A DNA stretch of 64,000 nucleotides. It comes from Thiobacter sp. AK1. GTDB taxonomy: Bacteria; Pseudomonadota; Gammaproteobacteria; Burkholderiales; Thiobacteraceae. Of this stretch, positions 1 through 64,000 are shown piece by piece. Numbering within the stretch: position 1 is the stretch's first letter; each line of letters starts with the position of its first letter. The stretch spans positions 62,001-126,000 of the forward strand of contig NZ_JBAJEX010000005.1 of the NCBI RefSeq assembly GCF_039822265.1. Direction: 5' to 3'. The notes under the pieces are model-generated. The model ran no database searches, was not told the origin of the DNA, and saw only the letters and a program-made list of their open reading frames with translations. The position numbers were made by a program, and so were the translations under genes.

Positions 1-184
1 GATCGATGGACAGCGCATCCCCCGTGCGCAGGCCCGAGGGAATCCAGATGAGGCTAGGGAAGTAGAGCAGCCGGGGCTCGGGAGCGATCAGGGTGAGCTC
101 CACGTGGGGTGCGCGCGCACGCAGTTCACGCACCGCGGTGAGGGCGGCGAAACCGCTGCCGATGATGCTCACGCGTCGGCTCAT
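1..184 (-). CDS. FAD/NAD(P)-dependent oxidoreductase, N-terminal fragment
   Basis: The first 61 residues of a flavoprotein whose remainder lies beyond the left edge. Residues 5-21 form a Rossmann beta-alpha unit with GSGFAA at 9-14 (dinucleotide-binding GxGxxA), followed by a strand ending ELTLIAPE-like (residues 29-36), as in sulfide:quinone reductase and type II NADH dehydrogenase relatives. The ATG overlaps the cydX stop in an ATGA, so it is translationally coupled to the bd oxidase operon. Inference: it may feed electrons to quinone for the oxidase. The substrate cannot be told from this fragment. Confidence 0.75.
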   Translation of the reverse strand, partial: MSRRVSIIGSGFAALTAVRELRARAPHVELTLIAPEPRLLYFPSLIWIPSGLRTGDALSID

Positions 185-306
185 TGGCTCGCCTGCTTGC
201 GCTTTTGCTCGTCCGTGGCGCATTCCTTGGCGTCACACATCATGGCGCTCAGGGCCGCAAGCAGCACGGCCATGGTGACCCCCAGTATCCAGGCGAAATA
301 CCACAT
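181..306 (-). CDS. cydX: Cytochrome bd oxidase small subunit CydX
   Basis: A 41-residue single-span membrane protein that begins MWYFAWILG, the hallmark of CydX/CbdX, followed by a hydrophobic helix to about residue 23 and a charged tail (KECATDEQKRK). CydX subunits stabilise the haem b595/d site of CydAB in the inner membrane. The gene lies 15 bp after cydB, the usual place, and its stop overlaps the start of the flavoprotein gene. The N-terminal motif and position make this call firm despite the small size. Confidence 0.93.
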   Translation of the reverse strand: MWYFAWILGVTMAVLLAALSAMMCDAKECATDEQKRKQASQ

Positions 307-321
307 GGCGTTCTCCTTTGC

Positions 322-1461
322 TCAGTAAACCGATTTGTCGTGGGTGCGGATGTAGTCCGTGGTCACCTTGCCCCACATGACCGTGTAGGCCCAGGCGGTG
401 TAGAACACGATGAGGGGCATGAACACCACCGTCGCACCCAGCATCAGGCCCAGGGTCAGGGGTGAAGACACGCTGTCCCACACCGTGAGGCTGGAACGCG
501 GGTCCAGGGACGAGGGCATGACGAAGGGGAACATGGACACGCCGGCGGTGCCGATGATGGCCGCGCAGGTCACGCTGGAGGCGACGAAGGCCAGCCCCGG
601 CCGGTTGCGCCAGGCGAACAAAAGCCCCAAGGCGCCGGCGAGGAAGGCGGTGGTGGGCACGAAGCGGGTCCAGGGATAATGGCCGTAATTGGCCAGCCAA
701 GCACCGGCCTCGCGCACCACCGTCTTGTCCAGAGGATCGGGCATGGCATTGGGATTCACCGTGCTGGTGATGACGTAGCCGTCGATGCCCTTACTCAGCC
801 ATAAGCCGGCCAGCCCGAAGGTGATCAAGGTGAGGGCCCCGAAGATCAGGCTCGCCACGCGGGTGCGGCGGTAGATATCGCCCTCACTGCGCATCATCAG
901 GTAATTTGCGCCCTGGAAGGTAAGCATGGACAGGCTCACCACACCGGCGAGCAGGCCGAAGGGATTGAGCAGTTGCCAGAAGCTGCCGGTATAGGTGGAC
1001 ACCAGGCTGTCGTCGAAGCGGAACGGCACACCCTGCAGGAGATTGCCGAAGGCCACGCCGAAGATGATGGGCGGCACCGCCCCGCCGACGAACAGACCCC
1101 AGTCCCACGTGGCGCGCCAGGTAGGGTTCTGGATCTTGGATCGGTAATCGAAGCCAACCGGCCGGAAAAAGAGCGCCCACAGGGCCGCCATCATGGCCCA
1201 GTAGAAGCCGGAGAAGGCGGTGGCATACACCAGCGGCCAAGCAGCGAAGATGGCGCCGCCGGCGGTGATGAACCAGACCTGGTTGCCATCCCAGTGGGGC
1301 GCGACGGTATTGATCACCGCGCGCCGTTCCAGGTCGTTTCTGCCCACGAAGGGCAGCAGCGTGCCCACGCCCATGTCGTGGCCGTCCATGATGGCGAAGC
1401 CCACCAAGAGCACGCCTACCAGCAGCCACCAGATCAGTTTCAGGGTTGCGTATTCCAGCAT
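322..1461 (-). CDS. cydB: Cytochrome bd ubiquinol oxidase subunit II (CydB)
   Basis: A 379-residue polytopic inner-membrane protein, the same length as E. coli CydB, pairing with CydA to oxidise quinol and reduce O2 to water. It opens MLEYATLKLIWWLLVGVLL and contains the GFAIMDGHDMGVG stretch near residues 20-32 and FRPVGFDYR near 95-103, both typical of CydB. The reading frame stays open 29 codons upstream, but the ATG at 1461 matches the family start and lies 10 bp after cydA with a purine-rich site (GAGGAAA) before it. Translationally it follows cydA and precedes cydX. Confidence 0.97.
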   Translation of the reverse strand: MLEYATLKLIWWLLVGVLLVGFAIMDGHDMGVGTLLPFVGRNDLERRAVINTVAPHWDGNQVWFITAGGAIFAAWPLVYATAFSGFYWAMMAALWALFFRPVGFDYRSKIQNPTWRATWDWGLFVGGAVPPIIFGVAFGNLLQGVPFRFDDSLVSTYTGSFWQLLNPFGLLAGVVSLSMLTFQGANYLMMRSEGDIYRRTRVASLIFGALTLITFGLAGLWLSKGIDGYVITSTVNPNAMPDPLDKTVVREAGAWLANYGHYPWTRFVPTTAFLAGALGLLFAWRNRPGLAFVASSVTCAAIIGTAGVSMFPFVMPSSLDPRSSLTVWDSVSSPLTLGLMLGATVVFMPLIVFYTAWAYTVMWGKVTTDYIRTHDKSVY

Positions 1462-1471
1462 GGTTTTCTCC

Positions 1472-3064
1472 TCAGATCTTGGCCGCGGGTGCCGTGGCAG
1501 GCACCGCGCCGCCGCCGGTTTTTTCGTGGTGGTATTTACCGAGCCCAAGGCTGGAAGGCCCGAGCCGCGCGTACTTCACCATCAGATAAAGCTCGATCAC
1601 CAAAAGCAGCGTGTAGAAGCCGATGAAGCCGGCCAGCGAGCCGTAGATCGCCCCGGGGGTCAGATTGGACACGGACAGATGGGTGGGCAGCACACCGTAG
1701 ATGGTCCAAGGCTGGCGGCCATACTCCGCCACGAACCAGCCCAGCTCTGCGGCGATCCAGGGCATGGGAATGAACCACAGGGCCCATTTGAGCAGCCAGG
1801 TCTTGCTGATGAAGGTGCCCTTGACCGAGTAGTAAAGCGCCAGGGTGAACAGGGCGAGGAAGGCAAAGCCCAGCGCCACCATCAGGCGAAAGCTCCAAAA
1901 CAGGGGCGCGACGCGCGGGATGGTGTCCTCCACCGCCTGCTGGATCATCTCCGGCGTGGCCTTCGACACATCGGGTGTGTATTTCTTGAGCAGCAGGCCG
2001 AAACCCAGGTCGTCCTTGTGCGCTTCGAACGTTGCCAGCGCCTGCTGATCGTTCTTGTCGCGCCGCAGCCGCTCCAGGGCACCCACGGCGAGGATGCCGC
2101 GCTCGATCCGCGCCCGGTTCTTCTCCTTGATCTCATCGATGCCGGGCAGGGTCTGGCTCACCGAGCGCGTGCCGATCAGGCCCAGCAAATAGGGAATCTT
2201 GATCTCGTAGTCGTTGCGCTGGGCGTCCTGATTGGGCAGGGCGAACAGCACGAAGGGCGCCGGCGCCGGCTCGGTGTGCCACATGGCCTCGATGGCCGCC
2301 ATCTTGGTCTGCTGCGCCTCGCCCACGGTGTAGCCGGACTCATCCCCCAGCACGATCACCGACAGCGCGGAGGCAAAACCGAAACCGGCGGCGATGCGGA
2401 AGGAGCGGCGCGCGAATTCCAGATCCCGGCCTTTGAGCAGATACCAGCTGGAAATCCCCAGCACGAACAGGGAGGCGGTCACGTAACCGGCGGAGACCGT
2501 GTGCACGAACTTGGCCTGGGCATCCGGGTTGAACACCACGGCCCAGAAGTCGGTCATCTCCATGCGCATGGTGGTGAAGGAGAACGCCGCGCCCACGGGA
2601 TTCTGCATCCAGCCGTTGGCGATCAGGATCCACAGCGCAGAGAGGTTGGAGCCCACCGCCATCAGCACCGTCACCAGGAAGTGCTGCCACTTGTTGAGGC
2701 GCTCCCAGCCGAAGAAGAACAGGCCGATGAAGGTGGATTCCAGAAAGAATGCCATCAGCCCTTCAATGGCCAGCGGCGCGCCGAAGATGTCCCCCACGTA
2801 GTGGGAGTAATAGGCCCAGTTGGTGCCGAACTGGAATTCCATGGTGATGCCGGTGGTCACCCCCAGGGCGAAGTTGATGCCGAACAGCTTGCCCCAGAAC
2901 TTCACCATGTCCTTGTACACCGGCCGTCCGGTGATAACGTAGGTGAGCTCCATGATCACCAGGATGAAGGCAAGCCCCAAGGTGAGGGGCACGAACAGGA
3001 AGTGATACAGCGCCGTGACGGCGAACTGCAGGCGCGACAAATCGACGAGTTCTTCGGTCAGCAT
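1472..3064 (-). CDS. cydA: Cytochrome bd ubiquinol oxidase subunit I (CydA)
   Basis: A 530-residue subunit I carrying haems b558, b595 and d and the quinol site. Visible marks are His21 in LYHFLF (equivalent to E. coli His19, haem ligand), the long hydrophilic Q-loop around residues 255-370 (L-type, like E. coli rather than Bacillus), and EYGRQPW near residue 448, diagnostic of the family. The frame allows a GTG at 3070, but that codon overlaps the AAGGAG ribosome site, so ATG at 3064 is chosen. It lies 9 bp after cydP in the same operon. Confidence 0.98.
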   Translation of the reverse strand: MLTEELVDLSRLQFAVTALYHFLFVPLTLGLAFILVIMELTYVITGRPVYKDMVKFWGKLFGINFALGVTTGITMEFQFGTNWAYYSHYVGDIFGAPLAIEGLMAFFLESTFIGLFFFGWERLNKWQHFLVTVLMAVGSNLSALWILIANGWMQNPVGAAFSFTTMRMEMTDFWAVVFNPDAQAKFVHTVSAGYVTASLFVLGISSWYLLKGRDLEFARRSFRIAAGFGFASALSVIVLGDESGYTVGEAQQTKMAAIEAMWHTEPAPAPFVLFALPNQDAQRNDYEIKIPYLLGLIGTRSVSQTLPGIDEIKEKNRARIERGILAVGALERLRRDKNDQQALATFEAHKDDLGFGLLLKKYTPDVSKATPEMIQQAVEDTIPRVAPLFWSFRLMVALGFAFLALFTLALYYSVKGTFISKTWLLKWALWFIPMPWIAAELGWFVAEYGRQPWTIYGVLPTHLSVSNLTPGAIYGSLAGFIGFYTLLLVIELYLMVKYARLGPSSLGLGKYHHEKTGGGAVPATAPAAKI

Positions 3065-3073
3065 GGGCACTCC

Positions 3074-3235
3074 TTATTGCGCAGGCTTAACGGTGAGATG
3101 ACGGGCGATGGCCTCGGCGTCTGGCTTAGCAGTCCCGCCGCTGAAGAAGGCGAAATAGAGCCCGGCGATCAAGGCAAGCTTCACCACCAGCGCGACGGCA
3201 ATTTCCAAGACCAAGGGATTGCGGGGAATTTTCAT
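3074..3235 (-). CDS. cydP: Cytochrome bd small subunit CydP
   Basis: A 53-residue protein with one membrane helix (about residues 10-31, LEIAVALVVKLALIAGLYFA) and a soluble tail. It matches my knowledge of the proteobacterial family named CydP, encoded just before cydA. The start ATG at 3235 follows a strong GAAGGAGGTG site, while the frame further upstream carries no initiation signal. It is the first gene of the operon behind the sigma54-type promoter at 3263-3278. The role in oxidase assembly or activity is inferred from family and context. Confidence 0.82.
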   Translation of the reverse strand: MKIPRNPLVLEIAVALVVKLALIAGLYFAFFSGGTAKPDAEAIARHLTVKPAQ

Positions 3236-3262
3236 GGGCACCTCCTTCGTGGCAACTGACAT

Positions 3263-3278
3263 TGCAAAGACCGTGCCA
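3263..3278 (-). promoter_or_regulatory. Sigma54 (-24/-12) promoter of the cyd operon
   Basis: Read on the minus strand the sequence is TGGCACGGTCTTTGCA, preceded by T, matching every fixed base of the sigma54 consensus YTGGCACGrNNNTTGCW. The invariant GG and GC dinucleotides are 10 bases apart. The predicted transcript would start near 3252, leaving about 16 nt to the cydP ATG and its GGAGG site. The divergently encoded neighbour is a sigma54 activator, which supports the call. Confidence 0.85.
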
Positions 3279-3311
3279 ATGGCGGCAACGACCCTACACC
3301 GAGTATAGACA

Positions 3312-3347
3312 TGCGATAAATCAATGACTTGCGACATATCGCCGCAG
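3312..3347. promoter_or_regulatory. Possible activator binding region upstream of the cyd promoter
   Basis: Two direct TGCGA half-sites lie at 3312-3316 and 3330-3334, and the second begins a loose dyad, TGCGACATATCGCCGCA, whose ends TGCG and CGCA are complementary. The region is about 60-95 bp upstream of the predicted cyd transcript start, a plausible distance for an enhancer bound by the adjacent sigma54 activator. No binding consensus is known to me for this regulator, so this is only a candidate. Confidence 0.3.
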
Positions 3348-3422
3348 GCGGAAAGAAGCCGTACCGCCATTAATGTCAGTCATTCCCTTGATGAGTGCCA
3401 TTTTTGGCAGTACCATCGCGGC

Positions 3423-4700
3423 ATGCGCCAGCTGCAGGAACTGATCAGTTTTCTGGAAACCCAGCCCGATCCGCAGATCGTGATGGACGCCGATTACCGC
3501 ATCGTGGCGGCCAACGCGGCCTACCGCCGCCACTACGGGCAGGGCGAGGTGGTGGGCAAGACCTGCTACGCGGTGTCCCATGGTTATGACAAGCCCTGCG
3601 ACCAATGCGGCGAGTCCTGTCCCCTGGCCGCCAGCCGCGCCAGCGGCGAGCCGGCGCGGGTGCTGCATCTGCACCACACGCCCCACGGCGAGGAACACGT
3701 GGACGTGCTGCTCACCCCGGTACGCGACGCGCGCGGCCGCATCACCCATTTCGTGGAACGCATGCAGGTGGTGCGCGAGGCGAGCAGCCTGCCGGCGCAG
3801 CGGGGACTGGTGGGCAAGTCGCCCGCTTTCAACCGCATGCTGGAGCTCATACGCCGCGTTGCCCCTTCCAACACCACCGCCCTGCTGCTGGGGGAATCCG
3901 GCACCGGCAAGGAACTGGTGGCCCAGGCCATCCACGAGCACAGCCCGCGCCGCGACGGTCCCTTCGTGGTGGTGGAATGTTCGGGCCTCACCGAGACGCT
4001 GTTCGAGAGCGAACTGTTCGGCTACGAGAAAGGCGCCTTCACCGGTGCCAACCAGCGCAAGATCGGTCTGGTGGAGGCCGCCGCCGGCGGCACCCTGTTC
4101 CTGGACGAGGTGGGCGACATTCCCCTCTCCCTGCAGGTGAAGCTGCTCAGGCTATTGGAGACGGGCACCTTCCGCCGGGTGGGCGGGGTGGAGACCCTGC
4201 GTGCCGATTTCCGTCTGGTGGCTGCCACCCACCGGGAACTCAAGGCCATGGTGGAGCGCGGCGCCTTTCGCACCGATCTCTATTACCGCTTAAGCGTGTT
4301 CCCCATCGGGTTACCTCCCTTGCGGGAACGGCGCGAGGACATCCTGTTGCTCGCCGAAACCTTGGCCGCGCGTCTTGCCCCCGAGCGCAAACCGACCCTG
4401 AGTGCCGGCTTTCGCGAACGGCTGCTCGCCCACGACTTCCCGGGCAATGTGCGGGAGCTGCGCAACATCATGGAACGCGCCTTGCTCATGGCCGATGGCG
4501 ACACCCTGCTGCCGGAACACCTGCCGCCGGAAGTGGGCGCACAGCCGCCTGCGCCGGTGGTGGAGGAAATCGTGCCCCTGGCCACGGCGGAGCTGCGCTA
4601 TCTCCAGTGGGCCCTGGCCCACCACGACGGCGACCGCAAGTCCCTCGCCCGCAAGCTGGGCATCAGCGAGCGCACCCTCTATCGCAAGCTGGCGGGCTGA
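3423..4700 (+). CDS. Sigma54-dependent transcriptional activator with PAS sensor
   Basis: A 425-residue enhancer-binding protein. Residues ~5-120 form a PAS domain carrying Cys48, Cys59, Cys62 and Cys66 (a CxxCxxxC cluster), which could hold a metal or Fe-S centre or act as a redox switch. The AAA+ domain has Walker A GESGTGKE near 158, the sigma54 loop EKGAFTGAN near 203 and Walker [12 protein letters not shown] near 222. The C-terminus (about 385-424) is a Fis-type helix-turn-helix ([16 protein letters not shown]). The frame is open 33 codons upstream, but the ATG at 3423 gives the normal start of the PAS. It is divergent from cydP and probably activates that operon, perhaps in response to oxygen, NO or redox state. 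Confidence 0.92.
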
Positions 4701-4716
4701 AGCCAGGCGGCGCCGC

Positions 4717-7700
4717 TCAATGAAAATCCCGCGAGCGCACCGCGAGCTGCCCCAACAGCTCGCTCAAGTCCATCAGCCGCCCGGCCACCAGGTGCACCAC
4801 CTCCCCCTGCCGTTCCAGCCGGCCGGCGACGGCGAGCAGCTTTGATTGCAACAATTCGCGCCGCTGCCTTTCCGCCACGGATTTCCACACCACCACGTTC
4901 ACGTGGCCGGTCTCGTCTTCCAGGGTGAGAAAGATCACGCCGCTGGCGGTGTCCGGCCGCTGACGGTTGATGACCAGCCCCACGGCGCGGGCGAATCTGC
5001 CGTCCGGCAGCGCACGAATCCGTTCCGCGGTGAGCATGCGCCGCTCGTCCAAGACGGGGCGCAACAGGGCGAGGGGATGCCGGCCCAGGGTGAGGCCGAG
5101 GCTTGCATAGTCGGCCACCAGGTCCTCGGCCTCGCTGGGCGGCGGAAAGGTCACCGGCTCTTCTTGCCGGGCCGCGTCGCGAAACAGGGGTGGCCGTTCC
5201 TCGATGCCGGCCACAGCCCAGAAGACCTGCCGGCGATGGCCGCCCAAAGCCGCCAGCGCGCCGGCGGCGGCCAGGGCCTGAAGGTCGCGCCGGTCGAGAC
5301 GCGCGCGACGGGCCATATCTTCCACGTCGTTCAAAGGGGCGGCAGTGCGCGCAGCGATGAGGCGCTCGGCACCGGCACGGGAAAGCCCCCGCACCATGTT
5401 GAGCCCGAGGCGCAGGGCGGGCGCCGCCTGCCCTTCACGCTCTTTCTGCGGGGAAGAAGCCGTGGCATGCTCCAGCGTGCACTCCCATGCACTCAGCCTC
5501 ACGTCCACCGGCCGCACTTCCACCCCATGCCGCCGCGCGTCCTGCACCAGTTGCGCCGGTGCATAAAAGCCCATGGGCTGGCTATTGAGCAAGGCGCAGG
5601 TGAAAGCCGCAGGCTCGTGGCATTTGAGCCAGGCGGAGACGTACACCAAAAGCGCGAAACTCGCGGCATGGGATTCGGGAAAGCCATACTCGCCAAAGCC
5701 GAGAATCTGCTGGTAGATGCTGCGCGCGAAGTCTTCCGTGTAGCCGCGCTCACGCATGCCTTCGATCAGCTTTGCCTCGAAGTGGGCAAGCCCCCCGCGC
5801 CGCTTCCAAGCCGCCATGGAGCGGCGCAGCTGATCCGCCTCGCCCGGGGTGAAGCCGGCGGCCACCATGGCGATTTGCATCACCTGTTCCTGGAAGATGG
5901 GCACGCCCAGGGTGCGTTCCAGCACCGCCTTCACCGCCGCCGAGGGATAGCTCACCGGTTCCAGTCCCTGGCGCCGGCGCAGATAGGGATGCACCATGCC
6001 GCCCTGGATGGGACCAGGCCGCACGATGGCCACCTGGATCACCAGATCGTAGAAACAGCGCGGCTTCATGCGCGGCAGCATGGCCATCTGGGCGCGGGAT
6101 TCGATCTGGAACACACCCATGGTGTCGGCCCGCTGGATCATTTCATACACCCGGGGATCTTCCGGCGGGATGTCGGCCAGGGTCAGGGACCGCCCCCGCC
6201 AGGCGCTCACCCCCTCCAGCGCGCGGCGGATGGCGGTAAGCATGCCCAGCGCCAGCACGTCGATTTTGAGCAGCCCCAGGGCGTCCAGATCGTCCTTGTC
6301 CCACTGGATCACCGTGCGCGCCGGCATGGCCGCGTTCTCGATGGGCACCAGGCGCGAGAGTGCATCGCGGCTGATCACCAAGCCCCCCACGTGCTGGGAA
6401 AGATGGCGGGGAAAGCCTATGAGTTCGTTCACCAGGGCGATGAGCAGGCGGATGCGGGGATGGTCCGGATCGAAGCCAGCCTCCCGCAACCGTTCCGGCA
6501 GAACCTGGTGGCCATCCCACCAGGCGAGGTTCTTCGCCAGCCGGTCCACCTGGTCCGGCGCGAGCCCCAAGGCCCGGCCCACATCGCGCATGGCACTTTT
6601 GGGCCGGTAGGTGATCACCGCCGCCGCCAGGGCGGCGCGGCTGCGCCCGTACTTGGCGTAGAGATACTGGATCACTTCCTCACGCCGCTCGTGTTCGAAA
6701 TCCACGTCGATGTCCGGCGGCTCGTTGCGCTCGCGGGAGATGAAGCGCTCGAACAGCATCTCCATGCGCGCGGGGTCCACCTCGGTGATGCCCAGCGCGT
6801 AGCACACCGCGGAATTGGCCGCGCTGCCGCGCCCCTGGCAGAGGATGCCGCGTTCTTTCGCGAAGGCGACGATGTCGTGCACGGTGAGGAAATAGGGTTC
6901 GTAGGCGAGCTCGGCGATCAGGGCGAGCTCGTGTTCCACCAGCGCCCGCACCTTGTCCGGCACGCCCGCGGGATAGCGTCGGCGCAGGCCCGCCTCGGTC
7001 AGGTGACGCAGATGGCTTTGCGCCGTTTCTCCCGCCGGCACCAGCTCGCGGGGATATTCGTAGCGCAGGCTGTCCAGGGAAAACGTGCAGCGTTCAGCCA
7101 CCCGTAGCGTCTCCGCCAGCAGTTCCGGGGGATAGAGTTTCGCCAACCGCGCGCGCGGCCGCAGATGGCGTTCGCCGTTGGGAAAGAGGGCAAGACCGGC
7201 CTCCTTCACCGGCACGCCGAGACGGATGGCGGTGAGGGTGTCCTGCAGGGCACGTCGGCTGCGCACGTGCATGTGCACATCCCCCGCCGCCACCAGGGGC
7301 AGCCGGCAGCTCTGGGCGAGCCACTGGGCCTGCTCCAAGCGCTGCGCGTCATCGGCTCCGAGCAAGCGCTCGTAGGCGATCCAGCAGGCGCCGGGAAAAC
7401 GCTCGGCCAGCCAGCCCACATCCTGCGGCTGTGTTTCCGCATCCGGCAACAGCAGCGCGAGGCAATCGGCCAATCCGTGTTCCAGAGCGGATCGCTGCAG
7501 AAAATAGCGGCCCTTCTCCGCCGCCCTGCGGCCCTGGGTGATGAGTTGGGAGAGATTGCCGTAGCCGTCGCGGTTCGTGGCGAGCAATACCAGACGCGGA
7601 CCGTCGGCGAGTTTGATTTCGCTGCCGATGATGAGCTTGAGCCCGGCCGCCTTTGCCGCCACGTGGGCGCGCACCACGCCGGCCAGCGAGCACTCGTCGG

Positions 7701-7824
7701 TGATCGCCAACGCCGCGTAGCCCAGCTCATGGGCGCGGGCGACCAGTTCCTCCGGCTGCGAGGCGCCGCGCAGGAAGCTGAAGTTGCTGAGGCAGTGGAG
7801 TTCGGCGTAGGGGGGCAGGGTCAT
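4717..7824 (-). CDS. dnaE2: Error-prone DNA polymerase III alpha subunit DnaE2 (ImuC)
   Basis: A 1035-residue C-family polymerase that carries out translesion, mutagenic synthesis after DNA damage. It starts with a PHP domain ([15 protein letters not shown], residues 5-19) and carries the catalytic [13 protein letters not shown] segment and the [17 protein letters not shown] loop; an OB-fold follows near the C-terminus. Its length is that of DnaE2 rather than the longer replicative DnaE. The ATG at 7824 is preferred to an upstream TTG at 7848 because family members begin with the PHP sequence. It is the last gene of imuA-imuB-dnaE2, but 186 bp of repeat-like DNA separates it from imuB. Confidence 0.95.
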
Positions 7825-7847
7825 CGCGAAACAGGCTTTTTTCTTCA

Positions 7848-8005
7848 ACGCAGAGGACGCGGAAGGAACGGAGGGCGCAGAGATTTTTTTGGTTTCTTTG
7901 TGTGCCTTCGTGCTCTTTGCGCTCTTCGCCTTTCACACTTTTACCTCTGTGTCCTCCGCGACCTCCGCGTTTCATGCTTTTACCCCCCCCCGACCTCTGC
8001 GTTTC
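7848..8005. repeat. Degenerate purine/pyrimidine repeat between imuB and dnaE2
   Basis: One strand carries ACGCAGAGGACGCGGA (7848-7863) and GGCGCAGAG (about 7875-7883). The other orientation recurs as CCTCTGTGTCCTCCGCG followed by ACCTCCGCG (7944-7969) and ACCTCTGCG (about 7993-8001), with GTGCCTTCGTGCTCTTTGCG between. The blocks could pair into a large imperfect stem. Similar CAGAG-rich intergenic repeats are scattered in many proteobacteria as I recall. Nine consecutive C residues lie at 7983-7991. It holds no ORF I trust. Confidence 0.55.
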
Positions 8006-8010
8006 ACGCT

Positions 8011-9438
8011 TCACGCAAAAATCCCATGCAGGAACCACTTCTCCACCTCCGCCGCTTCGCGATACACCCAATAGCGCGGCCCGCCCACGGCTTCGGCGAC
8101 AAAGTAGTCACGCGCCACCGGGCGGCCGTCCCACCAGCCGGTTTCGATGCGTTCCGGCCCTGCCTCGATGCGCAGCGGTGCGCCCAGGTAGGGCCTGCCC
8201 TCCCGGCAGGCCAATGGTCGCGGACGGGGCAGCAGCCACAGGGGGCGGGAAGGTGCGCCCATCTGATGCGCCGCCCCGGGCTCGCCCGCCTTCATGGCCC
8301 GTTCGGGGCGGTGATCAGCCACGCACTCCAGGCTGTGCACCATGCCGTCACCCAGGCGTGCGCGCAGGCGTTCGATCAAGGCCGTGACGTGTTCCGCCTC
8401 GCTCTCCGCCGTCGGGAACAGTTCCAGGTTGCGCGGCTGGCAGGGCAGGATGTGCGCCGCCCGCAGGACGAGTTCCCGTACCGGCTGCGCCAGGCTCAGC
8501 CGTTCCAGACGCTCGCGCAAAAGATCGAGCAGGTGGCGAACGTCGCGGCGCGCGGTAACCAGTCCCACCGTCACCCGCGTGGGTGGAGCGTCGCCATGCA
8601 GGAGATCGAGCTGGAACTGCTCTACCCCCGCCTCGCGCCCACGCAGGAATCCTTCCAGCTCACTGAGCAGCCGTCGCGCAGCGAACAGCAGGGCATGGGT
8701 TTCCTGTACTTCCGCCGGCAATTCCAGCCGGGAGAGGAAACGGGGTGGCGGCGTGAACCAGGGACGGGGATCGGGGCGCTGCCCCAAGGCCATATCCAGT
8801 TCCTTGAGGAACGCCGCTCCGAAGCGCTGCTCCATCCCCCCACGCGGCAGGGCCAGGCAGTCACCCAGCGTGGTCACTCCCAGGGCCATCAGCAGATCGG
8901 CATGGGGCTGGGCCGCCTCGACCAGTTGCAGCGGCAGGGGGGCCAAGGCCTGCGCGAGTTGCGTAGGATCGAGGATCACCGAACAGCTGCCAGCGCGGGC
9001 CAACCAGGTGGCCGCCCGGGGAGTAGGGGCCACCGCACAGCGGGCGTGATAGCCCAAGGCGCGCACTTCCCTGGCAACCCGCTCCCGTAGCTTTTCTGCG
9101 CCACCGAAGAGTTTGCGGGAACCCGCGATCTCCAATAGCAGGCCGTCGCTTTCCAGGCTGACGTGGGGTGTGAACTGGCCGGCCCAGGCGGCCAGCCCCG
9201 CCAGCGCCGCCGCTTCCCGCCGAGGATCGCGCCGGCACACCAAGAGTTCCTGGCCCAAGGCGCGCGCCGCTTCCACTGGCATGCCGGGCCGTATCCCCAG
9301 CTTCTCCGCGGCGCGGCTAGCCATCAGCACCTGCGCCCGGCTGCCCGTCTCCGCCACCAGCACCGGACCGCAGCGTTCCAGCCCGCGCGTGAAAACCTCG
9401 AGGGGAAGCCAGGTCAGATGCAGCGCCAGCCACAGCAT
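8011..9438 (-). CDS. imuB: ImuB, Y-family polymerase-like mutasome protein
   Basis: A 475-residue Y-family DNA polymerase homologue. In known systems ImuB is catalytically dead and acts as the hub linking the beta clamp, ImuA and DnaE2. The sequence agrees: the N-terminal strand MLWLALHLTWLPLEVF lacks the acidic MDCFFA residue, and the usual SIDEAYLD motif is replaced by SLESDGLLLEIAGSRKLFGG near residues 95-114. The palm, fingers and little-finger regions follow. ATG at 9438 is chosen over a GTG three codons upstream. It starts 24 bp after imuA. Confidence 0.92.
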   Translation of the reverse strand: MLWLALHLTWLPLEVFTRGLERCGPVLVAETGSRAQVLMASRAAEKLGIRPGMPVEAARALGQELLVCRRDPRREAAALAGLAAWAGQFTPHVSLESDGLLLEIAGSRKLFGGAEKLRERVAREVRALGYHARCAVAPTPRAATWLARAGSCSVILDPTQLAQALAPLPLQLVEAAQPHADLLMALGVTTLGDCLALPRGGMEQRFGAAFLKELDMALGQRPDPRPWFTPPPRFLSRLELPAEVQETHALLFAARRLLSELEGFLRGREAGVEQFQLDLLHGDAPPTRVTVGLVTARRDVRHLLDLLRERLERLSLAQPVRELVLRAAHILPCQPRNLELFPTAESEAEHVTALIERLRARLGDGMVHSLECVADHRPERAMKAGEPGAAHQMGAPSRPLWLLPRPRPLACREGRPYLGAPLRIEAGPERIETGWWDGRPVARDYFVAEAVGGPRYWVYREAAEVEKWFLHGIFA

Positions 9439-9462
9439 AGAGGCCACGAATCTGCACCAAAC

Positions 9463-10161
9463 TCAAGCGTGCCACGCTTGCCCCGGCGAGAAAGACGAGG
9501 CGGCAGGGCGCCTTCCCTCTCTTCCCGGGAAGACGAGGGACTTTGCCAAACGCAGCCGGATGGCCGCCGTCGCCGGCGCGCCACGGCGCTTGAGAAGGCG
9601 CAAGGAAAGCTCATCCCCTTGTGCCTCCAGAACGATGCGCAGGGCAGCAGGCGAAGCCTGTTCCGCCGCGCGCAGGGGTCGATAGAGAAAACCCGCCGCC
9701 CCTCCCGCCTCGGCCGCAAGTTGCAGACGGCGAGCCGCGCGGGAATCGATGTCGCTGGGCCAGAACAGCACCGCCCCCATGCTGCCAGCACGCAAGGCCT
9801 GCTCCGCCGCCCACAAGTTGTCGCGGAGCGTGGTTTTGCCGATGACCAACAGGCGCGAAAGTTGGATGCCCGCCGCCGCCAGGGCCGGCGCGTAAGGCAG
9901 ATGGGGCGGTGTCACCCACGCCACCCAGCGTCCCTCGCGGGTAAGACGCGCCAGCGCCGGCGCAAGCAGGCGCAGCTCGCCAACGCCCTCCCGCTCGTGC
10001 AATAGCTCGGTGAGCGCCCCCACCGGCCAGCCGCCACCCGGCAGCGCCCGATCCAGGGCCGCGAAGCCGGTGGCCAGGCTGGGCTGCGCCACCCGCGCGA
10101 GATCGTCGCCGCGCCAGAGGGCCGGGTGCTGCAGGAGCGTCTCGAGGGAGGAAGCCGCCAT
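9463..10161 (-). CDS. imuA: ImuA, RecA/SulA-like mutasome protein
   Basis: A 232-residue protein of the ImuA (SulA/RecA-like) family, first gene of the DNA-damage mutagenesis operon. Typical features are the N-terminal PSLATGFAALDRALPGGGWP segment (residues ~28-47), matching the RecA-like core, and GALTELLHE after it. The ATG at 10161 starts right at the predicted transcript start of the promoter 10168-10196, so the mRNA may be leaderless; no later Met lies near the N-terminus. ImuA is thought to modulate the ImuB-DnaE2-RecA complex. Confidence 0.9.
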   Translation of the reverse strand: MAASSLETLLQHPALWRGDDLARVAQPSLATGFAALDRALPGGGWPVGALTELLHEREGVGELRLLAPALARLTREGRWVAWVTPPHLPYAPALAAAGIQLSRLLVIGKTTLRDNLWAAEQALRAGSMGAVLFWPSDIDSRAARRLQLAAEAGGAAGFLYRPLRAAEQASPAALRIVLEAQGDELSLRLLKRRGAPATAAIRLRLAKSLVFPGREGRRPAASSFSPGQAWHA

Positions 10162-10167
10162 GCCTTT

Positions 10168-10196
10168 AGCGTATCGAACGATCGTTCGATGGTCAA
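10168..10196 (-). promoter_or_regulatory. imuA promoter with palindromic operator in the spacer
   Basis: On the minus strand, -35 TTGACC (10191-10196) and -10 TACGCT (10168-10173) are 17 bp apart. The spacer is almost entirely the perfect 18-bp palindrome ATCGAACGATCGTTCGAT (10173-10190). It contains CGAAC-N4-GTTCG, the form of the LexA box of Bacillus and actinobacteria, rather than the CTGT-N8-ACAG box of gamma- and betaproteobacteria. A TetR-type operator is the main alternative. The location is that of a repressor site. Confidence 0.78.
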
Positions 10197-10291
10197 GGTC
10201 GCCCTCAAGCTGTGCCCTCCCTGTCCGTAAAATGCGGAAACTTCCCGCCCCCGGACGGGTCGCTGTTTCAACTAGCCAGGAGAAAGGAACA

Positions 10292-10627
10292 ATGCGCTTT
10301 CCGGTAGATCCGCCACCCCCCATTGGGGTGGCGGAAGATCCCTACGATATCCAGGAAACCACGGGCATCCGGCCGGTGCGGCCGGTGGGCGCGCCCTTGA
10401 GCCAGCAGCGCTTAGTCGGGCGCCGCCCTCGCCCCGTGGCGAGTCCACCTGCCCCGGTCCAACCTGCGCCACCCCCGGTGGAGCGCCGCAGCGGTGAGGA
10501 CCGGCGCAAGGGCGATCGCCGAGTAGCCAACCTGCCCGTCCTGGTCGACACCCGCTCCGGCATCGACCGGCGCCGCGCCAAGCGGCGGAACGATGATCCC
10601 ACCACCCGCGTCGACGAAAAGGCGTAG
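10292..10627 (+). CDS. Conserved hypothetical protein rich in proline and arginine
   Basis: A 111-residue protein, probably disordered. It has a proline-rich middle (about residues 44-65) and a basic tail with repeated RRSGEDRRKGDRR and RSGIDRRRAKRR elements (about residues 68-104). The start ATG at 10292 follows AGGAGAAAGG at good spacing, so translation is credible. I do not recognise a function. The RSGxDRR signature occurs in small proteins of several proteobacteria as I recall. It is divergent from imuA and 41 bp ahead of the receiver-like gene on the same strand. Confidence 0.65.
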   Translation: MRFPVDPPPPIGVAEDPYDIQETTGIRPVRPVGAPLSQQRLVGRRPRPVASPPAPVQPAPPPVERRSGEDRRKGDRRVANLPVLVDTRSGIDRRRAKRRNDDPTTRVDEKA

Positions 10628-10668
10628 GATTACGCTTTTTGCGCGGCCGCACGCGCCGCGGTTCTGCC

Positions 10669-11049
10669 ATGCCCCCAGCCAAGAAACTCCTCACCCTCAT
10701 CGAATTTGTGGGCCACGCGAAATTTCCGGCGCTGTACAAGCAGCTCGGCTTCGACGTCACCACCGAATGGCAGGCGCGCAAGGCGGTTTCCCTGGTCCGC
10801 AAGCTCCAGCCCGACGTAATCGTGGCGGATTTCTATTTCCAGGCGGATTTCCGCGACCGCCTGAGCAATCTGGAATCGGTGCTCGCCACCGCCCAACCCT
10901 TTCCAGAAACGAAGATCCTCGTGCTCTACGAACCGGAAAGTCAGGCGGCCTTGGACAAGGTGCGGGCTCGGCTGCGCATCGATGCGGCCCTGCCGATTCC
11001 TGTACAAGAGGACGCGCTGCGCAAGGTGTTGAGTGGCTGGCGCCAGTGA
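10669..11049 (+). CDS. Hypothetical protein with degenerate receiver-like fold
   Basis: A 126-residue soluble protein. The alternating pattern resembles a CheY-type receiver: a first strand (LLTLIEFVG), KLQPDVIVADFYFQADF where the Asp of VIVADF lies at the phosphorylation position, then KILVLYEP. However the acidic pair of strand 1 and the KP motif near the end are missing (ALPIPVQEDAL instead), so phosphorylation is doubtful. ATG at 10669 is chosen because the preceding ten codons look non-coding. Function unknown. Confidence 0.6.
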   Translation: MPPAKKLLTLIEFVGHAKFPALYKQLGFDVTTEWQARKAVSLVRKLQPDVIVADFYFQADFRDRLSNLESVLATAQPFPETKILVLYEPESQAALDKVRARLRIDAALPIPVQEDALRKVLSGWRQ

Positions 11050-11204
11050 TGACAAGTGCATCACATCCTGCCATCGTCGCCGTGCAACCGGAGTCCTAAG
11101 AAGATGGCCATGAAAAACAGGACTCCCACCTGCGCGGGCATCACGCCCCCTCGGTGATTCCGGTCGAGCGAAGCGCGAGCGGGAAACATCCTTCCCGGCC
11201 CCGC

Positions 11205-11831
11205 TCACGCGGGAACCGTCGCTCGCACCAGCAGATATAGCGCCGCGGCAGCCAAGAGATGCCAGAGGAAGTGGCTGCCCACGGGCAGGAAGTTGCACAC
11301 AGCCCAGTCCATCAGCCGCGCGCCGATGGCGGCCAGCATTAGCCAGGCGGCACCAAGCAGCGCTCGCCCCGCACGCTGACCACTGGCGGCCAACCAGCCG
11401 CCCATGGTGAACAGAGCCGCCACCGCTGGCAGGTAGAAGCCCACGCCATTCAACAAATCGGGCGGCATGAGCCAAGCCATGACGCCTTCCACGGCAACGA
11501 AGCCGGTAAAAAGCCCCGCCGCCGTGGACGGCGCAAAACCGGCCACGTTTTTCAAGCACAGCCAGAGATAAACGCCCATGAACACGGCGATGGGCAGCAC
11601 GTCGAACCACAGTGCCCAGGGCTGGGCGATGGCATGCCAGAGGGTGCTACCCGCGCCGATGACCGCCACCAGCACCACGAGCAGGCGGATGGCCGGGCCA
11701 CCCCGCCATGCAGGCGAGCGCCATAGCCACCAGGCAGCCAGAAAGAAAGCGAGATTGGTGAGCGTGTTGACCGGTTCGCCCAGTCCGCCGCTTTGGGCCC
11801 GTTCGCAATACTGGGGCAGGTAGGCCAGCAT
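11205..11831 (-). CDS. Ceramidase-like membrane hydrolase (CREST superfamily)
   Basis: A 208-residue protein with about seven membrane helices. The N-terminus YCERAQSGGLGEPVNTLTNL (residues 8-27) matches the alkaline ceramidase signature E-x-x-N-x-x-x-N. The catalytic-type residues of CREST enzymes are present: Ser and His in GAGSTLWHAIAQPWALWFDVLP (Ser62, His66, and Asp77) and two His near the end in GSHFLWHLLAA. The family hydrolyses amide bonds of lipids through a zinc site; the substrate here is unknown. It starts 17 bp after the small exported protein gene. Confidence 0.8.
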   Translation of the reverse strand: MLAYLPQYCERAQSGGLGEPVNTLTNLAFFLAAWWLWRSPAWRGGPAIRLLVVLVAVIGAGSTLWHAIAQPWALWFDVLPIAVFMGVYLWLCLKNVAGFAPSTAAGLFTGFVAVEGVMAWLMPPDLLNGVGFYLPAVAALFTMGGWLAASGQRAGRALLGAAWLMLAAIGARLMDWAVCNFLPVGSHFLWHLLAAAALYLLVRATVPA

Positions 11832-11848
11832 CGAAGCGCAGTGGTTGT

Positions 11849-12142
11849 TCAGCGCAGGTCGGTGGCGTCCACGGCCACGCCATGGACGGTGCCACAGGTG
11901 CCCGTCAGACCGCCACCACAGGGAAAAGGCGTGTAGCTCACGCGCAGGCGCGCCTTATGGAAGAAGCCCGCCAGCAACACGTCCCGCTGGGCGCCCGTGG
12001 CGTAAAGATGCAGACGCTGCCCCGGCACCGTGAAGCGCGTGCCTTCCGCGCGCGTGTCCACACCATCGAATGCACCGTGGTATTCCTCCGCCACGCATGT
12101 GGCGCTCACCAGCAGCAAGAGACTCAAGGCGAAGATTTTCAT
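11849..12142 (-). CDS. Small exported protein of unknown function
   Basis: A 97-residue protein with a clear signal peptide (MKIFALSLLLLVSATCVA, probably cleaved before EEYHG). The mature part has a FPCGGGLTGTCGTVHG segment with two cysteines near residues 76-83 that could form a disulfide. The upstream codons in the frame lack a start signal; ATG at 12142 follows AGGTCAGAC. It is followed after 17 bp by the ceramidase-like gene, so the two are probably one transcript. I do not recognise the family. Confidence 0.62.
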   Translation of the reverse strand: MKIFALSLLLLVSATCVAEEYHGAFDGVDTRAEGTRFTVPGQRLHLYATGAQRDVLLAGFFHKARLRVSYTPFPCGGGLTGTCGTVHGVAVDATDLR

Positions 12143-12240
12143 GTCTGACCTCCGTGGCCTTCCCTCACCATAGCCGTCCGGCCCGACGACCACAATGTTC
12201 GCTTTGGACAGGCGGGTCCTGGTTGCGCTAAATTTGCGCC

Positions 12241-13227
12241 ATGTCCGTGGAATGCTATGGTCAGCGTCTGCTCAATCCCTTCCGGGGCGCGATGCACACC
12301 ATTCGCTATGAGGCCGCGGAGGCAGTCACCCTCGACGGGGTACACTGGGATATCTATGTGGCGAACGATAGCCTGCTAGAAGGACTGGATGCGAGCTGCC
12401 ATCCCCAGATTACGGACATCCGTTTCGGTGCTTGGTCAGTCGAGCGCGGCCTCAAGCGCGGCCCCATCTATCCCTCCGAGGATTTCCTGCGCATGGAGGA
12501 GATGGGCGCGATCGTATATCAGTACCTGACCCAGGTGCACCGACGCGTGCCCTTCCCTTTCCGCGATCGCCACGAATTTTGGCTGCTGGACGAGGCGCAC
12601 CAGCCGCTGGCGCTGCTGCACAGCGTGGTGGAACCCGGCGACATGAATTTGGACGTGGAATTGGAATGGCGACCGGGTTTTCTGGCACGGGAGCGCTTCC
12701 GCAGCGATGCCCTGGCCGGGGCAGGAGATTCGGCCGCGGAGCATCTGGCGCGGCACGTCAATGCCCGCGCCGGGGCGCATCCCGCCGGCCAGTGGTTTCG
12801 GCGCGAGGCCGACGGTTCGGGTACCGGCCTTGCCCATACCGATGGGGTGGGTGCCGTCGCCGGCCGGCGCTTGCCGCCCGAGGCGTTTCCCCCGCTGCTC
12901 CTGGCAGTGGACTGGATGGATGGCGATCACCGCCGCCTGGCCGCCGACTTCCAGGCCTGGCAGGCGCCCTGGCTGCTCGCCCTGCCCGATCTGGACAGGG
13001 CGCTGCGCGCCGAGCTGGAACGGCAGGCGCGCCAGCAGGCCACGCTAGTGGAGCGGCTGCACCGCCTCTACCCGGAAGTGGTGGATCGCAAGATGCTCAA
13101 CGCCGCTCTCGTAGAGGCGATACTCTGCCGCAACCAGGGGGAAGACGCACCCAGCCGCGATACCACCCTCTCCACTTTCTACATCGAACTGGCCCAGCAG
13201 CCGCCGGACTGGGAACGGGGACGCTGA
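12241..13227 (+). CDS. Conserved hypothetical protein
   Basis: A 328-residue soluble protein without recognised domain. It has a mixed N-terminal half (HTIRYEAAEAVTLDGVHWDI near residues 19-38), an aromatic FPFRDRHEFWLLD stretch near 104-116, and a helical arginine-rich region near 255-285. The translated frame is long, without stops and with consistent GC-rich codon use, so the gene is real. An alternative start is the Met18 codon at 12292. It ends tail to tail with the next gene, two bases apart. Possibly a betaproteobacterial family of unknown role. Confidence 0.7.
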   Translation: MSVECYGQRLLNPFRGAMHTIRYEAAEAVTLDGVHWDIYVANDSLLEGLDASCHPQITDIRFGAWSVERGLKRGPIYPSEDFLRMEEMGAIVYQYLTQVHRRVPFPFRDRHEFWLLDEAHQPLALLHSVVEPGDMNLDVELEWRPGFLARERFRSDALAGAGDSAAEHLARHVNARAGAHPAGQWFRREADGSGTGLAHTDGVGAVAGRRLPPEAFPPLLLAVDWMDGDHRRLAADFQAWQAPWLLALPDLDRALRAELERQARQQATLVERLHRLYPEVVDRKMLNAALVEAILCRNQGEDAPSRDTTLSTFYIELAQQPPDWERGR

Positions 13228-13228
13228 C

Positions 13229-13609
13229 TCAATCGCCCCATACCTTGCACCCTGCACGCAGGGCTCGGTAATTTCGCATCATGACGATGGTCTTGCGCAC
13301 CACCGGCTCGTCGATCACGGGCACAGCCAAGGCCACCTGGGCACGCCAACAGTCGGGCTGTTCCTTACTGAGATCCATCACGCCCCGCGCTCGCGCGGGC
13401 GGTGTGGGCAGCAGGCCATGTTCCACCTGGTATTGCTCCAGGGTGGCAAGGCGCAGGCGCCACACCACGGCACGCCCCTCTATGCAGCCCAAAAAGCGCA
13501 CCTCAGCGAACGCCGCCGGCAAAGGGGTAAGGATCAGATAATCCCGCCCCTGCGCCGCGAGCTCACGCGCAAGAGCCTCGACGGTCTCGAGGCGGCAATC
13601 GTCGATCAC
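13229..13609 (-). CDS. Conserved hypothetical protein
   Basis: A 126-residue soluble protein with a GTG start (VIDDCRLETVEALARELAAQ). It contains alternating strand and helix patterns (RDYLILTPLPAAF, GRAVVWRLRLATLEQYQ) but no motif I can name. It lies just after the terminator of the dsrC-like gene, so it must have its own promoter or depend on read-through. The codon pattern is like its neighbours. Function unknown. Confidence 0.6.
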   Translation of the reverse strand: MIDDCRLETVEALARELAAQGRDYLILTPLPAAFAEVRFLGCIEGRAVVWRLRLATLEQYQVEHGLLPTPPARARGVMDLSKEQPDCWRAQVALAVPVIDEPVVRKTIVMMRNYRALRAGCKVWGD

Positions 13610-13626
13610 GGCAACAAAGCTCGCTC

Positions 13627-13658
13627 AAAAAAATGGCCAACCGGTCGCGGTTGGCCAT
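13627..13658 (-). terminator. Rho-independent terminator of the dsrC-like gene
   Basis: An 11-bp stem, ATGGCCAACCG with its complement CGGTTGGCCAT, and a 4-base loop; on the minus strand it is followed by seven T. It lies about 40 bp after the dsrC-like stop codon. Confidence 0.85.
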
Positions 13659-13699
13659 GGCAGGCATAGGCGCGGTGGCGTCCCGCGCGTGATAAGGAA

Positions 13700-13993
13700 T
13701 CAGACGCATCCAGTGGGCTTGGGCAGGCCGCCGTACTTGGTGATGGGCTTCATGGGGCCCGTCATCCACAGCTTGAACACGTCCTGCTGGTCCCAGCCAA
13801 TGTACTTGGCGAACTTGCGGATCGGCGGCACTGAGCCGAACTCTTCGTAGTACTGGCGGGCCTTCATGATCTGGTCCCACTTCTCGTCGGTCAGCTCTAC
13901 GCCGTCCGCTTCCGCCATGGCACGGCCGATTTCCGGCGTCCACTCGTTCATGTCTTCCAGATAGCCATCGCCATCACGCTTGGGCAGTTCCAT
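13700..13993 (-). CDS. TusE/DsrC family sulfur-carrier protein
   Basis: A 97-residue protein of the DsrC/TusE family, which carries sulfur as a persulfide on a C-terminal arm. The N-terminal region (DGDGYLEDMNEWTPEIGRAM) and the ending GLPKPTGCV with the penultimate Cys96 are typical. The second arm cysteine of true DsrC, about ten residues earlier, is absent (PITKYGG), so this is a single-cysteine member, either TusE for tRNA 2-thiolation or a related protein. It has its own promoter and terminator. No tusBCD or dsr genes lie in the window. Confidence 0.85.
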   Translation of the reverse strand: MELPKRDGDGYLEDMNEWTPEIGRAMAEADGVELTDEKWDQIMKARQYYEEFGSVPPIRKFAKYIGWDQQDVFKLWMTGPMKPITKYGGLPKPTGCV

Positions 13994-14075
13994 GTTCAAC
14001 CTCTCCACTTCAAAAAATCAACCAACGATCACGGGGCGGCGGGGCCGTCCCAATAATTGAGCATTTCTCTCGGCT

Positions 14076-14104
14076 ATTAGACAGTAACCCAGCGTGATAG
14101 TCAA
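14076..14104 (-). promoter_or_regulatory. Predicted sigma70 promoter of the dsrC-like gene
   Basis: Minus strand: TTGACT (14099-14104), 17-bp spacer, TCTAAT (14076-14081). The transcript would start near 14069 and have a leader of about 75 nt containing the GC-rich stretch GGGACGGCCCCGCCGCC. Confidence 0.55.
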
Positions 14105-14191
14105 GTATTTCGTGCAACGCCAGGGCATCCCCTCTAGAGCCGTTTTACTTGCTCAATCAATGGCTTGTGTGGCTGCCGGGAATGCGCACGG

Positions 14192-14518
14192 CTAGTGCCG
14201 GGTGTGGGCAACTTCGATGCGGTTGATATAGTCGGCGGCGCGAGCCAGGGCAGCCTGTACTTCCTCGCCGCTCATCTCCTGACACACCACGTCGCGTAAG
14301 AGGTCCGCGTCGGCGTCACCACCCAGCACGGCGACGCTCAACCAGGCGTAAGATTCCACGGCATCTTGCTCGACGCCGCGTCCCTCGGCATAGATCAGGC
14401 CGAGCCCGAACTGGGCATCGCGGTCGCCCTTCATGGCTTCTTCGCGCAAAGCGACGGCCAGATCGGGGTCGTGGCGCAGCAGGATCAGGTGGCGCAACAG
14501 TTCGGTACCACGGCTCAT
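14192..14518 (-). CDS. Sel1-repeat protein
   Basis: A 108-residue protein with one clear Sel1-like repeat (about residues 31-65: GDRDAQFGLGLIYAEGRGV then YAWLSVAV), a helical pair used as a protein-interaction scaffold. The frame upstream overlaps the mutarotase gene in a different frame, so the start is placed at ATG 14518, 43 bp after the mutarotase stop. The role is unknown; the order suggests the third gene of the ykgJ-mutarotase transcript. Confidence 0.75.
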   Translation of the reverse strand: MSRGTELLRHLILLRHDPDLAVALREEAMKGDRDAQFGLGLIYAEGRGVEQDAVESYAWLSVAVLGGDADADLLRDVVCQEMSGEEVQAALARAADYINRIEVAHTRH

Positions 14519-14561
14519 GGTGGGTTGCTCCGAAATTTCGTTTCTCAGTATAGATGCCGGA

Positions 14562-15467
14562 TCAAATGGGTTCGAGCTGGTAACGCACCCACAGGTGATG
14601 CTCGCCGCCCGGCGCCAGGGTGACCACGTCGTCGGCCGCATTGGCGCTTTCCACGCACACCATGTGCAGGTAGCCATCGGGTCCCAGGTCACCCATCGCC
14701 GCCGCTTTCGCAAGCCATGGATTCCACACCACCGTGGAATGGCTGTTCTGTTTGCTGATGCGGATGCGACGGGCGAACCGGGTGTCTTCGATCACGCAGG
14801 TATCGGGCGTGTCGAGATAGATGCGGTCCACCTCGCGGTCGATGATCACCGGACCCAGTTGCACCTTGCGCGCGCCACCGTCCACCTTGTCCAAGTACTC
14901 CACCATGTGCAGCCCGTGGATCTTGGCGAAGCGCACGTCACCCACCGCGAAATAGGTATGCAACGCATCGCCGATGGTGATCGATGTATTGCCGCGGTTC
15001 CAGGTGGCGAGGTCCAAGTCGAGCGTCTTGCCAATCACCATCTGCAGCACGAGCTCGGTGGCATGGGGCCACATGGTGCGTGTGGCGTCCGTGGGAATGA
15101 GGCGGAAAGCAAGCCAAGTCCCCTCCGGCAACGCCTTCACGGCAATGGGCTCCCAGGGCACGGTACGCGCAAAACCGTGAGCGGGAAAGTCCGCGTACGT
15201 GGGATGGGGACCAAACCACGGCCAGCACACGGGCACGCCGCCGCGCACAGACTTGCCGGGGGCGAACTTCGCTTCCGGAGAGGTCCAGATCACGGGCTTC
15301 TCGCCCTTGGGTGTCCAATCGATCAGGTGGGCGCCCTGCAGCAGGATGGTGGCGCTGGCGTGCTCATTGGTCACTTCCACCGCGTCCATGCCACCGGGCC
15401 CGGGCTTGAATTTCACCTGGCCGGAAACACCGAAACGGTGGTTGAGGGCATCGAGGTGTTGGCTCAT
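14562..15467 (-). CDS. D-hexose-6-phosphate mutarotase (YeaD-like)
   Basis: A 301-residue aldose-1-epimerase-like enzyme that interconverts alpha and beta anomers of hexose 6-phosphates. Family marks are the early LLQGAHLIDWTPKGEKPVIW stretch (residues 43-62), GGVPVCWPWFGPH (77-89) with the phosphate-binding region, HGFARTVPWE (97-106) with the catalytic-type His, and VVWNPWLAKAAAMGDLG near the C-terminus. The start overlaps the stop of the ykgJ-like gene by ATGA. It would supply glycolysis and the pentose phosphate route, both of which have genes in the window (pfp, tal). Confidence 0.9.
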   Translation of the reverse strand: MSQHLDALNHRFGVSGQVKFKPGPGGMDAVEVTNEHASATILLQGAHLIDWTPKGEKPVIWTSPEAKFAPGKSVRGGVPVCWPWFGPHPTYADFPAHGFARTVPWEPIAVKALPEGTWLAFRLIPTDATRTMWPHATELVLQMVIGKTLDLDLATWNRGNTSITIGDALHTYFAVGDVRFAKIHGLHMVEYLDKVDGGARKVQLGPVIIDREVDRIYLDTPDTCVIEDTRFARRIRISKQNSHSTVVWNPWLAKAAAMGDLGPDGYLHMVCVESANAADDVVTLAPGGEHHLWVRYQLEPI

Positions 15468-16105
15468 CTCTCGTCTTCTCCTTTCTGAGCATGTGCGGCA
15501 GCCTGCCGCAATTCCGAATCCCGCATGCGTGCCGCCAGGTTCTCCCAGGGGAGGGCGCGCAGATTCTGCGCGAGACGGTGCACTGCGCCAGTCGTCACCA
15601 GTTCCTCGCGCGTTACTTCGTCGGCTACACCCTGCCCGGCCAACAGCAGCAGAAGCGCCTCGCGCTTGGCCGCTTGCTCGGGTACCAGCACGTCCCCCGG
15701 CCGGGTATGGAAGGCATCCTCGCCTTCGGCGCAAGCCCGATCGAAGACGTTGAACAGCCGGCACGCCATGGGCCGCACGGGATGGACGGCGCAGGCCTCG
15801 TCCACCAGGAAGGGGCAGCCGGGCAACGTGCGCCAGTGGGCGAGCTGCTGCGCGACTTGCGTGCGCAGCCTGCCCTGCAGCCGTTCCAACACGAACCAGT
15901 AGAGGCCCATGAGTTCCAAGGGATAGACCGGGATGTCGGCGTGGCTGCGGCAGCAGGCCGCACAACCGCGGGCACAGGCCAGACGCCGGCCTCGACTCTC
16001 GGCATGGGCGATGCTGGTGGCCACACTTGAATCGATCATGGCCTCAAGACGCTCAAGCGCACGCAGCCAAGGCGGCGGGACATGGTTCATTGTTCGAGCC
16101 TGCAT
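15464..16105 (-). CDS. YkgJ family cysteine-cluster protein
   Basis: A 213-residue protein with a zinc or Fe-S binding cysteine cluster: CARGCAACCRS near residues 44-54, then CPFLVDEACAVHPVRPMACR near 97-116. This is the YkgJ/CxxCxxCC arrangement (COG0727-like). The function of the family is not established. ATG at 16105 or at 16090 (MNHVPPPW) are both possible, with no strong ribosome site for either. Its end overlaps the mutarotase start by four bases. Confidence 0.82.
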   Translation of the reverse strand: MQARTMNHVPPPWLRALERLEAMIDSSVATSIAHAESRGRRLACARGCAACCRSHADIPVYPLELMGLYWFVLERLQGRLRTQVAQQLAHWRTLPGCPFLVDEACAVHPVRPMACRLFNVFDRACAEGEDAFHTRPGDVLVPEQAAKREALLLLLAGQGVADEVTREELVTTGAVHRLAQNLRALPWENLAARMRDSELRQAAAHAQKGEDER

Positions 16106-16480
16106 TTCTGGTATGGGTCTTTGGCGCGACCGGCAAGCCTCAATTTCGGTTGCAAGGCCGATGCGGATTCTCTACTGGAACGTAGCATAGCGGCGTCCCG
16201 CCCCGCCGAGGCCGATCGATTATAAACGACGGTCAAGCTGCCTTTCCCGCGTAAGTCAGGGCAAGGGCAGCATGTGGATCTCGGCTATTGCTTCCCTTGA
16301 CCGGAATGACATTGGGTGTCACTGCCATACCACCCTTCATTCCCGGGCAAGTGGGAACCCAGGCCGGGAAAGTCACGGCTGCCGTCGTTTCTGGTTGCCG
16401 TCTGCCTGTGGCGCCCAAACCGACGGGCGACATGGCATCTGGCTCTGCAAGACCTGTGGGACCGGCTCGCGGGAGCAGCT
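16106..16480. other. Intergenic stretch, degenerate palindromic repeat
   Basis: No convincing gene. It holds a TATAAT on the minus strand (16219-16224), possibly for the ykgJ operon although no good -35 lies 17 bp upstream. It also has a decayed copy of the TTCATTCCCG-type repeat at about 16335-16367 (CATTCCCGGGCAAGTGGGAA then CCCAGG). Confidence 0.45.
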
Positions 16481-17413
16481 TTAGCCGCGATTCCCGGCGA
16501 CTTGACCCGTCATGCCTTCCTCGTTCCACAGCCAGGCGGCGCCGCGCACACCACTGGAATCGCCGTGCCGGTTCCTAACCAGCCGCGTGTCCACTCGATC
16601 CGAAAACACATAGGGCTGCCACAGGCGCGGCACGTTGGCGTACAGCCGCGTGAGATTGGACAGGCCACCGCCCAGCACGATCACGTCCGGGTCGAGCACA
16701 TTGATTACGTGGGCAAGACCCCGCGCCAGGCGCTCCTCATATTCCGCGAGCGTGGCCTCGCAGCGCGCATCCCCGGCCGCCGCGCGCGCGGCGATGTCGG
16801 GCACATCGAGCTTTTCGCCGGTGCGTGCCGCGTGCAGACGGGAAAGTCCCGGCCCAGACAGCCAGGTCTCGAGACAGCCATGGCGTCCGCAATAACAGGC
16901 CGGCCCGGGTAACTCTTCGCCACGGGGCCAAGGCAGCGGGTTGTGGCCCCATTCGCCGGCGATGGCATTGGCGCCGGTGAGCAGCCGCCCATGCACGACG
17001 ATGCCCGCGCCCGTGCCGGTGCCGAGAATCACCCCGAACACCACCGGCGCACCGGCCCCCGCCCCGTCCGTGGCCTCCGACAGAGCAAAGCAATTGGCGT
17101 CATTCTCGATGCGCAGCGGCCGTGCCAAAAGCCGCTCCAGGTCTTCCTTCAGCGGCTGATCGTTGAGCCAGACGGAATTGGAATTGCGCATCCGCCCGGT
17201 GGCACGCGACAGGGCCCCGGGCGTGCCAATGCCCACGCTGCCGCGCGTCCCGAGCTCGGCCTCGGCGCCGTGCACCAGATCGACGATGGCCGCGAGTGTG
17301 GCGCCATAGTCCCCGCGCGGGGTCGGCACCCGGCGGCGCAGACGGACCTGCCCCGCCTCGTCGAGCGCGATGATCTCGATCTTGGTGCCGCCCAGATCGA
17401 TGCCTAGCCGCAT
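16481..17413 (-). CDS. ROK family sugar kinase (fructokinase/Mak-like)
   Basis: A 310-residue ATP-dependent sugar kinase. It begins MRLGIDLGGTKIEIIALD (phosphate 1 motif) and contains ENDANCFALSEA (about 103-114), where the Asp is the catalytic base, the GTGTGAGIV phosphate loop, and the ROK zinc site GEWGHNPLPW followed by CYCGRHGCLE (about 153-182). The wording of the zinc region is closest to E. coli Mak, so fructose is the likeliest substrate; N-acetylglucosamine or glucose remain possible. Its ATG is one base after the ribonucleotide reductase stop (TGAGATG), so the two are coupled. Confidence 0.9.
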   Translation of the reverse strand: MRLGIDLGGTKIEIIALDEAGQVRLRRRVPTPRGDYGATLAAIVDLVHGAEAELGTRGSVGIGTPGALSRATGRMRNSNSVWLNDQPLKEDLERLLARPLRIENDANCFALSEATDGAGAGAPVVFGVILGTGTGAGIVVHGRLLTGANAIAGEWGHNPLPWPRGEELPGPACYCGRHGCLETWLSGPGLSRLHAARTGEKLDVPDIAARAAAGDARCEATLAEYEERLARGLAHVINVLDPDVIVLGGGLSNLTRLYANVPRLWQPYVFSDRVDTRLVRNRHGDSSGVRGAAWLWNEEGMTGQVAGNRG

Positions 17414-17414
17414 C

Positions 17415-19703
17415 TCAGCGTCCCGGCGCGGCGGTGACAGACCCCTCTTCCGGATCGATCTCACACTGCCCCGCCACGCAGGCGAATTCCTTGGCGCCTT
17501 TGGTGGTGTCCTCTTTCTCGTACACGACGATGTGGGAGAAATCGATGCGTGGCAGACTGGCCATGCGGCGCTCGTATTCCTCGGCGCTGATCTCCTCGTA
17601 GGGCGCGAGTTCATACACCGTATCCGCGCGCGGCAAGAAGGACAGCCCCCCCAGGATGTCCCAGTTCTCGTAGAGCCAGTCGGCAGTGGCGATCCACTCG
17701 TCCGGGGCCACGGCAATGGTCACCGAGGGATTGTGCTCCGTGTAGTTGAGCTTCACCGTCTTCCAGAACTCGAGCTGTGCGAGTGCATTAAGATCGTTGC
17801 GGGTGACGCATCCCTCCGGCGCTTTCACTGGAAACTCGAGCACAAAACTGGTGGCCGAGGCCTCCAGTTGCCCCACCTCCGGGTGGTAGGGGAACTTCTG
17901 CTCTTTGAGCATAGTGAACAAGGGATCAGTGGCGGAAATGCGGACGCGGCGCAGGTAGTAGCGCGCGTAGCGCGGGTGCATGCCAGAGGCAGAGTCCACC
18001 AGTTGCGACACCGTGCCCGATGGCTTCACACAGGTGACGGCGGTGGAAGGATTGATGCCGAAACGCGCGGCGTATTCGACATTGGTGGCCACCGCCAGCT
18101 CACGCAGGCGCGCGAGCACCGTCGGATCTCGCGCCGCCGTGCAGTCCCACATGCCAGTGATGGAAACGCCCAGAAGCCGCTCCTCCTCGCAGTTTTTGCG
18201 CCACTCGTCGGAGATGTAGGGAAAATAGGTGAGGGATGCCTGGTAGGTACCGAGGATGGTGGCGAGCCGCATCTTGCGCGCCAGTGTCTCCGCTGTGTCC
18301 TCGGCGCGCGCCACCACCTCGGTGAGATTGCAAAACTGCTTCGAGCGCAGGATGATCTCGCCACAGGGATTGGTGCCACTCTTGGGCCAATAGGGCTCGA
18401 AACACGGCCAGCGCCGCGCTGGCACCTGCCTGGGCAATCCTCCGCGGTTGAACAGGCCGCGCTCACCCGTCCCACTCTTGGCCAGCGCGAGCCACTCTTC
18501 GAGGAAATCCACCGCGCGTGGACGTGCCTCATAGACCGCAGAATTGTTGGCCATGGCGCGCTGCGGATTGGTGATGTAGAAATAACCGCTCTTGGCAGTG
18601 CGCAACTCGTCGTCGTCGAAATCCGACAAGGAAATCAGAGCGGAGCGACGCACGCCTCCCATCTCCACCACCTCGCCGATCTTGCAAATGATGTCGTGTA
18701 CATCCAAGTTGGACAGGCGCTTGCCCTGGTTGGCGAGGATCTTGGCGCGGGCAAACTCCAGGAGCGCCTTCAACGGCCCCGGGCCAGAACTACGCCCGCC
18801 CATGGTGTAAAGCCGCGCGCCGGCTGGTCGCACTTGCGAGAAATCGAAACGAATGTCCTTGCCCTCATACCACGTCTTCAGGCCGAGCTTCAGAGCATCG
18901 CCCCAGCCTTCCTTGCTGTCGGCCACCACGTGGGTGGGCAGCATCTCGCCGGTCTGGCGGCGGATGATGGGCAAAAGCTGCACGTTCTGGCTTTCCACCG
19001 AAAAGCCCACGCCTACGCCGCACATGAGCAGAAACATGATCTCGGCGAAATCGTCGAGTTGCGTAGGCGCAATGAAGGAACAGTTGTAGGCGGCGGCGTT
19101 GTTGTTGCGCGCCGCCTTCCCCGCCGACCAAAGCAGGCGCATGGAGGGCATCACCTGTTGGGTGAGGATGGCCTCGCGCAGTTCGGCGTATTCCCCAGGC
19201 GCGAGCCGGTCGCCCACTTTTTCATGCATGAAGCCCATGTAACGGTCCACGGTCTCGATCCACGTCTCGCGCCGGCCTTGCTCGTCGATCCAGCGGGAAT
19301 AGGTGCGGTAATAGATGAACTCGGACAGGGAGTTGCGGAAATAGCGCTTGCTCTCCGCCGCCAGACGACGCACGTGCTCCGGCACCTCCTTCACCTTCTC
19401 GCGAATGCGGGCCCGCTCGTGGCGGTAAAGGATGTAGGCCTTGGCCGTCTTGGGAAAGTCGAGGAGGATCAGGGATTCTTCCACCTGGTCCTGGATCTCC
19501 TCGACGTGGGGAATGTGCGTGGGCGGAAAGCGTTCCGCTAGCGCTTTGACCACTGCCTCGGCCACCCGTGGGGGATCGTGGGCCAAATCGCCCTCGCCCG
19601 CCGCCTCCATGGCGCGGCGCACGGCATTGACGATGCGCTGGGCATCGAAAGGTACGACCCGCCCGTCGCGCTTGCGGGTCTGACTGAAGGGCAGGGACTC
19701 CAT
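17415..19703 (-). CDS. nrdJ: Adenosylcobalamin-dependent ribonucleotide reductase (class II)
   Basis: A 762-residue class II reductase that makes deoxynucleotides with adenosylcobalamin as radical source, independent of oxygen. Residues ~8-100 form an ATP-cone (KRDGRVVPFDAQRI), followed by SEFIYYRTYSRW, typical of the monomeric triphosphate reductase group. NPCGEI (near 444, with the active-site Cys and Glu) and GVSITGMWD are in place, and the C-terminus has FACVAGQCEID with a cysteine pair, probably the reducing thiols. No nrdAB or nrdD is in the window. No cobalamin riboswitch core (GCCACTG box) is visible upstream. Confidence 0.93.
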   Translation of the reverse strand: MESLPFSQTRKRDGRVVPFDAQRIVNAVRRAMEAAGEGDLAHDPPRVAEAVVKALAERFPPTHIPHVEEIQDQVEESLILLDFPKTAKAYILYRHERARIREKVKEVPEHVRRLAAESKRYFRNSLSEFIYYRTYSRWIDEQGRRETWIETVDRYMGFMHEKVGDRLAPGEYAELREAILTQQVMPSMRLLWSAGKAARNNNAAAYNCSFIAPTQLDDFAEIMFLLMCGVGVGFSVESQNVQLLPIIRRQTGEMLPTHVVADSKEGWGDALKLGLKTWYEGKDIRFDFSQVRPAGARLYTMGGRSSGPGPLKALLEFARAKILANQGKRLSNLDVHDIICKIGEVVEMGGVRRSALISLSDFDDDELRTAKSGYFYITNPQRAMANNSAVYEARPRAVDFLEEWLALAKSGTGERGLFNRGGLPRQVPARRWPCFEPYWPKSGTNPCGEIILRSKQFCNLTEVVARAEDTAETLARKMRLATILGTYQASLTYFPYISDEWRKNCEEERLLGVSITGMWDCTAARDPTVLARLRELAVATNVEYAARFGINPSTAVTCVKPSGTVSQLVDSASGMHPRYARYYLRRVRISATDPLFTMLKEQKFPYHPEVGQLEASATSFVLEFPVKAPEGCVTRNDLNALAQLEFWKTVKLNYTEHNPSVTIAVAPDEWIATADWLYENWDILGGLSFLPRADTVYELAPYEEISAEEYERRMASLPRIDFSHIVVYEKEDTTKGAKEFACVAGQCEIDPEEGSVTAAPGR

Positions 19704-20251
19704 GAATAATCACTCCGCGGCAGATACTGCATCCTATGCTAGCACGCACCCAAGTTACCCACCGGTCCCACAGAGTGGGCTGCCGGCTGCGCCTGAACCG
19801 TCATGCCCACGGCAAGGCAAGCCCCGTTACCATGGCCGTTTTCCTGGACGGCGCATGCTCGCGAGCGACGCAAAGGTGTCATGCGCTGGGCGGCCGTCCA
19901 TAAAGCGGGGTGAAGTTGGGAATTCTCTTGCCGGAGGACACCATGGCTTTGATCCAAGGCGATCAATCGCTCATGGCAGGACGCATTGTGGCACGGCGTC
20001 AACCGTGCTGGGTCGAGCGCAACTATTGAGCATTACGGAAGTAGGCGACATCTTTGTGTCGTCCCCGCGAAAGCGGGGACCCAGGAACATGGCGAGGAAT
20101 ACCCTGGATTCTCGCTTTCGCGGGAATGACGTTTGACTTACGCAGCCTGTCAACGACTTACGTAACGCTCAATAGAACAGCTTCGCGTACTGGGTCACCG
20201 GCGTGCAGCGGCCGACAGGCCTCGTGTGGGAGTGGCTGGGGCAGCGCCTGT
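19704..20251. other. Intergenic stretch upstream of nrdJ
   Basis: This 548-bp gap has no ORF I believe. It contains a palindromic repeat at 20058-20131 (listed separately) and a decayed GTCATGCCCACGGCAAGG segment near 19800. I looked for a B12 riboswitch in the nrdJ direction and did not see its conserved boxes. Confidence 0.5.
20058..20131. repeat. Palindromic intergenic repeat (REP-like)
   Basis: Left arm GTCGTCCCCGCGAAAGCG then GGGACCCAGG (20058-20084), right arm CCTGGATTCTCGC then TTTCGCGGGAATGACG (20103-20131). The arms are complementary over about 27 bases with a few mismatches and an ~18-base loop. The CATTCCCGCGAAAGCGGG core is a widespread proteobacterial intergenic repeat as I recall. 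Confidence 0.8.
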
Positions 20252-20629
20252 TCAAGCGCCAGCCACACGCACCGTGACGCCATCCCCGGCGTGGACGGCA
20301 CGTAGTGACGTCACGTCGCCTTCGGCATCAGCCCAGACATTGCAGCGCGTCACCAGTCGGATCTCGCCCGCGCGCGAGACGGGAGTGGGGCCGAAGCCGA
20401 TGGCGATAGCCTGGCCCTGGACCCAGAAGGCGATCTCTCCAGGTTCGAGGATCTGGCGCGCATCCTTCTCCAAAGGAACGCTAAGCGGCACAGAAAAATA
20501 CACTTCGTCGCCCCAGGTCTCGGCGGTGGAAGACAGCGGCAAGGCAGTCCAGACGGCATCGGCGGTGGGCGTGTTCCGTAGGCGGGCCGTGAGCACCACC
20601 CGACCCACCTGAATGCGTATCCTGCGCAT
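20252..20629 (-). CDS. Cyclophilin-like fold protein (TM1367-type)
   Basis: A 125-residue protein resembling the small cyclophilin-like family related to Thermotoga TM1367. The pattern is clear: a first strand (RRIRIQVGRVVLTARL), NTPTADAVWTALPL (about 19-32), then ETWGDEVYFSVPL and GFGPTPVSRAGEIR (about 79-92). No enzymatic activity is established for this group as far as I know. It lies between the nrdJ gap and the clpA terminator, apparently a single gene. Confidence 0.75.
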   Translation of the reverse strand: MRRIRIQVGRVVLTARLRNTPTADAVWTALPLSSTAETWGDEVYFSVPLSVPLEKDARQILEPGEIAFWVQGQAIAIGFGPTPVSRAGEIRLVTRCNVWADAEGDVTSLRAVHAGDGVTVRVAGA

Positions 20630-20643
20630 GCTTGCCTGGCCAC

Positions 20644-20667
20644 GAAAAAGCCGGGGGGCGCCCGGCT
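20644..20667 (-). terminator. Rho-independent terminator after clpA
   Basis: A 7-bp stem AGCCGGG/CCCGGCT (20649-20655 with 20661-20667) followed on the minus strand by TTTTT, 23 bp after the clpA stop. Confidence 0.85.
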
Positions 20668-20689
20668 ATTCGTTCTAAAGCGACGGTTT

Positions 20690-22957
20690 TTAGGCCACCG
20701 TCTCCGGCTCCTCCACGAACAAGAGCTTCACCTGCCCCTGATCGTCCACATCGACCGTCACCTTGCCGCCATTGGCCAGCCGGCCGAAGAGAAGTTCGTC
20801 CGCTAGCGCCTTGCGGATGGTGTCCTGGATCAGCCGCGCCATGGGCCGTGCCCCCATCAGAGGATCAAAGCCGCGGGCAGCGAGATGCTCGCGCAGCGCC
20901 TCGGTGAAGGTGGCTTCCACCTTCTTCTCGTGCAGCTGCGACTCCAGCTGCATCAGGAACTTGTCCACCACACGCAGGATGATCTCCTTGCTGAGCGGCT
21001 TGAAGGAAATGATGGCATCCAGGCGGTTGCGGAACTCGGGCGAGAACAGGCGCTTGATTTCCGCCATCTCATCACCGGCCTTGGCCGGCTGGGCAAAACC
21101 GATGCTGGACTTGTTCAGGGCCTCGGCACCGGCGTTGGTGGTCATGATGATCACCACGTTGCGGAAGTCGGCCTTGCGCCCATTGTTGTCCGTGAGCGTG
21201 CCGTGGTCCATCACCTGCAACAGGATGTTGAAGATGTCCGGATGGGCCTTCTCGATCTCATCCAGCAGCAACACCGAATACGGATGCTTGGTGATCGCCT
21301 CGGTGAGCAGGCCACCCTGGTCGAAACCCACGTAGCCCGGGGGCGCGCCGATGAGGCGCGACACGGCATGGCGCTCCATGTACTCGGACATGTCGAAGCG
21401 GATCAGCTCGATGCCCATGGTGTAGGCAAGCTGGCGCGCGACTTCGGTCTTGCCCACCCCGGTGGGCCCCGAGAATAGGAAGCTGCCGATGGGCTTCTGC
21501 GGATTACCCAAGCCGCTACGCGCCATCTTGATGGCCGAGGCCAGGGCGTCGATTGCTTCGTCCTGACCGAACACCACGGATTTGAGGTCCCGATCCAGGT
21601 TCTTGAGGGCGCTGCGGTCGTCGGAAGACACGTTCTTCGGCGGAATGCGCGCGATCTTGGCAACGATCTCCTCGATTTCCCTGGGCGTGATGGTCTTCTT
21701 CTGCTTCGACTTGGGCAGGATACGCTGCGCCGCGCCCGCCTCGTCGATGACGTCGATGGCCTTATCCGGCAGATGGCGATCGTTGATGAACTTGGCCGAC
21801 AGCTCCGCCGCCGTGGTCAGCGCCGCGGAGGTGTATTTCACGCCATGATGGCTCTCGAAACGCGACTTGAGCCCGCGCAGGATTTCCACCGTCTCCGCCA
21901 CCGAGGGTTCGGGCACGTCGATTTTCTGGAAGCGGCGCGATAAGGCATGATCTTTCTCGAAGATGCCCCGATACTCGTTGTAGGTGGTGGCCCCGATGCA
22001 CTTGAGCTGGCCGGAGCTCAAGGCCGGCTTGAGCAGGTTGGAAGCATCGAGCGTGCCGCCCGAGGCCGCACCGGCCCCGATCAAGGTATGGATCTCGTCG
22101 ATGAACAGGATCGCCCGCTGGTTGTCGATCAGGTGCTTGAGCACAGCCTTCAGGCGCTGTTCGAAGTCGCCCCTGTACTTGGTGCCTGCCAGCAGGGCCC
22201 CCATGTCCAGGGCATAGACCACCGAGTTCTTGAGCACGTCCGGCACCTCGCCTTCGACGATGCGCCGCGCCAGTCCTTCGGCAATGGCCGTCTTGCCCAC
22301 GCCGGCCTCGCCCACCAGCAGCGGGTTGTTCTTGCGCCGGCGGCACAAGGTCTGGATCACCCGCTCCAGCTCCACCTCGCGGCCGATCAAGGGATCGATC
22401 TTGCCCATCAGTGCCTGGGCGTTGAGATTCTGGGTAAAGTTTTCCAAGGCGCCCGCGGGCTGCTCATTCTGCTCGTGCTCGGGCTCACCGCTGCCTTCCG
22501 GCGAGGATTTGTTGGCTCCGTCCTGCACCTTGCTAATGCCGTGGGAGATGTAGTTGACCACGTCGAGCCGGGTCACGCCCTGCTGATGCAGGAAGTACAC
22601 GGCATGGGAATCCTTTTCGCCGAAGATGGCCACCAGCACGTTGGCCCCCGTCACCTCTTTTTTGCCAGAGGATTGCACATGCAGAATGGCACGCTGGATC
22701 ACGCGCTGGAAGCCCAGGGTGGGCTGGGTGTCCACTTCACCGGTGCCACCCACCACGGGCGTATGCTGATGCACGAAGTCCGACAGCGCCTTGCGCAGCG
22801 CCTCGATGTTGGCGCCGCAGGCGCGCAGCACCTGCGCCGCGGAGGGGTTGTCCAGCATGGCCAGCAGCAGATGCTCCACGGTGATGAATTCATGGCGCTT
22901 CTGCCGGGCTTCGACAAAAGCCATGTGGAGGGAAACTTCCAGTTCCTGTGAGATCAT
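20690..22957 (-). CDS. clpA: ATP-dependent Clp protease ATP-binding subunit ClpA
   Basis: A 755-residue AAA+ unfoldase that feeds substrates to ClpP. It has the double Clp-N domain (residues ~1-140), D1 with Walker A GEAGVGKT near 216 and D2 with GPTGVGKT near 496, followed by the LLLDEIEKAHPD Walker B. Its length matches E. coli ClpA. The ATG at 22957 (MISQELEVSL) is the family start; the frame open further upstream overlaps clpS. It lies 17 bp after clpS, which delivers N-end-rule substrates to it. No clpP is in the window. Confidence 0.97.
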   Translation of the reverse strand: MISQELEVSLHMAFVEARQKRHEFITVEHLLLAMLDNPSAAQVLRACGANIEALRKALSDFVHQHTPVVGGTGEVDTQPTLGFQRVIQRAILHVQSSGKKEVTGANVLVAIFGEKDSHAVYFLHQQGVTRLDVVNYISHGISKVQDGANKSSPEGSGEPEHEQNEQPAGALENFTQNLNAQALMGKIDPLIGREVELERVIQTLCRRRKNNPLLVGEAGVGKTAIAEGLARRIVEGEVPDVLKNSVVYALDMGALLAGTKYRGDFEQRLKAVLKHLIDNQRAILFIDEIHTLIGAGAASGGTLDASNLLKPALSSGQLKCIGATTYNEYRGIFEKDHALSRRFQKIDVPEPSVAETVEILRGLKSRFESHHGVKYTSAALTTAAELSAKFINDRHLPDKAIDVIDEAGAAQRILPKSKQKKTITPREIEEIVAKIARIPPKNVSSDDRSALKNLDRDLKSVVFGQDEAIDALASAIKMARSGLGNPQKPIGSFLFSGPTGVGKTEVARQLAYTMGIELIRFDMSEYMERHAVSRLIGAPPGYVGFDQGGLLTEAITKHPYSVLLLDEIEKAHPDIFNILLQVMDHGTLTDNNGRKADFRNVVIIMTTNAGAEALNKSSIGFAQPAKAGDEMAEIKRLFSPEFRNRLDAIISFKPLSKEIILRVVDKFLMQLESQLHEKKVEATFTEALREHLAARGFDPLMGARPMARLIQDTIRKALADELLFGRLANGGKVTVDVDDQGQVKLLFVEEPETVA

Positions 22958-22974
22958 GTGGCTACCCTGCTGCT

Positions 22975-23283
22975 TCAGGTTTCTTCCATCACACACTGCA
23001 ACGGGTGCTGGTGCTGCCTTGCAAAGGAGACTACCAGATCGACCTTCGTTGCCGCAATATCCTTGGGAAAGACTCCGCACACGCCGAGCCCTTCCCTGTG
23101 GACTTTGAGCATCACCTGTGTGGCCCGTTCCCTGTCCATGTGAAAAAACCGCTGCAGGACCAGGACCACGAAGTCCATGGGTGTGTAATCGTCGTTGAGG
23201 AGGATGACTTTATAGAGAGGCGGGGGTTTGACCCGGCTCTCTTCCACCTCCCGAACCGGCGTGAGTTGATCGTCCAGTGCCAT
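22975..23283 (-). CDS. clpS: Clp protease adaptor ClpS
   Basis: A 102-residue adaptor that recognises N-degrons and docks on the ClpA N-domain. The signature [18 protein letters not shown] (residues 23-40) includes the binding-pocket Asn-Asp-Asp, and [16 protein letters not shown] follows with the conserved His. A flexible N-terminal tail precedes it, as in the family. It is the first gene of clpSA. Confidence 0.97.
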
Positions 23284-23335
23284 AGCGCCTGCCTCGATAG
23301 CCTATTAATTTGGACTACTGGTCGGCTTTTTTCAA

Positions 23336-23558
23336 CCCGGATTATCCATTAGGACGCGGGATGGGGGTGGCCCCAGGCGCGCCTGGGTTGGGTAAGACCG
23401 TCGCAGGCCTTGAATATCTGGCCGAGAAGTCGAGCGCAAGCCGGGCCGCATGGGGCCGCCCACACCCGCGTAGACGCGGGCGTGATGTCAGGACGACGGT
23501 GGATCCCATAATGCAGTGCAGCTCCTGGGGTACGCACCGGTCTAATGGATAATCTGGG
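23336..23558. mobile_element. Miniature inverted-repeat element candidate (223 bp)
   Basis: The left end CCCGGATTATCCATTAG (23336-23352) and the right end, TCTAATGGATAATCTGGG (23541-23558), are inverted copies, with 13 perfect bases (GATTATCCATTAG) and 17 of 18 aligned. The interior holds a small CCCGCG-TAGA-CGCGGG hairpin and no credible protein. I see no clear target duplication at the edges. Size and ends fit a MITE or a trimmed insertion element. The rest of the 475-bp clpS-csp gap (23284-23758) shows no gene. Confidence 0.6.
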
Positions 23559-23758
23559 CTCAAGCCTCTGGAAAGCCGCCGGGCAAGCGGGTCGCGACGG
23601 CTGCTTGCAGCTCAAGACAAGCCCTTGACTTCCGGGAATGACGGGCGCAAACTGGCCGCGGTCTTTGACTTTGAAGGAAATTCGGCGGTGTAGCCGCTGC
23701 GCCTTTGGAGCAAATTGGTTGGATTGACCGTCCGTTCTTGAGTTAAGGAAACAGCAGC

Positions 23759-23962
23759 ATGGCAACTGGCACCGTCAAATGGTTCAACGACGCTAAAGGT
23801 TACGGGTTCATCACGCCGGACGATGGAGGGGACGACCTGTTCGCCCACTTCTCCGCAATCCAGGCCCAGGGCTTCAAGAGCCTCAAGGAAGGCCAGAAGG
23901 TCCAGTACGACGTGACCCAGGGCCCGAAGGGCAAGCAGGCCTCCAACATCCGCCCGGCCTGA
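23759..23962 (+). CDS. CspA family cold-shock protein
   Basis: A 67-residue single-stranded nucleic-acid binding protein and RNA chaperone. RNP1 (KGYGFITP, residues 13-20) and RNP2 (DLFAHFSAI, about 26-34) are intact, and the start [14 protein letters not shown] is standard. An AAGGAA ribosome site precedes the ATG. A long untranslated leader lies upstream, as is usual for this family, where it can control cold induction. A strong terminator follows. Confidence 0.96.
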
Positions 23963-24003
23963 TCCACCACCCTTTTAAGGGCGGCAGCCGAGACGACATC
24001 CAG

Positions 24004-24035
24004 GCCATCCCCGCGTTCGCGGGGGTGGCTTTTTT
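24004..24035 (+). terminator. Terminator of the cold-shock gene
   Basis: GCCATCCCCGCG pairs with CGCGGGGGTGGC around a TT loop and is followed by TTTTTT on the plus strand, 42 bp after the csp stop. Confidence 0.88.
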
Positions 24036-24065
24036 CTTTCGACACTCCGATCGCCCCAAAAGTAA

Positions 24066-24090
24066 AGCCGGCTCCCGCCGGCTCTTTTTT
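24066..24090. terminator. Bidirectional terminator between csp and hppA
   Basis: AGCCGGC-TCCC-GCCGGCT followed by CTTTTTT on the plus strand; on the minus strand the hairpin is followed by TTACTTTT. It lies 12 bp beyond the hppA stop codon, so its main role is probably ending that transcript. Confidence 0.75.
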
Positions 24091-24101
24091 CGCCCCGCCC
24101 G

Positions 24102-26165
24102 CTACAGCAGGGGCACGATCAGCAGCGCCACGATGTTGATAATCTTGATCAGGGGGTTGATGGCCGGCCCCGCCGTATCCTTGTAGGGATCGCCCACCGT
24201 ATCGCCGGTCACGGCCGCCTTGTGGGCGTCCGAGCCCTTGCCCCCGTAGTGGCCCTCCTCGATGTATTTCTTGGCATTGTCCCAGGCCCCCCCGCCGGTG
24301 GTCATGGAAATGGCGACGAAGATGCCGGTGACGATGGAACCCATGAGCACCCCGCCCAGGGCCTTGGTGCCAGCCCCCGGCCCCATGATCCAGCCCATGA
24401 TCACAGCCACCGCGATGGGCACCAAAATGGGCAGCAGAGAGGGCGTGATCATCTCCCGAATGGCGGCGCGGGTGAGCATGTCCACGGCGCGCGAGTAGTC
24501 GGGTTTGGCCCGACCTTCCATGATGCCCGGTATCTCCCGGAACTGGCGCCGCACCTCCACCACCACGCTGCCAGCGGCTCGGCCCACCGCCTCCATGCCC
24601 ATGGCGCCGAACAGGTAAGGGACCATGCCACCGATGAACAGGCCAATAATCACGGCAGGGTCGGCTAGGGAGAATTCCACCAGCTTGCCGCCTGCTTCCA
24701 GAGTGTGGGTGTAGTCGGCGAACAGCACCAACGCGGCCAGACCGGCGGAGCCGATGGCATAACCCTTGGTCACCGCCTTGGTGGTGTTGCCCACCGCGTC
24801 CAGGGGATCGGTAATGTCACGGATGGCATCTGGCAGTTCCGCCATTTCGGCAATGCCCCCAGCGTTGTCGGTGATGGGACCATAGGCGTCTAGGGCGACG
24901 ATGATGCCGGTCATGGAGAGCATGGCGGTCGCCGCCACGGCAATACCGTACAGTCCCGCCAGTTGGTGCGACGCTGCGATGGCCAAGCACACCGCTAGCA
25001 CGGGCAGGGCAGTGGCGCGCATGGACACCCCTAGGCCGGCGATGATATTGGTGCCATGCCCAGTGGTGGAGGCCTCGGCAATGTGCCGCACGGGGGAATA
25101 CTCCGTCGCCGTGTAATACTCGGTGATGACCACCATGGCAGCGGTGAGCGCGAGCCCGATCAAGGCGGCGAGGTAAAGATTGATGGCAGGTAGGGCGGTG
25201 CCGTCACTGAGCACGAGCCCCTCGCCGAACATCCAGGTGGTGACCGGATAGAAGGCGATTACCGCGATCGCCCCCGCCACGATCAGGCCCCGGTAAAGGG
25301 CATTCATGATTTTCCCGCCCTCCCGCGCGCGCACGAAGAAGGTGCCGATGATGGAAGCGATGATGGACACGCCCCCCAGCACCAGCGGATAGGCCACCGC
25401 CTGGGCGCCGCTCGCCTCGGCCACCAGCAGCCCCCCGAGCAGCATGGTGGCGATGATGGTCACCGCGTAGGTCTCGAACAGGTCAGCGGCCATGCCCGCG
25501 CAGTCGCCCACGTTGTCGCCCACGTTGTCGGCGATGACCGCCGGGTTACGCGGATCGTCCTCGGGAATACCTGCTTCCACCTTGCCCACCAGATCGGCCC
25601 CCACGTCGGCCCCCTTGGTGAAGATACCGCCTCCCAGCCGCGCGAAGATGGAGATGAGGGAGCCACCGAAGCCCAGCCCCACCAGGGCGTGCACGGCGCT
25701 CGCGGTCGCCATGCCGGTGGCCGTGAGCACCGCGTAGTAGCCCGCCACGCCGAGCAGACCCAGTCCTACCACCAACAACCCAGTGATGGCGCCGCCACGG
25801 AACGCCACGTTCAGGGCGGCATCGAGGCCGCGGCTGGCAGCCTCGGCGGTGCGCACGTTGGCGCGTACCGAGATGTTCATGCCGATGAAGCCCGCCGCGC
25901 CGGAGAGAATGGCGCCCAGGGCGAAGCCCACCGCGGTGGACAGGTGCAGGAAGACGGCGATCAGCAGAAACAGCACCAGGCCCACCAGGGCGATGGTGGT
26001 GTATTGTCGCTTGAGATAGGCCTGAGCGCCCTCCTGCACGGCGGCGGCGATGGCGCGCATGCGCTCGCTACCCGTGGGCAGGCTCAAAATCCAGCGTATG
26101 GACACCACCCCATACAGGATGGCCAACGCCGCGCAGACCAGCGAAAACATAAGCTCCTGGGACAT
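24102..26165 (-). CDS. hppA: Membrane-bound proton-pumping pyrophosphatase
   Basis: A 687-residue protein with about 16 membrane helices that couples PPi hydrolysis to ion transport. The substrate-binding loops are present: [20 protein letters not shown] with [20 protein letters not shown], and [21 protein letters not shown] near the end. GNTTKA near 457 has Lys at the position that separates K+-independent from K+-dependent enzymes, so this is predicted K+-independent and H+-pumping. It ends a cluster with pfp; PPi economy is the shared theme. Confidence 0.96.
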
Positions 26166-26225
26166 GCCGCCTCCTTACTTTATGTCGCGGTTATCGTTCC
26201 CTGCTCCCCGACGCTAGCGTGCCGC

Positions 26226-26444
26226 TCATTGATAGCGGGTGTGGGCAATGCCGTTTTCGAAACGGGTCCCGGGCTGGAACCCGAACACGCGGTCCAGACC
26301 ACATTCGACGATGAGCCGATCCACCGCAGCCTGACCATGCTCACGCTGTACTTGGGACAGGATGAGCTTGGCGGAATTGCCGTTGTAGAAGCTGCCGAAG
26401 CCGGCCTGCACAAGCAGGAGTTCCCGTGCCCGTTCGAGCGTCAC
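26226..26444 (-). CDS. Small conserved hypothetical protein
   Basis: A 72-residue protein starting at GTG 26444 behind GAGGG at good spacing; the frame upstream overlaps the intergenic DNA after pfp and lacks signals. The sequence (LERARELLLVQAGFGSFYNGNSAKLILSQ in part, then DRLIVECGLDRVFGF) looks like a compact helical domain. I do not recognise it. It sits 56 bp after pfp and 60 bp before hppA, so it belongs to the same transcript and might be a local partner of one of them. Confidence 0.6.
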   Translation of the reverse strand: MTLERARELLLVQAGFGSFYNGNSAKLILSQVQREHGQAAVDRLIVECGLDRVFGFQPGTRFENGIAHTRYQ

Positions 26445-26500
26445 GCAATCCCTCTTTTGGCTTGGGCGCGGCGGCCCCGGAGCCTTGCCGCGCCCGTGAG

Positions 26501-27763
26501 TCAAAGCTGGAAATCGTCCTTGAGCTTCTTCGGTACTGCCACGTTCTTCAGGCGCACGTAGTTGGGCAGACCGTCCTTGTAGGGCGGGTAATCCTCACCC
26601 TTGATGAGCCCGGAAAGATAGGCGCGACATTTGGGCGTAATGCCGAAACCGTCTGCAGTAATGAAGCTACGCGGCATCATTTTTTCTTTGTTGGCCACGT
26701 CCTTGAGCTGCGCCATGCCGATCTTCCACTTGTAAGGCTTATCGGAGACACGCACGATGGTGGGCATCACCGAGTTGTATCCCTTGAGCGCAAACTCCAC
26801 CGCCGCCTTGCCCACCGCGTAGGCCTGGTCCACATCAGTCTTGGAAGCGATGTGGCGCGCGGCCCGCTGCAGGTAATCGGCCACCGCCCAGTGATACTTG
26901 TAACCCAGCGCCTCTTTGATCATGTTCGCCACCACCGGCGCGGCGCCCCCCAGCTGAGCATGACCGAAGGCATCGCGCGTGCCCGCCTCGGCCAGGAACT
27001 TGCCATCGGGGTAATGGCAGCCTTCCGACACCACCACCGTACAATAGCCAAATTTCTCCACCTTTTCCTTGACCGCCGCCAGGAATTTCTCCTGGTTGAA
27101 TTCCACCTCGGGGAACAGGATCACGATGGGAATGTTATGCTCGTTGTCTACGGCCATGCCACCGGCGGCGGCGATCCAGCCCGCATGCCGCCCCATCACT
27201 TCCAGCACGAACACCTTGGTCGAGGTCTTGGCCATGGAAGCCACGTCGAAGCTGGCTTCCCGCGTGGCGATTGCGATGTACTTGGCCACGGACCCGAAAC
27301 CGGGACAGCAATCGGTGATGGGCAGGTCGTTGTCCACGGTCTTGGGCACGTGGATGGCCTTGATGGGATAACCCATCTTCTCGGCGAGCTGAGATACCTT
27401 CCAGCAGGTATCGGCGGAGTCGCCGCCACCGTTATAGAAGAAATAACCGATGTTGTGTGCCTTGAATACTTCGATTAGGCGCTCGTACTCGCGCTTGTTT
27501 TGCTCCAGGCTCTTGAGCTTGTAGCGACAGGAGCCGAAGGCGCCGGCGGGTGCGTAGCGTAGGGCGGCAATGGCCTTGGCGGATTCCTTGCTGGTGTCGA
27601 TGAGATCTTCGGTGAGGGCGCCAATGATGCCGTTGCGTCCGGCATAGACCTTGCCGATCTTGTCCTTGTGCTTGCGGCAGGTCTCGATCACGCCGCAGGC
27701 GGACGCATTGATCACCGCGGTGACGCCGCCGGACTGGGCATAGAACGCATTCATTTTCGCCAT
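26501..27763 (-). CDS. pfp: Pyrophosphate-dependent 6-phosphofructokinase
   Basis: A 420-residue phosphofructokinase that uses PPi to phosphorylate fructose 6-phosphate reversibly. FFYNGGGDSADT near residues 107-118, with Asp where ATP enzymes have Gly, and the Lys of PKTVDND near 139 mark PPi use. MGRHAGW for sugar binding follows. The start MAKMNAFYAQSGG lies behind AAGGAGG. It is cotranscribed with the membrane pyrophosphatase, so glycolytic flux can be matched to PPi supply in the cytoplasm. Confidence 0.95.
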   Translation of the reverse strand: MAKMNAFYAQSGGVTAVINASACGVIETCRKHKDKIGKVYAGRNGIIGALTEDLIDTSKESAKAIAALRYAPAGAFGSCRYKLKSLEQNKREYERLIEVFKAHNIGYFFYNGGGDSADTCWKVSQLAEKMGYPIKAIHVPKTVDNDLPITDCCPGFGSVAKYIAIATREASFDVASMAKTSTKVFVLEVMGRHAGWIAAAGGMAVDNEHNIPIVILFPEVEFNQEKFLAAVKEKVEKFGYCTVVVSEGCHYPDGKFLAEAGTRDAFGHAQLGGAAPVVANMIKEALGYKYHWAVADYLQRAARHIASKTDVDQAYAVGKAAVEFALKGYNSVMPTIVRVSDKPYKWKIGMAQLKDVANKEKMMPRSFITADGFGITPKCRAYLSGLIKGEDYPPYKDGLPNYVRLKNVAVPKKLKDDFQL

Positions 27764-27793
27764 GGTTGCCTCCTTGCTCTTTTCATGGAATGT

Positions 27794-28135
27794 TCAAAAG
27801 CCGGCGCGCTGGGCTTCATGGTCGGCCTGCACTCGTAGCAGCGTCAGCGCGCAATCGAGAATGTCGTCATACTCAGCGCGGCCGGTGCCATACTGTTCGC
27901 GCACCGAGTAGAAGAACTGGTTGCGGTAGCGGCCCTCGCCCACCTTGAAAATCACGAACTGGCAACCCCGCTCGGCCCAGTACAGGCACGGCACCTCGGT
28001 GAGCTCCCGGTCGTCCGGATACATGCGGATCTCGGCGTCGGCCACCTCGACGGCGACTTCCTTGCCGTAGCGCTCACGCACGGTCTGTTTCACCACCTCC
28101 AGCTCGGTGGGGGTGAAATCCGGAATCTTGCTCAT
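27794..28135 (-). CDS. Conserved hypothetical protein
   Basis: A 113-residue acidic soluble protein between adk and pfp. It starts MSKIPDFTPTELEVVKQTVR and contains PCLYWAERGCQFVIFKVGEG near residues 49-68 with two cysteines, then YRNQFFYSVREQYGTGRAEY. I recall similar ORFs beside pfp or adk in related bacteria but know of no function. The gaps to both neighbours (14 and 30 bp) imply a shared transcript. Confidence 0.72.
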   Translation of the reverse strand: MSKIPDFTPTELEVVKQTVRERYGKEVAVEVADAEIRMYPDDRELTEVPCLYWAERGCQFVIFKVGEGRYRNQFFYSVREQYGTGRAEYDDILDCALTLLRVQADHEAQRAGF

Positions 28136-28149
28136 GGATCGCTAAATGC

Positions 28150-28950
<801 letters not shown>

Positions 28951-29039
28951 TCATACCACCACGCTGTCAGGGTGTTTCCACGCGGAATTGAGGCCCGCGC
29001 AAAATGTTTTTATCCCTTTATAAGCCGCATCGACACGCC

Positions 29040-29801
29040 TCAGGTCTGGAACTGGGCGCGTACCCAGGCGAGATCTTCGGGCGTATCCACCCCCCTGGCT
29101 GGGGCATGGGCGGTGATGGCCACGGCGATGCGGTGGCCGTGCCAGAGCGCACGCAGTTGTTCCAAGGCTTCGAACTGCTCGATGGGTGCTGGGGTCAGAC
29201 CCGTGTAGAGGCGCAAAAAACCGGCCCAATAGGCGTATAGACCAATGTGGCGATACGCCGGCATCTCCGTCGGCAGGCGCGAGGGCATGGAAAGGAAGGC
29301 ATCGCGCCCATAGGGAATGGGCGCACGCGAGAAATAGAGGGCAAACCCCGCGCGGTCCAGTACGACCTTCACCACGTTGGGGTTGAACATGCTGGCGAGG
29401 TCGTGGAAGGGATGGCAGGCGGTGGCCATGGCCGCGCTGGTATGGGTCGCCAGCTCGTGTGCAACTTCCCGGATGAGTTCGGGTGCGATCAGCGGTTCAT
29501 CCCCCTGCACGTTGACGACAATGGTGTCGTCCGCCCAGCCCAGACGCATCGCCACTTCCGCGATACGGTCGGTGCCGGAGGCGTGTGCCGCCGAGGTGAG
29601 CAGCACTGGGTATCCCGCAGCCTCCACCGCCCGCGCCACCTCCTCGTGGTCAGTGGCCACCCACACCTCTTCTGCGCCCGCGCCCAGCGCCTGCTCCACC
29701 ACGCGCACTACCATGGGCTTGCCGGCGATGTCGGCCAGGGGCTTGCCTGGTAGCCGGGTGGAGTCGTGACGGGCGGGGATGACGATCTTGAAAGGCGTCA
29801 T
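29040..29801 (-). CDS. kdsB: CMP-KDO synthetase (3-deoxy-manno-octulosonate cytidylyltransferase)
   Basis: A 253-residue cytidylyltransferase that activates KDO for the inner core of lipopolysaccharide. The N-terminal [19 protein letters not shown] (residues 4-22) is the nucleotide-binding motif; [19 protein letters not shown] (near 97-106) and [10 protein letters not shown] follow. Cytoplasmic. It follows ycaR by 15 bp and is part of the exbB-exbD-lpxK-ycaR-kdsB row. Confidence 0.97.
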
Positions 29802-29816
29802 GGATCGCGCAAGGCC

Positions 29817-30002
29817 TCAGGCCTCCACTTCCTCTTCGGGTGGAAGGGAACGGGCTTCTTCCTCCAGCATCACGGGAATGTCGTCGCGAATGGGAAACGC
29901 GAGCCGGTCGGCGCGGCAGACGAGTTCCTGTGCCTGGCGCCGATAGACCAGCGGCCCCTTGCACAAGGGGCAGACGAGAATTTCAAGCAGTTTCAGATCC
30001 AT
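29817..30002 (-). CDS. ycaR: Trm112/YcaR family zinc-ribbon-like protein
   Basis: A 61-residue protein, [20 protein letters not shown], with one CPLC pair and then [20 protein letters not shown], the standard YcaR/Trm112 pattern. It is usually found between lpxK and kdsB, as here. The molecular role in bacteria is not established. Its first 20 bases overlap the end of lpxK in another frame. Confidence 0.92.
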
Positions 30003-31020
30003 GGTGTATCCTGAGTTTATCGAGGAGGTGGGGCAAAAGCCGCGGGTCCAGCTCGGCGCACACAGGCAGCACCCAGACCTCATCCCCCGCAAAACCGGCG
30101 CATTTCACCGCGTCCTTTTCCGTCATGACGATGGGACGTCCGGCCGCTTCCTCCAGATCGGCCGGCGTGAAGCGGTGATGGTCGGGCAGCGGCCGTGGCA
30201 GAATGGCAAGCCCCAGGTTACGCAAATGCTCGAAGAAGCGCTCCGGATGACCGATGCCCGCCATGGCCACCAGGGTCTGACCGGCGAACACTTCGGGCCG
30301 CGCCTTGAGCGCCGGGTTACGCAGATTGTAGAGCACTTCTCCCATGAGACGCATGGTGAATTCGTGCCGCTTGAGCGGCGCGCCCGGCAGCCAGCCGTTG
30401 ATCACCACCGCATCCACCGTTTGCAGGCGCCAGGTGGGTTCGCGCAACGGCCCCGCGGGCAGGAGCTGCCCATTGCCAAACCAGCGCTGGGCATCCACCA
30501 CGACGATTTCCACATCTCGTGCCAGGGCGTAGTGCTGCAGTCCGTCATCGCTGATGATGAGGTCCACCTCGGGATGCTGAGCGAGCAGGGCCTGGGCGGT
30601 CTGCACGCGCGCCCGGCCCACCCACACCGGGCACCCGCTTGCTCGGGCGAGCAGCACCGGCTCGTCACCTACTTGCAGCGGGTCAGACTGGGGTGAGACG
30701 GCACGGGGCAGGCCTACCACACCGCCATAGCCGCGACTGACGATGCCCGGGTGATAGCCCGCCTCCCGCAAGCGTCGGGCCAAGGCGATCACGAGGGGCG
30801 TCTTGCCGGTGCCACCCACGGCGATGTTGCCCACCACCAGCACCGGCACCGATAGCCGGGTCACTGTTAGCCAACCTAACCGATAGAGGCTGCGCCGCAG
30901 GGCCGCAGCCAGTCCGAACAGGGCGGCGAGCGGCAACAGCAGAGCATGCCAAGTCGTAAAGCGCGCCCACTGGCTTTGCAACCAGCAGCTCAGGAACTCG
31001 CGAAAAGACGTGGAAGCCAT
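29983..31020 (-). CDS. lpxK: Tetraacyldisaccharide 4'-kinase LpxK
   Basis: A 345-residue inner-membrane-associated kinase that adds the 4'-phosphate to the lipid A disaccharide. It has an N-terminal hydrophobic helix (about 25-42), the P-loop [14 protein letters not shown] near 62-75, SRGYGG near 94-99, ISDDGLQHY near 155-163 and HHRFTPADL. The length fits the family. It follows exbD by 42 bp and overlaps ycaR by 20 bases. Confidence 0.96.
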
Positions 31021-31062
31021 GGAACGCAGTGGGCCGACACCCAGGCGGGTGCAGGTGGGCGT

Positions 31063-31482
31063 TCAGTGCCGCCCCGCCTGAGTGGCGAAAGTCAGGCGGG
31101 CGAAGCCAGCCAGGCGGGCGGCTTCCATGACGTTGATCACAGACTGGTGGGTGGCCTGGGCATCGGCACTGATGACGATCATGGGATCGCTTTGGTCGCC
31201 CGCTGCCTGTTTGAGCGCCACGCTCAGCGCTTCCGGCCCCTTGCCCACGAAAGGCTTGCCGTTCACCAGATAGCGGCCCTGCGCATCCACCGCCACATTG
31301 ATGGGGGCAGGCTGCTGCACGGGTTTTTCCGCCTCGGCGGTGGGCAGGGTGATTTGCAGTTGGGCGATCTGGGAGAAGGTGGTGGTCACCGCGAGGAAGA
31401 TCACGATCACCAGCAGCACGTCGATCATGGGGATCAGGTTGATCTCCACGTTCTCGCGCTCGCGGCCGCGCCGGAAATCCAT
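31063..31482 (-). CDS. exbD: ExbD/TolR family proton-channel subunit
   Basis: A 139-residue protein with a short cytoplasmic start (RGRERENVEINLIPMIDVLL), one membrane helix with the proton-carrying Asp21 and a periplasmic domain. NLIPMIDVLLVIVIF is the family core. With ExbB it forms the proton-driven motor that energises TonB-type transport. The neighbourhood with lpxK and kdsB is a common betaproteobacterial order. No tonB is in the window. Confidence 0.93.
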   Translation of the reverse strand: MDFRRGRERENVEINLIPMIDVLLVIVIFLAVTTTFSQIAQLQITLPTAEAEKPVQQPAPINVAVDAQGRYLVNGKPFVGKGPEALSVALKQAAGDQSDPMIVISADAQATHQSVINVMEAARLAGFARLTFATQAGRH

Positions 31483-31489
31483 GGCTGCC

Positions 31490-32095
31490 TCAGCGCCGCT
31501 CGCCGTGGAGCACTTCCACGAGCTTGATGGCCTGCTGTTCCATTTCCACGATCAGGGCGTCGATCTTGGCCCGGAAATGGCGGAAGAAAATCAGGCTGGG
31601 AATGGCCACCAACAATCCCGTGGCGGTGTTGTAGAGCGCGATGGAAATGCCATGACCCAGCTGCGCGGGATCAGTGCCCGCGGCCTTGAGGGCGGCGAAG
31701 ATTTCCACCATGCCGATCACCGTTCCAAACAGACCCCACAAGGGCGCCGCGGTGGCGATGGTACCCAGCGTGGTCAGGAAGCGCTCCAACTCATGAGCCA
31801 CTGCGCGCCCTTCCTCTTCCACCGCCTCCTTCATGACTTCACGCGAGCTGTTGGCATTGCGCAGGGCGGCGGCGAACACCCGACCCAGCGGTGCACCCCG
31901 GGCGAGCCGCTCCAGCAGCTCGGGCGTAACGCCCTTTTGCCTAAGCTCCTGCAGCACCTGCGGCAGCAGGTTTTTCGGCGCGATGACCGAGCTGCGCAGC
32001 GTCCACAGTCGTTCGCCAATGATGCCCAGGGAAACGATGGAAGCAAAAATGAGCGGCCAAATGGGCCAACCTGCCTGTTCGATGATGCTGAGCAC
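31490..32095 (-). CDS. exbB: ExbB/TolQ/MotA family proton-channel subunit
   Basis: A 201-residue membrane protein with a first helix (GWPIWPLIFASIVSLGIIGE, residues 8-27) and two more in the second half (around TIATAAPLWGLFGTVIGMVE and GISIALYNTATGLLVAIPSL). These are the conserved MotA_ExbB segments. The frame runs far upstream, but the GTG at 32095 follows GGGAGGAG at ideal spacing and gives the family length. It precedes exbD by 7 bp. Confidence 0.92.
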   Translation of the reverse strand: MLSIIEQAGWPIWPLIFASIVSLGIIGERLWTLRSSVIAPKNLLPQVLQELRQKGVTPELLERLARGAPLGRVFAAALRNANSSREVMKEAVEEEGRAVAHELERFLTTLGTIATAAPLWGLFGTVIGMVEIFAALKAAGTDPAQLGHGISIALYNTATGLLVAIPSLIFFRHFRAKIDALIVEMEQQAIKLVEVLHGERR

Positions 32096-32120
32096 CCGCT
32101 CCTCCCGACAAATGGGCGTA

Positions 32121-32149
32121 ACTTTAGCCTGCCCCCCTGGGATGGGCAA
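32121..32149 (-). promoter_or_regulatory. Predicted exbB promoter
   Basis: Minus strand TTGCCC (32144-32149), 17-bp spacer, TAAAGT (32121-32126). It would start transcription about 20 nt before the exbB GTG, independently of the promoter at 32289-32317. Confidence 0.45.
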
Positions 32150-32178
32150 GTGCGACAAAGCGTCGCGCCGCCCGGCGC

Positions 32179-32210
32179 AAAAAAATCCCCAGGCGGATGG
32201 CGACCTGGGG
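32179..32210 (-). terminator. Strong terminator upstream of exbB
   Basis: CCCCAGG and CCTGGGG (32187-32193, 32204-32210) pair around a 10-base loop, followed on the minus strand by AT and seven T. No protein gene on that strand lies upstream of it before 32580, so it must end another transcript. Confidence 0.85.
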
Positions 32211-32282
32211 CAAAGCGGAGCAGAAACAGTGACACGATTCGTGCGCCACCACGGCGGCTCCCCCGCGCGATGCTGGACGCGA
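32179..32282 (-). ncRNA. Candidate small RNA or leader RNA (~104 nt)
   Basis: The interval lies between a near-consensus promoter (32289-32317) and a strong terminator (32179-32210), both on the minus strand, with no credible protein. The predicted RNA contains GCCGCC-GT-GGTGGC and CACGA-A-TCGTG hairpins before the terminator stem. A short GTG-initiated peptide frame starts at about 32251 but has no stop before the terminator. It could be a free sRNA or an attenuated leader of exbB; the separate exbB promoter favours the first. No known RNA family was recognised. Confidence 0.55.
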
Positions 32283-32288
32283 CGCTTA

Positions 32289-32317
32289 ACTATAAAACCT
32301 CTCGTCATATATGTCAA
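32289..32317 (-). promoter_or_regulatory. Near-consensus sigma70 promoter
   Basis: Minus strand TTGACA (32312-32317), 17-bp spacer, TATAGT (32289-32294). This is the best match to the sigma70 consensus I noticed in the window. The predicted start is near 32282. Confidence 0.82.
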
Positions 32318-32365
32318 TGACATAGCCGCTCGGGCAAAGCCCGCGCCGGCAAAGGGATTGGGGCC

Positions 32366-32564
32366 TTGTCCACAATCCCTGTGGATAAGCATGTGGAAAA
32401 CGCGTGGGAAGACATGCTAAGTGCCCCAAGCAGGCGGCAATTTCGTCTGCGCCAGTTTTTTGTGCGGAAAAAAACACACGTCCTATCAATTGGATAGCGC
32501 GACATGCCAGGCTTGGCGGCGATTAGTGAGCAAACGCTCGCGCCCTGACGGCGCGTGTGGATAG
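32366..32564. other. Cluster of DnaA-box-like sites before xseA
   Basis: Four nonamers resemble the DnaA box (TTATCCACA): TTGTCCACA (32366-32374), TGTGGATAA, a perfect box in reverse (32380-32388), TGTGGAAAA (32392-32400) and TGTGGATAG (32556-32564). The first three lie within 35 bp. No dnaA, dnaN or AT-rich unwinding stretch is near, so an origin is unlikely; DnaA-controlled transcription or titration is possible. With the RNA candidate this accounts for the 32096-32580 gap. Confidence 0.45.
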
Positions 32565-32580
32565 GTGATAGACTGCGCGC

Positions 32581-33942
32581 ATGTTGTCAAGCCCTTTTCC
32601 GCCCCCCCAAGACCAGGCCATTCCCGTCTCCGAACTCAACCGCCGCACTCGCGCGCTGCTGGAAAACAGCTTCCCGCCCCTGTGGGTAAGCGGCGAGATC
32701 TCCAACCTGACGCGCCATGGCTCCGGCCATTGGTATTTCTCCCTCAAGGACGACAAGGCCCAGGTGCGCTGCGTTATGTTCCGCCATCGCAACCAGTATC
32801 TGGACTTCGAAGTGCGCGAGGGCATGCAGGTCGAGGCGCGCGCCATCGTCACCCTCTACGAGCCGCGCGGGGATTTTCAGCTAAACGTGGAAACCCTGCG
32901 CCCGGGTGGGCTGGGCGCCCTCTACGAGGCCTTCGCGCGGCTGAAGGCGCGGCTGGAAGCAGAAGGCTTGTTCGTGCCAGAGCGCAAGCGACCGTTGCCA
33001 AGCTTCCCGCGCGCGGTCGGCATCATCACCTCGCGCGAAGCGGCGGCCTTACGGGACGTGCTTACCACTCTGCGCCGACGCATGCCGAGCCTGCCCGTGG
33101 TCATCTATCCCACGCCGGTCCAAGGCCGCGGCGCCGCCGCACGCATCGCCGAGGCGATCGGTATCGCCAACCAGCGCGGTGAGTGCGACGTCCTGATCCT
33201 CTGCAGGGGCGGTGGCAGCATTGAGGATCTCTGGGAATTCAACGAGGAGATCGTGGCGCGCGCCATCGTGGCAAGCCACATTCCCATCGTCTGCGGGGTG
33301 GGACACGAGACCGACTTCACCATCGCCGATTTCGCCGCCGACGTGCGCGCCCCCACCCCCACTGCGGCGGCGGAACTTGCAAGCCCCAACCGCGTAGAGC
33401 TCGCCCACAAGCTCGATCGCTTCGCCGCCCGTCTTGCGCGCGACATGCAGCGCACGCTCGAGACACGCATGCAGCATCTGGACCATCTCGCTAAGCGCCT
33501 GCGCCATCCCGGCGAGCGTTTGCGCCAGCAGGCAGATGAACTCGCGCACTGGCGGCAGCGCCTGGGCCAGGCCGTGCAGGGGCAACTCGCGCGCAGGCGC
33601 TGGCAGCTCGCCCACCTCGCCGCCCGTCTCGCTGCCGCCCGTCCCGATCTCGCGCGCAGGCGGCAAGGTCTCGACCATCTCGGGACACGGCTTACCCGAG
33701 CGACGGCACAGAGCCTTGCGCACTGGCGCCAGCGGCTGGCAAGCCTTGAGGCACACCTCGGCCATCTCAATCCTCGGGCGGTGCTCAACCGGGGCTATAG
33801 CATCGTGCGCAACGAGGCAGGTGAGATCGTGACTCGGGCCAGCCAGCTGCAGATGGGCGAGACGGTGGCCCTCACCTTCGCCGTGGGCGGTGCCGACGCG
33901 CGTGTGCTCGACACGCATGCGCCTACTCCAGAAACCGGTTGA
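32581..33942 (+). CDS. xseA: Exodeoxyribonuclease VII large subunit
   Basis: A 453-residue nuclease subunit acting on single-stranded DNA. An N-terminal OB-fold ([20 protein letters not shown] near 34-53, then [13 protein letters not shown]) is followed by the catalytic region ([28 protein letters not shown] near 208-223, [17 protein letters not shown] near 238-254) and a long arginine-rich coiled coil, ending [10 protein letters not shown]. It ends tail to tail with miaA, overlapping by 20 bases. No xseB is visible. Confidence 0.97.
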
Positions 33943-34867
33943 TGGCTTGGTCAAGGCGCGTTGCGAGTGTGGGGTCGAAGCAATCGAACACGACCGCATC
34001 GCTCATGGCGCGTAACCAGGTGAGCTGACGTTTGGCGAGCTGGCGTGTGGCATAAATGCCCCGCGCGGGCAGCTCACTCAGGGGCAATTCCCCCTCCAGA
34101 TATTGCCAGACCTGCCGGTAACCGACACAGCGCATGGAAGGCAGCTGCGGCCCGAGCGCGTAGCGCGTCCGCAGCCAGAGCACTTCCTCGATCAACCCTT
34201 TGCGCAGCATGCCCACGAAGCGCTCGGCAATGCGCCGGTGTAGCACGGCACGGTCCCCTGGCACGATGGCAATGGGCAGCACGCGATAGGGAAACGCCTC
34301 CTCTTGGCGCCGCTTGATCTGGACGGAATAGGGCTCACCTGTGAGACGGATCACCTCCAGCGCACGCTGGATGCGTTGGGCATCGGTGGGGGCAAGCCGC
34401 GCCGCGGTCTGGGGATCCAGTCGCGCAAGTTCTGCATGCAGGGCCGGCCAGCCCGCCTCCCGCCCCCAGGCCTCGATCTCGGCACGAAGCACAGGATGAG
34501 CCGACGGCAAATCGCTCAATCCTTCGCGTAGGGCCTTGAAATAGAGCATGGTGCCGCCGGTGAGCAAGGGCACCTTGCCGCGTGCGCTGATGTCCGCCAT
34601 GAGTTTGAGCGCATCGGTACGAAACTGGGCAGCGGAATAGGCCTTTGTCGGCTCGATGACATCGATCAAGTGATGGGGCGCAATGCGCAGGGTTTCCGCA
34701 TCCGGCTTGGCGGTGCCGATATTCATGTGGCGGTACACCAGCGCCGAGTCAACGCTGATGATTTCCAGCGGCAGCCGCTGCACCAATTCCACCGCCATGT
34801 CGGTCTTGCCGCTGGCGGTGGGACCCATGAGAAAAATCGCGGGTGGGAGCACGTCTTCCTTTCCCAT
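33923..34867 (-). CDS. miaA: tRNA dimethylallyltransferase MiaA
   Basis: A 314-residue enzyme that prenylates A37 of tRNAs reading UNN codons. The P-loop [17 protein letters not shown] (residues 13-29), [16 protein letters not shown] near 40-55, and [19 protein letters not shown] match the family. The open frame extends 28 codons further upstream into mutL; the ATG at 34867 leaves an 8-bp gap after mutL and fits the family start. The order mutL-miaA is conserved in proteobacteria. Confidence 0.97.
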
Positions 34868-34875
34868 GGGCTGGT

Positions 34876-36645
34876 TCACTTTCCGCGCAGGAACAGCTTG
34901 TCCAGTTCGGCGAGCGAAAGTGCAAACCAGGTGGGACGACCATGATTGCACTGGCTGGAGCGCTCGGTGACTTCCATCTCGCGCAACAGGGCATTCATTT
35001 CAGCAATCGACAGCTTGCGTCTCGCGCGCACGGCACCGTGGCAGGCCAAGGTAGCCAACAGTTCGTTGCGGCGCTCGGTGAGCACGCGGCTGCCACCCAG
35101 CGCATGGAGGTCGCGCAGCAGGTCGCGCGCCAGGCCCACGGGATCGGCATCGGCCAACACCGCCGGCACCGCGCGTACCGCCACGCTCTGGGGCGACAGG
35201 ATAGCCATGGCAAAGCCCAGTTCTTCCAGCACCGCGGCGTGTTCCTCGACGGTGGCCACTTCGAGGGTGGAGGCCGGAAGTGCCACCGGCACCAGCAGAG
35301 GCTGGCTCGCCACGCGCCGGCCCTCCAATTGCCGCTTGAGTTTTTCGTACACAATCCGCTCGTGGGCGGCATGCATGTCCACCACCACCAGGCCCTGGGC
35401 GTTCTGCGCCAGGATGTAGATGCCGTGCAGCTGGGCCAAGGCGTAGCCCAAGGGCGGGATGGCCTCGGTGGGTGCAACACTGACCGACGCGTCTTGGGCG
35501 ATGGCCCCAGGCGCGGACGTGCCGAACAAGGCGTCGTAGAACGCGAGAGGTTCGGCAGCTCGCAAGGCGAGCGGCGCCTGATGGGGTGCCGGATGAGCGC
35601 GTCCCAACGGTGAAAAGCGTTCCGCCGGGGGGGCTAACGTTTGCCCATCGTGGCCGCCCATGGGCCGCGCCAGGACCCGTTCGAGGGCATGGAAGATGAA
35701 CTGGTGCACGGCGCGCGCGTCGCGGAAACGCACCTCGATCTTCATGGGGTGCACGTTGACATCCACCGCTTCGGGCGGAAGCTCCAGGAACAACACGTAG
35801 GCAGGATGACGCTCGTGGTGCAAGACATCGCGGTAGGCCTCGCGGATGGCATGGGCAAGCAGCTTGTCGCGCACGAAACGGCCATTGACGAACACGTATT
35901 GCAGGTCGCGGCTGCTGCGCGAATAGGCAGGTAGCGCCACCAGGCCACGCAGAATGAGCGTCCCGGCCGCCGCCTCCACGGGCAAAGCCGCCTGCGCGAA
36001 CGCCTCTCCCGCCAGCGCGGCGATGCGCGCCTCGCGTGTGCCAGCGATGAGATGCCAGACGACACGGCCGTTGTGGTGCAGGGTGAAGGCGATGTCCGGA
36101 CGGGACAGCGCGGCACGCCGGAACATTTCCTCGCAATGGCCATACTCGGTGGCCTCGCTCTTCAGGAATTTGCGCCGAGCCGGCGTGTTGAAGTAGAGAT
36201 CCCGCACACTCACCACCGTCCCCGGCGCAATAGCCTCAGGCCGCGCGGGGGCGCGCCATTCGCCTTCTGCCTCCACGACCCAGCCATGGGGCGCGTCGTG
36301 CTGCCGGCTGGCGAGCCGCAGGCGGGAAACCGCGGCGATGCTGGCCAGGGCTTCACCCCGGAAACCCAGGCTGCGCACGCTTTCCAGGTCGGCGAGGCTG
36401 GCGATCTTGCTGGTGGCATGGCGCGCCAGCGCCAGGGGCAAATCCTCCGCGGCCATGCCCACGCCGTCGTCGCTGACGACGATTTCCTTCACGCCTCCCT
36501 GAGAAAGCCGCACGTGGATGGCGCGCGCTTCGGCGTCGATGGCGTTTTCCAGGATCTCCTTGAGGGCGGAGGCGGGCCGCTCCACCACCTCGCCGGCGGC
36601 GATCTGATTGATCAGCAGTTCAGGCAGGACACGGATGGCGGCCAT
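34876..36645 (-). CDS. mutL: DNA mismatch repair protein MutL (endonuclease type)
   Basis: A 589-residue mismatch-repair protein. The N-terminal GHKL ATPase is complete: NQIAAGEVVERPASALKE, ENAIDAEA, DDGVGM and GFRGEALASIAAV. The C-terminal domain carries DMHAAHERIVYE, which fits the nuclease motif DQHA(x)2E(x)4E except Met for Gln, plus CNHGRP near the end. Such MutL proteins nick DNA themselves, whereas E. coli MutL uses MutH. Start ATG at 36645 (MAAIRVLPELLINQIAAG). Followed by miaA. Confidence 0.97.
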   Translation of the reverse strand: MAAIRVLPELLINQIAAGEVVERPASALKEILENAIDAEARAIHVRLSQGGVKEIVVSDDGVGMAAEDLPLALARHATSKIASLADLESVRSLGFRGEALASIAAVSRLRLASRQHDAPHGWVVEAEGEWRAPARPEAIAPGTVVSVRDLYFNTPARRKFLKSEATEYGHCEEMFRRAALSRPDIAFTLHHNGRVVWHLIAGTREARIAALAGEAFAQAALPVEAAAGTLILRGLVALPAYSRSSRDLQYVFVNGRFVRDKLLAHAIREAYRDVLHHERHPAYVLFLELPPEAVDVNVHPMKIEVRFRDARAVHQFIFHALERVLARPMGGHDGQTLAPPAERFSPLGRAHPAPHQAPLALRAAEPLAFYDALFGTSAPGAIAQDASVSVAPTEAIPPLGYALAQLHGIYILAQNAQGLVVVDMHAAHERIVYEKLKRQLEGRRVASQPLLVPVALPASTLEVATVEEHAAVLEELGFAMAILSPQSVAVRAVPAVLADADPVGLARDLLRDLHALGGSRVLTERRNELLATLACHGAVRARRKLSIAEMNALLREMEVTERSSQCNHGRPTWFALSLAELDKLFLRGK

Positions 36646-36684
36646 GCCCGGGATTATCCCAGATTGCGGCCGTGGTACCGGCAA

Positions 36685-37998
36685 TCAGTTGGCGGCCAGC
36701 TTGCTGCGCGAAAGCGGCGGATTCTTGGCGAAATAGCGCTTGATACCGGCGACGATGGCAGCGGCCAGGCGGTCCTGATAGTCCTCGTCGGTCAGGCGCG
36801 CCTCTTCATGGGGATTCGTGATGAAAGCAGTCTCCACCAGGATGGAGGGAATGTCCGGTGCCTTGAGCACGGCGAAGCCGGCCTGTTCCACCGCGCCCTT
36901 ATGCAGCTTGTTGATGCCGCCCAGCTCGGAGAGCACCGCCTTGCCCAGCTTCAGGCTGTCATTGATGGTGGCCGTCTGGGAAAGATCCAGCAGCGTTTTC
37001 TTGAGATAGGCATCCTTCACGTCCAGGTTGACGCCACCGATCAGATCCGCCTCGTTCTCCCGCTTGGCAAGCCAGCGGGCGGCGGCACTGGTGGCGCCGT
37101 TCTCCGAGAGGGCGAACACCGAGGAGCCGCTCGCTTCGGGATTGACAAAGGCATCGGCATGGATGGAAACGAACAAATCCGCTTGCACGCGGCGCGCCTT
37201 GGCCACGCGCTGCCCCAGGGGAATGAAATAATCGCCGTCGCGTATGAGGAAGCCGCGCATGTTGGGCTCCTCGTCGAGCTTGGCCTTGACCCGCCGGGCG
37301 ATGGACAGCGTGACGTCCTTCTCCAGGGTGCCCCGGTAGCCACGCGCACCCGGATCCTCGCCGCCATGGCCGGCATCGATGGCAATGGTCACCAGGCGAT
37401 TGAATTCCATGCCGTTGCGGGCCCGCTTCTTGCCCTCACTGGATTTTGCCCCTTCGGCGCCTGCCTGCGACGACGCCGGGGGAACAGCCTCGCCAGCCCC
37501 TTTCTCCAGTCCCGCCGCCGCCTGACCCGGCGTGGTCTCGAGCAGAGCAAGCAGGGGGTCTACGGGTTCGCGGGGATAGACATCGAGCACCACACGGTGG
37601 CCATATTCGCCCACCGGTTTGAGCTCGAACACCGAGGGCCGGGCCGGCAGCTTGAGATCCAGCACCACGCGCACCACGCCCGGCTTGAAGCGCCCGATGC
37701 GGATGGCTTTCACGTAGGGATCGTCCGTGGCCAGCCGCGCTGGTAGCGCCTTGAGCGCATCGGTGAGTGCCACGCCCTCGAGGTCCAACACCAGGCGCTC
37801 GGGGTCGGAAACCATGAAATGGGAAAAGCGCACGGGCGCGGCCGCCTCCAGGGTGACGCGGGTGTACTCGGCGCCAGGCCACACCCGCGCCGAGACGATG
37901 GCGGTGGCCGCCACGCCCTGACCGGCCCACAGGCACAGGCCAAGCAAAAGCCATGCTACGTGTCGCTTTCCCGCCCCCGTGCCAGTCGCTCCAGACAT
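36685..37998 (-). CDS. amiC: N-acetylmuramoyl-L-alanine amidase (AmiC-like)
   Basis: A 437-residue exported amidase that cleaves peptidoglycan during cell separation. A signal peptide (about residues 11-30, VAWLLLGLCLWAGQGVAA) leads into an AMIN domain (about 32-140, septal targeting), a linker rich in Ala and Ser, and a zinc Amidase_3 domain: AIDAGHGGEDPGARG, FVSIHADAF and LVETAFITNPHEE. The ATG at 37998 has a GGAGG site; the frame upstream overlaps tsaE. It precedes mutL, as in many proteobacteria. Confidence 0.95.
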   Translation of the reverse strand: MSGATGTGAGKRHVAWLLLGLCLWAGQGVAATAIVSARVWPGAEYTRVTLEAAAPVRFSHFMVSDPERLVLDLEGVALTDALKALPARLATDDPYVKAIRIGRFKPGVVRVVLDLKLPARPSVFELKPVGEYGHRVVLDVYPREPVDPLLALLETTPGQAAAGLEKGAGEAVPPASSQAGAEGAKSSEGKKRARNGMEFNRLVTIAIDAGHGGEDPGARGYRGTLEKDVTLSIARRVKAKLDEEPNMRGFLIRDGDYFIPLGQRVAKARRVQADLFVSIHADAFVNPEASGSSVFALSENGATSAAARWLAKRENEADLIGGVNLDVKDAYLKKTLLDLSQTATINDSLKLGKAVLSELGGINKLHKGAVEQAGFAVLKAPDIPSILVETAFITNPHEEARLTDEDYQDRLAAAIVAGIKRYFAKNPPLSRSKLAAN

Positions 37999-38438
37999 GC
38001 CTTGCCCGCCTCCGTGTGTGCCACCAGCCGCGCCTTGCGCCCTTCCCCCTGGAAGGACAGGTGGATATCCAAATCCGGCGGCGGCAGGGCGCCGCCGGCT
38101 TTTTCCGGCCATTCCACCAGGCAGACCGCTTCCCCGCCGAAGGCTTCGCGAAAGCCCGCATCCACCCATTCCCGGGGATCGGCGAACCGATAGAAATCAA
38201 AGTGATACAAGGATAACTTAGAAAGTGTATAAAGTTCAACCAGGGTGTAGGTGGGGCTCTTGACGCGGCCGGTGTAGTCTAGTCCCCTTAGCATTCCACG
38301 CACCAGGGTCGTCTTGCCGGCCCCGAGCTCACCATGCAGGTTGAGCACCATGCCGGGTTGCAAGCCTTGCGCCAGGGCCGCGCCCAGCGCCACGGTGGCG
38401 TGCTCGTCCGGCAAAAACCGGCTAAGTTCCTGGGTCAT
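37956..38438 (-). CDS. tsaE: tRNA threonylcarbamoyladenosine biosynthesis ATPase TsaE
   Basis: A 160-residue P-loop ATPase that supports the TsaBCD complex making t6A37 in tRNA. Walker A LHGELGAGKTTLVRGML lies near residues 33-49, SPTYTLVELY follows, and FDFYRFADPREWVDAGF gives the family middle. Its stop lies 43 bases inside amiC, in another frame. The tsaE-amiC-mutL-miaA order is conserved. Confidence 0.96.
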   Translation of the reverse strand: MTQELSRFLPDEHATVALGAALAQGLQPGMVLNLHGELGAGKTTLVRGMLRGLDYTGRVKSPTYTLVELYTLSKLSLYHFDFYRFADPREWVDAGFREAFGGEAVCLVEWPEKAGGALPPPDLDIHLSFQGEGRKARLVAHTEAGKACLERLARGRESDT

Positions 38439-38527
38439 GGGTTGCCCGGGTAGGCGAGCCCGCTTTTGGGAATGTTCCACCGCGGCCAGGCCAGGGCGCC
38501 GGGCGCGAGATGCGCTTTCTTGGGATA

Positions 38528-39613
38528 ATGAGCTCGATGCATGACTCCGCCTCTTTGGCTTCCGGGATCGATTTCGCGCACCTGGCCGCGCGTATCCGGC
38601 AATGGGGCAAGGAACTGGGCTTCTCCGCGGTGGGAATCGCCGATACCGATCTCACCGCCGCCGAGGCGGGACTGACGGCATGGCTCGCTGCCGGGATGCA
38701 CGGCGAGATGGATTATATGGCACGACACGGCACACTCCGAGCCCGTCCCGCCGAACTCGTCCCGGGCACGCTGCGCGTGATCAGCGTGCGCATGGACTAC
38801 CTGCCGGCCAGCGCACGCGATCCTCAGGCAGTGCTGGCGGATCCCCAGTGTGGCTATGTCTCCCGCTATGCCTTGGGAAGGGATTACCACAAGGTCCTGC
38901 GTAGCCGCCTACAACGCCTGGCCCGGCTGATTGCCCAAGAAGCGGGACGATTTAGCTACCGCGTGTTCACCGACAGCGCACCGGTGATGGAAGTGGAGCT
39001 GGCGCGCAAGGCCGGGCTCGGCTGGCGCGGCAAGCATACGCTGCTTCTATCACGCAACGGGGGCTCGTGGTTTTTCCTGGGCGAAATCTTTACCGACCTG
39101 CCGTTGCCGGTGGATCCGCCCACCACCGACCATTGCGGCAGCTGCCGCGCCTGCATGGAGGTTTGTCCCACCGGGGCCATCGTCGCGCCCTACGTGGTGG
39201 ATGCGCGCCGCTGCATTTCCTACCTCACCATCGAGCACAAGGGCGCCATCCCCGAAGCGCTGCGTCCCCGCATGGGCAACCGCATCTACGGCTGCGACGA
39301 TTGTCAGCTCACTTGCCCGTGGAACCGTTTCGCGACGCCTAGCCGGGACGCGGATTTCCAGGTGCGCAATGGCCTCGACGGCGCGGCCTTAACCTCCCTG
39401 TTCGCATGGAGCGCTGCGGAGTTCGAGACACGGCTGGCCGGCAGCGCCATCCGCCGCATCGGCCACGAACGCTGGCTGCGCAACATCGCCGTGGCCCTGG
39501 GCAACGCCCCCATGACACCGGCAGTGGTGAGCGCATTGCGTTCCAGGGCACACGACCCCTCACCGCTGGTGCGAGAACACGTGGTCTGGGCCTTGCGCCG
39601 CCACGGGCTATAA
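38528..39613 (+). CDS. queG: Epoxyqueuosine reductase QueG
   Basis: A 361-residue cobalamin- and Fe-S-dependent enzyme that reduces epoxyqueuosine to queuosine in tRNA. Two 4Fe-4S motifs are visible, CGSCRACMEVCP (near 194-205) and CDDCQLTCPW, with VFTDSAPVMEVELARKAGLGWRG-type substrate region before them (shown in part). A C-terminal HEAT-like part follows. Start codons at 38510, 38528 or 38537 are all possible; 38528 is a compromise. It is divergent from tsaE and 12 bp ahead of murI. Confidence 0.95.
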   Translation: MSSMHDSASLASGIDFAHLAARIRQWGKELGFSAVGIADTDLTAAEAGLTAWLAAGMHGEMDYMARHGTLRARPAELVPGTLRVISVRMDYLPASARDPQAVLADPQCGYVSRYALGRDYHKVLRSRLQRLARLIAQEAGRFSYRVFTDSAPVMEVELARKAGLGWRGKHTLLLSRNGGSWFFLGEIFTDLPLPVDPPTTDHCGSCRACMEVCPTGAIVAPYVVDARRCISYLTIEHKGAIPEALRPRMGNRIYGCDDCQLTCPWNRFATPSRDADFQVRNGLDGAALTSLFAWSAAEFETRLAGSAIRRIGHERWLRNIAVALGNAPMTPAVVSALRSRAHDPSPLVREHVVWALRRHGL

Positions 39614-39625
39614 TTCTGGCCGCCC

Positions 39626-40432
39626 ATGCAGCCCGATTCCCGCTCCCCCATCGGCGTATTCGATTCCGGCATCGGCGGTCTTACCGTCGTGCGCGCCCTC
39701 ATGGAACGCTTGCCCTTCGAGCACATCGTCTATTTCGGCGACACCGCGCGCGTGCCCTATGGCGTGAAGTCGGTGGAGACGATCGCCCACTACACCACCC
39801 AGATCGCCGAGTTTTTGCTGGAAAAGCAGGTGAAACTCCTCATCATCGCCTGCAATACCATGGCGGCAGTGGCCGCCGGCATGGTGCGCGATCTCTCGCC
39901 AGTGCCGGTACTGGACGTGATCGACGCCGGCGCCCTGGCGGCCGTGCAGGCCAGCGGCACGCGACGCATCGGGATCATTGGCACGCCCACCACCATCAAC
40001 AGCAACGCCTATGCGCTGGCCATCCATCGCCTCGACCCGGAGGTGCGTCTGGTATCCCAGGCCTGCGCGCTGTTCGTCCCCCTGGTGGAGGAAGGGTGGC
40101 TCGATCATCCAGTGACTCGACTTGCTGCCCAGGAATATCTCAGGCCGGTGTTAAGCGAGAATATCGACACCCTGGTGCTCGGTTGCACCCACTATCCCCT
40201 GCTCAAGCCCTTGTTGCAGGAAGTGGCAGGCGCCGAGATACGCCTGATTGACTCGGCCCAGGCCATGGCTGAGCGCGCCGCCCGGTTGCTGCGCGAGCAA
40301 GGGCTGGCGAACCCCGACACGCGCCCGCCCCGCTATGAATTCTTCGTCACGGACGTACCGCTGCGCTTCCAGACCATAGGCGAACGCTTCCTTGGGCGCA
40401 GTCTCACACATGTGCATGTCGTCAAATGGTGA
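39626..40432 (+). CDS. murI: Glutamate racemase
   Basis: A 268-residue cofactor-free racemase giving D-glutamate for peptidoglycan. The N-terminal IGVFDSGIGGLTV (residues 9-21), YFGDTARVPYG, and the two catalytic cysteines in IACNTMAA (near 74-81) and LGCTHYPLL (near 187-195) are all intact. It follows queG closely and overlaps a possible upstream start of the M48 gene. Confidence 0.97.
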   Translation: MQPDSRSPIGVFDSGIGGLTVVRALMERLPFEHIVYFGDTARVPYGVKSVETIAHYTTQIAEFLLEKQVKLLIIACNTMAAVAAGMVRDLSPVPVLDVIDAGALAAVQASGTRRIGIIGTPTTINSNAYALAIHRLDPEVRLVSQACALFVPLVEEGWLDHPVTRLAAQEYLRPVLSENIDTLVLGCTHYPLLKPLLQEVAGAEIRLIDSAQAMAERAARLLREQGLANPDTRPPRYEFFVTDVPLRFQTIGERFLGRSLTHVHVVKW

Positions 40433-40452
40433 TTTCCCGGAGCCTGTTTACC

Positions 40453-41256
40453 ATGCGTTTCATCGTCGCCTTGCTCGTAGCGAGCCTGGTTGGCGCCTGC
40501 GCCACCACCACTCAAAGCGGCGCCGTGGGTGTGGAGCGACGGCAACTCCTCTTGGTCTCGCGCCAAGATGCGGAGCGTAGCGCCGCCGCCTTCTACGCGA
40601 AGGAGAAGGAAAAATACGCAGCGCGCGGCGCCCTCAACCCGGATCCGGCACAGACTGCGCGCGTGCGGCGCATCGCCCGCGATCTCATCGCGCAGACCGG
40701 CGTGTTCCGCCCGGACGCGCCGCACTGGAAGTGGGAAGTGAACGTGCTCAAAAGCGACGAGCTCAATGCCTATTGCGCCGCTGGCGGTAAGATCGCCGTC
40801 TATAGCGGACTGATCGAGCGGCTCAAGCTGACGGACGACGAGCTGGCAGCGGTGATGGGCCACGAAATCGCCCACGCCTTACGCGAGCACAGCCGCGAGG
40901 CCATGTCCGAGCTGGTGGCGCAGCAGCTGGGCATCGCTGTCTTGGCCACCGCCCTCAACATGGGTTCCCTCACCCAGGATCTGCTGGACAAAGCAGCAAC
41001 CCTGGCGATCCAGCTGCCCAATTCGCGCGAGAAGGAACGGGAGGCCGATCGCATCGGACTGGAGCTCACCGCGCGCGCCGGCTTTGATCCCCGCGCGGCG
41101 GTGAGCGTGTGGAAAAAGATGATGGCCGCGGGCGGCAGCCAGCCGCCGGCATTCTTGAGCACCCACCCCAATCCCGCCGACCGCATGCAGGACATCGAGG
41201 CCCATCTGCCGCGCGTGCTGCCCCTCTACGAAGAAGCACGCCACGCGCAGCGATAA
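40453..41256 (+). CDS. M48 family metallopeptidase lipoprotein
   Basis: A 267-residue zinc protease attached to a membrane by a lipid. The start ATG at 40453 gives a clean lipoprotein signal, MRFIVALLVASLVGAC, with Cys16 as lipid site; an ATG nine codons earlier overlaps murI. The metal site is MGHEIAHALREH (HExxH) with the third ligand in EREADRIG. A helical, peptidase-M48 (Oma1/LoiP/BepA-like) fold follows, ending SQPPAFLSTHPNPADR. Probably acts in envelope protein quality control. Confidence 0.92.
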   Translation: MRFIVALLVASLVGACATTTQSGAVGVERRQLLLVSRQDAERSAAAFYAKEKEKYAARGALNPDPAQTARVRRIARDLIAQTGVFRPDAPHWKWEVNVLKSDELNAYCAAGGKIAVYSGLIERLKLTDDELAAVMGHEIAHALREHSREAMSELVAQQLGIAVLATALNMGSLTQDLLDKAATLAIQLPNSREKEREADRIGLELTARAGFDPRAAVSVWKKMMAAGGSQPPAFLSTHPNPADRMQDIEAHLPRVLPLYEEARHAQR

Positions 41257-41286
41257 AAAGACCGGACGGCTGTCGCACGTCCGGCC
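41255..41286 (-). terminator. Terminator facing the minus strand
   Basis: CCGGACG and CGTCCGG (41262-41268, 41278-41284) form a stem followed on the minus strand by TCTTTTTAT. It may end the DUF3025 transcript about 250 nt after its stop, and may also serve the M48 gene on the other strand. Confidence 0.55.
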
Positions 41287-41539
41287 AAGCGCCCGGATCA
41301 AGGAGAGCACGTACTTCCCGCTGGCAGGTGCCCATTCGAGCACTTCCGCTGGCCATTTTTGCAAGCCTCATGCCAAGTCACCCGGCCGCGCATGACGATC
41401 CCGTCATGTGTGCCAGGCCATTGACGCGCCAACGAAAAACGCGCGACCTGCGGACTCGGCTGCGGGCCTAGTCGTTTCCCGAGCAGCGCCTGGCACCCGC
41501 GCAAGTGACGCAAAGCGTCCAGAGTGCTCACGGTGAGGG

Positions 41540-42373
41540 TCAGGTTGGGGCGGCCCGGTCGCGCCTGCGTCCGGGGCGAAAGTAAGCCAGGTTGTCGTAA
41601 TAAGTGGGCTCGTCGTTCGCCGACGTGAAGCCCGGAAACCCCAGCACCGGCACCGGCTGCAGGTCAGCGGGTGAGGTGAGTTGCGGTACCACCGCAGCCA
41701 CGATTCCATCCAGCCGCGCCAATTGCTCGGTAAGACGCAGACGGAAAAATTCCGCTGATACCTCCACCACGACACCCTTGCCGGTCATGCCAACGAAGGG
41801 GGCAAGTGCCTTTTCCATGAGGCCATGGCCGAAGAGATAGCAGGCCATATGGGTCTGCACGCGCGCCCGCTTTTGCCAGAACAGTGCTTTCCAGCGGAAG
41901 GCGCGCATCAGGCTCAAGAGCTCGGCATCAGCGGCCACGATGATCACGCCGCTTTCGTCGAACTGGGCGAGCGCCTGTTCGGCGGGCGTGCGGCCGCCCT
42001 CTCCCCGTTGCGCACGGGCTTCCTGCAGCCGGTAGTGGCAGCGGTTCAGCGCGGCCTTGCTGCGGGGAAAGGCCACCCAGACGAGCAGATTGAAGAGATC
42101 GTGCCAATTTTGGAGGCGCGTGGGCAGCAGCCCTTCACGAGCGATGCGCGCCTCATAACCGGTCTGCCAATCCGGACCGGCGGCCAGCGGCGCACTCACC
42201 CGCAGCGGCACCCCTAGGCCGCTCATCACGGGCATCGGCAGACCATCGAGCAAGGCCTGATATTGCGGGTAGTTGGGCCAGCGTCCCGCGGGCCAGGGGA
42301 GGCGCGCCAGCACGGTCGCAAGCGAAGCGAATAGCGGGCCCTGGAGGCGCTGCGGATTCCATGGCGTGTGCAT
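41540..42373 (-). CDS. DUF3025 domain protein
   Basis: A 277-residue protein. The segment LQNWHDLFNLLVWVAFPRSK (about 103-122), then ALNRCHYRLQEA, is the recognisable core of DUF3025, found mainly in beta- and gammaproteobacteria. The Asn, His and Arg residues there could form a catalytic or binding site, but no function is known. The C-terminal half holds GHGLMEKALAPFVGMTGKG. It stands alone between the M48 gene and tal. Confidence 0.82.
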   Translation of the reverse strand: MHTPWNPQRLQGPLFASLATVLARLPWPAGRWPNYPQYQALLDGLPMPVMSGLGVPLRVSAPLAAGPDWQTGYEARIAREGLLPTRLQNWHDLFNLLVWVAFPRSKAALNRCHYRLQEARAQRGEGGRTPAEQALAQFDESGVIIVAADAELLSLMRAFRWKALFWQKRARVQTHMACYLFGHGLMEKALAPFVGMTGKGVVVEVSAEFFRLRLTEQLARLDGIVAAVVPQLTSPADLQPVPVLGFPGFTSANDEPTYYDNLAYFRPGRRRDRAAPT

Positions 42374-42460
42374 GGTTGAGAATTGTACCGGCCATCCCTA
42401 TAAAGAAACTGGCGACCCGGCCGATGCGTTTTTCTAACCCCTTGCCCTGCGGAGGCGTTC

Positions 42461-43570
42461 ATGCAAAGAGAAGCCTTTCTGCCAACAAGCGGCAGCAGTC
42501 TGCTGGAGATCAAGCGCTACGGCCAGAGCATCTGGCTGGACAATCTCTCGCGCACCCTCCTGCGTGAAGGCGGTTTACGCGCCTACGTGGAACGCGACGG
42601 CGTCTCCGGCGTGACCTCTAACCCGGCGATCTTCCAAAAGGCCATCGCCGACAGTCCTTACTACCGCGAGGAAATCGCGCGCCTGCGTGAAAGCGGCTTG
42701 AGTCCCGAGGAACGGTTCGAGGTGCTGGCCGTGGCCGATGTACGGGAGGCCTGCGACCTGCTACGTCCCCTGTGGGAAGCCACTGATGGGGACGACGGCT
42801 TCGTCAGCTTAGAGGTCTCGCCCAGCCTCGCTTACGATGAACCCGGCACCGTGGCGGCGGCGCAACGCCTTTACGCCAAGGTGGATCGTCCCAACGTGCT
42901 GATCAAGGTCCCGGCCACGCCCCCGGGCGTGCTCGCGTTCGAAACGCTGACCGCCCATGGCGTGAGTGTCAACGTCACGCTCATTTTTTCGCTTTTGCAG
43001 CACATGGAGGTGATGCGCGCCTATCTGCGCGGCCTACAGCGCTGGGTCGCCGGCGGCGGCGATCCGCGCCGGGTGAAATCCGTGGCCAGCATTTTCCTGT
43101 CACGGGTGGATACCCTGGTGGACAAGCGGCTCGAGGCCATCGGCAGCGACGAGGCGCTGGCGCTGCGCGGCAAAAGCGCCGTGGCCATGGCAAAGGTCGC
43201 CTATGGCCGCTACAAGGAAATCTTCCATGGGGCGGAATTCGCCTCGCTGCGTGCGGCCGGTGCCCGTCCCCAGTATCCCCTTTGGGCGAGTACAGGCACC
43301 AAGAATCCCGCCTACAGCGACGTACTCTACGTGGAGCCACTGATCGGCCCAGAGACCATCAACACCCTGCCGGACGCCACCTTGGCCGCCTTCCGCGACC
43401 ATGGGCGCGCCGCGCCAACCCTGGAGCAAGACGCTGAGCAAGCGCTCAACGACTATCTAACCCTGGAACGCATCGGCATCAACATGCGTGAGGTAGGCGA
43501 AGAACTACAAGTTGCCGGGGTGAAGCTGTTCCAAGACGCCTTCGAACAATTACTCGCGTCCCTTGGATGA
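42461..43570 (+). CDS. tal: Transaldolase
   Basis: A 369-residue transaldolase of the longer TalB-like subfamily, exchanging dihydroxyacetone units in the pentose phosphate pathway. SIWLDNLSRTLLREG (near residues 24-38), GVTSNPAIFQKAI (50-62), the Schiff-base Lys in PNVLIKVPATPPGV (near 144-157), SVNVTLIFSL and VASIFLSRVD are typical. GGAGG precedes the ATG. Its stop lies six bases from that of dedA on the other strand. Confidence 0.96.
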   Translation: MQREAFLPTSGSSLLEIKRYGQSIWLDNLSRTLLREGGLRAYVERDGVSGVTSNPAIFQKAIADSPYYREEIARLRESGLSPEERFEVLAVADVREACDLLRPLWEATDGDDGFVSLEVSPSLAYDEPGTVAAAQRLYAKVDRPNVLIKVPATPPGVLAFETLTAHGVSVNVTLIFSLLQHMEVMRAYLRGLQRWVAGGGDPRRVKSVASIFLSRVDTLVDKRLEAIGSDEALALRGKSAVAMAKVAYGRYKEIFHGAEFASLRAAGARPQYPLWASTGTKNPAYSDVLYVEPLIGPETINTLPDATLAAFRDHGRAAPTLEQDAEQALNDYLTLERIGINMREVGEELQVAGVKLFQDAFEQLLASLG

Positions 43571-43575
43571 GCCCC

Positions 43576-44208
43576 TCACGCTGTGCGCGTGCGCAAGAAG
43601 TGAATGAAACCTGGCATCAAGGACAGGGCCACAATGCCCAGGATCACCAGGGTGAGATTTTCCTTGATGAAGGGGATGTTGCCGAAGAAATAGCCGGCGA
43701 ACACGAGGGAGTTGATCCACAGCACCGCCCCAGCGGCGCTGAAAGCCACGAAGCGCGCATAGGGCATGCGGCCAATGCCTGCGACGAATGGCGCGAAGGT
43801 GCGCAGGATGGGAAAGAAACGGGCCAGCAGCACCGTCTTGCCGCCGTGACGGCGATAGAAGGCCTCGGTCTTTTCCAGGTGGGCGCGGTTGAGCCAGCGC
43901 GCTTGCCCCCGAAACACGCGTGGTCCCAGAACATGCCCGATCCAGTAATTGGTGTTGTCGCCGAGGAAGGCAGCCACCATCAACACGGTCGACAGCGTGG
44001 CCACATCGATGCCATCGGCAGCGGCCAGAGCACCGGCCACGAATAGCAGGGAATCCCCGGGTAAAAAAGGCGTCACCACCAACCCGGTCTCGCAGAAAAT
44101 GATCAGAAACAGCACCAGGTAGAACCAGTTGCCGTAATTCTCCAGCAGCCAAAGCAGATGCTGGTCCAGGTGCAGCACAATGTCGGCGAACTGGGCGAGA
44201 AGTTCCAA
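43576..44208 (-). CDS. DedA family inner-membrane protein
   Basis: A 210-residue polytopic protein of the DedA/SNARE-associated family, implicated in lipid (undecaprenyl phosphate or phosphatidylethanolamine) flipping and membrane homeostasis. FCETGLVVTPFLPGDSLLF (near residues 38-56), the amphipathic GDNTNYWIGHVLG, and FFPILRTFAPFVAGIGRM with the key Arg residues are conserved. It is the last gene after secF, 37 bp downstream. Confidence 0.9.
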   Translation of the reverse strand: MELLAQFADIVLHLDQHLLWLLENYGNWFYLVLFLIIFCETGLVVTPFLPGDSLLFVAGALAAADGIDVATLSTVLMVAAFLGDNTNYWIGHVLGPRVFRGQARWLNRAHLEKTEAFYRRHGGKTVLLARFFPILRTFAPFVAGIGRMPYARFVAFSAAGAVLWINSLVFAGYFFGNIPFIKENLTLVILGIVALSLMPGFIHFLRTRTA

Positions 44209-44245
44209 GGGGCGCGGCTCCGATGGGGATGAAACGGCTACCCCG

Positions 44246-45178
44246 TCAGGGGAGCAGCTGCGCTTCCTGTTTCTTTTCGGGCTTCACGAAGGCTTCCCGC
44301 GAGATGCCCAGCCACATGACGATGGGACTGGCGACCAGGACCGATGAGTACGTGCCCACCACGATGCCAATGGTAAGCGCGAGGGCGAAATAGAACAGGA
44401 TCTCGCCACCCAGAAAAAGCATGGCGAACACCATGATCTGCGTGGTGAGGTGGGTCATGATGGTGCGTGATAGGGTGGCGGTAATGGCGTTGTCGATGAT
44501 CTGCGCCGGGGTGCCCTTGCGCAGTTTGCGGAAGTTTTCCCGAATCCGATCGAACACCACTACCGTGTCGTTCACCGAATAGCCCAGGATGGCCAGCACC
44601 GCCGCGAGCACGGTCAGGGAAAACTCCCACTGGAAGGCGGCAAACAGGCCGACGATGATGATCACGTCGTGCAAAGTGGCGGCGATGGCGGCTACCGCGA
44701 ACTGCCACTCGAAGCGCACCCACAGATAGATCACGATGCCGATGGACACCAAAAGCAGCGCCAGGGAGCCATCATAGAGCAGCTCCTGCCCCACCTGGGG
44801 TCCGACGAATTCCACGCGCTGCAAGCTGGCATCCGGGCTCTGGCCGCGCAACACCTGCATCACCGCCCCGGAAAGCTGGGCGCTGGTGAGGCCAGCCTTG
44901 ACCGGCAGACGCACCAGGACGTCGCGCGAGGTTCCAAAGTTCTGTACGCTGGCCTCCGCGAAGCCATTGGCAGCCAGATGTTCCCGAATCTTCTTGATGT
45001 CGGCGGGCGCCCCATAACGCACCTCGATCACGGTACCACCCGTGAAATCCACGCCCAGATTGAGCCCCTTCCAGAACAGAAAGACCACCGCCAGGATAAA
45101 GGTGGCCAGCGACACGAAGGACGTCACCTTCGCGTACTTCATGAAAGGGATGTCGCGCTTGATTCTGAAGAATTCCAT
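44246..45178 (-). CDS. secF: Protein translocase subunit SecF
   Basis: A 310-residue inner-membrane protein with six helices that, with SecD, uses proton motive force to help secreted proteins leave the SecYEG channel. The first helix and LGVDFTGGTVIEVRYG (about 38-53), GFAEASVQNFGTS, and the TM4-TM5 core with GYSVNDTVVVFDRIREN (RND-type) are diagnostic. It lies 21 bp after secD. Confidence 0.97.
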   Translation of the reverse strand: MEFFRIKRDIPFMKYAKVTSFVSLATFILAVVFLFWKGLNLGVDFTGGTVIEVRYGAPADIKKIREHLAANGFAEASVQNFGTSRDVLVRLPVKAGLTSAQLSGAVMQVLRGQSPDASLQRVEFVGPQVGQELLYDGSLALLLVSIGIVIYLWVRFEWQFAVAAIAATLHDVIIIVGLFAAFQWEFSLTVLAAVLAILGYSVNDTVVVFDRIRENFRKLRKGTPAQIIDNAITATLSRTIMTHLTTQIMVFAMLFLGGEILFYFALALTIGIVVGTYSSVLVASPIVMWLGISREAFVKPEKKQEAQLLP

Positions 45179-45199
45179 GGTGCGGCCTTTCTATTCGCG

Positions 45200-47017
<1,818 letters not shown>

Positions 47018-47047
47018 AGTAGGGCCGATCGGTCCGTCTGGCGGCAG

Positions 47048-47371
47048 TCAGCTGGCGCTCTTTAGCGTGCCTTTGGGCAGCACCGCCTGGATGGTGGGTT
47101 TTTGCACCTGCACCACCACGCCGTCGGCAATCTCCAGCGAGACGTACTGATCCCCCACTTTGGTGACCTTGCCTAGCAAGCCACCGGCAGTCACCACCTC
47201 ATCGCCCTTCTGCAGGGCGTCCAACATTTTCTTTTGCTCCTTGGCGCGCTTCATCTGGGGCCGGATCAGCATGAACCAGAACAGCACGAAGATGACGATG
47301 AAGGGCAACAAGCTCATGACGGGGTCCGCCTGCTGGGCAGCAGGGGCGGCATAGGCGGGGGGAATGATCAC
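47048..47371 (-). CDS. yajC: Preprotein translocase auxiliary subunit YajC
   Basis: A 107-residue protein with one membrane helix (MSLLPFIVIFVLFWFMLIRP near residues 19-38) and a cytoplasmic beta-rich domain (KMLDALQKGDEVVTAGGLLG). It is an accessory of SecDF. The start ATG at 47371 is 69 bp after the tgt stop. The first 18 residues are Ala-rich and may be exposed in the periplasm. Confidence 0.96.
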   Translation of the reverse strand: MIIPPAYAAPAAQQADPVMSLLPFIVIFVLFWFMLIRPQMKRAKEQKKMLDALQKGDEVVTAGGLLGKVTKVGDQYVSLEIADGVVVQVQKPTIQAVLPKGTLKSAS

Positions 47372-47440
47372 GACGGCCTCCGAGAACTTCGTTGGAATCA
47401 GCGTGTTGCGCGAAACGACGCTTTTGTGAAAGCGGGCATT

Positions 47441-49587
<2,147 letters not shown>

Positions 49588-49799
49588 GGGCGAGGGGCTG
49601 TGCGCGGCGCCCGGCATTATACCGAAGCCCTGTGCGGCTTGCCGCGTCCCGACTTTCCCGGGATAATCCGCCCCTCTGCCGAGTGATCGGGGTTTTTGCG
49701 GGAAGACCGGCACTCACTGCCCGACCGCACGCTAAAGCCGCTCCCGCTTAAGGCTCTTCCCGTGCGGGAAGCGATGATCCGCGGCACAGGCTTGCAAAC

Positions 49800-49886
49800 G
49801 CCGGGATGGCGGAATCGGTAGACGCAGCGGACTCAAAATCCGCCGGTAGCGATACCATGAGGGTTCGAGTCCCTCTCCCGGCACCA
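49800..49886 (+). tRNA. tRNA-Leu (anticodon CAA)
   Basis: An 87-nt tRNA including the encoded CCA. Acceptor arms GCCGGGA and TCCCGGC, the D arm GGCGGAATCGGTAGACGC, the anticodon stem GCGGA/TCCGC with loop CTCAAAA (anticodon CAA, reads UUG), a long variable arm typical of tRNA-Leu, and GGTTCGAGTCC in the T arm. A terminator follows directly. Confidence 0.97.
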
Positions 49887-49890
49887 AACG

Positions 49891-49919
49891 AAAAAGGCGA
49901 CCAGAGGTCGCCTTTTTTT
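49891..49919. terminator. Bidirectional terminator between tRNA-Leu and panD
   Basis: AGGCGACC-AGA-GGTCGCCT with seven T on the plus strand and five on the minus. It ends the tRNA transcript and, 17 bp beyond its stop, the panD transcript. Confidence 0.92.
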
Positions 49920-49936
49920 GTTGCACTCGCTGGCGT

Positions 49937-50317
49937 TCACGCCATCTGCACCGGAATCCTGTCGCGCTGTTCCACGATCCGGTTGTGTTCGTCCACGTAG
50001 ACGAGCTGCGGGGCGTATTTTTGCAGCTCCAGCTCGTTGTATTGGGCATAGGCAGCAACGATGACGATGTCACCGGGCTTGGCCTTGTGGGCCGCGGCAC
50101 CATTCACCGAAATGATGCCCGAGTCCCGCTCGGCACGGATGGCATAGGTGGTGAAACGCTCGCCGTTACTGACGTTGTAGATCTCGATCTGCTGGTATTC
50201 GCGGATGTCGGCCGCTTCCAGGAGCGCTTCGTCGATGGCGCAGGAACCCTCGTAGTGCAGTTCGGCGTGCGTCACGCGCACCCGGTGCAGCTTCGATTTG
50301 AGCATGGTCCGTTGCAT
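49937..50317 (-). CDS. panD: Aspartate 1-decarboxylase proenzyme
   Basis: A 126-residue pyruvoyl enzyme making beta-alanine for pantothenate. The self-cleavage site HYEGSCAID places Gly24-Ser25 exactly as in E. coli, which supports the ATG at 50317 over an ATG four codons later. Lys9 and Tyr residues of the active site are in place. It follows panC by 38 bp in panB-panC-panD order. Confidence 0.97.
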
Positions 50318-50355
50318 GGTCGGCCCCTGTTTCGCAGTCTTGAAAGGGAGGCGGA

Positions 50356-52010
<1,655 letters not shown>

Positions 52011-52012
52011 CT

Positions 52013-52654
52013 TCAGTCGCCGCGGTTGAGGAACGCTCGGCCGCGCACCTTGGGCAGGCGCGCCAGCAGGAGATCCAGGTCGGCCGGCTCTGCCACGAAA
52101 TTCAGGTGCGCGCTGTTGACGATCATGAGGGGTGAGGCCTCGTAGTGGTAGAAATACTGCGCGTAGGCTTCGGACAGGCGGGTGAGGTAATCGCGGTCGA
52201 TGGCGCGCTCGTACTCGATGCCCCGGCTGCGCACCCGCTCCAGCAGCACGTCCACTGGCGCCTGCAAATAGATTACCAGATCGGGACTCGGGGCTTGCGG
52301 CGCAAGCTCAGCGTAAACCTGCTGGTAGAGACGGAACTCGTCATCGGACAGAGTGAGCCGGGCAAACAGGGGATCCTTGTCCAACACGAAATCCGCCACC
52401 ACGGGGCGCGCGAACAGCTCGCGCTGGGTCAGTTGGCGCACCTGCTCCACGCGCTGGAACAGGAAAAACAGTTGAGTGGCCAAGGCGAAGCGTGGCGGGT
52501 CCTGGTAATAGCGCGGCAGGAAAGGATTGGCCTCGGCGCCCTCCAGAAGCAGCGTGGCATCCAGCCGCTCTGCAAGACGCCGCGCGAGGCTAGTCTTGCC
52601 CGCCCCGATGGGGCCTTCCACGACGATGTAGCCTATCTCCAGCAGGCCCGCCAT
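52013..52654 (-). CDS. Deoxynucleoside kinase family protein
   Basis: A 213-residue P-loop kinase of the dNK family (thymidine/deoxyadenosine/deoxyguanosine kinase-like). Walker A VVEGPIGAGKTSLARRLAE lies near residues 11-29, DFVLDKDPLFARL carries the family Asp, and the lid RVRSRGIEYERAID follows. It salvages deoxynucleosides in the cytoplasm; the substrate range cannot be read here. The order folK-dnk-panB is common in betaproteobacteria. ATG at 52654 precedes the P-loop directly. Confidence 0.9.
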   Translation of the reverse strand: MAGLLEIGYIVVEGPIGAGKTSLARRLAERLDATLLLEGAEANPFLPRYYQDPPRFALATQLFFLFQRVEQVRQLTQRELFARPVVADFVLDKDPLFARLTLSDDEFRLYQQVYAELAPQAPSPDLVIYLQAPVDVLLERVRSRGIEYERAIDRDYLTRLSEAYAQYFYHYEASPLMIVNSAHLNFVAEPADLDLLLARLPKVRGRAFLNRGD

Positions 52655-52656
52655 GT

Positions 52657-53181
52657 TCACGCCGCGATGCGTTCCACGCTCTGATTGAGACAGCGGGCAA
52701 GGAAGGTTTCTGCCGGGCCGCGTCCCGGAATCACGCACTCTGGCGCGATCTCCAACAGTGGTGCCAGCACGAAGGCGCGCTCATGCATGCGGGGGTGGGG
52801 CAGGGTGAGCCCCTCCTCGTGGAGGACGAGATCGCCATAGAGCAAGAGATCCAGGTCGAGGATGCGCGGCGCGTTGCGGAACTCGCGTTCGCGGCCGAAA
52901 GCGTGCTCCAGCCCGAGCAAGGCATCGAGTAGCGCCCGCGGGGGCAACATCGTTTCCACCGAAGCCACCGCGTTGATGAAATCGGGCTGATCCAGATAGC
53001 CCACGGGGGCAGTACGGTACAGGGAAGAACGTGCGATGAGCCGGGTATGAGGCAGGCGCGCCAGCTCCACCAACGCGCGCGTCACCTGGTTAGCAGGCTC
53101 GGCGAGGTTGCTGCCCAGCGCGATGAAGGCCAGCGTCCCGCCACACCTCGCGGCGGAGCAAAGGGCCGTGGTCCGACTCAT
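52657..53181 (-). CDS. folK: Hydroxymethyl-dihydropterin pyrophosphokinase
   Basis: A 174-residue folate enzyme. ALGSNLAEPANQV (near residues 21-33), YRTAPVGYLDQPDFINAV (near 54-71), FGREREFRNAPRILDLDLLL with the metal Asp pair, and LPHPRMHERAFVL are all conserved. Its ATG overlaps the pcnB stop by four bases. About 15 extra N-terminal residues (including three Cys) precede the usual start. Confidence 0.97.
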   Translation of the reverse strand: MSRTTALCSAARCGGTLAFIALGSNLAEPANQVTRALVELARLPHTRLIARSSLYRTAPVGYLDQPDFINAVASVETMLPPRALLDALLGLEHAFGREREFRNAPRILDLDLLLYGDLVLHEEGLTLPHPRMHERAFVLAPLLEIAPECVIPGRGPAETFLARCLNQSVERIAA

Positions 53182-54569
53182 GCCTTATCGTCCTGGCTGG
53201 CCAGTGGCGCAGCCTGACTGCCGGGCTTGCGCCGGCGGCGCCGGCGGCGGCTGCGCCCAGCCCCCTCCCCTTTCACCAGCATGCGCGCGCGTTCCTCGGG
53301 TGTGGCGTGCTGGAAGGCTTCCCACCACTGTCCCAGCGCAGGGTCCAGTTCGCCGCTGCTACAACGTAGCAGCAGGAAATCATAGGCGGCGCGGAAGCGT
53401 GGCTGTTCCAGAAGCCGCAACGGCCGCTGGCCGGAACGGTTGAGGAAACGCGGTTGCATGCTCCAGATCTCGCGCATCACCGCGGTATAGCGACGGGGAA
53501 TGGCCAGCGTTTCCACCTGGCGCTCGATCACCTCGTCGATGGCCTGCTGTAGGGCAGCCATGGGTGGCTGACCTTCCGCTTCGCGCCTCTCCCAGCGGCT
53601 CAGCACGTCGTGCCAAAGCAGGGTGGCGAATAGGAAAGCGGGCGAGACCGGCTTGTCCGCCGCGATGCGCTCGTCCGTGTTTTGCAAGGCGAGGGTGACA
53701 AAGCGTTCGCCCAAGGGCTGTTCCAGCACCACGTCGAGCAGTGGCAGTACCCCGTGATGCAAACCTTCCTCGCGCAGTCGCTTGGCGCTCTCCAGAGCAT
53801 GGCCGGAGAGGAAAAGCTTGAGCATCTCGTCGAAGATGCGCGCCTTGGGCACGTCCTTAAGGAGTGGGGCGAGCGTACGGATGGGCTTGCGCGTGGCGGG
53901 ATCGAGCCGGAATCCCAGCTTGGCAGCCAGCCGCACCGCACGCAGCATGCGCACCGGATCCTCGCGGTAGCGGGTGTCGGGATCGCCGATGATGCGTAGC
54001 ACCCCGCGCTTGAGATCGGCCACGCCATGCTGATAATCCCAGATCTCGGCCCGCGTGGGATCGTAGTAGAGCGCATTGATGGTGAAGTCACGCCTAAAAG
54101 CGTCGTCCGTCTGGGTGCCGAACACATTGTCGCGCAACAGCCGGCCGTTCTCGCTCACCACGCGTTCCATCTCGCAAGCCTCTTCCTCTTCGTATTCGCT
54201 GCGTTCCTCGGGCGGCGGTGCGTGCTGGCCGCGAAAGGTGGTGACCTCCACCGTCTCCCGGCCACACATCACATGCACGATGCGGAAACGCCGGCCGATG
54301 ATGCGGGAGCGGCGGAAGAGCTGCCGGACTTGCTCGGGACGCGCGTCAGTGGCCACGTCGAAATCCTTGGGCATCTTGCCCATCAGCAGGTCGCGCACGG
54401 CTCCGCCCACGACGAAAGCCTGGTAACCAGCGCGCTGCAAGGTCGCGCAGACAGCGAGCGCACAGGGACTGATGCGGTCGGGCGTGATGCCGTGCTTCTT
54501 TAAGGGAACGATGACGGGCTCACCCGCCCGGCGCGGGCGGAGGAGTCGCCGGATGAGTTTCTGGATCAT
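53178..54569 (-). CDS. pcnB: Poly(A) polymerase I
   Basis: A 463-residue class II nucleotidyltransferase adding A tails to RNA 3' ends and promoting decay. The N-terminus IVPLKKHGITPDRISPCAL, VVGGAVRDLLMGKMPKDFDVATDA with the catalytic DxD, RFRIVHV and RRDFTINALYYDP identify it. The C-terminus is strongly basic (RSRRRRRRRKPG). ATG at 54569 is chosen; the frame above it runs into a repeat. Heads pcnB-folK-dnk-panBCD. Confidence 0.95.
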   Translation of the reverse strand: MIQKLIRRLLRPRRAGEPVIVPLKKHGITPDRISPCALAVCATLQRAGYQAFVVGGAVRDLLMGKMPKDFDVATDARPEQVRQLFRRSRIIGRRFRIVHVMCGRETVEVTTFRGQHAPPPEERSEYEEEEACEMERVVSENGRLLRDNVFGTQTDDAFRRDFTINALYYDPTRAEIWDYQHGVADLKRGVLRIIGDPDTRYREDPVRMLRAVRLAAKLGFRLDPATRKPIRTLAPLLKDVPKARIFDEMLKLFLSGHALESAKRLREEGLHHGVLPLLDVVLEQPLGERFVTLALQNTDERIAADKPVSPAFLFATLLWHDVLSRWERREAEGQPPMAALQQAIDEVIERQVETLAIPRRYTAVMREIWSMQPRFLNRSGQRPLRLLEQPRFRAAYDFLLLRCSSGELDPALGQWWEAFQHATPEERARMLVKGEGAGRSRRRRRRRKPGSQAAPLASQDDKA

Positions 54570-54645
54570 AGGAAAGGCCGGAATTGTCGCCGAGGCCATG
54601 CCAAAGGGCAAGCGTGCAAACCCGTCCTTGCCGCGCAAGCGGCAA

Positions 54646-54716
54646 ACCAGAATCCCATCCCCATGGCAAGCGCCGGCTGCTGGATTCGGGGTCGGCTCTG
54701 GTACCCGGAATGACCG
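54646..54716. repeat. Palindromic intergenic repeat (REP-like)
   Basis: ACCAGAATCCCATCCCCATG (54646-54665) and GCTGCTGGATTCGGGGTCGG (54677-54696) contain opposed copies of the GAATCCCA/TGGATTC element, followed by TGGTACCCGGAATGACC. It resembles the 20058-20131 repeat in its end GGAATGACG/C. Confidence 0.5.
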
Positions 54717-54724
54717 TTGAGGCG

Positions 54725-55507
54725 TCATCCCCGATGGCGGCTAGGGGCACCTGCCGTGGGCAAGAACAAGCGGCCTGCTGCCGCCTCCACGGGCTGAAGT
54801 GCACAGCCATAGACGCTTTCCATGTTCTCTTGGGTCAACACCGCCAAGCAGTCCCCGTGCAACACCCGCCCATCTCCGAACACCAGCAGGACCTTGTCGC
54901 AGTAGCGGGACACCCAGTACACGTCGTGCAGCACCATGACGAGTAGACGCAAGTCGCGGCGCGCCAAGCTGCTCAGCCGTTCGAGCAGAGTGAACTGCGC
55001 CGCCAGGTCCAGGTGTTTGAGCGGCTCGTCTAGCAGCAAGGCCCGCGCCTGCTGCGCCAACACCATGGCCAGTCGCACCCGCTGACGCTCCCCTCCGGAG
55101 AGCGTGGCCATGTTGCGACCGGCCAGTTGCGCCGCCCCCACCTGGGCCAGGGCCGCGCGGGCGTGATGCATTTCGTGGGGATCGCCGAAGGTTCCGCCAT
55201 GGGGATAGCGGCCCAGGCACACCCAGTCGAGCGCCGTGCCCCAGAACAGCTCGGTCTCGTCCTGCAACAGCACCGCCCGTTCCTGCGCCAGGCGGCGACG
55301 GGGAATGGCGGCAAGGGGCTGACCCGCCCAGCGCACCTCGCCACCGTCGGGCGCGCGCAAGCCGGCAAGCGCATGGAGGAGAGTGGTCTTGCCGGCGCCG
55401 TTGGCCCCCAGGATGCCCCACACCTCGCCCGCCTGGAACCGGACGTTCAAGTCCGCACACAGTAGGCGCCCCGGCACTGCCAGAGCGAGATCGCGCACTT
55501 CCAGCAT
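54725..55507 (-). CDS. ABC transporter ATP-binding protein (FecE/BtuD family)
   Basis: A 260-residue importer ATPase. Walker A GILGANGAGKTTLLHAL (near 31-47), Q-loop LLQDETELFWGTALD, signature LSGGERQRVRLAMVLA (near 139-154), Walker B ARALLLDEPLKHLDL and the switch His in VLHDVYW are intact. Family partners import iron-siderophore, haem or cobalamin. Its ATG shares one base with the permease stop. No substrate-binding protein is encoded nearby, so the ligand is not known; cobalamin is a reasonable guess given NrdJ and QueG. Confidence 0.92.
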   Translation of the reverse strand: MLEVRDLALAVPGRLLCADLNVRFQAGEVWGILGANGAGKTTLLHALAGLRAPDGGEVRWAGQPLAAIPRRRLAQERAVLLQDETELFWGTALDWVCLGRYPHGGTFGDPHEMHHARAALAQVGAAQLAGRNMATLSGGERQRVRLAMVLAQQARALLLDEPLKHLDLAAQFTLLERLSSLARRDLRLLVMVLHDVYWVSRYCDKVLLVFGDGRVLHGDCLAVLTQENMESVYGCALQPVEAAAGRLFLPTAGAPSRHRG

Positions 55508-56502
55508 CACCGGGACGCCAACAGCCAGAGAAGCACGGGAACGCCGATCAGCGCCGTGAACACGCCCACCGGCAACTGCTGGGGGGCAGCCACGGTGCGC
55601 GCGGCGAGATCGGCCAGGGTGAGAAAACTGCCCCCCGCCAGCGCCGCCGCTGGCAGTAGCCAGCGGTGCCCCGACAGCCCGGCGAGCCTGAGCGCGTGGG
55701 GCACGATCAGCCCCACGAAACCCACGGGGCCCGCCTGCGCCACCACAACCGCCGTGGCCAAGGAAGCGGCGAGAAAGAGGACGACCTGCAAGGGTCGCAC
55801 CGCCACCCCCAGGGCTTGCGCCTGCAGCTCGCCCACGGCCAGCACGTCCAGGCCCCGCGCCAGGAGAAACGTCACCCCCAACAGGGCGACGAGGATGAGC
55901 CATAGCCCGACCGGCGCGGTGGCATAGCCCAGATCGCCCATCAGCCAGAACAACATGCCGCGACCGTCGGCAGCAGGCGCCAAGGCGAGCAGCAGACTCA
56001 CCCCGGCGCCGAAACCCGCGGAGAGCACCACGCCCGTGAGCAACAGCCGGAAGGGATTCCAGGTCAGCGCGCCACTGAGGAGGAACACGGCAGCAGTGGC
56101 AACGAGGGCACCGGCAAAGGCTGCCGTCTGCACCCCCGTTATGGCGGCACCGAAAAACACGGCGGTGAGGGCGCCAAGCGCAGCCCCGCCGGCAATGCCG
56201 AGAACGTAGGGTTCGGCCAGGGGGTTGCGCACCAGGACTTGGAGCAGCAGGCCCGCCACGGATAGCAGTGCACCACAGGCGAAGGCCGCCGCCACCCGCG
56301 GCGCGCGCAGCTCCCAGAGGATGTGCGCCGCCACGTCCCGCTCAGGCTGCAACAGGGCGGCCAGGATCTGCGCCGGCGACAGGCTGACACTGCCCGCAAA
56401 CAGACCTACCAGCGCGACCACAGGCGCCAAGATGGCGAGCGCGAGCAGGATACGCAGCCGTCGGGTCCGGAATGCCTCGGGCACCACGGGCGAAGCCCTC
56501 AA
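55507..56502 (-). CDS. FecCD family ABC transporter permease
   Basis: A 331-residue permease with about ten membrane helices, of the BtuC/FecCD/FhuB type. LRAPRVAAAFACGALLSVAG (near 64-83), LVRNPLAEPYVLGIAGGAALG (in part, near 89-106), GLIVPHALRLAGLSGHRWLLP (in part) and ALIGVPVLLWLL at the end are typical. A single permease gene suggests a homodimer. It overlaps the HAD gene by ATGA, forming HAD-permease-ATPase. Confidence 0.92.
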   Translation of the reverse strand: MRASPVVPEAFRTRRLRILLALAILAPVVALVGLFAGSVSLSPAQILAALLQPERDVAAHILWELRAPRVAAAFACGALLSVAGLLLQVLVRNPLAEPYVLGIAGGAALGALTAVFFGAAITGVQTAAFAGALVATAAVFLLSGALTWNPFRLLLTGVVLSAGFGAGVSLLLALAPAADGRGMLFWLMGDLGYATAPVGLWLILVALLGVTFLLARGLDVLAVGELQAQALGVAVRPLQVVLFLAASLATAVVVAQAGPVGFVGLIVPHALRLAGLSGHRWLLPAAALAGGSFLTLADLAARTVAAPQQLPVGVFTALIGVPVLLWLLASR

Positions 56503-57161
56503 CGCAGGCTCATGATGGGCCAGCCACGTGCGCGGGCGATGCGCGCCAACTCGTCGTCCGGATCGACCGCTACCGGGTGGGTGACCTGTTCCAGGAGGAA
56601 CAGGTCGTTGTGGCTGTCGCTATAAAAATAGCTGTGTTCGGCCTCATCAAGGCGTGCGCCGCGCGCGGCGAGCCAGGCCTTGAGGCGCGCCACCTTTCCC
56701 TCGCGGAAGCTGGGAATGCCGACCACACGGCCCGTGAATTCGCCGTCGATCTCTTCCGGCTCGGTGGCGATGAGATGCGCCACGCCAAATTCCTCGGCAA
56801 TGGGAGCGGTGACGAACCGGTTGGTGGCGGTGATGATCACGCAGGTGTCGCCGGCATCACGGTGTCGCGCCACCAGTCGGCGCGCCTTGTCCGTGATCAT
56901 GGGCAGGATGCGGCTGGCCATGAATTCCCGGTGCCAGGCGTCGAGCTCGCGGCGCGGGTGCCGTGACAAGGGCCTGAGCTGGAAGTCCAGAAAGGCGTGG
57001 ATGTCCAGGGTGCCGGCCTTGTACTGCTCGTAGAACGCGAGGTTCTTCGCCTCGTACACCTCACGGTCCAGCACGCCCTTGCCAATCAAGAACTGGGCCC
57101 ATTCGAAATCGCTGTCGCCGCTCAAGAGGGTGTTGTCCAAATCGAACAAGGCCAGGCGCAT
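56499..57161 (-). CDS. HAD-IB family phosphatase (SerB-like)
   Basis: A 220-residue HAD hydrolase. Motif I is FDLDNTLLSGDSD (residues 6-18, nucleophile Asp6 and acid Asp8); motif II Thr lies in CVIITATN and motif III-IV in GKVARLKAWL and YFYSDSHNDLFLLE. This matches the phosphoserine phosphatase-like group whose substrates vary, including phospholipid or phosphoserine. The start ATG at 57161 lies right before motif I. Being coupled to an importer is unusual; it might act on the imported ligand or be only a neighbour. Confidence 0.85.
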   Translation of the reverse strand: MRLALFDLDNTLLSGDSDFEWAQFLIGKGVLDREVYEAKNLAFYEQYKAGTLDIHAFLDFQLRPLSRHPRRELDAWHREFMASRILPMITDKARRLVARHRDAGDTCVIITATNRFVTAPIAEEFGVAHLIATEPEEIDGEFTGRVVGIPSFREGKVARLKAWLAARGARLDEAEHSYFYSDSHNDLFLLEQVTHPVAVDPDDELARIARARGWPIMSLR

Positions 57162-57244
57162 GGTCACGGGCAGAAACGAGTCACTTGGTCGCAGAAAAGG
57201 CGGGCCAGTATAGCGTAGAATGACGCTTGACCCGAGCTCTCGCC

Positions 57245-57913
57245 ATGAACATCCCGGACCACCTCTTGCCTTCCGCCTGGTACTGGATCGGTCATTTACT
57301 GGCCATCGCATTGATCCTGTTCGCGCTAAAACGGGCACCGCTGGCAGGACTCAAGACACCCTGGCGGCTCAATCTCTGGCTAGGTGCCATCGTAGTGCTG
57401 ATGGTGCTGTGGAGCATCAAGACCGGCGTCAAGCCTGGGCTCAACTTCCACGTGCTGGGGGCGACAGCCCTCACCCTCATGTTCGGTTGGCCGCTCGCCC
57501 TGCTCGCCCTGGCGCTGGTGGTGCTGGGCACCACGCTCGCGGGGGAGACCATCGCCTGGCAGGCCCTGTCCCTCAATTTCCTGGTGATGGGCGGGGTGCC
57601 GGTGGGCGTAAGCCATGTCCTCTACCGCTTGGTGGACCGGCATCTGCCCAACCACTTCATGATCTACGTGTTCCTGTGTGGCTTCTTCGGGGCCGCCCTG
57701 TCGATGGCCGCCACCGGCCTGGCGGCGACGGCGGTGATGGCCGTCTCCGGCACTTACACGCTGGATTATCTCTTAAGCCACTACCTGCCCTATTTCGTGC
57801 TCATGGGCTGGTCCGAGGCCATCCTCACCGGCATGGCCGTCACCCTAATGGCGGTCTACCGGCCAGCCTGGGTCACCACTTTCGACGACCAGCGCTATCT
57901 GCACAACCGCTGA
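57245..57913 (+). CDS. CbiM/NikM-like energy-coupling factor membrane protein
   Basis: A 222-residue protein with about six membrane helices. The N-terminus MNIPDHLLPSAWYW aligns with CbiM (MHIPDGFL type), and KPGLNFHVLGATALTLMFGW (near 65-84) is the central family motif. The metal-binding start of cobalt and nickel S-components is altered: His2 is Asn and Gly6 is His. This fits the stand-alone COG3235 group, whose substrate is unclear. No CbiN, CbiQ or CbiO lies nearby. Close to the FecCD/FecE genes but divergent from them. Confidence 0.78.
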   Translation: MNIPDHLLPSAWYWIGHLLAIALILFALKRAPLAGLKTPWRLNLWLGAIVVLMVLWSIKTGVKPGLNFHVLGATALTLMFGWPLALLALALVVLGTTLAGETIAWQALSLNFLVMGGVPVGVSHVLYRLVDRHLPNHFMIYVFLCGFFGAALSMAATGLAATAVMAVSGTYTLDYLLSHYLPYFVLMGWSEAILTGMAVTLMAVYRPAWVTTFDDQRYLHNR

Positions 57914-57916
57914 GAC

Positions 57917-58789
57917 CTAGTGGCGTGTGGGACCAGGCGAGGCAAGCAGCACAGCGCTGAAGAGCTGCTCGGCATCCACTGCATCGAACACGTAGCGCTG
58001 GTTGCAAAACTCGCAGGTCACCTCCACCTGCCCCTGTTCTTCGATAATGGCCCGCACCTCGCCAGGTCCCAACAGGCGCAGCATGTCCGCCACCCTGGCC
58101 CGGGAACAGGAGCAGGCGAAGTGCACCGGCTCGTTCTCGAAGACGCGCACGTCCTCCTCGTGGAACAGCCGGTGGAGGATGTCGTGGAAAGGCAGCCCGA
58201 GAAGCTCGCGTGGGCTGAGGGTGTCGGCAAGCTGGGTGAGCCGGTTCCAGGCATCGGCATCTTGGCTTAAACGCCCTGGCAGCTTCTGCAGCAGCAAGCC
58301 GCCGCAGCGCTCGCCGTCGGCGGTGAGAATAAGCCGCGTGGGAAGCTGCTCCGAGCGCGCCATGTAGTGCTCCAGCGCCTCGCCGACACTGCCGCCTTCC
58401 ACGGCGACGATGCCCTGATAGCTTGCCCCGCCGTCCCTGGGATCAAGCGTGATGGCAAACCGCCCAGTGCCCACTAGCTCAGCGAAATTTCCCGTCGCTT
58501 CGCCTTCCCACTTGGCAGTGGCGCGCAAGGCGAGGCCCGCGGTACATTCCACCACCGCCAGACGCAGCGGGCCGCCCCCTTGGATCTGCATCACCACCGC
58601 CCCACGGAACTTGAGAGTGGCCGCGAGCAGCGCACAGGCCGCCATCATCTCGCCCAGTACACGCGCCACGCCAGGCGGATAATCGTGACGCGCCAGCACC
58701 GCGCGCCAGGTGGCATCAAGACGAACCAGCTCGCCCCGCACGGCGGCCGCCTCGAACAGGAAGCGTTGCAAGGTGTCGTTATCGTTCAT
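57917..58789 (-). CDS. hslO: Redox-regulated chaperone Hsp33
   Basis: A 290-residue holdase activated by oxidation. The C-terminal zinc switch is complete: CSCSR near 228-232 and CEFC near 261-264. The core contains VMQIQGGGPLRLAVVEC and VEGGSVGEALEHYMARSEQL. Protects proteins under oxidative and heat stress in the cytoplasm. Ends tail to tail with the CbiM-like gene. Confidence 0.97.
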   Translation of the reverse strand: MNDNDTLQRFLFEAAAVRGELVRLDATWRAVLARHDYPPGVARVLGEMMAACALLAATLKFRGAVVMQIQGGGPLRLAVVECTAGLALRATAKWEGEATGNFAELVGTGRFAITLDPRDGGASYQGIVAVEGGSVGEALEHYMARSEQLPTRLILTADGERCGGLLLQKLPGRLSQDADAWNRLTQLADTLSPRELLGLPFHDILHRLFHEEDVRVFENEPVHFACSCSRARVADMLRLLGPGEVRAIIEEQGQVEVTCEFCNQRYVFDAVDAEQLFSAVLLASPGPTRH

Positions 58790-58875
58790 CGCGTCGATGC
58801 TCGCAATGGCCGAACTCTAGCACAGCCATCCGTTCCCGTCGGACGGCGGCCAGACGCGAGCGCACGAAGCCTTTG

Positions 58876-59802
58876 TCATTCGGGTGTCGCCGGCAGCGGC
58901 GCGGCGCGCAACCGCGGCAGACGCGCGGGATCCCAGTAGGCGAGGGCCCAGCGCCAGACTTCCGCAACGTCGGCGTAAGCGAGCTCCGCCGGCGCTACCT
59001 GGCCGAGAAAGGCAAGCGCCGCCACCAGGACGGGTGCGGGGCGAGCCAGATCGAGGGGTGGCGCCAGCGTTTGCTTGGAAAGCTTTTCTCCCAAGGCGTT
59101 TACCACCACCGGCAGGTGCAGGTAACGGGGCGTAGCAAGCCCCAGCAGGCGCTGCAGATGGATCTGGCGGGGTGTGGAATCCAGCAAGTCCGCGCCGCGC
59201 ACCACGTCGGTGATACCCAGCTCCGCGTCATCCACTACCACGGCCAGCTGATAGGCGAAAGGTCCATCGGCGCGCAGTACGATGAAATCCCCGGTCTCAC
59301 GCGCGAGGTCGACGGCGATCAAGCCCTGAAGGCGATCCTCGAAAGCAATGCGGGCGCCTTCGGTCCTGACGCGGAAGGCACGTGCCGTCTTGCCAGGCCC
59401 AAGCCCGCCGCGGCAGGTGCCGGGATAGATGCTGGCGCCGGGCAGGCCGACGATGGAATCGGCGATTTCGCGCCGGCTGCAGCCGCAAGCATAGATGACG
59501 CCGAGGCGTTGCAGGGTCGCGAAGGCTGCGGCATAGGCCTCCGTGCGTGCGCTCTGAAAGACCACCGGGCCGTCCCACTGGAAGCCATAAGCCTCCAGGG
59601 TGCGCAGGATGGCATCGGTCGCGCCCGGTATTACGCGCGGCGGATCGAGATCGTCGATGCGCAGGCACCACTCGCCGCCACGGCTGCGGGCGTCCAGATA
59701 GCTGCCCACGGCAGTAATCAGGGAGCCGAAGTGCAGCGGTCCCGAGGGCGAGGGCGCGAACCGTCCCCGATAGCGCTTAGAGCAATCACGCAGGTCGGAC
59801 AT
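58876..59802 (-). CDS. gluQ: Glutamyl-Q tRNA(Asp) synthetase
   Basis: A 308-residue paralogue of glutamyl-tRNA synthetase without anticodon-binding domain, which attaches glutamate to queuosine 34 of tRNA-Asp. GRFAPSPSGPLHFGSLITAVGSYL (in part, near 12-31, class I HIGH), the zinc cysteines (CGCSR and CRGG), RIDDLDPPR near 47-55 and the KLSKQ motif are present. ATG at 59802 is preferred to a TTG upstream. It depends on Q made by the tgt, queA and queG genes in the window. Confidence 0.96.
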   Translation of the reverse strand: MSDLRDCSKRYRGRFAPSPSGPLHFGSLITAVGSYLDARSRGGEWCLRIDDLDPPRVIPGATDAILRTLEAYGFQWDGPVVFQSARTEAYAAAFATLQRLGVIYACGCSRREIADSIVGLPGASIYPGTCRGGLGPGKTARAFRVRTEGARIAFEDRLQGLIAVDLARETGDFIVLRADGPFAYQLAVVVDDAELGITDVVRGADLLDSTPRQIHLQRLLGLATPRYLHLPVVVNALGEKLSKQTLAPPLDLARPAPVLVAALAFLGQVAPAELAYADVAEVWRWALAYWDPARLPRLRAAPLPATPE

Positions 59803-59903
59803 GGTGGCCAAACAGCAAAGCCCGCATTATCCCACCTACGTCGCCAGTATTTCCCGTCGCGGCAGGGGTTAGAATGCGCACTCGCGACAGGAGGACCGCC
59901 ACC

Positions 59904-60512
59904 ATGCTCGATAAACAAGCCATCACGTCCGTGCCCATCCATGAACTGCTCGCCCGCCGCTTTAGCCCACGCGCCTTCGATCCGACCCGGCCAGTGAGTC
60001 CGGCCGCGGTCGCGGCCCTGCTGGAAGCGGCGCGCTGGGCGCCCTCCTGTTATGGTGACCAGCCCTGGCGCTTCCTGGTGTGGAACCGCAGCGACGATCC
60101 CCAGGGCTGGCAGGCCGCCTTCGACTGCCTGGCCGAGGGCAACCAGGTCTGGGTAAAGGACGTGCCGGTGCTGCTGGCGGCGCTCGCGCTGCCCACCTTT
60201 CGCCACAATGGCCAACCCAATCGCTGGGCCCAGTACGACACCGGCGCCGCAGCCATGAGTCTGGCTCTCCAAGCGGTGGCGCTGGGCCTGGCCGCCCACC
60301 AGATGGGGGGCTTTGACGCCCAGCGGCTGAAAACGACGTTCGGCGTCCCCGCCGAGGTGATGCCCATGGCCATGATCGCAGTGGGCTACCAGGGCGACCC
60401 CGCCCGGCTTTCAGGCGAACTGCGCGAGCGGGAGATGGCGCCGCGCACCCGGCTGTCCCTCGGCGAGATCGCCTTCCAGGGACGCTGGGGCACGCCCTTT
60501 GCCGCCGCGTGA
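59904..60512 (+). CDS. Nitroreductase family protein
   Basis: A 202-residue FMN-dependent oxidoreductase. The start MLDKQAITSVPIHELLARRF, the FMN residues RRFSPRAFD (19-27) and ARWAPSCYGDQPWRFLV (near 49-65), and GLAAHQMGGFDAQRLK near 142-157 are typical. An AGGAGG site precedes the ATG. Reduces nitro compounds or quinones with NAD(P)H; the natural substrate is unknown. Divergent from gluQ. Confidence 0.9.
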   Translation: MLDKQAITSVPIHELLARRFSPRAFDPTRPVSPAAVAALLEAARWAPSCYGDQPWRFLVWNRSDDPQGWQAAFDCLAEGNQVWVKDVPVLLAALALPTFRHNGQPNRWAQYDTGAAAMSLALQAVALGLAAHQMGGFDAQRLKTTFGVPAEVMPMAMIAVGYQGDPARLSGELREREMAPRTRLSLGEIAFQGRWGTPFAAA

Positions 60513-60610
60513 TGTCGGCGAACTTTACAGCCGGCACCGTGAACCCCAGCAAAGCCTTTTCCAATTCATAGGCTTGCGCGTCTGGCCCCGATTTTGCTCA
60601 AGCGGCGGCC

Positions 60611-60775
60611 ATGGATCACGAAGCATCGCCCACAGCGACCCGTCTTGGCGTCTTGCTCGCCCGCCTGGTGTGTCGGATTCTCGGCCACCGCTGGCATTTT
60701 CTCCACGCCCACCCCGAGGCAGGCAAGGTCTACCGGTGCCGACGCTGCGGGACCGAATCCCGCTTCGTGCGCTAA
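60611..60775 (+). CDS. Small zinc-ribbon-like protein (DUF1660-type)
   Basis: A 54-residue protein missed by length filters. It reads CRILGHRWHF near residues 21-30 and YRCRRCGTESRF near 41-52, so Cys21, His26, Cys43 and Cys46 could bind zinc. The C-x3-GH-x-W then C-x2-CG pattern is that of DUF1660-like small proteins of phages and bacteria. The ribosome site (GCGGCGGCC) is weak, so expression is uncertain. Confidence 0.5.
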   Translation: MDHEASPTATRLGVLLARLVCRILGHRWHFLHAHPEAGKVYRCRRCGTESRFVR

Positions 60776-60896
60776 GCCCATGATTTTCGCCGCTACGCGC
60801 CCATGCACAAGCAAGCCTAAACGATCCCGTCAGGTTGGCATGAGCGTTGCTTTCCCCTGGGGCAGATCCCGTGAAAGCTGCTTCAGGAGACACATC

Positions 60897-61079
60897 ATGA
60901 TCAAATGGCTCGCCAACCGACTCCTTCGCAACCGCAGCAAAGCCAATCCGGACACGGTCATCATCAAAGTGAGAATCAACGACCACTACACCTTCTACTA
61001 TCCCTTTACCGCGCGCGCGGGGATGAAGGTGCGGGAGATGAACGCCGAGGAATTCCAGCAGTACCTGGCAGCGCGCTGA
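60897..61079 (+). CDS. Small conserved hypothetical protein
   Basis: A 60-residue protein, MIKWLANRLLRNRSKANPD, then a beta-rich part (TVIIKVRINDHYTFYYPFTA) and a helix with EEFQQYLAAR. A CAGGAGA ribosome site precedes the ATG and a good terminator follows the stop, so it is likely expressed. I do not recognise the family. It lies 121 bp after the zinc-ribbon ORF and converges on pilU. Confidence 0.6.
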   Translation: MIKWLANRLLRNRSKANPDTVIIKVRINDHYTFYYPFTARAGMKVREMNAEEFQQYLAAR

Positions 61080-61125
61080 TTCACAACCACAACAAGGTGC
61101 TGCACGGCACCCTGGCAGGACGTGA

Positions 61126-61155
61126 CGCACCGGACGCGAGTCTGGTGCGTTTTTG
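61126..61155 (+). terminator. Terminator after the 60-residue ORF
   Basis: ACGCACCGGAC pairs with GTCTGGTGCGT around GCGA and is followed by TTTTT. It lies between two convergent genes, 47 bp after the small ORF. Confidence 0.85.
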
Positions 61156-61163
61156 TTTGCGGC

Positions 61164-62369
61164 TCACTTGTGGGAGGAAAGCCCAGCCACGCCCAGTTTG
61201 TCCAGATCCTCGACGCTCAGGAGGCCCGGTAGATTTTCTTCTCGGTCTTCGCGCACCTTGTCCTCGTCGATCATCACGCCGCGGGCGCGCTGGGCACGCA
61301 GTTCCCGGTATTTGCTGGAATTGGCGATGAGCCATTCCATGTTGGTGCGGGAGTCGGCATTGGCGAGGGCTTCTTCCTTGCTGATGCGCCCCGCCAGGTG
61401 GAGTTCCAGCAGCGATTCCTCGAAGGTCTGGGCACCCTCCACCAGGCTCTGCTCGATGGCCTCCTTGATCTTGTCGATCTCCCGACGCTGGATCAGTTCG
61501 GCGATATGCAGGTTATTGATCAGGATCTCAATCGCCGCCACCCGCCTGCCATCCACCCCCTTCACCAGCCGCTGCGAGATCACCGCCTTCAGGCTCATGG
61601 CCAAATCCAACAGCAGCCCCTCCTGCGCTTCGGCAGGGAATAGGCTGATGATGCGGTTCAAGGCATGGTAGGCGTTGTTGGCGTGGAGCGTCGCCAGGCA
61701 CAAATGGCCGGTCTGGGTGTAGATCAAGGCCTGGCGCATGGTCTCCTGGTCGCGAATCTCGCCGATCAACAGCACGTCCGGCGCCTCGCGCAGGGCATTG
61801 ACCAGGGCGCTGGCATAGGAGCTGGTGTCGATGCCCACCTCACGCTGATTGACGATGGAGCGCTTGTGGCGATGGACGAACTCAATGGGATCCTCGATGG
61901 ACAGGATGTGGCTGGTGGAATGGGTATTGCGGTGGTCGATCATGGCCGCCAGCGTGGTGGACTTGCCGGAGCCGGTCGCGCCCACCACCAAGATCAGCCC
62001 TCGTTTGTGCATCACCAGATCCTTGAGCACCGGTGGCAGGCCCAGACTGTCCACGGACGGCACCTGGTCGGTGATATAGCGGATCACCATGGCCACCGAC
62101 CCCCGCTGGCGGAACACGTTCACCCGAAAGCGCCCGCAATTGGGCACCGACACGCCAAAATTCATCTCCCAGGTGGATTCGAAGGTCTTGATCTGCTCCT
62201 CGGTCATCAGCGCGTAGGCCACGCGCTTGACCAGGGCGGCATCGAAGACCTGCTGGTTGACCGGGCGAATCTCGCCTTCGATCTTGATGTAAACCGGAGC
62301 GCCTGCGGAAAAGAACAGGTCGGAGGCGCGTCGTTCCGCCATTAGGCGGAAGAACTGGGTAAGGTCCAT
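61164..62369 (-). CDS. pilU: Type IV pilus retraction ATPase PilU
   Basis: A 401-residue PilT/PilU family motor that helps depolymerise type IV pili. The start MDLTQFFRLMAERRASDLFF is PilU-like. Walker A VVGATGSGKSTTLAAM lies near 130-145, the Asp box SHILSIEDPIEF near 153-164, Walker B LIGEIRDQETM and the His box TGHLCLATLHANNAYHALNR follow. The C-terminal extension beyond residue 345 is as in PilU and longer than PilT. pilT is not in the window. Confidence 0.94.
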   Translation of the reverse strand: MDLTQFFRLMAERRASDLFFSAGAPVYIKIEGEIRPVNQQVFDAALVKRVAYALMTEEQIKTFESTWEMNFGVSVPNCGRFRVNVFRQRGSVAMVIRYITDQVPSVDSLGLPPVLKDLVMHKRGLILVVGATGSGKSTTLAAMIDHRNTHSTSHILSIEDPIEFVHRHKRSIVNQREVGIDTSSYASALVNALREAPDVLLIGEIRDQETMRQALIYTQTGHLCLATLHANNAYHALNRIISLFPAEAQEGLLLDLAMSLKAVISQRLVKGVDGRRVAAIEILINNLHIAELIQRREIDKIKEAIEQSLVEGAQTFEESLLELHLAGRISKEEALANADSRTNMEWLIANSSKYRELRAQRARGVMIDEDKVREDREENLPGLLSVEDLDKLGVAGLSSHK

Positions 62370-62382
62370 GGCAGGTGGGCGA

Positions 62383-63192
62383 TCAGGAAAACAGGGACTT
62401 CAGTTTACTTAGCAGGCCCTTGCCGCGACCGTCGTCGCCATCGTCGTTTGCATCCTTTTCCTGCGCAGCCGCGCCTGGTGGGTCCTTGGCCGCCTGTGCC
62501 GCGGGACGCACCAACGTGCGGCGGGCCTGTTGATGCACACCGATTTCGCGCAGGCGATTGGGTTTGTCTAGGATGAACTTGGCGAACTCGTCGAGCAGTT
62601 CCTGGGTGACCTCATTCACCTCATAGACGAACTCGTTGATGGTGAAGCCGTTTAGGTTGCGCACCTGCAGGGTAATGCGCGCATTCTCGAAGTCAGCGGA
62701 GAAGCGGGCCGTCACCGGAATCTCGCTTGCCACCGTGAACACCGCGCGTGTGACCAGCCCGCGCTCATTGCGGAACTCGGTGCACTGGTATTTGAGGTTG
62801 TTCTGCCAAAAATAGTCCTTCTGGTTGTCGATCTGCTGCGGGGTGTCGCGCTCGAACTTGATTTGTTTGTCGGTCACGCACTTGAAACGCAGCAAAAGGG
62901 TATTGATGAAATCCTTCTGGCCGATGCGGATGGAGTCGATACTGAGGGCGTAATCCCGCGGGCGAAAATCGTCGATCAGGCCAAAGCCATCAATGTAATA
63001 ACTGCGCCGGAGATCCGGGTTGAGCACGTTGAGCTGGTTGACAAGCTCCTCAAGATACCGCTGCATCTCCTTGTACTTGGTCTGAACCGCCAGGAAGTTC
63101 TGGCTGACGGCGACCAATTTGGACTGAGTCTGGGTTTGTTCCTGCTGCCGCTTTAGTTCAGCCTGTTTCTTGAGTTCGTCCAGAAAAGCCAT
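62383..63192 (-). CDS. Conserved protein of unknown function beside pilU
   Basis: A 269-residue soluble protein. Residues ~1-60 are strongly helical and likely coiled coil (LDELKKQAELKRQQEQTQTQ, then QTKYKEMQRYLEELVNQLN). The middle is mixed, with YYIDGFGLIDDFRPRDYALS near 66-85, and residues ~220-269 are disordered with an acidic then basic tail. It lies 13 bp before pilU on the same strand, so it is probably cotranscribed. I do not know a function; a link to pili is inference from position only. Confidence 0.7.
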   Translation of the reverse strand: MAFLDELKKQAELKRQQEQTQTQSKLVAVSQNFLAVQTKYKEMQRYLEELVNQLNVLNPDLRRSYYIDGFGLIDDFRPRDYALSIDSIRIGQKDFINTLLLRFKCVTDKQIKFERDTPQQIDNQKDYFWQNNLKYQCTEFRNERGLVTRAVFTVASEIPVTARFSADFENARITLQVRNLNGFTINEFVYEVNEVTQELLDEFAKFILDKPNRLREIGVHQQARRTLVRPAAQAAKDPPGAAAQEKDANDDGDDGRGKGLLSKLKSLFS

Positions 63193-63488
63193 AGATCTGC
63201 CTGTACTCTTTTGTTGTGTGGGAAGCTGACGCGGGACGCTTGCCGGATTGTAGAAAAAAACCGCCCGGCTGCCCACCGCGCTAGCCACTCGCACCGGCGC
63301 TGCCCGAAATTATCGACGCGTGCTCTCCCGACTTTAGGGAAGCATGTTTCGCAAGAATCGTGCCATCCTCATTGCGCTTGGGAGACCTGCCCGAAAACCC
63401 GCTCCTGGACTCGGAAAACGCCGCCGTGCTATGTTGGCCGCCCCTTGCCCACCGACGCGTAACGGCACAAGCTGACGTAATTTTCGAC

Positions 63489-64000
63489 ATGCGTGTCCAA
63501 CACTACGGCCCTGCGCCGAAAAACCGCAACGACTGGAAGACGATCCGCACCCTGCTTCCCTATCTGTGGGAATTCCGCTGGCGGGTGGCGTTGGCGCTCG
63601 TCCTGCTTTTGCTGGCCAAGGTGGCCAACGTGGCGGTGCCGCTGGCTCTCAAGCACATCGTCGATGCCCTGGACAAGCCACGGCCCGAGATCGTGCTGCC
63701 GCTGGGCTTTGTTTTCGCCTATGGCGCGCTGCGTTTCGCCAGCACCTTGTTCGGCGAGCTGCGTGATGCGGTGTTTGCCAAAGTCACGCAACGCGCCATC
63801 CGGCGCGTGGCGCTCAAGGTATTCAGCCACTTGCACGCCCTGTCGCTGCGCTTCCATTTGGAACGCCAGACCGGCGGCGTGTCGCGAGACATCGAGCGGG
63901 GGACGCGGGGCATCGGCTTTCTGCTCAACTTCATGCTGTTCAACATCCTCCCCACCCTGGTGGAAATCGGGCTGGTGGCTGCCATTCTCATCGTCAACTA
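63489..64000 (+). CDS. ABC exporter of the Atm1 type, N-terminal fragment
   Basis: The first 170 residues of an ABC half-transporter; the rest lies beyond the right edge. The first helices (YLWEFRWRVALALVLLLLAK, about 26-45) and the segment VAVPLALKHIVDALDKP (about 48-64), then LSLRFHLERQTGGVSRDIERG near 120-140 with the glutathione-site pattern, match ATM1/HMT1-like exporters of glutathione conjugates or Fe-S precursors. The ATP-binding domain is not seen. A 296-bp gap before it shows no gene. Confidence 0.85.
   Translation, partial: MRVQHYGPAPKNRNDWKTIRTLLPYLWEFRWRVALALVLLLLAKVANVAVPLALKHIVDALDKPRPEIVLPLGFVFAYGALRFASTLFGELRDAVFAKVTQRAIRRVALKVFSHLHALSLRFHLERQTGGVSRDIERGTRGIGFLLNFMLFNILPTLVEIGLVAAILIVN

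Follow-up and report, generated by a model that had tools for sequence, protein, structure and literature searches.

The gap between xseA and exbB in the 64,000-nucleotide stretch of DNA analyzed here (the window) carries a promoter followed by a terminator, which raises the question of whether they delimit an independent small RNA (sRNA) gene, the leader of exbB, or a spacer without a functional RNA. Pfam assignments placed ExbB, ExbD and LpxK downstream on the minus strand and XseA on the plus strand. The promoter, also on the minus strand, consists of a -35 hexamer TTGACA (32312..32317) and a -10 hexamer TATAGT (32289..32294) separated by 17 bp. From a predicted start at about 32282, 72 nt lead to the stem of a terminator hairpin, CCCCAGG..CCUGGGG (32187..32210, minus strand), with a 7-bp GC stem and the loop GCCAUCC (32195-32201), followed by a tract of seven T (32180..32186, minus strand). 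As the initial annotation had proposed, these elements predict an RNA of about 104 nt (32179..32282, minus strand), with its start placed from the -10 hexamer and its end from the T tract.

Within the 64 kb, no site but this promoter matches 11 or more of the 12 consensus bases, against 0.03 expected per dinucleotide-shuffled window, and the succession of promoter and terminator was found in 0 of 60 shuffled windows. At a lax scanner setting, 0.4 promoter-like matches are expected per 1.8 kb, and a match of that kind is weak evidence taken alone. Open reading frames of 134 aa on the minus strand and of 195 and 340 aa on the plus strand overlap the stretch, but they look noncoding, as they are extensions of exbB or antisense to it, and there is no ATG within the predicted RNA. 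The earlier statement that no open reading frame explains the RNA thus stands in this amended form. In predicted structures the loop GCCAUCC is mostly unpaired (0.87-0.97 in the RNAs where it was correctly scored). Two features count against an sRNA: the folding energy of the full-length RNA is unremarkable (z -1.2), and the seed-like segment described below is predicted to be about half unpaired in the window RNA. A perfect palindrome, ATGTCA-T-TGACAT (32311-32323), overlaps the -35 hexamer; it is near-perfect in the sister species G001 (ATGTCTTTGACAT) and is not present in genus g2. It is a possible operator.

We then looked at conservation. When relatives were searched with DNA, genomes of the same family aligned, but over the 3' part only (query positions 97-155). 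Nine sequences were used to build a covariance model, and its search of more than 300 genomes across the order yielded clear matches in 9 of the 10 genomes of family f1, in G037 (family f29) and in G054 (family f46); the homologue of the tenth f1 genome, G009, came from the DNA search. Homologues are thus present in all ten f1 genomes and in two further families, each with XseA and/or ExbB beside it. They adjoin xseA and, with the single exception of G001, lie upstream of exbB, and the RNAs they predict are 86 to 108 nt long. The promoter of G001 is the same TTGACA-17-TATAGT as that of the window (32317..32289, 17-bp spacer); the -35 hexamer is identical in G054 as well, and most relatives have TACAAT at -10.

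Mean identity among nine f1 loci is highest in the 3' domain (84%), intermediate in the promoter (56%) and lowest in the 5' part of the RNA (37%) and the upstream DNA (30%). The conserved 3' domain comprises a C/U-rich segment, UUCUGCUCCGCUUYG, the hairpin with loop GCCAUCC and the U7 tail. The seed-like segment, UUCUGCUCCGCUUUG (32211..32225, minus strand), lies directly 5' of the terminator, and its UCCG, UU and G columns are invariant in the 12 homologues. Across the homologues the invariant core reads G-Y-UCCG-Y-UU-Y-GCCCC, then the hairpin with loop GCCAUCC, then the U tail; the loop has diverged in G037 and G005. The T tract is invariant in all homologues, giving U7 in the window RNA and U6 or more in the others. 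The initial annotation had made the small RNA depend on conservation of the promoter, stems and terminator in close relatives; the promoter, the seed region and the terminator are conserved among relatives.

In the terminator stem 97.6% of the cells are paired, and two pairs show compensatory changes, as expected of any conserved terminator. It might therefore be argued that a chance promoter is followed by a spacer terminator that insulates exbB from upstream transcription, with no functional RNA. The transcript is known as a prediction and its 5' half drifts freely, both of which would suit such a spacer. Terminators need pairing alone, yet here the loop and the pre-stem segment are conserved in sequence, the promoter is kept in position and sequence, and the element was retained in G001 after exbB had moved away. 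We regard an insulating spacer as very unlikely. Since termination does not explain the conservation of the loop and the pre-stem segment, base pairing in trans is suggested.

The distribution of the sRNA is patchy. Most families of the order lack it in the covariance search of more than 300 genomes, and in a tree of the ExbB, ExbD and XseA proteins a single origin of the sRNA could not be told from repeated loss. Weaker covariance matches in other families (E above 1e-4) look like unrelated terminators and have neither xseA nor exbB nearby. Among 84,980 species genomes scanned for the pattern, the named holders were uncultured betaproteobacterial MAGs, such as RBG_16_58_11 and a Hydrogenophilales MAG. 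Neither exbB nor xseA was present on the stretches examined for the other pattern matches (Massilia, Nitrobacter, Clostridia and others), and those from Massilia, Nitrobacter and cyanobacteria, when read, look unrelated. Plasmid records gave no match.

Is the RNA a part of exbB? It could be the 5' leader or an attenuator, with conditional termination at the hairpin deciding whether exbB-exbD-lpxK is read. The RNA and exbB are codirectional neighbors in all homologues but one, and some read-through would reach exbB. However, exbB, which starts with GTG at 32095, has a likely promoter of its own between the sRNA terminator and the gene, TTGCCC-17-TAAAGT (32121..32149, minus strand; -35 at 32144-32149, -10 at 32121-32126). 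This had been anticipated from the window, and in relatives the promoter is found as TTGCYN-17-TAAAGT or a near match, including in many families without the sRNA in the gap. Moreover, in G001 the sRNA gene is still beside xseA and precedes an operon that we read as rplU-rpmA-obg, whereas exbB is on another contig with the promoter TTGCCC-17-TAAAGT and without the sRNA (loci L002, G001:C14, and L053, G001:C4). The breakpoint lies between the sRNA terminator and the exbB promoter, indicating that the two are separate units. The long 5' part of the RNA is not conserved, which also argues against a leader. The RNA does not travel with exbB and does not look like the start of its transcript, and a leader or attenuator appears unlikely. 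The relocation of exbB in G001 amounts to a natural experiment separating an sRNA from a leader.

The initial annotation had offered a new small RNA, perhaps linked to iron or the envelope, or an attenuator; the small RNA is supported, the attenuator is disfavored, and the proposed link is not supported. No Fur-like site above the level of shuffled sequences was found at the sRNA promoters, except in the distant G037, and the window promoter scores no better than shuffled sequences for a Fur box that would place the sRNA under Fur control. The exbB neighborhood, from which an iron or envelope role might be read, is not kept in G001.

The evidence supports a gene that is conserved in relatives, has its own predicted promoter and terminator and is not part of exbB. 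With no coding frame and conservation independent of its neighbors, it has the features of an intergenic gene for a trans-acting sRNA. We consider it likely, judging from sequence, that the locus encodes, as a gene of its own, a regulatory sRNA of about 100 nt that acts in trans and probably depends on Hfq.

Next, we compared this sRNA with known families. At the gathering cut-offs of Rfam, the window yielded a tRNA only. The best match of the sRNA was to RF02278, the "toxic sRNAs" with anti-Shine-Dalgarno sequences, at 19.9 bits for a cut-off of 50; the g2 relatives scored 24 to 27 bits (at most 26.9 among the relatives) against the same cut-off. RF02278 includes Burkholderia ncS27/bdhR1 and Bordetella S17S, and like these the window sRNA is a short betaproteobacterial intergenic sRNA with C/U-rich anti-Shine-Dalgarno segments and a GC-rich terminator with a U tail. 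Most g2 relatives have a GUCUCCUCCUU or UCCCC segment just 5' of the core, which is absent from the window RNA. GUCUCCUCCUU is anti-Shine-Dalgarno in sequence and recurs in the RF02278 sRNAs of the window's own genome.

A divergent member of RF02278 (betaproteobacterial toxic sRNA/S17S/bdhR1) would account for the weak covariance matches in the window and in g2, for the CUCCUCC common to the g2 relatives together with the CCAUCCUCC motif, and for the shared layout of a double motif and a terminator. Nevertheless, every score is far under the 50-bit cut-off. The genome also has two clear RF02278 genes elsewhere, at G000:C4:142241-142305 (61.6 bits) and G000:C11:78167-78231 (51.5 bits), both carrying UUGUCUCCUCC..UCCUCCUCCUUUGGUGGAUUU; their UGUCUCCUCC...UUUGGUGGAUUU block is missing in the window sRNA. 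RF02278 is characterized by the 5' block UGUCUCCUCC and then a hairpin before the terminator; the block is absent in the window RNA and partial (GUCUCCUCC) in the g2 relatives. The window sRNA thus differs from RF02278 in lacking the conserved UGUCUCCUCC..UUUGGUGGA block and in its locus. We think membership improbable, and given the low scores and the two full RF02278 genes, we treat the window sRNA as similar to that class without assigning it there.

Two other families show partial likeness. RF02837, anti-hemB (Burkholderia RNA 7), is likewise a small RNA; it carries a CUCCUCC motif and has a CCCCGG terminator resembling the one here. The window sRNA does not form the 5' hairpins of this family and lies at a different genomic place, and the matches, at 17.5 bits for the window and 23.6 bits for G001, are below the cut-off of 49.5. 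NcS25 (RF02869), a porin-repressing Burkholderia sRNA conserved in the Burkholderiales, is about 84 nt long and pairs with a Shine-Dalgarno region (PMC10117139), but its locus is BCAL3007-BCAL3008. The weak RF02869 match in the window is at chance level (E 7.9) and falls upstream of the sRNA promoter. We found no paper placing an sRNA between xseA and exbB. Absent from Rfam and from the literature searched, the sRNA family appears to be new, and it adds a well-delimited family to largely uncultured betaproteobacteria. Its fixed locus makes the sRNA easy to find and delete.

How might the sRNA act? Hfq is encoded in the window's genome (G000:C8:35150), and the RNA has the sequence features of an Hfq-dependent sRNA, with at least seven U after the terminator and a U-rich stretch before it. 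Hfq would bind both this stretch and the U tail, and the CUCC and CCAUCC stretches would pair with the Shine-Dalgarno or start regions of several mRNAs. In most relatives the CUCCUCC or UCCCC upstream may likewise pair with ribosome-binding regions. Pairing there would be expected to repress translation of those mRNAs. Bordetella S17S is Hfq dependent and in reporter assays represses its target by pairing with its 5' untranslated region (PMC11722255); its Burkholderia relatives in RF02278 are abundant in biofilms (PMC5688073). The mode that we infer here from sequence resembles that of S17S and the one proposed for the Burkholderia RF02278 sRNAs.

Some observations count against this mode of action. 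The sRNA of the window has no upstream CUCCUCC motif, and the 5' half is not conserved. We searched the ten f1 genomes for the seed complement AAGCGGAGCAGAA, allowing one mismatch, and for GCGGAGCA followed by ATG. The seed-complement matches were mostly inside coding sequences and were not shared at ribosome-binding sites, so that this search gave no conserved ribosome-binding-site target in those genomes. Together with RF02278 and S17S, the new family suggests that several anti-Shine-Dalgarno sRNAs operate in parallel in betaproteobacteria, and their division of labor is testable.

A cluster of DnaA boxes precedes the -35 hexamer of the sRNA by about 50 bp. Three boxes on the minus strand, TTTTCCACA-3-TTATCCACA-5-TGTGGACAA, occupy positions 32366-32400, and CACTTAGC is found at 32416-32423. 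The spacing, 9-3-9-5-9, and the orientation, box, box, inverted box, are exactly those of the DARS1 and DARS2 cores of Escherichia coli (NC_000913.3). A cluster is present at the corresponding place in most of 30 exbB loci across the order, 22 of which have the strict pattern. Of 250 genomes of the order, 214 contain the triple-box pattern with at most one mismatch, mostly in one to two copies, and the reversed control pattern had no match in any genome among those listed. A literature search joining "DnaA-reactivating sequence" with "Betaproteobacteria" found no paper, and a broader search returned nothing relevant. The cluster appears to be a DARS-like replication control site in betaproteobacteria, as a finding separate from the sRNA. 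There is a slim chance that expression of the new anti-Shine-Dalgarno sRNA family beside this element follows the DnaA-ATP or replication cycle; if true, the sRNA would link chromosome replication to the translation of a set of mRNAs.

Many genomes of the order share a second recurrent DARS-like triple-box site, which precedes a gene that we read as priA from the protein it encodes. This site (loci L104, L106 and L108-L113, near position 1500) is next to hemE in several cases.
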